Positions 1-46,864 of a DNA stretch of 46,864 nt are shown piece by piece. Numbering within the stretch: position 1 is the stretch's first letter; every line of letters starts with the position of its first letter. The notes beneath the pieces were generated by a model that was not told where the DNA came from, did no database searches, and was given only the letters and a program-made list of their open reading frames with translations. The stretch is from Acidobacteriaceae bacterium (lineage in GTDB: Bacteria; Acidobacteriota; Terriglobia; Terriglobales; Acidobacteriaceae). A program made the position numbers and the translations under genes. Where the stretch lies: the NCBI GenBank assembly GCA_027452125.1, contig DAIDGZ010000141.1, positions 1 through 46,864 of the forward strand, read 5' to 3'.

Positions 1-231
1 GTGATAGTCGGGTATGGCCTTCCAAACACCCTCGCTTTGCGTCCTCATGGTGTGAATATCGTCGTCACAATCGCAGTCCTTATCGCTGGCGAGCCTGTAG
101 CCCTGATGAGCTTTGAGCCAAGCATCGACCACACTCCGCTGCTCGGCAGTGAGCGTGTGGCTACTGAAGCTGTTGTGAGATGAAGCCAGCAGAACGGCAA
201 CGATCAAAAAGAAATTCATTCCCGCCATCAT
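1..231 (-). CDS. Partial secreted protein of unknown function; N-terminus in window, C-terminus beyond left edge (start at 231, 228 or 219)
   Basis: Read by hand on the minus strand, absent from ORF track: MMAGMNFFLIVAVLLASSHNSFSSHTLTAEQRSVVDAWLKAHQGYRLASDKDCDCDDDIHTMRTQSEGVWKAIPDYH..., signal-peptide-like start, open to the window edge. The + strand 60-aa ORF at 1..183 is its antisense. Confidence 0.65.
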   Translation of the reverse strand, partial: MMAGMNFFLIVAVLLASSHNSFSSHTLTAEQRSVVDAWLKAHQGYRLASDKDCDCDDDIHTMRTQSEGVWKAIPDYH

Positions 232-367
232 ACATAGTCCAACCGGATTTCGGGCGAGTTGTCGGCCATCTGAAGATGCCCTGAAACGAATGCGCTCTCC
301 CCGGACCGCCTCTGCCGCGCGGCTGGTGGCCACGATCTCGGAGGTATCATCATTCGGCTGAGGGTGC

Positions 368-393
368 CCCCGGTCTCGTTTCTGAGACCGGGG
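368..393. repeat. Perfect inverted repeat CCCCGGTCTC-gtttct-GAGACCGGGG (10-bp stem, 6-nt loop) in non-coding DNA
   Basis: Read directly from sequence; no T-run follows on the + strand. Confidence 0.7.
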
Positions 394-756
394 ATGATGA
401 CAAATTCGACTACGCATCGGCGCTTTTGAGCCATTGCGCCCGGTTGGTCGGCCACTCTTCCCTCACAGAAAGCGTCACCCCATTCTCCGCCTGTCACTGT
501 CCCGCCCAAGAATCGGCGACCACCGCCGCTGTCAACCACCCTTCCCTCATCCGCCCCCCGCATCTCTCGCAAATCAAAAAACTTCCACCGCCCTCCCCTT
601 TGCAGAGAATTTTCCTGCTTTCTTCTATCCTTGCCTCAGGCTGCCCAAAATCCACACCAGCAATCCCTGGGCGGAGAGCTCAAGACCGCTCCCCGGTGCC
701 TCGCAGTTGGGTGCCAGAGAGGGTTGAACAGCTCAACCCCTTGAAAACGGACGGTT

Positions 757-770
757 TTTTATCGATAAAA
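757..770. repeat. Perfect 14-bp palindrome TTTTATCGATAAAA in AT-rich patch of a long intergenic region
   Basis: Read directly from sequence; sits in a C-rich region with no convincing CDS. Confidence 0.6.
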
Positions 771-1072
771 CGCGCGTTTTTCTGCATAAATACACGCCGT
801 TTTCGGCCCGGTCTCCGCTCCAGACAATCCCCGCAAATTAATGATAAAAAGCAGGTTGCCTCCCCCGCCCGCGCCCAGAAAGGCGCAAAAAAGCCACCCA
901 CCCCTCCCCCCGGTCAGGAAGGTCGAAGTTCGGGTCTCTGCATTGGCTCTGGGATGGAAATCGAAGCTCCCCCGCCACGGGGTGAGCGCCCGGGTCTCGC
1001 GACGGAAACCCGGGAAGGGGATGTGGGATGAGGGTTGGAGTTTTCTGCTCCAAGCTCCGGCAGGAAAACGCC

Positions 1073-1360
1073 CTAGTTGGACGCCGCCGTCGCAGCCGGG
1101 CAGGCGCAGCTGGCTCCGCACGGAGCCGCACTGGCCGCCGGCGCGCACTCCGTGCTCGACGAGTTGCTCGAGCCGCTGCTCTTCGACGCGTAGTCGTTCA
1201 CATACCACCCGGCGCCCTTGAACTGAAGCCCCGGCGCAGTCAGAGGACGCTCCAGAGCGCCGCCGCACTGCGGGCAGGCGCGCTCCGGCTCCGCGTTGAA
1301 ACTCTGGATCTTCTCAAAACGATGGCCGCACTGGGTGCAGCGATATGGATAGAGAGGCAT
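1073..1360 (-). CDS. FmdB-family zinc-ribbon protein
   Basis: MPLYPYRCTQCGHRFEKIQ...ACPQCGGALERPLTAPGLQFKGAGWYVNDY, paired CxxC motifs typical of the FmdB putative regulatory family. Confidence 0.9.
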   Translation of the reverse strand: MPLYPYRCTQCGHRFEKIQSFNAEPERACPQCGGALERPLTAPGLQFKGAGWYVNDYASKSSGSSNSSSTECAPAASAAPCGASCACPAATAASN

Positions 1361-1441
1361 ACTGAATATCCCTCCGTAAAGAGATAGTTTTTCAGCCTTT
1401 ATTGTACCGGAAAAGCCATAAAAACACCGCTGTGCGCGGGC

Positions 1442-2470
1442 TTACTGCCCAGGCTTGTGCGCCCGCGGATGAGTCCGGTCGTAAACCTGCGTCAACTGCG
1501 AGGCGGTCAGCTGCGTATAGCGCTGCGTGGTCGAAAGCCGCTCGTGCCCCAGCAATTCCTGGATGGCGCGCAGGTCCGCGCCCTCTTCCAGCAGGTGTGT
1601 GCCAAAGGCATGCCGCAGGGTGTGCGGATGCACATCTGCCGAGAGCCCGCGCAGAATGGCGATGCGCTTCACAATGCGGCCCACGCTGCGGGTGGTGAGC
1701 CGGGCCTGGTTGCCCGGCGACTGCAGACCGCGCAGCCGCAGATTCAGAAACAGCGCTTCCGGGGCGGCATCCTGCGGGCTCTCCACCGCCGCCAGCCGCG
1801 CCGCCCGCTCCGCCAGATAGGCGCGCAGTGCCACGGCAGCCGCATCGCCCAACGGCACCAGGCGCTGCTTCTGTCCCTTGCCGCGGATGAGAATCGCCTC
1901 ATTGGACCATTGGATGTCGTCGAGGTTCAGCCCCGTCAGCTCGGCGTTGCGGATGCCGCATCCATAAAGCAGCTCCAGGATGGCCCGGTCACGCGCCGGC
2001 CAGCTCGCCGCATCGTCACTCACCGAATCCACCGCGCGGTTCAGTTGCTCGATGCTCGGCACCCGGGGCAGATGCTTGGGTAGCCGCGGCGTCGCCACCA
2101 ATGAGGCGGCATTCTGCTCGATATACCCGGCCCGCGCCAGCCACTTGAACCAGCTGCGGATCGCGGCCAGCGCGCGTGCAGCCGAGGCGCGGGAAAGCCC
2201 GCGCTCGTCCAGCGCACCAAGATACGCGCGGATGTGCGTGTGCTCGATACGTTCCACGCTCAGCTCGCGGCTGATGGCAGTGGCAAACCATGCGGCAAAG
2301 CCGTGCAGTTCGCGGGTGTAGGCGCGCAGAGTGTGTGCCGAGGCGCCCCGTTCATGGGCAAGCACATGCAGATAGGCATCGATGAGTGGAGCCAGCGCCG
2401 AGTTGAGGGACGCATCCTGTCCTTCGGTGCTCTGCGAAGGCACAACCGGGGCGGCCTCGGTGGCCATCAT
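1442..2470 (-). CDS. xerC: Tyrosine recombinase, XerC/XerD type (second of tandem pair)
   Basis: [15 protein letters not shown]...[14 protein letters not shown]...[41 protein letters not shown]: complete catalytic residues. Confidence 0.88.
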
Positions 2471-3507
2471 GCCTGCTCCTCAGTCCGTGCCACCCGGGCA
2501 CGTCCGCCGCGGTGTACCACAAATCGGGCGGCCTTGGCGGGCAGCGAAGGAGCAGCTTCCAGCGCCGTCTCCTGCCGGGTGGCCCGGGGGTGGTGCTGAC
2601 GATGTACGGCCTTCAGCCTGCCCAGGGCCAGATGCGTATACACCTGCGTGGTTGAGATGTCTGCATGCCCCAGCAGCGTCTGCACGCTGCGCAGGTCCGC
2701 GCCGTGCTCCACCATGTGCGTAGCACAACTATGGCGCAGCATATGTGGACTTGCTCCGTTACCCGACAGCTTTACCAGTTGCCATACCCATTGCCGGGTG
2801 AGCGGCATGCCGCGCAAAGAGAGAAACAGCCGCGCCCGCTCAGTGCGGTCCGCTCTGGCCTTACGACCTGCGCCAATGCGTTCCAAATGCGGGCGCCCCT
2901 CTCGCAGATATACCTCCAGCGCCTCAATGGCGGCATAGCCCAGCGGCACAATCCGCTCCTTGTCACCCTTGCCACGCACGTGCACACAGCCCTGGTCCAG
3001 CGTCAGGTCGCCGGTCGAAAGTCCCGTCACCTCTGAAACTCTTAGTCCCCCGGCGTAGAGCAGCTCCAGGATGGCACGGTCGCGCAACGCCGCAGCATTA
3101 GCCTGAGGATGCATGGCAGCCTTGGTCGCGCGCTCCAGCATCTCCGCCACCTCAGCCTCGGCCAGTGATTTGGGCAACACTTTCCAAGCCTTGGGCGACT
3201 CGATATTGACTGTGGGGTCATGGTGGATGCGCCGGTCGAGCAACAGCCACTTATAAAAGCCGCGCAAGCAGCTCAACTTCCGCGCCGCTGAGCGTGCATC
3301 GATGCCGTGCGTATGCAAATGCTCTAAGAAGGCCGAAACATCCTGCTGCGCCGCTGTCAGCAGTACCCCCAGGCGCGTCTCCAGAAACTCGGCAAAGGTC
3401 TTCAGATCGCTGTCGTAGGCCTCGCAAGTAAGTGGCCGAAGCCCTTTTTCCACACGTAGATACGCCTGATAGTCCCGCAGCAGCTCCAGATTGCCCTTGC
3501 CATTCAC
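2467..3507 (-). CDS. xerD: Tyrosine recombinase, XerD type (first of tandem pair)
   Basis: [15 protein letters not shown]...[14 protein letters not shown]...[41 protein letters not shown]; overlaps the downstream recombinase by 4 nt. Confidence 0.86.
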
Positions 3508-3610
3508 AGTTTCGATTATCCGCGCCGCTAGGAGCCTGCGGAGGACAACGGCGCGGTTACCGTACCTGCTTCATTACGGAATCAACTTCATCACTTGCGC
3601 AGCGGTCAGA

Positions 3611-4987
3611 TCATACTTGCGTGAAATCCCCTGCACGATCTCCTGCGGTCCAGTACTCCTCAATCTCCTCAAGTGGCTTGTTTTTGGTCTCCGGCACAAA
3701 GCGCGCGGTAAAGAGCGCCTGCGCCAAGCACATGACCGCCAGAAAACCAAGCGTAAAGGCCTTGCCTATCTGGTGGAAGGCGTACGGAAATAGAAGTACA
3801 ACCACGGCATTAGCCACCCACTGTAACAGTACCGGCAGAGACATGGCCGCACCGCGCACGTCATTGGGAAAAATCTCGGGCACCAGCGTCCAGAAAACTG
3901 GCCCCACACAGGCCGCAAAGAAGGCAAGGTAGGCCAGTATCAGCGCTAGCACCAGAAGTCCGTAAAACTGTCCAGTAAGAGCGGCTACAAGCAATCCGGC
4001 CAGAGACGCCATCATGCCCAGTGAGCCAACGATGTAGAGCGGCTTGCGCCCGTAGCGGTCAATGACCCAAAAGGCGACCAGGGTAAAGAGAAACTGCGTA
4101 AGTCCAACAAAAAAAGTGGAGATGAGCGCACCATCCACCTTCCATCCCGCTGAAAGAAAGATGGCAGGCGCGTAGTCGATGATGGTGTTGATACCTGAGA
4201 TGTGTATCAAGATCGCCAGGCAGGCGCTTATACCCAAGGCGCGACGGACCCCGGGACGACTAAGTCCTTCCCGTGATCGACGCTCATCGGTCAGCGATTC
4301 AACAATCGCCTCCAACTCACGACGCGCTCCCTCCTCGCTCTCAATCCGTTCCAATAGTTGGAACGCTTCTCGGCGCTTACCCGCGATCACCAGATAGCGC
4401 GGCGTCTCGGGGGCCAGCGCAATCAGCAGCAGAAACAGCACAGAAGGTACGGCTCCCGTTAAAAACATCCAGCGCCAGTTGTCCGGTCCGGTATCTCGCA
4501 ACAGGTAGTTGATGCAATACGAAATAACGATGCCGGTGATGATTGACATCTGGTAGAAGGTGCCCATACGCCCGCGAATCGAAGGCGGCGACACCTCGGC
4601 GACATATATGGGCGACAATAGCGACACCCCACCCACTGCGATTCCACCCAGGAATCGCGCGGTGATGAAGAGCATAAAACTGGGCGCCAGCGCCGTGGCC
4701 AGTGAAGTGACGGCAAACAGCATGGCTACCCACACCAGCATGCGTTTGCGGCCAAAGCGGTCAGTGTAGCGACCGGCCAAAAACGAGCCCAGAACGCAGC
4801 CGAAGAGCAGCGAGCTGAAGGCCCACCCTAGGCTTATGTCACTCAGCGCAAAGTGGCGGGTCAGGAACGGCCCGGCACCGGTGATGATGGCGACATCAAA
4901 GCCAAAGAGCAACCCGCCGAGCGCGGCCGTGCAACCCAGAAATAGAACGTAGCGCAGATGAATGGAACGGGGAAGCGTTTCAGACAC
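3611..4987 (-). CDS. MFS sugar porter family transporter
   Basis: 12-TM-like, GGLLFGFDVAIITGA, RYTDRFGRKRML, VPETKNKPLEEIEEYW signature of the sugar-porter family. Confidence 0.92.
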   Translation of the reverse strand: MSETLPRSIHLRYVLFLGCTAALGGLLFGFDVAIITGAGPFLTRHFALSDISLGWAFSSLLFGCVLGSFLAGRYTDRFGRKRMLVWVAMLFAVTSLATALAPSFMLFITARFLGGIAVGGVSLLSPIYVAEVSPPSIRGRMGTFYQMSIITGIVISYCINYLLRDTGPDNWRWMFLTGAVPSVLFLLLIALAPETPRYLVIAGKRREAFQLLERIESEEGARRELEAIVESLTDERRSREGLSRPGVRRALGISACLAILIHISGINTIIDYAPAIFLSAGWKVDGALISTFFVGLTQFLFTLVAFWVIDRYGRKPLYIVGSLGMMASLAGLLVAALTGQFYGLLVLALILAYLAFFAACVGPVFWTLVPEIFPNDVRGAAMSLPVLLQWVANAVVVLLFPYAFHQIGKAFTLGFLAVMCLAQALFTARFVPETKNKPLEEIEEYWTAGDRAGDFTQV

Positions 4988-5115
4988 GCCGCAACCCTAG
5001 CAAGAGCGTACGGCCCTTGTCCACGGCGTTGTGCAGACTAGATCAGATATGGCGCATGTTTGTTTTCCGAACGTTCACGTGAAAAATTCGCCGCTATGAC
5101 GGAAAATAGATGTGA

Positions 5116-5892
5116 ATGACATTATCAATAGGGATTGAGAGAGATTTGACGTCAGCACAGACTGAAGTGCAAAAGTGGCACGCCGCTGAGTTTATGCGGC
5201 TGGTTTTGGAGCGGAAGCCTCGTGTAGCGGTCTTTGACTGCGATGGTACCCTGTGGAGCGGCGACTCGGGCTATGGATTTATGGTGTGGTCGCTTGAGCA
5301 GGGCTTGGTTTCCCGCTCTACCAGCGACTGGATTGACACGCGGCATCGCGCCTATCGCGCCGGGCAGGTCAGCGAAGAGACGATATGCGGCGAGATGGTA
5401 CAGATCTACGCAGGCCTGCGCGACCCGGAGTTGCGCGCTGCCGCCGCAGAATACGTGCGCCAGTTTGTCCGCGAGCAGGTGTTTGCGGAGATGGACGCAC
5501 TGGTTGCCGCGCTGCGCCATGCAGGCACGGAACTGTGGGCCGTCAGTTCAACGAACAAATGGGTGGTGGCCGAGGGCGTGCGTCCCTTCGGTATTGCGGA
5601 GGAACGCGTGCTGGCCGCCGAAGTCCGTGTCCAGGAAGGCCTGATCACCTCCGAACTGGTCGACGTGCCCACCGGTCCCGGCAAGGCTGCGGCACTCAGG
5701 CGGGTGGGTCTGGAACACCCGGATGCCGTCTTTGGCAACTCGGTGCACGACTTGGCCATGCTGGAGATTGCCCGCCATGCGTACCCTGTGAATCCCTCGC
5801 CTGCGCTGCTCGAGGCTGCCGCCCGCCACGGCTGGGGTTATTTCCGCCCAGCCACGGTGGAGGGTGCGCAGGCCGCCGTAGGCGGCGAGTAA
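5116..5892 (+). CDS. HAD-family hydrolase, phosphoserine phosphatase-like (HAD-IB)
   Basis: VAVFDCDGTLWSGDSG (motif I DxDGT), AVSSTNKW (motif II), FGNSVHDLAML (motif IV-like). Confidence 0.85.
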   Translation: MTLSIGIERDLTSAQTEVQKWHAAEFMRLVLERKPRVAVFDCDGTLWSGDSGYGFMVWSLEQGLVSRSTSDWIDTRHRAYRAGQVSEETICGEMVQIYAGLRDPELRAAAAEYVRQFVREQVFAEMDALVAALRHAGTELWAVSSTNKWVVAEGVRPFGIAEERVLAAEVRVQEGLITSELVDVPTGPGKAAALRRVGLEHPDAVFGNSVHDLAMLEIARHAYPVNPSPALLEAAARHGWGYFRPATVEGAQAAVGGE

Positions 5893-5984
5893 TCGCATCT
5901 GAGGCGGTGCCGGTTTTGGTTCGATCAAAGCCGGCATTGCCCTGACGGCTTCGCCATCTATTTTGTTGCGTTTACACTAGAGAA

Positions 5985-6431
5985 GTGGAAGAGGCCATCT
6001 CCAACCCTGGCATGAAACCCCGGCCCGTCGGCCCCGCCCTGCGCTTTGTGGCGGCAGCCCTCATTGTGCGCGGCGAGGAGGTTCTGATCGGCCAGCGCCG
6101 GCCAGATCAGCCAATGGCCCTGCAGTGGGAGTTCCCTGGCGGCAAGATTGAGGCTGGCGAAAGCGCGGAGCAGGCGCTAGCCCGCGAACTGCATGAAGAA
6201 TTGGGCATCCGCGCCACCATAGGCCAGCCGGTCACGCGCATTCGCCACAACTATCGCCACGGCGGAGCTGTAGATCTTCAGTTCTTTGCCGTGCATGAGT
6301 TCAGCGGGGAGATTGAGAATCACATCTTCCATCAGTTACGCTGGGTGCGTCTGCACGATCTTCCCTCATACGACTTCCTGGCTGCCGACCGCGGCCTAAT
6401 CCGCGACTTGGCCGCTGGCAAGCTGCTGTAA
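5985..6431 (+). CDS. NUDIX hydrolase, MutT-type (8-oxo-dGTP diphosphatase-like)
   Basis: GGKIEAGESAEQALARELHEELGI Nudix box; GTG start at 5985 or ATG at 6012. Confidence 0.9.
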   Translation: MEEAISNPGMKPRPVGPALRFVAAALIVRGEEVLIGQRRPDQPMALQWEFPGGKIEAGESAEQALARELHEELGIRATIGQPVTRIRHNYRHGGAVDLQFFAVHEFSGEIENHIFHQLRWVRLHDLPSYDFLAADRGLIRDLAAGKLL

Positions 6432-6504
6432 GCATCCCACAGCGAAGATTGACTACCCCTTGCCTTGGAGGCATAACGCCTCGTCTGCAAGAAATGTCCT
6501 ACAC

Positions 6505-7755
6505 TCAATGCCCCGGCAGCATCCCCCATAGCATGGCCGCAGTCATGCCGATCACGATGATGCTGGTACCCCAGGCAATCCAGTTCCATAGTCGCGAATT
6601 TTTGTACTCCCCCATCAGATCAGTGCGGTTGATGAGCAGCAGCATCAGAATGATGACCACCGGCAGAAGCACGCCGTTCAGCACCTGCGAGAGAATGGCA
6701 ACATTGATCAGTTGCGCATCCGGCAGCACCATCACCACCAGCGCGCCACCAGCCACCAGCAGCGTGTAGAGCCAGTAGAAGAACGGTGCTTCCTTGAAGC
6801 TCTTGTCCACGCCCGACTCCAGCCCCAAGCCCTCGCAGACTGTGTAGGCGGTGGAGAGGGGCAGAATAGACGCCGCAAAGATCGACGCGTTGAACAGACC
6901 AAAAGCGAAGAGCACGAAGGCATAGTCGACAGCCAGCGGACGCATTGCCTCAGCAGCGTCAGCGGCCACCTGGATGGCCCCCATGCCGTGCACGTAGAGA
7001 GTGGCTGCGCAGGCCACAACAATGAACCATGCCACTAGATCGGTAAAGAAGCTGCCAATAATCACGTCAAAGCGCGAGGCGCCGTAGTCCTTGACGCGAA
7101 TGCCTTTCTCCACGATAGAGGACTGCAAATAGAACTGCATCCATGGTGCGATGGTGGTACCCACTACGCCGATGGCCATGTAGATGTAGGCCTTCTGGTG
7201 CCATACGCTCCGCGGCGGCATCTGCACCGTCGCAAGCAGCGCATCGTGCCAGCTGGGCTGTGACAGCACACCGGCAAAAATGTAGGAGATGTAGACCAGC
7301 GAGGCAATGAGGAAGATCTTTTCCGTGCTCTTGTAATCCCCGCGAAAGACCAGAATCCATACCAGTGCCGCGCACAGCGGGACTGAGATGAATTTGGAGA
7401 CGTGGAACAGGTGCAGCGATCCGGCGATACCAATGAACTCCGTGATGACGTTGGTGAAGTTCACAATTACCAGAAGCACCATTAGCAGAAAGGTAAGGCG
7501 CAGCCCGAACTCCTCGCGGATCAGGTCACTCAGCCCCTTGCCCGTGACGACGCCCATGCGGGCGCACATCTCCTGGACGACAATCAACGCCAGGGTAATC
7601 GGGATGATCATCCACAGCAGCGTGTAGCCAAACTGCGCGCCGGACTGCGAGTATGTAAAGATGCCGCCCGAGTCATTATCGACGTTGGCGGTAATGATTC
7701 CGGGGCCGAGAACGGCCAAAAACAAGAGTGTCCGGGTTCGCCAGCGCTTCCACAT
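6505..7755 (-). CDS. NRAMP-family divalent metal transporter
   Basis: LGPGIITANVDNDSGGIFTYSQSGAQFGYTLLW...QEMCARMGVVTGKGLSDLIRE, typical NRAMP TM1/TM3 features. Confidence 0.9.
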   Translation of the reverse strand: MWKRWRTRTLLFLAVLGPGIITANVDNDSGGIFTYSQSGAQFGYTLLWMIIPITLALIVVQEMCARMGVVTGKGLSDLIREEFGLRLTFLLMVLLVIVNFTNVITEFIGIAGSLHLFHVSKFISVPLCAALVWILVFRGDYKSTEKIFLIASLVYISYIFAGVLSQPSWHDALLATVQMPPRSVWHQKAYIYMAIGVVGTTIAPWMQFYLQSSIVEKGIRVKDYGASRFDVIIGSFFTDLVAWFIVVACAATLYVHGMGAIQVAADAAEAMRPLAVDYAFVLFAFGLFNASIFAASILPLSTAYTVCEGLGLESGVDKSFKEAPFFYWLYTLLVAGGALVVMVLPDAQLINVAILSQVLNGVLLPVVIILMLLLINRTDLMGEYKNSRLWNWIAWGTSIIVIGMTAAMLWGMLPGH

Positions 7756-7960
7756 CTTCGATAAATCCTAATGGGGACATTTGGAGTCCGTTCAGATGAT
7801 TCGGTATCCTTCCTGACCATAACAGGCCGAGGGACAATTCGCGAATCCCTCCAGTAGAGGCCCTTGGACTGCGATGCTTTTTGATTCCTCACGGCTTATA
7901 GATAATCTGCACAGAGGCATACAATGCATTGCATGCTGTAAACGGCCAAAAGGAGCCTCC

Positions 7961-9157
7961 ATGCAACCCAAAGATTCCAATGCAGCATTCAGTATCCGGC
8001 GCAGTCTGCTGGGCACTTTGGCCGCAGGACTACCCGCAGCAGCGCTGCTCGCCGGTGGAGCAGCCTCTGCCGAGGCCTCCAACCCACCCGAGGCACCGGA
8101 GGAGTTATTCGCGCTGGCCCGCCTGCGCAGCTACAAGAGCCGCCGATCATCCAGTTGGGATCGAACTGGCGGCAATGCTGACTGGGTCCCAGTGGCCCCG
8201 GGACAGGCCGTCACTCTAATCGATATTCGCGGCGCGGGCGTCCTCACGCATCAGTGGTTCACCATCAACTCGCCTGACCGCATGCACCTGAAGAATCTGG
8301 TCCTGCGCGCTTGGTGGGATGGCGAAGACACTCCCTCGATTGAGACACCCATCGGGGATTTCTTTGGCTTGGGGCTGGGCGAGTATTTCGTATACCAGTC
8401 GGCGCTCACTGCCGTAGCCCCTGTCAAGGCGCTGAACGCTTACTTCCAGATGCCCTTCGAGCATGCTGCGCGACTCACCCTGACTAACGAAGGTACGTTG
8501 CCGGTACACAGCCTCTACTTCGCCATTGACTATGTGGAACTACTCACCCTACCCGCCGGGCTCGGGCGCTTCCACGCCCAGTACCGCCAGTCTGCCCCAT
8601 GCAAAGGCTGGACCGATAACTGGATGAGTAACAGCGCACCGCAGGTAAATGAGCAAAAAAATCTAAACGGAGCGGCTAATTACGTCTTTCTTGAGGCGGA
8701 AGGCAAAGGGCACTTCATCGGCGTAACCCAGGCCGTGGAACAAAACCAGGAGGGCTGGTTCGGCGAGGGAGACGACATGATATTCATCGACGGCGACCGC
8801 ATACCCACCATCAATGGCACAGGTACCGAGGACTACTATAACGGCGCATGGGACTTCGGCGGCCAAGCCTTCGGCTATGAACACAACGGAGCACCGTTCG
8901 TTGTCGATCCAGAGCATATCGGCGGGCGCTATTGCCTCTATCGCTGGCACACCGAAAGCCCCATTACCTTCGAAAAGTCGATTCGCGTGACCATCGAACA
9001 TGGCCATGCGAACCACCGTTCTGACAGCTTTTATTCCGTCGCTTACTGGTACCAGACAGAGCCGCATGCAGCGTTTCCCGCGCTGCCATCGGTGCAGGAG
9101 CGTATGCCCCGCATCTACGCTGCGGGAGGGCCAGCCGGCCCAGCGCTCATCCGCTGA
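7961..9157 (+). CDS. Secreted DUF2961-domain protein (GH172-like), twin-arginine-like signal
   Basis: Start chosen at 7961 behind AAAGGAG; IRRSLLGTLAAGLPAAALLAGGAASA signal; GAGVLTHQWFTI..., DGDRIPTINGTGTEDYYNGAWDFGG...HNGAPFV typical of DUF2961. Confidence 0.88.
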   Translation: MQPKDSNAAFSIRRSLLGTLAAGLPAAALLAGGAASAEASNPPEAPEELFALARLRSYKSRRSSSWDRTGGNADWVPVAPGQAVTLIDIRGAGVLTHQWFTINSPDRMHLKNLVLRAWWDGEDTPSIETPIGDFFGLGLGEYFVYQSALTAVAPVKALNAYFQMPFEHAARLTLTNEGTLPVHSLYFAIDYVELLTLPAGLGRFHAQYRQSAPCKGWTDNWMSNSAPQVNEQKNLNGAANYVFLEAEGKGHFIGVTQAVEQNQEGWFGEGDDMIFIDGDRIPTINGTGTEDYYNGAWDFGGQAFGYEHNGAPFVVDPEHIGGRYCLYRWHTESPITFEKSIRVTIEHGHANHRSDSFYSVAYWYQTEPHAAFPALPSVQERMPRIYAAGGPAGPALIR

Positions 9158-9177
9158 GACCTGTCTTCAAACACCGG

Positions 9178-10083
9178 CTACCCCTTGTTGGGCGGCTTCA
9201 GGCCCAGCTCACGCATGGCAATCTGCAGGTCCATCCAGGCCTCCTTTTTCTGCCGCGGGTCACGTAGCAGGTACGCCGGATGGTAGGTCACGATCAGTTG
9301 CGCGCCGCGGAAGGCGTGCACACGGCCACGTAGCCCTGCCAGCGGCTGGCGCATCCCCAGCAGATAAGTGGCTGCCGTCGCGCCAAGCGCCACAATCACC
9401 TGCGGATGCACCACGTCGATCTGTCGGAACAGGAACGGCGTGCAGGTATTGGCCTCTTCCAGCTCAGGCGTCCGATTGCCTGGCGGGCGGCACTTCACCA
9501 CGTTGGCAATGTAAACCTGCTCCCGTTTGAGCCCCATGGCCGCGATCATGTTGTTCAGCAATTGTCCCGCGCGTCCTACAAATGGTAGCCCCTGGGCATC
9601 TTCGTCGGCGCCTGGCCCCTCCCCCACAAACATCAGCCTTGCGTTCGGGTCGCCATCCGCAAACACCAGCTTGTTTCGCCCGGTATGCAGCGGGCACCGC
9701 GTGCAGTCACCGATCTCGTCTCTAATTAACTGCAAAGCCGCTGCGCGTCCTGCTGCAGGCACAGCTTCGCCCGCTGGCGGAGGCACAAAAATGGTCGTCT
9801 TCCGTGCTGGAATAGCTGGTTCCTCCCCAAAGGAATTTGCTTCTCCCTGCCCCTCGACGGGCCCAGGATGAACAGCCAGGGCGGCTTCACCCCTGCGCTC
9901 GACAACAACTGGCGTCTCTGCCTGCGGCAGGGAAGCCAAACCTGCAGCCTTGGACCTCTCCGGCGATGTCAGTAGATCTGGATCAACGGGTTTACGGTAA
10001 AGATCTGTTAGCCCCAGATCGCGATAGAAGCGCAAGCGCTCGGCCAGCGCCTGGCGCATAGCAGGATCCATTGGCGTCGCCAA
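9178..10083 (-). CDS. Uracil-DNA glycosylase, family 4/5 type (Fe-S)
   Basis: CTRCPLHTGRNKLVFADGDPNARLMFVGEGPGADEDAQGLPFVGRAGQLLNNMI...KCRPPGNRTP...VTYHPAYLLRDPRQK. Confidence 0.93.
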   Translation of the reverse strand: MATPMDPAMRQALAERLRFYRDLGLTDLYRKPVDPDLLTSPERSKAAGLASLPQAETPVVVERRGEAALAVHPGPVEGQGEANSFGEEPAIPARKTTIFVPPPAGEAVPAAGRAAALQLIRDEIGDCTRCPLHTGRNKLVFADGDPNARLMFVGEGPGADEDAQGLPFVGRAGQLLNNMIAAMGLKREQVYIANVVKCRPPGNRTPELEEANTCTPFLFRQIDVVHPQVIVALGATAATYLLGMRQPLAGLRGRVHAFRGAQLIVTYHPAYLLRDPRQKKEAWMDLQIAMRELGLKPPNKG

Positions 10084-10089
10084 GATGCT

Positions 10090-11397
10090 TTACTCCACCA
10101 CAATCTGACGCCGGATAGCCCCCGGCACAACAGTTTCATTGAGCACGCTATCCTGCCGCGCCTTCTCGTTGTCCTGCTCGTCAATTTCAAGCACCAGAGA
10201 TGTGGGCCTGCGCAGTGCCAAAATCTCGTCCAGAATACGATCCGCAAACTGCCGCTTCGGCAACTGCGGCAAATCGATGGCCTTATGTAGTGTAAGAAAT
10301 GTCGCGGCATTCTGGTCGGCATCGATGCCCACAACATTCCCGGTCACATCATTCACCACAATCGCGTCGGCGCCCTTGCGCAGCAGTTTGTCCCGGCCGT
10401 TCTGCACCAGGTTCTCTGTCTCCGCGGCAAAACCTATTATCAGCTGGCCCACTCGGCGACGACGCACCACCTCGGCCAGAATATCCTCAGTCGGGGCCAG
10501 TTCCAGCGTGAGCGCACCTTTGCGCTTGATCTTCTGCTCAGCCACCGCTACTGGACGATAATCCGCTACCGCTGCCGCCTTAATCAGCAGGGTAGCTTCA
10601 TGCATGCGTTCGAGCACGGCATTGCGCATCTCGTCAGCGGTGGTTACAGAAACCACCTCGCATCGCGCCGGCGGATGAAGCGCCGTAGGTCCGCTAACCA
10701 GAATCACACGCGCGCCGCGGCTGCGCGCCGCATCGGCCAATGCATAGCCCATCTTGCCGCTGGAGCGGTTGCCCAGGAAACGCACTGGGTCCAGTGCCTC
10801 GCGTGTGCCACCGGCCGTCACCAACACCACCTCGCCGGCAAGATCATTGCGCCTGCCCAACATGCTCAGCACTGCCTCAGCAATCTCCTCCGGCTCGGCC
10901 ATCCGTCCTGCGCCAACCATGCCGCAGGCCAGGTCTCCCGTGCCTGGGTCCACGATCCGCACACCACGCTGGCGTAACGTATCCACATTGGCCTGCGTCG
11001 CCGGATGGTTCCACATATTCACGTTCATCGCCGGGGCAGCCAGCACGGGAGCCGTGGTAGCCAGATATATCGTGCTCAGGAAATCATCGGCAATACCCTG
11101 TGCAAACTTGGCAAGAATATCCGCCGTTGCCGGCGCCACCACCAGAGCATCGCTCCATTGCGCCTCTGCGATGTGCTCGATGCCGTTCTGTTCGTTTGCC
11201 TGGCTGAAATCGTCATTCCACAGGCTGGTGAGTACCTTGTGCCCGGTCAAGGCTGCAAAGGTGAGAGGTTGCACAAAGCGGCACGCTGCTGCCGTCATCA
11301 CCACATGCACATCGCATGCCTGGCGCTGCAGGGCGCGCACCAGCTCCGCCGCTTTGTAGGCGGCAATTCCGCCGGAAACGCCCACGGTTACTCGCAT
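10090..11397 (-). CDS. coaBC: Bifunctional phosphopantothenoylcysteine decarboxylase/phosphopantothenate-cysteine ligase
   Basis: VGVSGGIAAYKAAELVRAL, APAMNVNMWNHPATQ, VTAGGTREALDPVRFLGNRSSGKMGYALA. Confidence 0.95.
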   Translation of the reverse strand: MRVTVGVSGGIAAYKAAELVRALQRQACDVHVVMTAAACRFVQPLTFAALTGHKVLTSLWNDDFSQANEQNGIEHIAEAQWSDALVVAPATADILAKFAQGIADDFLSTIYLATTAPVLAAPAMNVNMWNHPATQANVDTLRQRGVRIVDPGTGDLACGMVGAGRMAEPEEIAEAVLSMLGRRNDLAGEVVLVTAGGTREALDPVRFLGNRSSGKMGYALADAARSRGARVILVSGPTALHPPARCEVVSVTTADEMRNAVLERMHEATLLIKAAAVADYRPVAVAEQKIKRKGALTLELAPTEDILAEVVRRRRVGQLIIGFAAETENLVQNGRDKLLRKGADAIVVNDVTGNVVGIDADQNAATFLTLHKAIDLPQLPKRQFADRILDEILALRRPTSLVLEIDEQDNEKARQDSVLNETVVPGAIRRQIVVE

Positions 11398-11504
11398 GGC
11401 TCGATTGTAAAACAGGGGAACGTTCCCTTACGCATTACGCCACTCAACTTGCTGCAAACACCACCAGTTCGCAGCGGAAATGTCCGCATGAATTCATGCA
11501 AAAA

Positions 11505-11735
11505 TCAGCCGACGATAATCGGCGCGGTCGGCTCGTCAAGCGATGGCTTGTGCACTTCCACGTCTTGCTTCACATAAGAAATCTTGCCGGCGTCGATTTC
11601 ATCCTGCGCGACACGGCATGCCTTGCTGGAAGCGCTGGGGATCAGCGCGTGGGAACCTGCCTGCAACTGCCGTGCGCGGCGCGCCGCTACCAGCACCTTA
11701 CGATAGTTGGAATCAAAGCTGGTCTCAATCGTCAT
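11505..11735 (-). CDS. rpoZ: DNA-directed RNA polymerase omega subunit (start at 11735, not 11789)
   Basis: MTIETSFDSNYRKVLVAARRARQLQAGS...KACRVAQDEIDAGKISY; position downstream of gmk; AGGAGG RBS within the gmk 3' end. Confidence 0.85.
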   Translation of the reverse strand: MTIETSFDSNYRKVLVAARRARQLQAGSHALIPSASSKACRVAQDEIDAGKISYVKQDVEVHKPSLDEPTAPIIVG

Positions 11736-12465
11736 CGGAATCCTCCTCAAACTTGAGTTCCTGCTGCCCGGTGTTGCCCAGAATTCCAAAGGCCTCCAAC
11801 ACGGGCTTCACACGCTCCTGCGAATTGCGCAGTTCGCAACCGGTGGCGACCTCCAACACCCGGCGCGAGCGAATCGCGATGGGCTCACCGTTCCGGTAGA
11901 ATCGCTCGGCCTGCACAATGGCTTCGAGTTGCGCCACCGTGCGGTCAAGCACATCATTCACCAAAATATAACCGTATTGCTCATAATTCTCAATTTCACT
12001 GCTCGCCTGGCGCAGGCGCCGGAATAATTCGTCCTCATTCACCACTCCCTCGGCACGGCTCCGGTTGCGTAAACGCGTGCGCAGAACCGTGGGATTCGGG
12101 GGCATCACGAAGATACTAACCGCCTCCGGCAGACGAGAGCGAACCTGCGCAGCCCCCTGCACATCGATGTCCAGCAGAAGATCATGCCCAGCCGCCCGAG
12201 CCTCATCCAGCGAGTGTCGCGCCGTGCCGTAGAGATTGCCAAACACTTCGGCATACTCCAGGAACACATCCTCGGCGATCATCCGCTCAAACTCTTCGCG
12301 GGAAGTGAAGTTATACTCGCGGCCGTTCTCCTCCGAACCGCGCGGAGCACGAGTCGTCCACGAAACGGCAAACTCGATCCCGCTCACTTGTTTGCGCAGT
12401 TCGCTCACCAGCGTGCTCTTGCCCGAGCCCGAAGGCGCCGAAATAATAAAAAGAATTCCTGCCAC
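11725..12465 (-). CDS. gmk: Guanylate kinase
   Basis: LFIISAPSGSGKSTLVSEL...WTTRAPRGSEENGREYNFTSREEFERM. Confidence 0.95.
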   Translation of the reverse strand: MAGILFIISAPSGSGKSTLVSELRKQVSGIEFAVSWTTRAPRGSEENGREYNFTSREEFERMIAEDVFLEYAEVFGNLYGTARHSLDEARAAGHDLLLDIDVQGAAQVRSRLPEAVSIFVMPPNPTVLRTRLRNRSRAEGVVNEDELFRRLRQASSEIENYEQYGYILVNDVLDRTVAQLEAIVQAERFYRNGEPIAIRSRRVLEVATGCELRNSQERVKPVLEAFGILGNTGQQELKFEEDSDDD

Positions 12466-12563
12466 GATCTATCTGTCCTCGTTCTGTTGAAGCAATCCTT
12501 TGATCCCGCTCTTGCAGCGCCTGCCCCTGTTTCCCTGCTTTCCAGCCATTGCGATTCCTGTTT

Positions 12564-13460
12564 TTACTCCACGTTCTGTACCTGCTCGCGAGCCTTTTCG
12601 ATCTCCGCCTTCATGGCTAATCCCAACTCGGTGATGCGCGTGCCCTTGCCGCCCACGCCACCAGACTTGGAGAGCATGGTGTTTGCCTCGCGGTTCATCT
12701 CCTGCAGCAGGAAGTCAAGCTTCTTGCCTACTTCACCACCCGCGGTCAGCAACTCATGGAAGTGCGCGATGTGTGCCTGCATACGCGCCAGTTCCTCGGC
12801 CACGTCGCTGCGGTCTACCAGTACTGCCACCTCTTCCAAAAGCCTCTGACGGTTAAACTCCGGTCCCGTTGCTGACTGCAGTCGCTGTGTCAGCCGCTCC
12901 TGGTAGAGCTTCTCAATCTCAGGCCGCAACGCCTCAACACCCGCGGTTGCCTCGGCCAGCCGATCCAGGTGTGCGCGTAGAATCTCCACGAGCGACTCAC
13001 CCTCGCGCGCGCGCATCGCCTTCAGTTGCTCCAGCAGAGCAGGCAACTCCGCCTGCACGCTTTCAGCCAGCTCCGTCGTGCCCTCATCGCTATTGCGATT
13101 ATCCGAATTCAGCGCACCGGGGAGGCGCAGTACGGCGTTCATATCCGGCTCACCAGTCAGTCCATGCTCCTCACGAGCAGCAGCAAACGCAGCAATATAC
13201 GCGGCAATCAGCTCACGGTTATAGCCGGCCTTCTGCTGACCTCCGCGATCCACCTGCAGGCTTAGTTCGACGTGGCCGCGCACCAACCTTTCCTTGAGCA
13301 TCTTGCGTAGCGTCATCTCCAGCGCATCCAGACCCGAGGGCATCCGCAACTGCAAATCAAGAAAGCGGTGATTTACGCTCTTCAGGCTTAACGTGTAGTT
13401 CACCTGCTCGTTCAGGCCCACTTGCACACGCGCAAATCCGGTCATCGAATACACAGCCAT
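12564..13460 (-). CDS. YicC-family protein
   Basis: MAVYSMTGFARV...SLKSVNHRFLDLQLRMP...LDFLLQEMNREANTMLSKS, upstream of gmk. Confidence 0.95.
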   Translation of the reverse strand: MAVYSMTGFARVQVGLNEQVNYTLSLKSVNHRFLDLQLRMPSGLDALEMTLRKMLKERLVRGHVELSLQVDRGGQQKAGYNRELIAAYIAAFAAAREEHGLTGEPDMNAVLRLPGALNSDNRNSDEGTTELAESVQAELPALLEQLKAMRAREGESLVEILRAHLDRLAEATAGVEALRPEIEKLYQERLTQRLQSATGPEFNRQRLLEEVAVLVDRSDVAEELARMQAHIAHFHELLTAGGEVGKKLDFLLQEMNREANTMLSKSGGVGGKGTRITELGLAMKAEIEKAREQVQNVE

Positions 13461-13465
13461 GCTCG

Positions 13466-15310
13466 CTACTCCTCTTTCCCGGCGGCAAGCACCGGCTCCG
13501 AACTATCCATAAATTGCAGCTGATACAAGCGCTTATAGGTGGGCGAAGTTTCCAGTAACTCCTCGTGCGGACCGACAGCCGTAATCCGCCCGCCCTCCAG
13601 TACCGCAATGCGGTTGGCTCGCCGCACGGTGGAAAGCCGATGGGCAATCACCAGAACCGTACGGTCACGCATCAGGTTGGCCAGCGCCGCCTGCACGAGC
13701 GCCTCGCTCTCCGCGTCTAACGCCGAAGTCGCCTCATCCAGAATCAGGATGGGGGCGTTCTTCAGCAGTGCGCGCGCTATTGCCATGCGCTGCTTCTCGC
13801 CACCAGAAAGGCGGAACCCCTTCTCGCCAATCACCGTGTCATAGCCCTGGGGCATACGCAAAATAAAGTCGTGTGCCAGCGCATTGCGCGCCGCCTCTTC
13901 CACCAGCGAGCGTTTGGTCTCGGGCTGTCCATAGGCAATATTGTCGTGTACCGTGTCGTTGAACAGGATCGTCTCCTGCGTTACCTGCGCCACCTGCCGC
14001 CGTAGCGAAGAGAGGGTCAGATCACGTAGATCGTGACCATCGATCAGGATGCGCCCCGAGGTCACGTCATAGAATCGCGGTATCAAATTCACCAATGTCG
14101 ACTTGCCTGCGCCACTGGGCCCCACCAGTGCCAGCACTTCGCCCGCCCGCACCTCTAGGTCAACGTTATGCAGAATCTGGTGTTCACCCTCCTCGCTGGA
14201 GTAAGAGAAGCCGACATCCTCAAAGCGGATGCCCCTCTCAAAATGCTTCAGCGTTACCGCATGGTGCCGCTCTTTCACATCATCTTCAGAATCGAAGAAC
14301 TCGAAGATAGACGACGATGCCCCCATTGCCTGCTGAAAGCTGTTGTAGAAGTAGGCAAAACGGCGAATCGGATCGTAGAGCTTAAATAGCAGGATGATGA
14401 ACGCGGCAAAGATACCGATGGTCATGTGACCGTGCATGATCTCGTTCCGCCCGATAAACAAGAAAATGGCGATAGCGATGGCACCGATCGAGTCCATGAG
14501 TGGCGAACTGATAGACTGAATGCGTACGCTGCGCAGATTTGCCCGAAAAAGTCGTGTAGCCGCCTTCTTGAACCGCAGAATCTCCCACAGCTCCGTATTG
14601 AACGCCTTGACGATGCGGTTACCAGTTACCGTCTCATGCAGGATGTTCTGAATCTCAGCCAACTTGTCTTGCCCGGTGCGAGTACGGTGCCGCACCTCCC
14701 GGCCGATCTTGCGCGCCGACGTGATGACTACCGGTACGAACAGCAGAAGCGCCCAGCTCAACTGGCCACCCATGTAGATCACCAGCGCCAAGCCCACCAG
14801 GAACGTAAAGAGCTGCTGCAGGAACTGCCCGATGACGGAGCTGACCGCGTTCTGTACACGGTCAACATCATTGATCAGTGTGGAGAGAATCGTCCCTGTG
14901 GGATGCTTGTGAAAGAAGCTGGACGAACGGCGCAGCGTAGTCTCATACAAATGATTGCGCAGATCGGTGATGGTGCCAAATCCGGCATAGTTCACCAGGT
15001 AGGTGCCCAGGTAATCGCAAATGCCCTTCAGAATGGTGGAAAGAATCAGCGCGAAGGCGACGACAGTCCATGCATTATGCAGGAAGTGCGGCACCACCAT
15101 CCGCAGGTCGAACTGCAGATGAAAGCGTGGTATGCCCACCAGAATAGGCCCTGGTGGTGCATTCGGCGCCAGCACCTTGTCAAAGATGGGCTGGAAGAGC
15201 AAGACACGAAAGTTATCCAGCAGGCCAACCGCGGCCAGCAGCACCACGCCTGCCAGTAGTTGCAGCGTGTAAGGGAGCCCATAGCGCAGGAGACGTAGAA
15301 AATTTCTCAT
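13466..15310 (-). CDS. ABC exporter, MsbA-like (fused permease/ATPase)
   Basis: N-terminal TM domain; VGPSGAGKSTLVNLIPRFYD, LSGGEKQRMAIARALLKNAPILILDEATSALD. Confidence 0.93.
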   Translation of the reverse strand: MRNFLRLLRYGLPYTLQLLAGVVLLAAVGLLDNFRVLLFQPIFDKVLAPNAPPGPILVGIPRFHLQFDLRMVVPHFLHNAWTVVAFALILSTILKGICDYLGTYLVNYAGFGTITDLRNHLYETTLRRSSSFFHKHPTGTILSTLINDVDRVQNAVSSVIGQFLQQLFTFLVGLALVIYMGGQLSWALLLFVPVVITSARKIGREVRHRTRTGQDKLAEIQNILHETVTGNRIVKAFNTELWEILRFKKAATRLFRANLRSVRIQSISSPLMDSIGAIAIAIFLFIGRNEIMHGHMTIGIFAAFIILLFKLYDPIRRFAYFYNSFQQAMGASSSIFEFFDSEDDVKERHHAVTLKHFERGIRFEDVGFSYSSEEGEHQILHNVDLEVRAGEVLALVGPSGAGKSTLVNLIPRFYDVTSGRILIDGHDLRDLTLSSLRRQVAQVTQETILFNDTVHDNIAYGQPETKRSLVEEAARNALAHDFILRMPQGYDTVIGEKGFRLSGGEKQRMAIARALLKNAPILILDEATSALDAESEALVQAALANLMRDRTVLVIAHRLSTVRRANRIAVLEGGRITAVGPHEELLETSPTYKRLYQLQFMDSSEPVLAAGKEE

Positions 15311-15425
15311 GCTGGCTTATCCACCCACGAGGTGCAGCCTTCAGCGATCCATGCCCGGCAGGTGCAAATCTCCATCACCGTATTGTATCCGGGTACGGCG
15401 CGGAGACTTATGTGGGCCATGGCTT

Positions 15426-16013
15426 TTACGCTTCTGTGCAGTCCAGTTCGACCCAGTCGCACACCATGTGCCCAGCCAGAATGTGCGCCTCTTGGATGCG
15501 CGCCGTATCCTTGCTGGCCACAGCAAACAAGTGGTCGGCATGCGCCGCCATCTGGCCACCACTGGCACCGGTCATGGCCACCGTCACCAGCCCCATTGCC
15601 CGAGCTTTCTCCAATGCCAGCACTACGTTACGGCTATTGCCCGAGGTGGAAATTCCCACCAGGATATCCCCTGGTGTTCCCAGAGCCTCCACCTGCCGCG
15701 AAAAGACCACGTCGTAGCCGTAGTCGTTACCGATTGCGGTCAGAATCGAGCTGTTTGTGGTCAACGCAATCGAGGCCAGCGCCTGCCGTTCCCGCCGAAA
15801 GCGGCCAACCATCTCCGCAGCCAGATGCTGCGAGTCACCGGCGCTTCCGCCGTTACCACACCACAGCAGCTTGCCCCCGGCCCGCAGCGCAGCGGACATG
15901 GCCTGAGCAATACCCTGCAAAACAGCCTGCTGCTGCCGCACCTGCCCAATCACCTCAAGGTGCTCCTCAATCGCTTTGCCGAATATCACAGCGGCATCCG
16001 GTCTCGCGGACAT
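15426..16013 (-). CDS. gmhA: Phosphoheptose isomerase (SIS domain)
   Basis: GGKLLWCGNGGSAGDSQHLAAEMVGRF...VGISTSGNSRNV; divergent neighbour of gmhB-like gene. Confidence 0.92.
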   Translation of the reverse strand: MSARPDAAVIFGKAIEEHLEVIGQVRQQQAVLQGIAQAMSAALRAGGKLLWCGNGGSAGDSQHLAAEMVGRFRRERQALASIALTTNSSILTAIGNDYGYDVVFSRQVEALGTPGDILVGISTSGNSRNVVLALEKARAMGLVTVAMTGASGGQMAAHADHLFAVASKDTARIQEAHILAGHMVCDWVELDCTEA

Positions 16014-16091
16014 CGTCTTCCTCCCAGTTCTGCATGATCAGGACGGCTCGGGCCTGCACTGCACGACCCGAACGAAGAGCACGCGCTTGCT

Positions 16092-16691
16092 ATGATACCG
16101 ATTGTGCCACTAGCCTCCAATGCTACTTCTGAGTCCCGCCCGAACACGGTCTTCCTTGACCGCGATGGCGTGATCAATCGCAAGATGCCAGAGGGCCAGT
16201 ACGTCCGCTCGCTGCATGAGTTTCACCTGCTGCCCGGCGTGCCGCAAGCCATCGCCCGCCTGAATCGAGCCGGCAGCCGCGTGATCGTGGTTTCCAACCA
16301 GCGCGGTATCTCGCTCGGCCTCTACACCGTAGACGATGTGAACACAATGCATGCCGAGTTACAGAGCGAGTTGGCCCACCACGGCGCGAGCGTCGACGCG
16401 TTCTACTTCTGTCCGCACGGTAAAGATGTGTGCAACTGTCGCAAGCCGCTCCCAGGGCTTTATGAACAGGCTGTCGCTGCTTTTCCGGAGATTGCCCCAG
16501 CGGCCAGCGTTATGGTCGGCGACTCGCTCTCTGACATCGAGTTCGGTCGCCGCCTGGGCATGCGCACCGTCTTTATCACCGCAGATCCCACGCACCGCAA
16601 GCCCGGCGCAGAAAAGGCAATGGAACTCGCCAGCCTGCATGTAGCCGATCTGCCGCAAGCCGTTGAGGCGATTCTCTCTGGCCAGCTCTAA
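16092..16691 (+). CDS. gmhB: D-glycero-manno-heptose 1,7-bisphosphate phosphatase (HAD)
   Basis: VFLDRDGVINRKMPEGQYVRS...CPHGKDVCNCRKPLPGL...MVGDSLSDIEFG. Confidence 0.92.
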   Translation: MIPIVPLASNATSESRPNTVFLDRDGVINRKMPEGQYVRSLHEFHLLPGVPQAIARLNRAGSRVIVVSNQRGISLGLYTVDDVNTMHAELQSELAHHGASVDAFYFCPHGKDVCNCRKPLPGLYEQAVAAFPEIAPAASVMVGDSLSDIEFGRRLGMRTVFITADPTHRKPGAEKAMELASLHVADLPQAVEAILSGQL

Positions 16692-16704
16692 CCGATGTTA
16701 TTTC

Positions 16705-18903
16705 TCAATATTTGCTTAGCTCCAGAATTCCCTTCAAAATCCGCTCCGGCTGGGGCAGAATAACGTCTTCCAGCACTGGCTGGTAGGCCACGAAAGTGTC
16801 CATCCCCGCCACCCGGCGCACCGGGGCATCCAGATCATCGAAGAGTTCGTCAGCAATCCGCGCTGCAATCTCTGCACCGTAACCCCAGCTCAACATGTCC
16901 TCGTAGGCGACAATCACGCGACTGGTCTTGCGCACTGAGGTGGCGATCGCCTCCCAGTCATACGGGCTTAGAGTGCGCAGATCTAGAATTTCGACCTCTA
17001 CGCCGTGCTCCCGCCGTGCCTGCTCGGCAGCCTGCAGTGCGCGGGGCAACACAGCGCCATAGGTTACGATGGTCAGGTCAGTTCCCGGTCGCACCAGCTT
17101 TGCCTTGCCAAACGGAATGGCAAACTCCGGCCCCGGATAGGGTGCGCGCCCATAGGTCTCGCGATAAAGTCGCTTGTGCTCCAGAAAGAGCACCGGATCG
17201 TCCGAGCGGATAGCTGTGCGCAACAGGCCGTTGGCATCCAGCGCATTGGAGGGAAACGCCACCCGCAACCCAGGAATATGGGTAAATATGCTCTCGCCGC
17301 ATTGCGAGTGGTAGATCGAACCGCCCGTTAAGTAGCCGCCAATGGGCACACGAATCACCGTCGGAGCGCCCCAGGTCCCGTTGGAACGCCACCGCAGCAC
17401 GGCTAACTCATTCCGAATCTGGTGCATGGCTGGCCAGATGTAATCAAAGAACTGAATCTCAACAACTGGCTTCATACCCCGTACGCCATAGCCCAGAGCG
17501 CGTCCCACGATGCTGGCCTCAGCCAGCGGCGAGTTGAATACCCGCTCGGAGCCAAACTCTGTCTGCAATCCGGCCGTCAGCTTGAATACGCCGCCCTTGC
17601 CCTTGACTTCGGCCAGAGCCTCTTCGCGGCTGGCATCGGCCACATCCTCGCCATACACTACAATCCGCGGATCGCGGCGCATCTCGTCGTGCAGGCAGGC
17701 ATTGATCAGATCGGCCATGGTGCGCGGCTCGCTCCCCTTGGCACTGCCTGCCTTGCCGCCGCCTGCCGTCCCCGGAGCCATTGCCTGCTCGTGAGCAAAG
17801 ACGCTACCAGCGATGTCTAGGTCTTCGGAGTAGACGTGCTTCGTAATCTCTTCTACCTTGGGCAGCGGAGCCAGCAGAGCACGGTCCGCTGCCTCGGCCA
17901 CTTCACGGTCGAGCTCCTGCTCCAGCGCCAGTAGTTCGGCTTCCGTGGCGATGCCTTCTTTCAGCAGCCTCGCCCTCATCCGCGCCAGCGGATCGCGCAG
18001 CGCATCGGCCTCGCGCTCGGCCTGCGAGCGATACAGCCGATCGTCATCAGAGAGTGAGTGCGAGTACGGCCGGGTGCAGTGCGCATGGACGAACGCAGGG
18101 CCGTTCCCGGCACGGCAGTGGGTCGCCGCCTTCTCAAAGGCGCGCAGACAAGCTTCGGCGTCGGTACCGTCTACCTCGTCAAAATAAAAGTTGGGGAAGT
18201 TTGCTACCAACCGCGAGATATTGCCCCCGGGTGTGTTCACTTCCACAGGCACACTGATGGCGTATCCGTTGTCTTCTACGCAGAAGATCACTGGCAGCTT
18301 GCGATTCGACGAGACGCTCATCGCCTCCCAGAACTCACCCTGCGAGGTCGACCCCTCCCCAACGCAAGTAAGCACTACCTCGTCGCCCTTGAAACTCACA
18401 TCTTGGTACCCGCGATAGTCGCCCTCGGCCTTGGCCGCCGCTTCAGGATGCCGGCTGAGATAGCGGCCCGCCTCAGCACAGCCCACCGCGTGCAGCAGTT
18501 GCGTCGCCGTCGAGGACGACGTGCTGACAATGTGCAGCTCACGGCTGCTCCAGTGAGTCGGCATCTGTCGCCCGCCGCTGGCTGGATCGTCCGCGGCGCC
18601 CACCGCCTGCAGCATCATGTCATACGGCGTCACACCCAGCGCTAGACAAAGTGCACGATCGCGATAATAAGGGAAAAACCAGTCGTACCCGGGACGCAAA
18701 GCCAGCCCTGCCCCCACTTGCAGAGCCTCGTGTCCCGCCGCCGAGATCTGAAAGAAGATCTTCTGCTGCCGCTTGAGTAGAATCTCGCGGTCATCTACAC
18801 GCCGGGAAAGCACCATCAACCGGTAAATCTCAACTAGCCGCTGCGGGCTTAGAGCGCCCTCGGCCAGCACGGACGTCTGAGCGCTGGAAACTGCCACTCC
18901 CAT
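16705..18903 (-). CDS. Branched-chain 2-oxoacid dehydrogenase E1, alpha and beta subunits fused
   Basis: 732 aa; N-terminal E1-alpha ([27 protein letters not shown]) followed by E1-beta ([43 protein letters not shown]). Confidence 0.93.
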
Positions 18904-19131
18904 TCCACGTCACTCCCTTTACGCGCTTATCCAGGCGCCATCGCTCCCAATTGGACGAGAAAACCCAGCCTTGCCGGTGCCGGAGATGCCAACACCGTGG
19001 AGAACGGCCGTACGGACGCCTATCTTAATGACCCCCGACTGATTGTAACAACCCGGCTCATCCGGCAACAGTCCGGAAAATCCACCATGCGGTCTGTCAC
19101 GAAACTCCTGCGGCCCACAACCCGCATCCCG

Positions 19132-19623
19132 TCAATTTGTCCGCAGCCCCGGTAGCGGCAAAACCGGCAGATCAGGAAAGACAGGAGATGACTGCGGAGC
19201 CATAGCCATATTCAGCTTCACCTGGTGCGCCAGCTTCTGTATCTCCACAACTTTGCGCAATTCAGATTCAGTCAATCGCACCGGATGCATGCCGCCGATC
19301 TCCGCCTTTAGCTCCTCGGTCAGGCGGACCAGACGCTCCGTATCCGCCACAATCTGCATGTGTCTGCGATCGTTGTAGAGCTTCATCCAGCGCTGCTGGA
19401 AACGCGGATCTCCCAGCGGATTGGGAAATACCTCGTTCATATCCGGCGGCGAGACGCGCCCCGGCCGTGTCGGAGTCTGGCCCGTAGGTCCCGGGCTCAG
19501 GCTCTGCCAGGTTCCGCTTTGCGCCACCATACTGTGCAGACCAGCTAGCAGCAGACCCAAAGTAGCCAGTAGCGCTGCTTGCCTGGACTTCTTTCCTGCC
19601 GTCTTCAGCCCGTACATGTTCAT
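19132..19623 (-). CDS. Small secreted protein of unknown function (tandem paralog B)
   Basis: Signal-peptide-like N-terminus (QAALLATLGLLLAGLHSMVAQ); C-terminal helix block shared with the upstream ORF. Confidence 0.72.
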   Translation of the reverse strand: MNMYGLKTAGKKSRQAALLATLGLLLAGLHSMVAQSGTWQSLSPGPTGQTPTRPGRVSPPDMNEVFPNPLGDPRFQQRWMKLYNDRRHMQIVADTERLVRLTEELKAEIGGMHPVRLTESELRKVVEIQKLAHQVKLNMAMAPQSSPVFPDLPVLPLPGLRTN

Positions 19624-19645
19624 AGCATCCCTACCCTATACGTAG

Positions 19646-20053
19646 CTATCGCTTCACCCAAGGCTGAATCTGGCCCTTCACTTTGCGCGCCAGTTGCTCC
19701 AGACTATCCGCCTTGCGCACCACCGTCACTGACAGCATGTCTTTTGTTGTCTTGTTGACTGCCGACCTCAGATCCACTGCCAGCCGGAACAGTTCGGCGC
19801 ATTCTTCCGCAATTGCCTGGTGGGGATCAGTTCCCACGGGATCGGGTACCGGTACAGTAGCTGGTTTCGGCGCATTTCCAGAGGCCGCGTGCGCATGCTC
19901 CTGCGTCGCGACCAACTTTGAGACGACTGCCGGAGACTGTACTGAAGATTGCCCAGTGCAGTAACCTGCCGCTGTGCATGCCAGAGCAGCCATCAGCAGT
20001 CCGCTCCGGAACACATGCAGGACAACCTGAATTGCACTCATACACAACCGCAT
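19646..20053 (-). CDS. Small secreted protein of unknown function (tandem paralog A)
   Basis: Signal-peptide-like N-terminus (GLLMAALACTAAGYCTGQ); block QAIAEECAELFRLAVDLRSAVNKTTKDMLSVTVVRKADSLEQLARKVKGQI. Confidence 0.72.
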   Translation of the reverse strand: MRLCMSAIQVVLHVFRSGLLMAALACTAAGYCTGQSSVQSPAVVSKLVATQEHAHAASGNAPKPATVPVPDPVGTDPHQAIAEECAELFRLAVDLRSAVNKTTKDMLSVTVVRKADSLEQLARKVKGQIQPWVKR

Positions 20054-20280
20054 CGCTGACCTCCGCCGGGGCCCGGAAAGAGATCTGGGGTTCCATCTGG
20101 CCGACCCGGCCTGAATTCCCGGAACTCCCGTGCACAGTCTACTGCGATTTCAGCCGTGCCGCATCCGGTCCAGGCCGCCCAGCCTGATTTTGACGTTCCA
20201 ACTCGGCCCGCCCGTTCCTGAGCGGCAAATCCCCCGTTCTTCGCGCGGAGAACAGACCCCCGAGGCACTACTCTAAAACT

Positions 20281-21243
20281 ATGAGTGTTGGCGTGCAGCA
20301 TCTCCCTCAAGCCGCCGGCTGGTTTACCTTGGCCAACGGTACCTTCTGGGGTCGCATATTCAATGAGTGGTCGTTCGATGCCGATGACTTCGTCCGCGTG
20401 AAGTTGCCCCACTTGGTTGCCGCCCTGATCATTGCCTTCGTCCTGGTGCGCATCCTCCGGCTCGTCACCCGGCATATGATCCGCGTAGCCGAGCGCCACG
20501 CAGTAAATCATGGACGCGTGGCCCAAATCAAGACTCTGGCCAGCATTATCCGTGCCACCGGCATGACCATCATCGGGGTCATCACCGGATTACAGTTTCT
20601 CGCCGCGCTCGGCATCAATCTGGAGCCGCTACTGGCCTCCGCCGGAGTAGCCGGCATAGCCGTAGGCCTGGCCGCGCAAAATATCGTCAAGGATGTGCTC
20701 AACGGCATCCTCATCCTGCTTGAAGACCAATTCAATGTCGGCGACACAGTTCGAATGGCCGGCGCCGCCGGTACCGTAGAGTCCATGACCCTGCGGAAGA
20801 CCACCGTGCGCGACTCGGACGGTACCCTGCACGTCATTCCCAACTCCCAGATCGGCGTCGTCTCCAACCTGAGCGTCGGTTACTCCATCGCCACCGTGCA
20901 GGTGAGCGTGGATATCTCCGCCAACCCTGACACCGTGATCGGCCTGCTGAACCGCATTGCCATGGAGGTGCGCCAGAGCGAGGACTTCCGTGAATTCTTC
21001 GTTGCCGACCCCCAGGTGCTGGGCATGGATTCCGTCAAAGGTTCAGAGATGATCTTTCTCGTAAACCTGAAGACCCTGGCCACCAAACAATACGGCCCTA
21101 TGCGCGAGTTCCGCCGTCGCGTCCGCTTGGCCTTGACAGAAAATCACCTGCTGCCTGGCGACCCCTACCGCGTCTTCATGCCCAGCGGCGAACCCGGCGA
21201 CGAGGATGCGCATGTTCCGGCCCGGGTGCCCTCAGGCAAATAA
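20281..21243 (+). CDS. Small-conductance mechanosensitive channel (MscS family)
   Basis: ASAGVAGIAVGLAAQNIVKDVLNGILILLEDQFNVGDTVRMAGAAGTVESMTLRKTTVRDSDGTLHVIPNSQI. Confidence 0.93.
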   Translation: MSVGVQHLPQAAGWFTLANGTFWGRIFNEWSFDADDFVRVKLPHLVAALIIAFVLVRILRLVTRHMIRVAERHAVNHGRVAQIKTLASIIRATGMTIIGVITGLQFLAALGINLEPLLASAGVAGIAVGLAAQNIVKDVLNGILILLEDQFNVGDTVRMAGAAGTVESMTLRKTTVRDSDGTLHVIPNSQIGVVSNLSVGYSIATVQVSVDISANPDTVIGLLNRIAMEVRQSEDFREFFVADPQVLGMDSVKGSEMIFLVNLKTLATKQYGPMREFRRRVRLALTENHLLPGDPYRVFMPSGEPGDEDAHVPARVPSGK

Positions 21244-21257
21244 CCTGGCAGCGCGCC

Positions 21258-23417
21258 TCATCCCGCTGACTCCAGCGCCATCAGTAGCGCCTCATCGTCG
21301 GTAATCGGCGGCAGGCAGGTACGGCCATGGCAAACCAGTGCCCACACCTCGGCGCCGGCTGGCGGAGGCGCCTGGAGCAGCATCTCTTCCAGTGCCTCGG
21401 GAATTCCACCCGGCTCCAGGCGGAAGGGAGCGATGCGCATCACCGTTTTGTTCACCGCGTAACGGGCCACAGCGAGCGCTTCAAACCGGGCCGCCACAGG
21501 GCCTGAGCCCACAACCACCACCTGTATCGGATCCAGCAGTAGCCGTTCCAGCGCTAGCCCGTAGCTGCCCGCAGAGAGCGCAAACTGCTCGGCCACACCG
21601 GCAAAGGAGGCCAGCGTGTCCTCGGCAATTTCGCGATACTCCCGCCGTCCGCTCAGAGTCTCCAGCCGAAGTAGCGCCGCTGCAGCAGTAGGATTGCCGG
21701 CCGGCGTGGGCGTGTCCTGCAAAGGTTTGCGCCGTGCCGTCAGCGCCCCCAGCGGCACAGAGCCCGCCGATGCTGCCGTGTCAAGGAAGGCACCAGACAC
21801 ACGGTCATAGAAACGCGCAATCATCGCATCCGCCAGCCGCACCGCGGCACGATAGTAGTTCATCTTGCCGCTGGCAAACCAGGCATCGATGCAGGCATGC
21901 ACTGTAAAGGCATAGTCATCCAACGTTCCCGGTGCGGCGGCGCCAGTCTGTGACTGGGGATACGCGACCACGTGGCGCAGCGTCGCATCGCCATCCCATG
22001 CCTCATCGAGAAGCCGGTTCAGAGTCTGCAGGGCAAAATCGCGCGCACTGTCCATGCGTAGCACGCGCGCCGTCTCCAGATACGCCGTCGCCGCCATCGC
22101 GTTCCAGCCCGTATAAATCGTCTTGTCAATAAATGGGGTGGGCCGTTTGGCGCGGGCTGCCAACAGCTTGTAGCGAGCCGTATCCCGCAACCGGCGCAGC
22201 TCGCTTTCCGGCTTGCCTGCGCGCGCTGCCATCTGTGCCAGCGTCTGCTTTATATGCAGCACATTCTTCGCAGGATTGTGGTGCATGTCGCCAAGTTCGC
22301 CAATGTCCCAGTAGGCTGCGGCAAAGGCCAGCTCATCTCCGTTAAGCACAGCGCGGGCTTCTTCCAGCGTCCACGTAAAGTAATCGCCGTCGTCGTCCAG
22401 TCCAACATCCGCATCCTGTGAGGCATAGAACCCGCCGCGCTCGCGGTCCGTCATGGTGGAGTCCAGCCAGTACACAATCTCCCGCGCCGTCTCCTGAAAC
22501 TCTTCGCGCACCACGCTCTGGAATCCATGCACATAATTGCGCAGCAGTTCCGTGTTGTCGTAGAGCATCTTTTCAAAGTGTGGCACCACCCAGCGCTCGT
22601 CCACGCTATAGCGGTGGAAACCTCCGGCCAGATGGTCGTACACACCGCCCCGCGCCATCTTCTCCAGCGTGGTGGCAAAGGCCTCGCGCGCCTGATCGTT
22701 ATCGCGGCTCATGGCCATCTCCAACAGCAGGTCGAGCACCGCCGGATGGGGAAACTTAGGCTGGGAGCCAAATCCGCCATACCGTGGATCGAACCGCGCC
22801 AGCGCTGCACCCGCGATCCTGTCGACCAGTGCCAGCGTCAGTTCGCCGCTCCGGCCCGCGAAGTTCTCGTTCTGCTCAATGGCCGCCATAACACTGGTTG
22901 CGGTCTCTAGCGCCTCCTCGCGCTGTGCCCGCCAAACCTGCGCCATCGTCTCGAGCACGCGCACAATGCCCGGCCGTCCGTAGCGCTCCTCGCGCGGAAT
23001 GTAAGTGGTTCCGTAGTAGGGCCGCCCATCCGGCGTTAGAAAGGCGGTCAGCGGCCAGCCGCCCTGTCCGCTGATAGCCGAGGCCGCTGCCTGGTAACGT
23101 GCGTCCACATCCGGCCGCTCATCACGATCTACTTTGATGGCCACAAAATTCTGGTTGATGACTGCGGCCACCTCGGCATCCTCGTAGGATTCGCGATCCA
23201 TCACGTGACACCAGTGGCACCATACAGCGCCGATATCCAGCAAAATTGGCTTGTCCTCGGCTTGCGCACGCGCAAAGGCCTCATCGCCCCACGCATACCA
23301 CTGCACCGGCTGGTACATGGCGGAGCGTAGATACGAAGAAGCTGCATCTTCAAGACGGTTGCCTGCGGCGGGTAGCGGGGAAGCGGCGTCGTTCATGGGC
23401 TGAGGATACACGCCCAA
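21258..23417 (-). CDS. DUF255 thioredoxin-domain protein (YyaL/SSP411 family)
   Basis: MYQPVQWYAWGDEAFARAQAEDKPILLDIGAVWCHWCHVMDRESYED, GGWPLTAFLTPDGRPYYGTTYIP. Confidence 0.93.
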   Translation of the reverse strand: MGVYPQPMNDAASPLPAAGNRLEDAASSYLRSAMYQPVQWYAWGDEAFARAQAEDKPILLDIGAVWCHWCHVMDRESYEDAEVAAVINQNFVAIKVDRDERPDVDARYQAAASAISGQGGWPLTAFLTPDGRPYYGTTYIPREERYGRPGIVRVLETMAQVWRAQREEALETATSVMAAIEQNENFAGRSGELTLALVDRIAGAALARFDPRYGGFGSQPKFPHPAVLDLLLEMAMSRDNDQAREAFATTLEKMARGGVYDHLAGGFHRYSVDERWVVPHFEKMLYDNTELLRNYVHGFQSVVREEFQETAREIVYWLDSTMTDRERGGFYASQDADVGLDDDGDYFTWTLEEARAVLNGDELAFAAAYWDIGELGDMHHNPAKNVLHIKQTLAQMAARAGKPESELRRLRDTARYKLLAARAKRPTPFIDKTIYTGWNAMAATAYLETARVLRMDSARDFALQTLNRLLDEAWDGDATLRHVVAYPQSQTGAAAPGTLDDYAFTVHACIDAWFASGKMNYYRAAVRLADAMIARFYDRVSGAFLDTAASAGSVPLGALTARRKPLQDTPTPAGNPTAAAALLRLETLSGRREYREIAEDTLASFAGVAEQFALSAGSYGLALERLLLDPIQVVVVGSGPVAARFEALAVARYAVNKTVMRIAPFRLEPGGIPEALEEMLLQAPPPAGAEVWALVCHGRTCLPPITDDEALLMALESAG

Positions 23418-23673
23418 AGCCAGACTCTGCCAGCAGTTAAGCGCAAACCAGGTGAGGTCTTCGGGCCATTCTCTGACTCGTTAACTTGCATTCGGTCACA
23501 CTCGTCGCCTGTCCTGACCACCCATCCAAGGCGTTTGCGATCAGTAGCGTTTTTGAGGACGGATCAACCGTGGGGAGAATTTCAGAGTAAGTTCAATTGT
23601 GCACAATAGGGATCGTGGAGTCTCCTCGCCTTGCGCCCCCCTTCCCTGCCTGCGTATCTTGACTTGAGGATCC

Positions 23674-25098
23674 ATGGACGTCTTAAAACAACTTTTCGAG
23701 CAAAAATTCGGCGTCGCCGCCAGCCTGGTTCAGCCCTTGCAGGGACAACTTGGGGGGTCCGGCCGCACCATCGTTCGCCTCACCGGGGGCGGCCATCGCG
23801 CCATCGGCATCGAGTACTCCGTGCATGAGGAGAACGCTGCCTTTCTCGCCTTCTCTCGTCACTTTCGTAGCCACGGCCTCTCCGTACCGGAGATCTACGC
23901 CGAGGATCTGAGCCGCGGAGCTTATCTAGAGGAAGATCTCGGTGACACAACGCTCTTCCAGTTCCTAGGCCTTAATCGCGATGGGGAGGCAGTCGCCCCC
24001 GAAGCTGTAGCCATGTACCGCAAAACGCTTGCCGCTCTGCCGCGTTTCCAGATTGACGCAGGCCGTGACATTGACTACTCCATCTGCTATCCACGGGCCA
24101 GCTTCGACCGCCAATCGATACACTGGGACCTGAATTACTTCAAATACTACTTTCTGCGCCTGGCCGGTATCCCCTTCAACGAGCAGGCTCTGGAAGATGA
24201 CTTCAACACTTTCTCGGGCTTCCTGCTCACCGCTCCGCGTGACTATTTCCTCTACCGCGACTTCCAGTCGCGCAACGTGATGCTGCTCAATAATGAGCCC
24301 TGGTTCCTGGATTACCAGGGCGGCCGCCGCGGCGCGCTCCAGTATGACGTGGCCTCCTTGCTATTTGACGGCAAGGCCGACCTGCCACCTGCTTTGCGCC
24401 AGGAACTGCTGGACCACTACATCAACTGCCTCGCCGAGCACGCTCCTGTTGACCGCGCGGCATTCATGGAACACTACTACGCCTACGTCTACGTGCGCAT
24501 TCTGCAGGCTCTCGGCGCTTACGGCTTCCGCGGCTTCTATGAGCGCAAGGCACATTTCCTGCAGTCAGTCCCCTACGCGCTCAAAAACCTGCGCTGGCTG
24601 ACCAGTAATGTTACCCTCCCCATCGCAGTGCCGGCCCTGCTTGAGGCGCTCGAGCGTATGAGCAACTCAGAGAAACTGCTCAAACTGGCCAGCCCGGGGG
24701 AAGACCTCACCGTGCGCATCTTCAGCTTTTCCTTTCACCGACAGATGCCCCCTGATGACAGCGGCAACGGCGGCGGCTTCATCTTCGACGCGCGCAGCCT
24801 GCCCAATCCAGGCCGCGAAGACCGCTACAAACCCCTCACCGGCAAGGACGCCCCGGTAATCGACTACCTGGACCAGCAGGAAGCCGTACATCAGTACTTC
24901 GCTCACGTCCTCTCGCTGGTGGATGCCAGCGTGGATGCCTACCAGCGCCGGGGCTTCAAGCACTTGATGGTCTCTTTTGGCTGCACCGGCGGACAGCATC
25001 GCTCTGTCTACATGGCCGAGCACCTTGCCAGCCATCTGCGCGCACGTGGCGTCAACGTCGCCCTGCGTCATATCGAATTGGAGAAGATAGGCAAGTGA
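23674..25098 (+). CDS. Fusion: AmgK-like aminoglycoside-phosphotransferase-fold sugar kinase + RapZ C-terminal domain
   Basis: Kinase catalytic loop YRDFQSRNVML and metal-binding WFLDYQGG; from about aa 345: VRIFSFSFH...FDARSLPNPGREDRYKPLTGKDAPVIDYL...VSFGCTGGQHRSVYMAEHLASHLRARGVNVALRHIELEK = RapZ C-terminal domain. Confidence 0.9.
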   Translation: MDVLKQLFEQKFGVAASLVQPLQGQLGGSGRTIVRLTGGGHRAIGIEYSVHEENAAFLAFSRHFRSHGLSVPEIYAEDLSRGAYLEEDLGDTTLFQFLGLNRDGEAVAPEAVAMYRKTLAALPRFQIDAGRDIDYSICYPRASFDRQSIHWDLNYFKYYFLRLAGIPFNEQALEDDFNTFSGFLLTAPRDYFLYRDFQSRNVMLLNNEPWFLDYQGGRRGALQYDVASLLFDGKADLPPALRQELLDHYINCLAEHAPVDRAAFMEHYYAYVYVRILQALGAYGFRGFYERKAHFLQSVPYALKNLRWLTSNVTLPIAVPALLEALERMSNSEKLLKLASPGEDLTVRIFSFSFHRQMPPDDSGNGGGFIFDARSLPNPGREDRYKPLTGKDAPVIDYLDQQEAVHQYFAHVLSLVDASVDAYQRRGFKHLMVSFGCTGGQHRSVYMAEHLASHLRARGVNVALRHIELEKIGK

Positions 25099-25853
25099 GG
25101 CCCACCATGAAAGCGATGATCCTGGCCGCTGGCCTGGGCACACGCCTCCGCCCGCTCACCAACAATCGCCCCAAGGCCCTTGTCGAATTGGCTGGCCGTA
25201 CCCTTCTGGAGATCACGCTGCACCGCCTGCAATCCGTGGGCGTCACTGAGATTATCCTCAACACCCACCATTTCGCCGATCAGGTGGCAGACTACCTTGC
25301 TGCTCATAACAACTTCGGCATGCAGGTAGAGATTTCTCGCGAGGACGAACTGCTCGATACTGGCGGCGGACTGAAAAAAGCCGCACCTTTCTTTCTGTCC
25401 GGTAATGCCGATGCGCCTTTCCTGCTACACAACGTGGATGTGCTCAGTACCATCGACCTGAATGCGATGCTCCGCTTCCACACTGAACACAACGCTCTCG
25501 CCACCCTTGCTGTTCAGAAGCGCATTAGCTCTCGCCTTCTGCTCTTTGATGCTAAGGGACAGCTCTGCGGCCGCCACCGCACACAGGATAGTCCTATTGA
25601 ACTGGCGCGCCGCACCACACAGTCCGAGGCGCGCGCCTTCTCGGGTATCCACATCCTCTCTCCACGCATCTTCGCGCAGATAACCGAGAATGGCGCCTTC
25701 TCGATCATTGACACCTACTTGCGCCTGGCAACCTGCGGCGAACGTATCCTCGCCTTCCCTGCTGATGATGCCTACTGGCGTGACCTCGGCAAACCCTCCA
25801 GCCTTACTCAAGCTGCCAACGATCTTCGCTCCGGCCTGTACCCCAGCATCTGA
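25095..25853 (+). CDS. Sugar-1-phosphate nucleotidyltransferase (MurU-like)
   Basis: MKAMILAAGLGTRLRPLTNNRPKALVELAGRTLLEITLHRL...LLHNVDVLSTIDL; GTG at 25095 (GTGA overlap with upstream stop) or ATG at 25107. Confidence 0.9.
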   Translation: MRPTMKAMILAAGLGTRLRPLTNNRPKALVELAGRTLLEITLHRLQSVGVTEIILNTHHFADQVADYLAAHNNFGMQVEISREDELLDTGGGLKKAAPFFLSGNADAPFLLHNVDVLSTIDLNAMLRFHTEHNALATLAVQKRISSRLLLFDAKGQLCGRHRTQDSPIELARRTTQSEARAFSGIHILSPRIFAQITENGAFSIIDTYLRLATCGERILAFPADDAYWRDLGKPSSLTQAANDLRSGLYPSI

Positions 25854-25958
25854 CAATCCCGCGTGACTGGCACAGCAATCCGCGCTTTGCTGTGTGCAGC
25901 GACTGACTGTAGATGATATGGTGAGTGCGCTCAGAAGTATGGTACAGGTCGCTCTCAA

Positions 25959-27065
25959 ATGGGAAAGCTCATGAAATGTTCAGCTTCACTCGCCCTGTGT
26001 ATGGCTACGCTGATGTGCACGGTCTCACTCGATTATGCGCACAGTGCACCACCCCTGCCGCCACGAGCACAGATTCTCGCGCTGATGCAACGAGCTGATA
26101 ACTACCAGAGCGCACACCCCGTGATGCCGCCTGGCGACCACAACTGGGAAAGAGGCACTTGGTACACCGGCGTAATGGAAGCATGGAAGGCTACTCACGA
26201 GAAGGCATTCCTTGACCAGGCGCTCGACTGGGGCCGGCAAAATCATTGGCAGGTGGGCACGGAAAAGCCCGGCGCGAACCGCCTGTTCTGCGCTGAGACA
26301 TGGATCGAGTTATCGCTTATCGAGCGCGATCCTGCGATGGCCCAGCCGACCATCGATTGGCTAAAGACCGACGCACCCAACTCCCCTGGCGGGGCACGTC
26401 GATGGTATCTCGACTCTGGCCGGCCCTATGTGGACTCGCTCTACGGCGCCGTTGTGTTTGCCATGCTGGCGCGCGAAACGGGCGACAAAACCTACCTCAC
26501 GACCATGCGCGCCTTCTTTGACGACATCGACAACGCCCTGTGGGACAAGGATGCTGGGCTCTTCTACCGCGACCCCACCTACATCGGTAAGCGCACCGCG
26601 CGCGGCAAAAAGATTCTCTGGTCGCGCGGCAATGGCTGGGCTTTTGCTGGCATTGCCCGCATGTTGGAATACCTGCCGAAGCATGATCCGCAGCGGCCAA
26701 AGTACGTGGCCCTCTTCAGGCGCATGGCTGCAGAACTCGTCAAACGCCAATCGTCCGATGGCTTCTGGCGCGCTAACCTGGACGACCTCGAAGACGTACC
26801 CAACCCGGAGAGCAGCGGTACCGGCTTTTTCTGCTTCGGCCTGGCCTGGGGCATCAGACACCACTTGCTAGACCGCCACACGTATCTGCCCGCTGTGCAA
26901 AAAGCCTACACTGCGCTAGCTGGTGTAGTCAGTCCAGATGGCAAGGTGGAGTGGGGGCAGCAGGTCGATGCGCAACCACATCCGGCCACCCAGCAGAGCA
27001 CACACGAATACGTGACTGGCGCTTTCCTGCTGGCATCCGGTGAGGTCTACCGGCTGAGCCGGTAG
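25959..27065 (+). CDS. Secreted glycoside hydrolase family 105 (unsaturated rhamnogalacturonyl hydrolase-like)
   Basis: Signal-like N-terminus; ALDWGRQNHWQ, FCAETWIELSLIERD, WYLDSGRPYVDSLYGAVVFAMLARETGD, LWSRGNGWAFAGIARMLEYLP. Confidence 0.86.
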   Translation: MGKLMKCSASLALCMATLMCTVSLDYAHSAPPLPPRAQILALMQRADNYQSAHPVMPPGDHNWERGTWYTGVMEAWKATHEKAFLDQALDWGRQNHWQVGTEKPGANRLFCAETWIELSLIERDPAMAQPTIDWLKTDAPNSPGGARRWYLDSGRPYVDSLYGAVVFAMLARETGDKTYLTTMRAFFDDIDNALWDKDAGLFYRDPTYIGKRTARGKKILWSRGNGWAFAGIARMLEYLPKHDPQRPKYVALFRRMAAELVKRQSSDGFWRANLDDLEDVPNPESSGTGFFCFGLAWGIRHHLLDRHTYLPAVQKAYTALAGVVSPDGKVEWGQQVDAQPHPATQQSTHEYVTGAFLLASGEVYRLSR

Positions 27066-27072
27066 ACCCGTC

Positions 27073-28329
27073 TCAATCCGCGATCGCGTGATCATTGCGG
27101 ACATTCACTCCGGACCAAGCCGTTTGCGCGCTCCATGGTGCGGGCGGCGCGGTCCAGAAGGAATCGCTTGGCGGCAGGCCCAACGGCAGCATCGCCCAGG
27201 TACAGATGTATGCGGTCCCGGTGGTGATGTAGCTCTCCGCAATGGAAGGCTGCGCCCCGCAAAACCCCACCTGCATCCACCCCTCTGCGTCAAAAGTACC
27301 CGGTGCCTCGAGCATGCGTCGCATCACCGCGGTTAGGGCGCAACGCACCTGCGCAGGAGCTACGCCCTCCGGCAACTCACGGTACAGAGCCATCTGCGCC
27401 AGCAGATGAAAAGCTCCGGTACGGTCAGAGAGAGAGCGACCAATTGGTGGATAAGTACCCTCAGGACTGATCATGCGCTCCTGGATGGCTGCGTAGCGCT
27501 GCGACCGTTCCAGAATGGCTGGACGCAGCGGCGCCCACGCCTTGCTGTGCGGAGCAATTCCATCCAGAATATTTAGCAGCATGGGATGAATTATGAAGCT
27601 GTTGTAGTAGTCCCAGTGGAACTCGGGTCCATCGCCATACGCTCCGTCGCCCTTGTACCAAAGTTCTACCGTACGAAGCGCAAGATCGATACGCATCGAA
27701 TCCCAAGGCCGCCCCATGAAGGCCAGCCCCGTCTCCACCATCGCGGCGAAGAGTAGCCAGTTGTTGTAGCCCGGACGAATGACGCGCGTGGACTCCAGCG
27801 CGCGGATCAGGTGCTGTTGTGTCGCCGGATCCAGTTGCCGCCAGAGTTGATTGGGGGCACGCAGAATGGCTAGCGTCAGCAGTGCAGCATCTACCAGAGG
27901 CTGACTGCCTTTATTGAAATCCATGAAGTCCGGAGAGTGCGGATCGCAGCCGGCATGGATACCACTCCGCGCCCACGCGGCATACTGCGCGCGCAACGCG
28001 GCCTCGGAGCCGGTCAGCGCATCCGCCTCCAGCCAGGGTGCAATCCCAGCCAGCACGTTGGCAAGTGCAGCCAAATAGGCATAGGGCTTGCGCTCGGCCA
28101 GATTGCCCGTGGGCACAACCACCGGCATGGTTGCCTTCAAGCGGCTCTGGCTCAGTGCGCGCAAAACCGGAGCGCAGATTCGGTCCATCAGGCGAATCCA
28201 GTAGGCGCGGTCGTCAACCCCATTCACGGCGGCGGCCGCCTGGGACATCGTCGCTGCGGAAGCAGCTGATCCCACAGCGGCACAGCTCTTCAAAAAGTCG
28301 CGGCGGGCAATCCCTTTATTCATTCGCAT
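27073..28329 (-). CDS. DUF2264-domain protein with twin-arginine signal
   Basis: ARRDFLKSCAAVGSAAS Tat-like motif; YAAWARSGIHAGCDPHSPDFMDFNKGSQPLVDAALLTLAILRAP..., YGDGPEFHWDYYNSFIIHPML. Confidence 0.84.
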   Translation of the reverse strand: MRMNKGIARRDFLKSCAAVGSAASAATMSQAAAAVNGVDDRAYWIRLMDRICAPVLRALSQSRLKATMPVVVPTGNLAERKPYAYLAALANVLAGIAPWLEADALTGSEAALRAQYAAWARSGIHAGCDPHSPDFMDFNKGSQPLVDAALLTLAILRAPNQLWRQLDPATQQHLIRALESTRVIRPGYNNWLLFAAMVETGLAFMGRPWDSMRIDLALRTVELWYKGDGAYGDGPEFHWDYYNSFIIHPMLLNILDGIAPHSKAWAPLRPAILERSQRYAAIQERMISPEGTYPPIGRSLSDRTGAFHLLAQMALYRELPEGVAPAQVRCALTAVMRRMLEAPGTFDAEGWMQVGFCGAQPSIAESYITTGTAYICTWAMLPLGLPPSDSFWTAPPAPWSAQTAWSGVNVRNDHAIAD

Positions 28330-28465
28330 ACTGTTCGTAGACCTCTAAAAGAACCCAACCAGCATAGCCGACTAGAACATAGAACCCACAATGCGGAATT
28401 AAAAGGATGCCTGAGAAAATGCAGATTTGGCCTGGCCATTGCTCAGAAAAATCGCTGCATCCCAC

Positions 28466-28981
28466 TCACGACATAGACTCGCCACCGCCCGGCTCTGGAA
28501 TACTCAACTGCGCACGCAGGCTGCCGGCAAGATCGGCCACTCGGCGTAGACGCTCAGCTACCGTGGCAGGAATATCCGTTCCCGCAAGGGCCAGCTGCGA
28601 ATGCAGCAAAAGACCGGAGACTGTAGTCTTTAACTCTGCTTCAATTGCTGCTGTAGCAGCGCGACGGGCGAGTGCCTGTTCACGATCGCGGCGGCGCAGC
28701 GCGGCACGAATCTCGCGAATGAGACGGGCCGCTCCCGAAACAGCAAAGTTGATCTGCAGTGGAATGGCCAGCCCCGCTCTCTCCCAGATTGCATCCGCTG
28801 CTGCCGGATCGCAGTTGGCCAACGTCTCGTCTACCACCACCACCGCAAATTCATGGCGGCGGAGCGCGGCCAGAGCCATCTTGCGTCCCTCGGCCGCCTC
28901 TACTTCCATACACAGTTGTGCGCTCACCACATCGGCGCAGTTCCGCGCACCTTCCATACCTGTCACAATCAAAATGCTCAT
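28466..28981 (-). CDS. Degenerate receiver-like protein with C-terminal DHp-like helices
   Basis: Start set at ATG 28981: MSILIVTGMEGARNCADVVSAQ...RRHEFAVVVVDETLANCD...LIREIRAALRRR then IEAELKTTVSGLLLHSQLAL. Adjacent to an NtrC-type regulator and a kinase. Confidence 0.7.
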   Translation of the reverse strand: MSILIVTGMEGARNCADVVSAQLCMEVEAAEGRKMALAALRRHEFAVVVVDETLANCDPAAADAIWERAGLAIPLQINFAVSGAARLIREIRAALRRRDREQALARRAATAAIEAELKTTVSGLLLHSQLALAGTDIPATVAERLRRVADLAGSLRAQLSIPEPGGGESMS

Positions 28982-29095
28982 CGTAGGGCTCCTGGAATAC
29001 GCCCCGAACTCACTGCACTGACCTCTCGCCATCCCTTCACATAATTGGAGAGGCGGAAACGGCAGACAGCAAGCGCAGGACGGGTTGCTGTCTGT

Positions 29096-30568
29096 TCAGT
29101 CTTCTCGCAGCGGATCGGCGATGTCGTATTCTTTCAGCTTGCGGTATAGGGTGGTCTTGCCTATACCGAGCAGCCGCGCTGCCCTCAGCTTGTCGCCACT
29201 CAATGTGCGAATGGCATGCAGGATCGCTTCGCGTTCCAAATCTGCCAGCGGACGCACGTCAGCGGCGCCATCGTCGCCATCCTTGCCATCTGGGTCGTCG
29301 AGCACGGCGGCGCGCCGGGCCTCCAGCCCCCGCTGCTGCAACTGCGTAGGCAGGTCGCCCAAATGCAGAATCGGGCCGGATGACAGAGCGCAGGCCCGCT
29401 CCATTGAATTTTCCAGTTCGCGCACGTTACCCGGCCAATCATGGCGCATCATGGTGCGCAGAGCCTCATCACTCAGGGTAAACTTCCGCCCATGCTCCCG
29501 GCTGATACGCTCTAGGAAGTGCGCAGCTAGTAGCGGAATATCCTCGCGCCGATCGCGTAGCGCTGGCAGTCGCAGATTGACCACATTGAGCCGGTAGAAG
29601 AGATCTTTGCGGAAGGCGCCTTTCTCCACCATCGCCGCCAGATCGCGGTTAGTGGCGGCCACGATCCGTGCCTTGATGGGTACGCGATGCGTCGCTCCCA
29701 CTGGCCGCACCTCGCGCTCCTGCAGAGAACGCAGCAGCTTGGCCTGCAGGTCCAGCGATAGCTCTCCGATCTCGTCCAGAAACACCGTACCACCCTCGGC
29801 GGAAACCAGCAGGCCGTCTTTGGCATGCAGGGCTCCGGTAAACGCTCCCTTCACGTAGCCGAAAAGTTCGCTCTCAATCAGCGTCGGTACCAGCGATCCG
29901 CAGTCGACCGGCAAAAAGGGCTTTTGCGCATTGGGCCCGTAGGCGTGGATGGTCCGCGCCACCAGTTCCTTGCCGGTTCCGCTTTCTCCCAGGATCAGCA
30001 CTGGATGCGTGCTCTGCGCCACCTTGGAGAGGATGCGGTAGATCTTCTCCATCTCCGGCGATCGTCCGATCATCGCGCCCAGCCCCTGGGAGAGCCGCAG
30101 TTGCTCGCGCAGTTGCCGCGTAGCCGTATCAGTGAGCAGACTGCGGGATGCCCGCTCCAGCACTGCCGAAAGCTCATCCATGGCAAAGGGCTTGGTCAGG
30201 TAATCCGCGGCGCCGCAACGCATCGCCTCCACCGCCGTGTTCACTGAGCCGGAGGCAGTCATGGCAATCACCGCTGTCTGAGGATAGAGCAACTTGCTCT
30301 CTGCAATGAGATCCAGGCTCCGACTGCTCCCCGCCGGCAGATTCACCAGCAGAATATCCACCGTACGACCACGCAGCAAGCTGCGCGTCTGCTCCAGATC
30401 GCTTGCAATCTCCACGACATAGCCCAGACTATCGGCAATCTCCGCGCACGCCGAGCGCACTGCAGCATCCGAGTCCACAACGAGCAGGTGCAAACGCACC
30501 ACGGGCTCGCCGTGTTGGGGGAGGTATTCCATGAAGGATATTTCAGGAACTGTATCAAGCATCGTCAT
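29096..30568 (-). CDS. Sigma-54-dependent NtrC-family activator (receiver + AAA+ + Fis HTH), receiver with Asn at the phospho-acceptor position
   Basis: GESGTGKELVARTIHAYGP, GYVKGAFTGALHAKDG (intact GAFTGA), HTH RAARLLGIGKTTLYRKLKEY; receiver VDILLVNLPAG. Confidence 0.92.
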   Translation of the reverse strand: MTMLDTVPEISFMEYLPQHGEPVVRLHLLVVDSDAAVRSACAEIADSLGYVVEIASDLEQTRSLLRGRTVDILLVNLPAGSSRSLDLIAESKLLYPQTAVIAMTASGSVNTAVEAMRCGAADYLTKPFAMDELSAVLERASRSLLTDTATRQLREQLRLSQGLGAMIGRSPEMEKIYRILSKVAQSTHPVLILGESGTGKELVARTIHAYGPNAQKPFLPVDCGSLVPTLIESELFGYVKGAFTGALHAKDGLLVSAEGGTVFLDEIGELSLDLQAKLLRSLQEREVRPVGATHRVPIKARIVAATNRDLAAMVEKGAFRKDLFYRLNVVNLRLPALRDRREDIPLLAAHFLERISREHGRKFTLSDEALRTMMRHDWPGNVRELENSMERACALSSGPILHLGDLPTQLQQRGLEARRAAVLDDPDGKDGDDGAADVRPLADLEREAILHAIRTLSGDKLRAARLLGIGKTTLYRKLKEYDIADPLRED

Positions 30569-30634
30569 TCCCTTTACGTGATCCTGGTCACAATGATGTG
30601 ATGAGTCACCACAGCCGAACCCGTGCAGGCCAGC

Positions 30635-31516
30635 TCAACGGCATGCGGCCGGCAACTCAATTGCAAATCGTGCACCACCACTCAAGCGGTTGCCGACTTC
30701 GATCCGCCCACCCGCTGATTCCACCAGCGAGCGTACAATCGAAAGTCCCAGTCCGCGATGTGCTACCGCCAAGCCATCTACCTGGGAATGCCCTTCGGTA
30801 TGCGTTGAGAAACCTGCCTCAAAGATCTTTGCCATGACCGATTCAGAAATCCCCGGCCCGTTATCCTCCAGTGTGAGTAGCAGCATGCGGGTTGCGTTCG
30901 GCATCGTCCCCTTCTCCCGCAACTCAATCTGAATCCTGCCCCCCGCGAACATGGCCTCAACCGAGTTCTTCACCAGATTCACCATCAGCCGAGTCAGGTC
31001 CTCGCACGACATCCGCACCGGTAACGATCCGCTCAACACATCCATAGTCAGTGCGATCCGCGGCCCCGCAATGGCCGCAAGAAGATTCCGCAGGGCCAGC
31101 AGATCCGCAGCCAGGTTTTCTACCGGCCCAGCAGACGCAACCTCGGTCGAATGCAGCGGCACCACTCGTGGCCCGGCACGCAGCGGCAATGTACCGCCCC
31201 CCTGCGCGGCCTGCGCATCGAGCGCCACCAGCTTCTCCACCAGTCGGCGGCTGGCACCAGCCAGCAGACGCAACTCATGACCGTAGTGGACATAGGGCGG
31301 AGCCAATACCCCCGGCTCCTCGAGCAGATCGCAGTAGAGCGTCAGCGCCGTCACCATATTCCGCACATCATGAGCCACCTCGGCAAGGCTCTCTCCCCGC
31401 CCCTGCAAACGGGATAACGTCTCCATCACTGCCTCTACCCGTTTGCGCTCCATCCCGCCCAGATCCGGCGTTTGCCCAGCCTGTATCTGCACAGTTCGCT
31501 GCATCGCTTGCTCCAT
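30635..31516 (-). CDS. Soluble sensor histidine kinase (no visible TM or sensor domain)
   Basis: H-box LAEVAHDVRNMVTALTLYCDLLEE; N-box LMVNLVKNSVEAM; DNGPGISESVMAKIFEAGFSTH; HRGLGLSIVRSLVESAGGRIEV. Confidence 0.9.
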   Translation of the reverse strand: MEQAMQRTVQIQAGQTPDLGGMERKRVEAVMETLSRLQGRGESLAEVAHDVRNMVTALTLYCDLLEEPGVLAPPYVHYGHELRLLAGASRRLVEKLVALDAQAAQGGGTLPLRAGPRVVPLHSTEVASAGPVENLAADLLALRNLLAAIAGPRIALTMDVLSGSLPVRMSCEDLTRLMVNLVKNSVEAMFAGGRIQIELREKGTMPNATRMLLLTLEDNGPGISESVMAKIFEAGFSTHTEGHSQVDGLAVAHRGLGLSIVRSLVESAGGRIEVGNRLSGGARFAIELPAACR

Positions 31517-31912
31517 CGATCTTCTCCCCCTTCTTACCCAGCCACACGGTCAGCAACCAACAGCGCAGCGCCTCCTCACCGCCTTGCAGGCGCCACCCTG
31601 TTCCCGTTTCTGCCCCCGATACCGGGGTTTTGTCCCTTTCTGTTACACGTGGCGTGCCAAACCAGAACAGCTCTTTCTAAGTTCCTGATAAGGGGAGAGA
31701 TGAATCGCCTTGGCGGGGTAGGTGCCGGAGATATTCTGTCCTCTGATTCTGTTCCAAAACGGAACCATCTTGACCTAGACCCACATGCAAATGGCTCATG
31801 ATAATTAACTTACCTCTGCATCTCCATTCAGGAACCACTCGAAGCCGGATTCCCATTGCGGGCGCAAGCGCAGCACTCTCCTCTCACACCTCCGCTCCCG
31901 TACAATCCCTCT

Positions 31913-32650
31913 ATGCATGCCGATGATTCTTTCTTTCGTCCCGGTGGCCGCGCGGCCCATGAGCTTCGTCCCCTCAGCTTTACGCCCGGCTTTGTCCAAA
32001 CCGCTGAGGGCTCCGTTTTCATCGCACTGGGCAACACCCGCGTTCTGTGCAATGCCACTATCGAGCAGGGCGTACCGAGCTGGTTGCGCAACTCAGGCCG
32101 TGGCTGGGTCACGGCTGAGTACTCCATGCTGCCTCGCTCTACAGTGACCCGTACCCCGCGGGAAAGCGAGCGCGGCAAGATCGGCGGCCGTACCCATGAA
32201 ATTCAGCGACTCATCGGCCGGAGTCTGCGCTCGGTAGTAGACATGCATGCGCTCGGAGAGCGCACCGTGATCCTCGACTGCGATGTGATCCAAGCCGATG
32301 GCGGAACGCGCACCGCTGCCATCACCGGTGCCACCGTAGCGCTGGCCTTGGCACTGGATGCCCTGGTCAAGGCCGGAACGCTCAAGCAGTCGCCGCTCAA
32401 GCAACTGCTGGCCGCTACCTCCGTGGGCATCGTCGGCGGCGTTCCGCTACTCGACTTGTGCTACGAGGAGGACTCGCAGGCAGAGGTGGACATGAACGTA
32501 GTGATGACCGCAGACGGCGGCTTGGTGGAGACGCAGGCAACCGCCGAGAAGGGCTCCTACTCCCGCGCGGAACTGAATGGACTCATCGATCTGGCCGAGA
32601 CCGGCCTGAAGGAGATCTTGTGCGCTCAGCGCGCCATTCTGGGACAGTGA
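31913..32650 (+). CDS. rph: Ribonuclease PH (start at ATG 31913)
   Basis: [76 protein letters not shown]. Confidence 0.95.
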
Positions 32651-32785
32651 TATCCCGAGGAACCCACCGCCGCGAAAATTGGCAACCCTGCGTCCAACAG
32701 ATAGCAACCTGCAGATACGCTGCTGGACGCAGCAGGCTTCATTTGGGCGCACTGGCCGGTCCATCCGGCGGCACAAGGAGGCATT

Positions 32786-33859
32786 ATGGCGGCGGAAACT
32801 CCCGAATGTCAGCGGAGTGGGTTTGACTGGAGCGGCCTGACACTTTTCCTCGTTACCTTGGCCACAATTGTGCTATCCGCCGCAATGGTGTGGCCTTTTC
32901 TTCCAGCCCTCACTGGAGCAATTGTGCTCGCCATCGTCACCCGCAAGCCCTACCGCTGGCTGGCAGCCCGGCTGCACCGTCCCACTCTGACTGCGACAAT
33001 AGCTCTGACACTGGTAGTATTGGCCATCATCACACCAGCTGTATTTGTGTCCCATGGACTGGGTCGCCACGCACTCGATGCGGCGCGCGGCCTGCAAAAC
33101 GGAGCTGCCGAGGAACAGCTCAGCCAGTTCATCGCCAATCATCCGCGCATTGGCCAGGTGCTTCAGTACGGGACCGACAACAGCGACCCTGGCCAGACCA
33201 TCCAGAAGTGCGTGCGAGCTGCGGCAGGCTGGCTGGCGGCAGTCCTGGGGCGTTCCCTCCATGCCCTGCTGCAAATTGTCGTAATGCTATTCGTACTCTT
33301 TTTCCTCTACAGAGACGAAACAGAGGCGCTGCACCTGATCCGCGCGATGCTGCCTCTGAGGCGCGAAGAGACCATTTACCTGCTGCATCGTGCAAACACC
33401 ACCGTGCAGGCGCTGGTGCTGGGACGTTTTGCCGTCGCCAGCCTCCAAGGGCTGGTGGCTGGCATCTCCTTCGCCGCTCTTGGCGTGCATGGAGCAACCC
33501 TGCTCGGCATCGCGACGCTCTTTTTTGCCCTGGTGCCCGCAGTTGGCGCGTTCGTGGTTTGGCTTCCCGTGGCCATTTATCTGGCGATTCTGCACTTCTG
33601 GATGCAGGCCATCATCCTCGTAGTGATTGGGTCACTTTTGATCAGCACGATGGATAACTTCCTGTATCCGATCCTCGTGGGGTCACGACTGCGGCTCCAC
33701 ACCGTGCCCATCTTCTTCGCCATGGTCGGCGGCGTCTGGTTTTTTGGCGTCAGCGGACTGGTGCTGGGCCCGGTCGTCTTCAACCTGACGGCCTCACTTC
33801 TGCAAATCTGGCGCTGCCGCGTCCGCGGAACATCATTGCCCGACCTCCAAACGGAATAG
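32786..33859 (+). CDS. AI-2E family transporter/permease
   Basis: Multi-TM; LFFLYRDETEALHLIRAMLPL, LPVAIYLAILHFWMQAIILVVIGSLLISTMDNFLYPILVGSRLRLH. Confidence 0.9.
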   Translation: MAAETPECQRSGFDWSGLTLFLVTLATIVLSAAMVWPFLPALTGAIVLAIVTRKPYRWLAARLHRPTLTATIALTLVVLAIITPAVFVSHGLGRHALDAARGLQNGAAEEQLSQFIANHPRIGQVLQYGTDNSDPGQTIQKCVRAAAGWLAAVLGRSLHALLQIVVMLFVLFFLYRDETEALHLIRAMLPLRREETIYLLHRANTTVQALVLGRFAVASLQGLVAGISFAALGVHGATLLGIATLFFALVPAVGAFVVWLPVAIYLAILHFWMQAIILVVIGSLLISTMDNFLYPILVGSRLRLHTVPIFFAMVGGVWFFGVSGLVLGPVVFNLTASLLQIWRCRVRGTSLPDLQTE

Positions 33860-33965
33860 AGAAATATCTCCGCGACCTTCTCCGTTCCGGCGAATCCATC
33901 AAGTCGAGGGCCGGCTCATCTCAGACGACTCACACTGCATTCCCCGACCCTCTACGGAGTACCCC

Positions 33966-34442
33966 ATGAACAATGATTCTCTGCGCCAACATGTGCTTAA
34001 CCTGCTCACCAGCAGCCATGCGCACGCGAACTTCGATACTGTCCTCAAGAATTTTCCGGTCGAGTTGCGCGGCAAGCGGCCGCGCGGCGCCAAACACTCC
34101 CCCTGGGAGGTGCTCGAACACATGCGCATCGCCCAGTGGGACATTCTCGAGTTCTCCCGCAACCCCGCACATAGGTCACCAGAATTCCCGGCCGGCTATT
34201 GGCCAGCAACGCAATCCCCGCCCAATGTCCGTGCCTGGAATAAGAGCGTCAACGCCTTCAAACTGGATCTGAAGACGATGTGCGATCTGGTTGCTGCCGA
34301 ATCCACTGACCTGTTCGCGCCCATTCCGCATGGGGAGGGCCAGACCATCCTGCGCGAGGCTCTGCTGGTTGCCGACCACAATGCTTACCACCTCGGCGAG
34401 ATGGTGCTGCTGAGACGGCAGTTGGGGGCCTGGCAGAGGTAG
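33966..34442 (+). CDS. DinB-family protein
   Basis: KHSPWEVLEHMRIAQWDILEF ... VADHNAYHLGEMVLLRRQLGAW, four-helix DinB-like His pattern. Confidence 0.82.
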   Translation: MNNDSLRQHVLNLLTSSHAHANFDTVLKNFPVELRGKRPRGAKHSPWEVLEHMRIAQWDILEFSRNPAHRSPEFPAGYWPATQSPPNVRAWNKSVNAFKLDLKTMCDLVAAESTDLFAPIPHGEGQTILREALLVADHNAYHLGEMVLLRRQLGAWQR

Positions 34443-34633
34443 GGATCTGTGGTTAAAGGTCGGCGATCAGACACCAAACAGAGTGTCTGCGGAATTCCTG
34501 GATCGGCATAGGCTTACATGGGCGGGACGTGCATTCCGGCCAGGCTGCGTGCACAGATTATGAGCAAATACAAGCGTTGTCCATATTCACTCACACCCAG
34601 GGAGCCTTTTCCTTCGCCTCTATTTGCTGCTTC

Positions 34634-35314
34634 TCAAAGGATATTCACCGCCCGTGCCGCCAGCAGAGCCACCGTCGCCAGCGAGATGAGCGACTGCACC
34701 ATCATCAGAACCTTGGCCCAGCGAGTCAGCACCGGACAGTCTGTCGGGGAAAAGGCCGTGCTGGTGTTGAAAGCCAGAAACAGGTAGTCCACAAATCCTG
34801 GAGTCCACCCCTGCCTCTGCTGGCCAGCCGCAGTTTCAGTCATCTGCGGAAAAAGGAAGGCTCCATCGGTATGCGCGCCGCGCAGCTCTCGCGCATGAGG
34901 TCCGCCTGCATCCAGCCGCCAGTACCACGACGCAAATACGAGAATATTCGAGATCCACAACGCCGCTGAAGCGCGCAATAGGGCCTGCGGAGCAATGGCA
35001 TGGGCGGGCAGTTCATAGACCAGGAGGCATAGTGACCAGATCATGTCTACCGTCACCACGGAGGTAAGGATGTACCCCAGAATTCTATGTGGCTGATAAA
35101 AGTCCCGCCTATCGGTCCACACCGTTGGCAGGATGAGAATGGCTACCACTACAATCAGCAGCCAACTGGGACCTGCAGAGAGCGGCTCAGGAAGCGCCAG
35201 GCGCAGCACACCCACTGCCAGCAGTGCCACCATGGCAGGCCAACGCGGCTCACGATGCTTCAGACGCCCGTTTTTAGTCAATTCTGATCTCTGCTCTGCC
35301 TGCTGGCTGCGCAT
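34634..35314 (-). CDS. Integral membrane protein, DUF1345-like
   Basis: Several TM segments; C-terminal DYLFLAFNTSTAFSPTDCPVLTRWAKVLMMVQSLISLATVALLAARAVNIL. Confidence 0.75.
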   Translation of the reverse strand: MRSQQAEQRSELTKNGRLKHREPRWPAMVALLAVGVLRLALPEPLSAGPSWLLIVVVAILILPTVWTDRRDFYQPHRILGYILTSVVTVDMIWSLCLLVYELPAHAIAPQALLRASAALWISNILVFASWYWRLDAGGPHARELRGAHTDGAFLFPQMTETAAGQQRQGWTPGFVDYLFLAFNTSTAFSPTDCPVLTRWAKVLMMVQSLISLATVALLAARAVNIL

Positions 35315-35543
35315 GTGCCTACTTTACATCCTCTCTATTGTCCGCCAATTAGCCATTGTGAAATGAATAACTTACACTAACCCGTTCGACGCGGGAACAC
35401 GTGTGTGTCCCCCCGCACACAAAAATGTTTCACGTCTCTGATACGATGAAATTGATTGCAGTTCCCGCCGCCAGGCTGATTCCAATCCTCCCAGGACCTT
35501 GAGCGTTCAGGTGGCCGGAGCCAAACCAGAAGGAGAATTTTCC

Positions 35544-36596
35544 ATGCCTCTAGTCTCCATGCGGCAGCTCCTCGACGAGGCCGCCAAGGGCGGTTACGGC
35601 GTCGGTGCGTTCAACGTCAACGATATGGAACAGATCCAGGCCATTATGGAAGCGGCCCGGGAAACCCAGTCCCCGGTGATCATCCAGGCCAGCCGTGGCG
35701 CGCGCGCCTTCGCCCAGGATCGCTACCTCTACCACCTGATGCTGGCCGCCGCCGAGCTCTATCCTGAGATTCCCATCGCCATGCATCAGGACCATGGCAA
35801 CAGCTTTGAGACCTGCAAGAGCGCCATCGAACTGGGCTTCACCTCGGTGATGATGGACGGCTCACTCAAGGCCGACGGCAAGACTCCCTCCAGCTTCGAG
35901 GAGAACGTCGAGATCACCCGTCGTGTCGTTGATTTTGCCCACGAGCGCGGCGTCACCGTGGAAGGCGAGATCGGCGTGTTGGGCGGCGTGGAAGACGGCC
36001 ACGGTGCGGGCGGCAGCGGCCTTGATCACATCACCGATCCCGACCAGGCAGTCGAGTTTGCTGAGCGCACCGGCGTAGATGCCTTGGCCATCGCCATCGG
36101 CACCAGCCACGGCGCCTACAAGTTCACGAAGAAGCCGGATGGCTCGGTGCTCAAGATGGATGTGCTCATTGCTATCCACAAGCGCCTGCCCCATACCCAC
36201 TTGGTGATGCACGGCAGCTCCTCAGTCCCCAAGGACCTGCAGGACATCGTGAACCAGTACGGCGGCTCGCTCAAGGAGACTTGGGGCGTCCCCGTTGAGG
36301 AGATCCAGCTCGGCATCCGCAATGGCGTTCGCAAGATCAACGTGGATACTGACAACCGTCTGGCCATTACCGGTGCAATCCGCAAGGTGCTGTGGACGCA
36401 GCCGGAAAAGTTCGATCCCCGTGACTACATGAAGCCTGCCCGAGAAGCCATGCAGAAGCTCGTCGCCCAGCGCATGCGAGAGTTCGGCCAGGCCGGACAC
36501 GCTGGCGACTATACCCAGGTCCCCGTGGCAGACATGGCCAAGGGCTATGCCGACGGTAGTCTGGATACCCGTCCTTCGGTGGTTGGAGCCCGCTAG
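35544..36596 (+). CDS. fba: Class II fructose-bisphosphate aldolase (ATG start at 35544)
   Basis: [38 protein letters not shown]...[37 protein letters not shown] upstream. Confidence 0.94.
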
Positions 36597-36616
36597 GTAT
36601 CACCTCAGTACCAAAC

Positions 36617-36653
36617 AAAAAGGCCGCTTCGCCCGATGCGAAGTGGCCTTTTT
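36617..36653. terminator. Bidirectional intrinsic terminator between convergent fba and unknown gene
   Basis: AAAAAGGCCGCTTCG-cccgatg-CGAAGTGGCCTTTTT: 15-bp stem with one G-T pair, A-run and T-run on each side. Confidence 0.9.
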
Positions 36654-36670
36654 CTATCTTCTCCTCAAAA

Positions 36671-37012
36671 TCAACTTGGTTCGTGCATGCACTCCGCGGG
36701 AGTGCCTTCCGGAACTGCGATAAGGCGCTCGACATCCTTACTTGCTTCTAATGCACGCGCTACACCGAAGTCCATGGCAATGGCATCGAGCTTTTGCGCA
36801 TACAACCGGTGCACTTCCTGCAGCTCGTCGCATAATTCGGCCCGGTGCACCTTATTCAGGTATTCCGATGCCTCCCAGCGCGTCTTCAAGATGATGAAGG
36901 ATCGCAGGCTGACAAGTTCCTCGACCTCGGCAGCCAGCCGTGCCTCCGGCGTGTTCTCAATAAAACGGATTACAGGATCAAACGTAGACATTTCAAGAAT
37001 GGCAGTCGACAC
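36671..37012 (-). CDS. Unknown ~113-aa helical protein (paralog 1), GTG start
   Basis: Similar to the 37336..37683 product: shared AIL, ELxxLRxxLxxKxxW, RAExxxLxxxYxxKxDxIAMxFGVxxA, VER, ECMH; GAGGAGG RBS. Confidence 0.82.
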   Translation of the reverse strand: MSTAILEMSTFDPVIRFIENTPEARLAAEVEELVSLRSFIILKTRWEASEYLNKVHRAELCDELQEVHRLYAQKLDAIAMDFGVARALEASKDVERLIAVPEGTPAECMHEPS

Positions 37013-37158
37013 AACAGTCCTCCTCTTCCAGCCTGCCTTCAGCGCAGCAGCACATTGTGTTGGAGAAGCGCCGGAAGCCTGAACCTCGCTGCAACGGGTG
37101 AAGCCCTTCTTGCACGGGACTCTGCTTAACAGATTGACACTCGATCTTGATACCCACA

Positions 37159-37172
37159 GTGATTTAAATCAC
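37159..37172. promoter_or_regulatory. Palindrome GTGATTTAAATCAC, CRP/FNR-superfamily-like operator
   Basis: Starts 147 bp upstream of the paralog 1 start; near-identical copy at 37826..37839 upstream of paralog 2. Confidence 0.65.
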
Positions 37173-37335
37173 ATTTTAGGCGCGAATCAATCAATGCAGC
37201 CGGCAAGGAAAAATTACCTTATGCTTTTGGCAAAGATGGCCTTGGGGGACAAGATGCAGGTTTGCTTATTCAATGGGAAGGTGTTGCGCACTGAAAGCAA
37301 AAAGCGGAAGCGGGATGAATATATGAGATGCGAGC

Positions 37336-37683
37336 TTAATCGCCGAATTCATCCTCTGCATCTTGATGCATGCATTCGGATGCGGTGCGCGACGAAGCCA
37401 GCGTGCGTTCCACTTCGTCCTGCGCATTCATCGCAGCCTGCACGCCAAACCGCATTGCAATTTCGTCGATCTTCTCGAAGTAACGATTGCGCAATCGCCT
37501 TACCTCAGCCCGTTGAGCCGCATAGGCGTGGGATGGAGAGCCAACTCCGTGCGGCCTCCACTGCATCTTCGCCACCAGCAATAAACGCAGATGCGCCAAT
37601 TCCACGGTTGCATCACTCAATAGTGCTTCACTCGCTTCAGGCGCTGATTCGGTCACGACGGTATCAAGAATGGCTGCGGACAC
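37336..37683 (-). CDS. Unknown ~115-aa helical protein (paralog 2), GTG start at 37683
   Basis: Start corrected from 37728 because GGAAGAGGAGGACTGCTGTGTCCGCAGCCATTCTTGA aligns with the paralog 1 start region. Confidence 0.82.
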   Translation of the reverse strand: MSAAILDTVVTESAPEASEALLSDATVELAHLRLLLVAKMQWRPHGVGSPSHAYAAQRAEVRRLRNRYFEKIDEIAMRFGVQAAMNAQDEVERTLASSRTASECMHQDAEDEFGD

Positions 37684-37825
37684 AGCAGTCCTCCTCTTCC
37701 GGCCCCAGTCTGCAAAGAGCAAACCCACCTGGAAAGGCCGGAATCCAAAACCCGCACCCTGCGGGTGAACCCATTCTTTCTGTCGGATTCTAGAAAGAGT
37801 CTCTCGCTGTTTTGCGCCCTATTCA

Positions 37826-37839
37826 GTGATTTGAATCAC
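37826..37839. promoter_or_regulatory. Palindrome GTGATTTGAATCAC, CRP/FNR-superfamily-like operator
   Basis: Starts 143 bp upstream of the paralog 2 start; one mismatch from the 37159 copy. Confidence 0.65.
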
Positions 37840-37972
37840 TCAGAATTCATATGTACCGAAAGTTCGTGACGAATACGTGAATACACAGTGGATTTTCCAC
37901 TCTGCATCAGAGCGCTGCGCAAATCCTCTAGCTCTGCTTCCTTCTCACTTTATGTACAGCTGGTAGATGAGC

Positions 37973-39640
37973 TTAACGGCCTCCAAACAGTCCCTTCAAA
38001 AAGCCAGCCGCGGTCTTCTTGCTACCGCTTGCGCTGCTACCGGACTGGCCCGCGCCCTGCCCGCCAAGCATCTGTCCCAAATTCACGCGAATCGACGGAT
38101 TTGCAGCCGTACCCGCAATCGTCAGTGGAATCGCATTGGTAGCCTTAGTGCCAAGCTGGCCATTCAAGAATTTGGTAGCTGCGGCTAGCCCTTGACTCAT
38201 CAGCAAACCACCACCACTCGTGGCAGTGAACTTGGCCAACATCGTAAAGGCTAGCGCCCCCGCCGATGAAACGCTGCCACTCCCCGTGGCCGTACCTACC
38301 TGCGGTAGAACCGCTTCGATCTTTGAAAACTGGGTGATCGCCGGCGTTGAGTTCACATCTGCGCGGAGAAGTTGGATTGACGTGCCGCCACCGCTGCCAC
38401 CGAAGGGGTTCATGCCCTGAATCTTCGACCCAATATCAAATCCGGCCAGCGTAGTGTTATCGATCTCTACTGGCCCCGCAACCACCGGTGCGGTTACAGG
38501 CCCGTTAATTGCAAGATCGGCGGAGAGCGCCCCGCCGCGCAGTTGTGACCCGCTGGGCAGCGTCACACCCACCGCGGGCAATAGTTCCTCAAGCTGGTCG
38601 ATGGGCAGATTTGGTGCTGCCAGGTGCAGGTTCAACATTGTGGCATGCCCGCTTGTTGCGTAGCTGCCGGTTACGTGCGCCGCCACCGATCCCGTATGCA
38701 CGGCTATGTCCTTTACCTGTCCGGTGCCCGCCTTCATATCGCTGGCAATCGCATAGGTAATCTCCACCGGGTCTTTGGCCGGCACGCCGCCCTTGGCCAA
38801 ATGCAGATGCAAAGCGCTCAATTTACCGGTACTGCTCAGCGTACTTCCGTCCGAGGCGAGCTGCGCCTGAATACCCAGTTGCATGGAAATGCCGCTAGCT
38901 GGATCAACCGTCCCGGCGGCCACCGGATCATAGCCCTTCACATCCAGCGCGGCTTTAAACGGCGTCCTTGCAGCGTCGTTTTGAGCCAGTGGGCCGGCCT
39001 CTCCGTTCAGCTCAAATGTGCCGCCTCCGGGCAGTTCGGCCGAGAGCTTGAAGGGGAAGGCCCCTGCCAGCGAGAAGTCGTGCACCTCTGCCTCAATCTC
39101 CTGATACACAGCGGGCCTCTGTGTCTGCGGCAGCTTGGAGACGGTAGCCTTGCCGTGCTCGATCTTTAGTGCGTCCACCGTCAGCGCCGGTATGCTCCCG
39201 GCCTGTGTCGAACTGCTCGAGGATGTCGCCCCCTCGCCCAGACTGGAGAAGTTCCACTTGCCATCCGCCGCCCGGATCAACTGAATCGCAGGCGTGTCCA
39301 GAGTGAGCCTCGTGATGGCAATGCTGTGATGGAAGATTAGCTTGCCCAATTCCACGCCGATGGAAAGCGACTTGGCCGTCAGCATGGGATCGTTGCTGAA
39401 TGCGGGATCGTCGGCAATGACAATGTTGCGTGCCACCAGATCTCCGGTAAATACCGAGAAGCTCAGATGCCCCAGGGTCACCTTGCGTCCCAGAGTCCCG
39501 CTCAGCTCACGCTCAATGGAGGGCCTGAACGAGTCCGCATTCACAACAAATGGCATCGCCACGGCTATCAATATCAGCACCGCGACAATTGCGACCACCG
39601 CCCGTATCCATGCCTTCTTCATGACCTCACCTGCCCTCAA
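37973..39640 (-). CDS. AsmA-family protein
   Basis: N-terminal TM then FVVNADSFRPSIERELSGTLGRKVTLGHLSFSVFTGDLVARNIVIADDPAFS, AsmA N-terminal signature. Confidence 0.9.
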   Translation of the reverse strand: MRAGEVMKKAWIRAVVAIVAVLILIAVAMPFVVNADSFRPSIERELSGTLGRKVTLGHLSFSVFTGDLVARNIVIADDPAFSNDPMLTAKSLSIGVELGKLIFHHSIAITRLTLDTPAIQLIRAADGKWNFSSLGEGATSSSSSTQAGSIPALTVDALKIEHGKATVSKLPQTQRPAVYQEIEAEVHDFSLAGAFPFKLSAELPGGGTFELNGEAGPLAQNDAARTPFKAALDVKGYDPVAAGTVDPASGISMQLGIQAQLASDGSTLSSTGKLSALHLHLAKGGVPAKDPVEITYAIASDMKAGTGQVKDIAVHTGSVAAHVTGSYATSGHATMLNLHLAAPNLPIDQLEELLPAVGVTLPSGSQLRGGALSADLAINGPVTAPVVAGPVEIDNTTLAGFDIGSKIQGMNPFGGSGGGTSIQLLRADVNSTPAITQFSKIEAVLPQVGTATGSGSVSSAGALAFTMLAKFTATSGGGLLMSQGLAAATKFLNGQLGTKATNAIPLTIAGTAANPSIRVNLGQMLGGQGAGQSGSSASGSKKTAAGFLKGLFGGR

Positions 39641-39710
39641 TCTACGGTCAAATTCTACGCGTCTCTCTTACGCATAGATGCAAATTTACGGTCGCAGGTC
39701 AGCAAATGTG

Positions 39711-39737
39711 AAATGGGAGGCGCCTGGCCTCCCATTT
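39711..39737 (-). terminator. Probable intrinsic terminator downstream of citramalate synthase gene
   Basis: AAATGGGAGGC-gcctg-GCCTCCCATTT, 11-bp perfect stem, just past the minus-strand stop at 39767; T-tract imperfect. Confidence 0.6.
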
Positions 39738-39766
39738 TGCATCCGCGAGATGATTACTTGAGCAGT

Positions 39767-41410
39767 CTACGCCGCGGCCCCGCCCTTCTTGAGCAACCAG
39801 TAGTCAAAACCGTCCACAATTGCCATCAATGCCGCCTGATTCAGGTCACTGCTCACGCCAGCGGTCACCCAGGGCTCATGCCCATCCGCGTAGAAACTGA
39901 CCGTCACGCGCACATGCGCGGCGGAATCATGCGCGGAAACATCCAGCGCAGCCACGGTAAAGGTACCCAATCGCATCTCCGCCAGCGCGGGATAAAACTT
40001 GTCCAGCTCTTTCCGCATGGCCTTGGTCAGCGCATCCACGGGACCTTCGCCCTCGGCGCGAGTCGTAGCCACGCGCGCATCACCCACCGTCAGGGTCATG
40101 AAGGCCTGCACGAAGCGGCTGCCAATCTCGTCTGATTCGTCAAACACGCGCCAACTCTTGATGCCAAACCAGTTGGGTAGTGTGCCCAGTATTCGCATGC
40201 AGGCAAGACGGAAAGACATCTCACTGGCCGTAAACCCGCCGCCCTCGATCATGGCCTGGTTCACATCCATTAACGCCTGCGCCTGAGCCGAGTTGAGCGG
40301 CACGCCCATCCCCTCTGAAAGCAACATGATGTTCGCCCGGCCCGACTGCGCATTCACGCCAATCGCCGGCACTGCGCCAACCCGAACTGGATCGCACCAC
40401 AGATATGCACCAGGATTCTTACGCTCGCTGCTGCCGTGCATCCCTGCCCAGGTGCCAAAAGCTCCACCGCCTACAATTGGCGCGCCATGCGGTGGCTCCA
40501 GTCCAAAGGCTGAGTAGGTGGAATGCGCCAGGCTGGTCAGCCCGGTCAACTGGGCGTCTGCGACAAATCGAGCCTCGCCGCGCAACTGCATCGATCCGAT
40601 CACCGTGGTCAGATTCACATTGCCACAGCGCTCACCGGTACCCACCAGCGTGCCTTGCACGTGAACCGCTCCGGCCAGCACAGCGGCGCGGGTATTGGCC
40701 ACACCCAGCCCGCGATCGGTATGCCCATGGAAGCCAAACCGCGCTCCAGTATGGCAACGCACCAGATCGCCCAGCACGCTGGAGACCTCCTCAGGACTGG
40801 CACCGCCGTTGGTGTCGCATACGACGATGCGGCTCACCTTTTGCTCCACACACTGCGAAACCATCTGGTGAAAGTAGTCCAGTGTGCGCTTGCCAAACTC
40901 TTCGTCGCAGGGGTTGCCATTCTCACGCCGGCCGCAGGCGGCGTCCATAGCATGCTCCAGGTCGACCAGCACCTCAAACCCGGCATCTTGCAGGCAGGCC
41001 ACCGTCTCGCGGGCCATAAGCAGGTTCTCTTCAGGTGTGGTCTCCAGCGATTTCATCACATCCAGCAGGCGCGACTTTACCACCACCACGGCTGCGTGAA
41101 CCAAATTCTTGCGGCTCAGGATGAACTGCACGTCGGGCCAATCGGCTACCCGCATGCCACGGCCCCGCGAGCGGCCAAACAGCGCCAGCCTAATCCGACC
41201 GGTCTCCGCCTGCGCCAGCGCGGCAGTCAGATCCACGACAAACTGGTTGGCTCCGGCAAAACCGATCTCTGCGTAATGCACCCCAAACGCTGACATACGC
41301 TGCAACAGCGCTACCGCGTTAGGAATCGATATCTCGAGATTCGGCTGCTGCAGCCCGTCGCGTAGGCTGGTGTCAAACAACTCAACTTGTCTGGTCTCCG
41401 TCTGACTCAT
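39767..41410 (-). CDS. cimA: Citramalate synthase / 2-isopropylmalate synthase-like (start near 41410)
   Basis: VELFDTSLRDGLQQPNLEISIPNAVALLQ...VVCDTNGGASPEEV...FGFHGHTDRGLGVANTRAAVLAGAVHVQGTLVGTGERCGNVNL. Confidence 0.88.
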   Translation of the reverse strand: MSQTETRQVELFDTSLRDGLQQPNLEISIPNAVALLQRMSAFGVHYAEIGFAGANQFVVDLTAALAQAETGRIRLALFGRSRGRGMRVADWPDVQFILSRKNLVHAAVVVVKSRLLDVMKSLETTPEENLLMARETVACLQDAGFEVLVDLEHAMDAACGRRENGNPCDEEFGKRTLDYFHQMVSQCVEQKVSRIVVCDTNGGASPEEVSSVLGDLVRCHTGARFGFHGHTDRGLGVANTRAAVLAGAVHVQGTLVGTGERCGNVNLTTVIGSMQLRGEARFVADAQLTGLTSLAHSTYSAFGLEPPHGAPIVGGGAFGTWAGMHGSSERKNPGAYLWCDPVRVGAVPAIGVNAQSGRANIMLLSEGMGVPLNSAQAQALMDVNQAMIEGGGFTASEMSFRLACMRILGTLPNWFGIKSWRVFDESDEIGSRFVQAFMTLTVGDARVATTRAEGEGPVDALTKAMRKELDKFYPALAEMRLGTFTVAALDVSAHDSAAHVRVTVSFYADGHEPWVTAGVSSDLNQAALMAIVDGFDYWLLKKGGAAA

Positions 41411-41553
41411 GAATTCCCGTATCCGCCCCCGCAAGCCGCTGTTTCTACATGCCCCGCGCTAAAAACCCTAACATTCCATAGTACCCCGGCAAAAACTTAC
41501 GGATTTTCCCTCACGGTCCAAACTGCTCCGTGTGCGCCTGGTTCGGAGTTCGC

Positions 41554-43542
41554 CTAGCCGAGAGCAGGAGAAATCGAAGGCTCGCCAAGCGGCGTAGCCA
41601 CTTCCTGGTCCTTGTACTGCAGCTGATAAAGCTTCCAGTAGAGCCCGCGCTGCGTCAGCAACTCCTGGTGCGAGCCCATCTCGCGCAACTGTCCCTTGTG
41701 CATCACCAGAATCGTGTCTGCCCGCTGTACGGTGGAGAGGCGATGAGCGATGAGCACACTTGTGCGGCCTTCCACCATGCGCTCGAGAGCGCCGCGGATG
41801 CGCAGTTCCGTGTCCGTATCCACGCTAGACGTGGCCTCATCCAGGATGAGAATCCGCGGATTGTAGGCCAGAGCCCGGGCAAAGTTAATCAGTTGCTTCT
41901 GCCCGGTGGAGAGTGAGTTCCCGCGCTCACGCACCGGTTCGTCAAAACGGCTGGGCAGACTATCAATGAAATCCAGCACGTTCACGTCCCGCGCTGCCTC
42001 GCGCAGGCTGGCATCGGTGATCTCCTCGTTACCCAGACGAATGTTCTCTGCAATTGTTCCGGTAAACAGGAACGGGTCCTGGAGTACGACGGCAAAGTGG
42101 CGGCGCAGCTCGTTCACGTCGTGCTGGCGCAGATCCACCCCATCCAGCAGGATCTCCCCCGCGGTTACGTCGTAGAAGCGCATCATCAAGCTAGTCAGCG
42201 TAGTTTTGCCGGCACCGGTATGACCCACAATCGCCACCGTTTGCCCCGGCTCAATCACAAACGAGACATCCTTCAATATCCACTCAACGCTGTCCAGGCT
42301 AGCCAGCTCGGCGTGATCGGCAGTGGCTGAGGCGACCCTGGCCACCGCCGCTTGCTGCTCGCCGGTCAGCTTCTGATAGGTGAACCAGACGTGGCGAAAC
42401 TCAATGCGGTTCGATCCGTCGCCCTTGACTGGGTGCGCGGGGCTCACGATCTCCGGCGGGGTATCCAGCAGCTTGAAGATACGCTCACAGGCAGCCATTG
42501 CAGCTTGCAGAATATTGTACTTATCGCTCAAGTCCTGAATCGGCCGCCAGAAGCGCTGCGAGTACTGAATAAACATGGCCAGCACGCCGATGGTCACCGC
42601 GCCATGAGCGATGACGCTGAACCCGCCCCGCCACACCACCAGGGCAATGGCCACAGCAGAGAGCAATTCCACCGCTGGATAGTAGAGCGCATAGGCAAAA
42701 ATCGTGTCCTTGAAAGCGACCATGTGCTGGCGGTTTACGTCTTCAAAGTCCTTGTAGGCGCGCTCTTCACGGTTGAAGAGCTGCACCACGCTCATGCCGC
42801 TGATGTGCTCTTGGGTAAAGCTGTTGATGCGTGCAATGGCCGCGCGGACGCGGCGATAGCTCTCCCGCACGGAGTTGCGGAAGACACGGGTGACAATCAG
42901 GATCAACGGCAGAACGGCAAAGGCCAGCAGGGCCAGCCACCAGTTGATGCTGAGCATGACTACGGCCATGATGGTCAGGTTGAAGAAGTCATCCACGATG
43001 GCCAGCACACCGGCGGTGAACATGTCGTTGATGGCGTCCACGTCCGAGGTGAGGCGGGTAACCAGACGGCCCACGGCATGCTGATCGAAGAAGCCCACGT
43101 GCATCCTCTGCATGTGGCGGAAGATGTCGCGGCGCAGATCGAACATGATCTTCTGCCCGCACCACTGCATCAGATAGGTCTGGATAAACTCAAAGAGATA
43201 CGAGAGCAGCAGCGCCACCATCCAGATGGTGGCCAGCTCTGTGACTCCCTTGTAAGCGTCGGCGGGCAGGCGGCGGGTAAACCACGTGGTAGCCGCCCCA
43301 GGCTTGCCGGTCAGATAGCGGTCAATGGCCACCTTCACCAGGTAGGGGCCGGTGACGTCACACAGCGACTTGAGCGACACGGCGACAGACGAGATGGTGG
43401 CCTGCACCCAGTAGGGGCGCACGTAGCGGGCCAGCCGCCGCATCAGCCTGGAGTCGTAAACCTTGCCAACCGGATCGTCGTCGGCCTTGCGGTCTTTACG
43501 CGAGGTACCGGATTGGGCCTTCTTCTTTTCTTCGTCCGCCAT
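41554..43542 (-). CDS. ABC exporter, fused permease/ATPase (start likely at 43542, MADEEKKKAQ)
   Basis: VGHTGAGKTTLTSLMMRFYD, LSTGQKQLINFARALAYNPRILILDEATSSVDTDTE; N-terminal exporter TM domain. Confidence 0.93.
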   Translation of the reverse strand: MADEEKKKAQSGTSRKDRKADDDPVGKVYDSRLMRRLARYVRPYWVQATISSVAVSLKSLCDVTGPYLVKVAIDRYLTGKPGAATTWFTRRLPADAYKGVTELATIWMVALLLSYLFEFIQTYLMQWCGQKIMFDLRRDIFRHMQRMHVGFFDQHAVGRLVTRLTSDVDAINDMFTAGVLAIVDDFFNLTIMAVVMLSINWWLALLAFAVLPLILIVTRVFRNSVRESYRRVRAAIARINSFTQEHISGMSVVQLFNREERAYKDFEDVNRQHMVAFKDTIFAYALYYPAVELLSAVAIALVVWRGGFSVIAHGAVTIGVLAMFIQYSQRFWRPIQDLSDKYNILQAAMAACERIFKLLDTPPEIVSPAHPVKGDGSNRIEFRHVWFTYQKLTGEQQAAVARVASATADHAELASLDSVEWILKDVSFVIEPGQTVAIVGHTGAGKTTLTSLMMRFYDVTAGEILLDGVDLRQHDVNELRRHFAVVLQDPFLFTGTIAENIRLGNEEITDASLREAARDVNVLDFIDSLPSRFDEPVRERGNSLSTGQKQLINFARALAYNPRILILDEATSSVDTDTELRIRGALERMVEGRTSVLIAHRLSTVQRADTILVMHKGQLREMGSHQELLTQRGLYWKLYQLQYKDQEVATPLGEPSISPALG

Positions 43543-43781
43543 AGGGGTGGCTGGGCTGCCTTTTTCATTGTACGGCGCGCGAGGTTGAGGGCCTATGAAC
43601 CAGCCTGCTCGGGGGAATCTCCGCCGCAGCCTATCTGATGCGCCAGCCGCAGGAAACGGCGCAGACGCGGACGTAAAATGCACAATTCTGTTGATAAATT
43701 TTCTGAACTTCACTGGCGAGGTGCGCAATGGGCTGGAAAAATCCGCCCAGAAAGGCGATACGCCACAAGCCCCGCTCAAAG

Positions 43782-44438
43782 TCAGAATGGGTTGTGCGCA
43801 CTGAGCGCGGCCAGCGCCTCCTCCGGCTCCGGGCGAACACGAAAGTCGGCATGCGCCTCGGCGAAGAGTACCTTGCCGTCGCTACCCAGCACGTAGGTGG
43901 CAGGCAGGGGCAGACGCCTGCTCTGGTCGCCGTTGATGAACGGCAGGTTCACCAGGATGGAACGGTAGTAGTCCTGCAAATAATCCGGAACGGTGTAGGC
44001 AAGGCCGAATTGTTCAGCTACGGCACAACCAGCATCCGTGAGCACCGGAAACGGAATTTTGTGCTGCCCGACCATGAAGTCGCTCTGCCGCGGCGTCTGC
44101 GGGCTGACCGCCACCAGCAGTGCGCCGCTCGCGCGCAAGCGCTCATAAAGGCTGTTCCACGCCTCAAGTTCAGTGATGCAGTAGGGGCACCACCGTCCGC
44201 GAAAGAACTTGAGCACCAGCGGCCCCAGCGCCAGCAGATCGGCCAAACGCACTAGCTTGCCCGAGGCGTCCTGAAGCGCAAACTCTGGCGCCTGTGCGCC
44301 CACCGGCAAAATGCGCTGCTCCATGCCAGAGAGGAAAAGCTCCTCTACTGCGCGCTCGCCCACCGCCAGCCGCTCCGGCTGCACAAGCTTGCGCGTATTC
44401 GCTGTGATCTCGTCGAGTTGATCCTGCAGGAGTGTCAT
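43782..44438 (-). CDS. Peroxiredoxin-like (AhpC/TSA) protein
   Basis: FFRGRWCPYCITELEAWNSLYERLRASGALLVAVSPQTP, thioredoxin-fold CxxC-type active site. Confidence 0.88.
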   Translation of the reverse strand: MTLLQDQLDEITANTRKLVQPERLAVGERAVEELFLSGMEQRILPVGAQAPEFALQDASGKLVRLADLLALGPLVLKFFRGRWCPYCITELEAWNSLYERLRASGALLVAVSPQTPRQSDFMVGQHKIPFPVLTDAGCAVAEQFGLAYTVPDYLQDYYRSILVNLPFINGDQSRRLPLPATYVLGSDGKVLFAEAHADFRVRPEPEEALAALSAHNPF

Positions 44439-44548
44439 GAGTCTTTATTTTTCTATTCTCGCAGATTAGAACAAGCCTCGAACAGGCACATAAGAGCGAT
44501 CAAAGATCCGCCGCATCGTCGAATCAGCCTGCAGTCTATACAGCGAAA

Positions 44549-44574
44549 ATGGCAGAGGCTTTAGCCTCTGCCAT
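44549..44574 (-). terminator. Intrinsic terminator downstream of ffh
   Basis: ATGGCAGAGGC-ttta-GCCTCTGCCAT, 11-bp perfect stem; followed by TTTT on the minus strand. Confidence 0.85.
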
Positions 44575-44642
44575 CGTGCACTCTGCCCAGACGTAGGATC
44601 GTCGCGGCGCCATCTGGCCATCAATTCCACGCGGTCGCTATC

Positions 44643-46040
44643 TTACCGCCCGAACCTCTGCCGCGCCATTCCTAGATTATTCAGGCCGCCACGCATCATC
44701 TGCTTGGCTAGGCCCCCCTTGCCCATCTGCTTGAACATCTTGCTCATCTGCGCATACTGGCGGAGCAGCATGTTCACATCTTGCACACTGGTGCCGCTGC
44801 CCGCGGCGATGCGCTTGCGGCGCGAACCGGAGATAATCTCGTGGTTTCGGCGCTCGTGCGGAGTCATGGAGTTGATGATGGCCTCCAGCCGGACAAACTG
44901 CTTCTCGTCCACCTGGCTGGCCGCCTGCTGCATGCCGGCAAACGGGCCTACCGAAGGCAGCATCTTCAAGATCGACTCCATCGAGCCCAGCTTTTTGATC
45001 TGCTTCAACTGCTCGCGGAAGTCGTCCAGCGTGAAACCGTCGCCCAACAACGCCTTCTTGGCGAACTCCTCGCTCTTCTTGCGATCCAGCTTTTCCTCGG
45101 CTTTTTCGATGAGCGACATCATGTCGCCCATGCCCAGGATGCGGCCGACGATGCGGTCAGGGTGGAAAGGCTCCAGTCCGTCCGGCTTCTCGCTCACGCC
45201 GATAAACTTGATCGGCTGCCCAGTCACGTGCCGGATCGACAGCGCTGCGCCGCCGCGCGAGTCGCCATCCATCTTGGTCAGCACCACGCCGGTCAGGCTA
45301 AGCCGCATGTGGAAATCCAGCGCGGAGTTCACCGCGTCCTGGCCGGTCATTGCATCTGCCACAAACAAAATCTCCTGCGGGTTCAGGAGCTTTTTCAGTC
45401 GCTCCATCTCGCCCATCAGTTCCTCGTCCACGTGCAGGCGACCGGCAGTATCCACAATCAGCGTATTGCAGCCCATAATGCGAGCTTCGCGCAGAGCCTC
45501 TTTGGCCAGCCGCTCCACCAGCGCAGAGCCCGCAGGCTCACCCTTGGTATCGCCCTCGTAGAGCTTGGCGTCCACCTGCTTAGCTACCACCTTCAACTGT
45601 TCGCGCGCCGCTGGACGATAAACGTCCACCGACACCAGCATGGGTCGGTGGCCGCCCTTCTTGAGCCAGGCCGCCAGCTTGCCGCTGGTAGTGGTCTTGC
45701 CTGAGCCCTGCAGGCCGGCCATCAGGATCACCGTGGGCGGCTGCGAAGCAAACTTGAAGCGTGCCGTGTCCCGCCCCAGCAGCTCGATCAGTTCGTCGCG
45801 CACCACCTTGATCACCTGCTCGGAGGGCGACAGTGCCGTTAGCACCTCGGTACCCAGGGCCTTGGCACGAATGTGCTCAATCAGGTCCCGGACCACGTTG
45901 AGGTTCACGTCGGCGTCAAGCAGGGCCACGCGCAGTTCGCCGAGAGCCTCGGCAATGTTCTCTTCAGTCAGCGTGCCTTGGCCGCGCAGGGTCTTGAATA
46001 CTCGCTGGAGTTTATCTGTCAGATTGTCAAACATAGGCAT
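44643..46040 (-). CDS. ffh: Signal recognition particle protein Ffh (start at 46040 or 46034)
   Basis: MFDNLTDKLQRVFKTLRGQGTLTEENIAEALGELRVALLDADVNL...MAGLQGSGKTTTSGKLAAWL, Met-rich C-terminal M domain. Confidence 0.97.
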   Translation of the reverse strand: MPMFDNLTDKLQRVFKTLRGQGTLTEENIAEALGELRVALLDADVNLNVVRDLIEHIRAKALGTEVLTALSPSEQVIKVVRDELIELLGRDTARFKFASQPPTVILMAGLQGSGKTTTSGKLAAWLKKGGHRPMLVSVDVYRPAAREQLKVVAKQVDAKLYEGDTKGEPAGSALVERLAKEALREARIMGCNTLIVDTAGRLHVDEELMGEMERLKKLLNPQEILFVADAMTGQDAVNSALDFHMRLSLTGVVLTKMDGDSRGGAALSIRHVTGQPIKFIGVSEKPDGLEPFHPDRIVGRILGMGDMMSLIEKAEEKLDRKKSEEFAKKALLGDGFTLDDFREQLKQIKKLGSMESILKMLPSVGPFAGMQQAASQVDEKQFVRLEAIINSMTPHERRNHEIISGSRRKRIAAGSGTSVQDVNMLLRQYAQMSKMFKQMGKGGLAKQMMRGGLNNLGMARQRFGR

Positions 46041-46117
46041 CTTCAGTGTAGCGGAAGCGGCAGGGCCGCTTCGAGCCTGGATGGCTTCCCCGGTCACCGC
46101 GATACTCTGGAAGAAGC

Positions 46118-46864
46118 ATGAAAGATTCCGCCGTCTTGTTGATTGACTGCCCCGACCGCACCGGCCTGGTCGCGCGTGTCTCCGGCCTGCTCTATCAGCA
46201 CGGAGCCAACATCCTCCACGCTGACCAGCATCAGGACCACGACCAGGGCCTCTTCTTCATGCGCGTCGAGTGGGCGCTCAACAGCGGCTCCGGCAGCGCG
46301 TTTGATCTCGACGCCTTCCGCGCGGCATTCACCCATCTGGCCGCCGAACTCCAGATGAACTGGCGCCTGGCCACCAGTGCGCGCCGTCCGCGCGTGGCCC
46401 TCTTCTGCTCCCACTACCTGCACTGCATGGCCGACCTGCTGCACCGCTGGCATAGTCAGGAACTGGACTGCGAAATCCCGCTCATCGTCTCCAATCACCG
46501 CGCAGTGGAACCTCTCGCTGCCTTCTACGGCATCCCTTTTGAGCACGTACCGGTAACCGCCGCCAGCCGTGAGCAGGCCGAGGCCCGCCAGCTCGTACTG
46601 CTGGAGCAGCACGCCATCGACCTCACCGTCCTGGCCCGCTACATGCAGATCCTCTCTCCTGCGTTTGTCGCCCGCTACCCGGCCGCCATCATCAACGTGC
46701 ACCACTCCTTCTTGCCCGCCTTTACGGGCGCGCGTCCTTACCACGCCGCCCACGCCCGCGGCGTCAAGCTCATCGGCGCCACCAGCCACTATGTGACCGA
46801 AGTGCTGGACGACGGACCGATTATCGAGCAGGATGTGGCCCGCATCTCCCACCGCGACCAGGTC
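46118..46864 (+). CDS. purU: Formyltetrahydrofolate deformylase, partial (runs off right edge)
   Basis: Hand translation from ATG 46118, not in ORF track because no stop in window: MKDSAVLLIDCPDRTGLVARVSGLLYQHGANILHADQHQDH...SNHRAVEPLAAFYGIPFEHVPV...INVHHSFLPAFTGARPYHAAHARGVKLIGATSHYVTEVLDDGPIIEQDV. Confidence 0.93.
   Translation, partial: MKDSAVLLIDCPDRTGLVARVSGLLYQHGANILHADQHQDHDQGLFFMRVEWALNSGSGSAFDLDAFRAAFTHLAAELQMNWRLATSARRPRVALFCSHYLHCMADLLHRWHSQELDCEIPLIVSNHRAVEPLAAFYGIPFEHVPVTAASREQAEARQLVLLEQHAIDLTVLARYMQILSPAFVARYPAAIINVHHSFLPAFTGARPYHAAHARGVKLIGATSHYVTEVLDDGPIIEQDVARISHRDQV

Follow-up and report, generated by a model that had tools for sequence, protein, structure and literature searches.

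How a sugar kinase comes to carry the C-terminal domain of the regulator RapZ, and what such a protein might do beside an enzyme that makes nucleotide sugars, is the question raised by a locus in the 46,864-nucleotide stretch of Acidobacteriaceae DNA analysed here (henceforth the window; its source genome is 67% complete and in 178 contigs). A sequence-only reading had described one continuous open reading frame in which an AmgK-like kinase is joined to a RapZ C-terminal domain (RapZ_C) and followed by a MurU-like nucleotidyltransferase. Pfam indeed places both domains within the 474 aa of this frame, which runs without interruption along its whole length (Table 1). The APH motifs quoted in that reading (YRDFQSRNVML and FLDYQGG) are present in the frame, the RapZ_C that it had placed from about aa 345 coincides with the Pfam match, and AlphaFold models the entire protein with a mean pLDDT of 91.3. 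A frameshift or an assembly error joining two genes is ruled out because about 31 of 35 genomes of the same genus also carry the fusion in one frame, mostly alongside a separate canonical RapZ, as do 100 other loci with 48-76% identity over the whole fusion length. The kinase-RapZ_C fusion is thus confirmed as a real gene and not an artefact.

Table 1 Features of the fusion locus and of other parts of the window (positions are those of the window)
Feature	Positions	Strand	Extent in protein	Basis or context
Fusion gene, AmgK-like APH-fold sugar kinase + RapZ C-terminal domain	23674-25098	+	474 aa	Pfam, NCBIfam, AlphaFold
APH / AmgK-like kinase domain	23821-24441	+	aa 50-256	Pfam PF01636, E 3.6e-13
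RapZ C-terminal domain	24709-25080	+	aa 346-469	Pfam PF22740, E 5.6e-36; TM 0.92 to PDB 5o5s
Phosphate-binding loop GCTGGQHRSV (C-x5-R-S)	24979-25008	+	aa 436-445	Equivalent of E. coli RapZ G246-V255
MurU-like sugar-1-phosphate nucleotidyltransferase	25107-25853	+	248 aa from ATG 25107 (252 aa if GTG 25095)	
Two adjacent tyrosine recombinases	1442-3507	-		Phage integrase family
SIS_2 (GmhA-like) gene	15426-16013	-		Near ABC exporter and YicC/guanylate kinase/DFP group
Glycosyl hydrolase family 88 gene and opposite-strand DUF2264 gene	25959-28329			Directly after the gene pair

The earlier suggestion that related fusions may exist in databases was borne out by 101 loci from several phyla with the same architecture. 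A scan of GTDB contigs found at least 572 places encoding relatives, of which the best 80 were retained; the nearest are labelled Acidobacteriaceae or Acidobacteria, and among these best 80 the relatives outside the window's close kin share 49-57% identity over residues ~4-470 and come from Bacteroidota, Ignavibacteria, Calditrichota, KSB1, Neomarinimicrobiota, Elusimicrobia, Verrucomicrobia (Opitutia) and other groups. The fusion is an old, widespread family and not a rare one. Canonical RapZ was not found in most of the fusion-bearing genomes checked outside Acidobacteriota. Within the window's own genus, the fusion is the sole RapZ_C match in three genomes (G018, rated 100% complete, G022 and G025), from which canonical RapZ has seemingly been lost. 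Our literature search found no publication describing the kinase-RapZ_C architecture and none combining RapZ, AmgK and fusion; the fusion and its transferase partner form a widespread gene pair that is apparently undescribed.

The N-terminal part of the fusion has the hallmarks of AmgK: the modelled domain matches APH-fold structures, and both the catalytic loop YRDFQSRN (D196, N201) and the Mg-site aspartate D213 (DYQGG) are nearly invariant among fusions. Its closest named families are two AmgK equivalogs, matched at 62 bits (NF045698) and 41 bits, far below the respective cut-offs of 500 or 550 bits (500 for NF045698). On a kinase tree, which was built by a quick method and has long branches, every fusion and every split version (see below) falls in a single clade, distant from the AmgK-like kinases that lack RapZ_C. 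Judging by homology, the domain would phosphorylate a sugar at C1.

The downstream enzyme finds its best NCBIfam match in MurU (NF045761) at 137.8 bits, under the 250-bit equivalog cut-off, and MurU is also its best structure match; it shares 36% identity over aligned positions with P. putida MurU, in keeping with the initial MurU-like assignment, and additionally matches mannose-1-P and heptose-1-P guanylyltransferases. Its homologues suggest that it couples a sugar-1-phosphate to UTP. The reported overlap of the two genes in the letters GTGA holds only in part: GTG 25095 would give it, but in relatives the start aligned with ATG 25107 usually shares 4 nt with the end of the kinase gene (ATGA, 56 of 91 loci). 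ATG 25107, 8 nt past the fusion stop, is therefore no less likely than the GTG to be the start in the window.

As befits the operon partner of an AmgK-like kinase, the transferase lies downstream in the same direction in 91 of 101 fusion loci, and within 400 nt in 90 of them. Six of the ten loci without it end no more than 300 nt after the fusion match, and the other four, all from Bacteroidota (L102, L112, L129 and L130), have no transferase in the 5.7-6 kb downstream. Clustering of the genes around 89 loci revealed no third neighbour conserved across phyla that could name the pathway, and no glycan or heptose genes conserved beside the pair; the transferase is the sole neighbour of the fusion conserved across phyla. 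Three Bacteroidota loci (L132, L133 and L134) instead encode the domains separately, as a kinase gene, a stand-alone RapZ_C gene (133-135 aa) and a transferase gene that lie next to one another with the order unchanged. These split loci appear to need two separate changes on the kinase tree, most simply two fissions with the order kept both times. Within the window, the SIS_2 gene about 8 kb from the fusion is not conserved with it, and the family 88 hydrolase and DUF2264 genes probably serve plant polysaccharide breakdown with no relation to the pair; two adjacent tyrosine recombinases are also encoded (Table 1).

We then considered what RapZ_C itself can tell about function. The match to PF22740 (123.8 bits against a curated cut-off of 27) spans positions 2-120 of the 121-position profile, i.e., the full domain, and the AlphaFold model gave the same answer: the modelled C-terminal part has the RapZ-CTD fold, superposing on the E. 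coli domain with an rmsd of 1.7-1.9 A and 38-39% identity. By contrast, the RapZ RNase adapter family (NF003828) is matched at 110 bits versus a cut-off of 244, over profile positions 156-277, and the N-terminal P-loop (Walker A) domain that this family combines with the CTD is absent. The phosphate-binding loop is conserved almost without exception: its C, T, G and G occur in 99/99 aligned fusions and its H and R in 98/99, with all six present in 30/30 canonical RapZ proteins. In the AlphaFold model C437-R443-S444 sit between strand 430-437 and helix 443-457, which is the arrangement of the C-x5-R-S/T loop in the protein tyrosine phosphatase (PTP) superfamily. A PTP fold was rejected, as no PTP appeared among the best 50 Foldseek PDB matches and RapZ alone scored below E 0.3; the likeness of RapZ_C to PTPs is one loop. 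Around this constant loop, the equivalents of four E. coli RapZ residues are replaced (H190 by Gly in 99/99 fusions, W191 by Arg or Lys, N236 by Arg and R238 by Phe, the last in 99/99), which points to a class-wide change of the ligand site. Two newly conserved basic residues, R381 and R426 in the window's numbering, could contact the carboxylate of MurNAc.

The distribution of the enzymes that make and consume MurNAc-6P provides further clues. In a sample of 148 Bacteroidota genomes, RapZ_C was found in 20 (in 17 within a reading frame as long as a fusion, 480-524 aa, and in 3 as a stand-alone gene), with no canonical RapZ among the matches. MurQ was rarer in genomes with the module (8/20 versus 96/128 without, p 0.003). 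AnmK by itself was not enriched (15/20 versus 89/128, p 0.79); the association resides in genomes with AnmK and without MurQ, a combination that makes MurNAc-6P a dead end. There were eight of these, seven among the 20 with the module and one among the 128 without (p 2e-6), although Bacteroidota kinases with and without RapZ_C form two separate clades on the kinase tree, so that the genomes are not independent, the AnmK contrast may approach a single event and Fisher p values overstate it. An AmgK-like kinase, whether accompanied by RapZ_C or not, is encoded in 41 of the 44 MurQ-negative Bacteroidota, and kinases lacking RapZ_C occur in none of the 104 MurQ-positive genomes; MurQ and AmgK-like kinases are thus nearly complementary across the sample.

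In a second set, drawn from several phyla, AnmK is present in 35 of 41 RapZ_C-bearing genomes (one genome is shared with the Bacteroidota set). Three Opitutia genomes (G192, G364 and G374, carrying loci L105, L117 and L131) make up half of the six without AnmK, and all three fusion genomes of this group lack a credible AnmK. The window's own genome encodes AnmK. In Acidobacteriota we found no association of AnmK or MurQ with the fusion because the sampled fusion genomes belong to one family, the window's, in which both enzymes are present irrespective of the fusion (14/14). In the phylum as sampled, 20 of 26 genomes with AnmK and without MurQ have AmgK-like kinases lacking RapZ_C instead, and 24 Acidobacteriota with such kinases do have AnmK.

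The relatives without RapZ_C offer a further hint about the substrate. In five Bacteroidota loci (L148, L151, L152, L153 and L155) the transferase follows an AmgK-like kinase that lacks RapZ_C; Pfam identifies the third gene of L151 and L152 as encoding a NamZ exo-N-acetylmuramidase, and that of L153 is similar judging by the start of its sequence. The transferases of these NamZ-type loci are ~310-340 aa long, and the one in L152 matches hexapeptide repeats C-terminally; in that locus a sodium:solute symporter also follows NamZ. Such a set of kinase, MurU-like transferase, NamZ and symporter looks like a complete operon for the salvage of free MurNAc. The 29 Bacteroidota genomes with a RapZ_C-less kinase have neither AnmK nor MurQ, whereas 15 of the 20 with RapZ_C have AnmK, and the presence of NamZ beside the kinase in the loci read points to free MurNAc as the substrate.

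Taken together, the homology to AmgK and MurU, the near-invariant gene pair, the complementarity with MurQ and the NamZ genes beside RapZ_C-less relatives support MurNAc salvage, which we consider the probable role of the gene pair and which is in line with the amino-sugar recycling anticipated from the sequence. In the specific version that we put forward, AnmK, from a gene outside the module, would convert anhydro-MurNAc to MurNAc-6P; the C-x5-R-S loop of RapZ_C would hold this phosphosugar and the domain, standing in for the HAD phosphatase MupP, would release MurNAc in cis; the kinase domain would then phosphorylate MurNAc at C1, and the transferase would join the sugar-1-phosphate to UTP, making UDP-MurNAc directly. 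We regard this complete scheme as our leading candidate, at a little below an even chance. Its phosphatase step, and MurNAc-6P as the substrate, are suggested by motif and co-occurrence. The near-invariant Cys/Arg loop acquires meaning from what is known of E. coli RapZ: Khan and Goerke (PMC7199280) likened the pocket of RapZ to the phosphatase loop of Cys-dependent tyrosine phosphatases and proposed that GlcN6P is hydrolysed there; the C247S variant is inactive, and a CTD crystal soaked with GlcN6P contained a likely transformed product (Islam et al., PMC9841335). More broadly, it is possible, if somewhat more tentative, that RapZ_C, on a fold other than that of PTPs, uses its PTP-like loop as the active site of a sugar-6-phosphate phosphatase. 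The domain would here act on MurNAc-6P in a salvage route employed by many phyla, and the RNA regulator RapZ of E. coli would descend from this catalytic pocket or share it.

The same MurNAc/GlcNAc salvage could also run with RapZ_C as the metabolite sensor that the sequence-only reading had envisaged: without catalysing a reaction, its pocket would bind GlcN6P or MurNAc-6P and adjust kinase activity allosterically. E. coli RapZ-CTD binds and senses GlcN6P (PMC7073468), the pocket residues C, T, G, H and R are retained, and covalent linkage with a conserved gene order would suit a regulatory subunit. However, the histidine whose change to Ala inactivates E. coli RapZ (H190, PMC9841335) is the residue lost from every aligned fusion, the replacements at W191, N236 and R238 likewise speak of a different ligand site, and no aligned fusion has lost the Cys, which plain phosphate binding does not require; nor does sensing predict the association with AnmK. 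A separate RapZ_C gene between kinase and transferase, together with the retention of C437 and R443 and the loss of H190, fits an additional enzymatic step no less well than it fits a sensor. Given MurNAc-type salvage, we therefore lean towards the phosphatase, and consider sensing unlikely overall while still a serious competitor. Less probable again is that the C1 kinase, RapZ_C dephosphorylation and nucleotidyl transfer act on another sugar, e.g., a heptose or hexosamine destined for surface glycans, as in GDP-heptose synthesis. The distant kinase, the unreached equivalog cut-offs, the guanylyltransferase matches and the GmhA-like gene of the window would be compatible with this, but MurU is the top family and structure match, the pair is accompanied by no conserved glycan or heptose genes, and the MurQ and NamZ patterns indicate MurNAc.

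Finally, fused RapZ_C might, like its E. coli counterpart, bind a small RNA, linking salvage to control of the glmS type, given that E. coli RapZ-CTD binds RNA by itself (PMC7073468). This is very improbable, and the residues involved lend little support to RNA contacts of the E. coli kind: of the eight basic contacts (K170, R184, K194, R196, K203, R211, R238 and K251) R184 alone is retained throughout the fusions, K251 is mostly Gln and the basic C-terminal tail is missing. The RNA-binding part is moreover confined to Enterobacteriaceae (PMC7073468), and no Rfam RNA was matched between positions 18000 and 32000 of the window.

Compared with known systems, our preferred reading, in which RapZ_C supplies the phosphatase step, most resembles the AmgK-MurU route of Pseudomonas and Caulobacter, completed in Pseudomonas as AnmK-MupP-AmgK-MurU (Borisova et al., PMC5371407). 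Both place an APH-fold kinase before a MurU-like transferase in one operon, and in Bacteroidota the module is complementary to MurQ; they differ in that the module's kinase bears RapZ_C and belongs to a distant, separate clade, its product is predicted, and both proteins score far under the AmgK and MurU cut-offs. RapZ_C would perform the reaction of MupP just before the AmgK step, yet its putative activity would rest on a fold and catalytic residue unrelated to those of this HAD-type MurNAc-6P phosphatase. With RapZ/YvcJ the fusion shares the CTD fold and phosphate-loop residues, but has a kinase in place of the N-terminal P-loop domain and is altered at the four ligand-site positions and the basic tail. 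The Bacteroidota AmgK-MurU-NamZ operons share the kinase and transferase but lack RapZ_C, AnmK and MurQ, and would take up free MurNAc released by NamZ. In the window's family, where AnmK and MurQ are present with or without the fusion, the module would add an anabolic branch to the catabolic one, an arrangement that has been proposed for Tannerella forsythia (PMC7670621). AmgK and MurU of T. forsythia have been expressed in E. coli (PMC13041923), and if this AmgK has RapZ_C, the kinase activity of one family member would already be in use.

Pseudomonas-type recycling with a RapZ_C-bearing kinase would be a new form of a known route, and its significance would grow should RapZ_C turn out to be catalytic. 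In RapZ itself, the amino-sugar sensor of E. coli, the loop Cys is essential and the GlcN6P-soaked crystal hints at chemistry in the ligand site; a widespread module that flanks the RapZ pocket with a sugar kinase on one side and an enzyme making UDP-sugars on the other offers a direct test of RapZ_C as an enzyme. Our literature search found no description of a route from MurNAc-6P to UDP-MurNAc for Bacteroidota, Acidobacteriota, Elusimicrobiota, Calditrichota and the other phyla concerned, and the module would complete peptidoglycan recycling in them.
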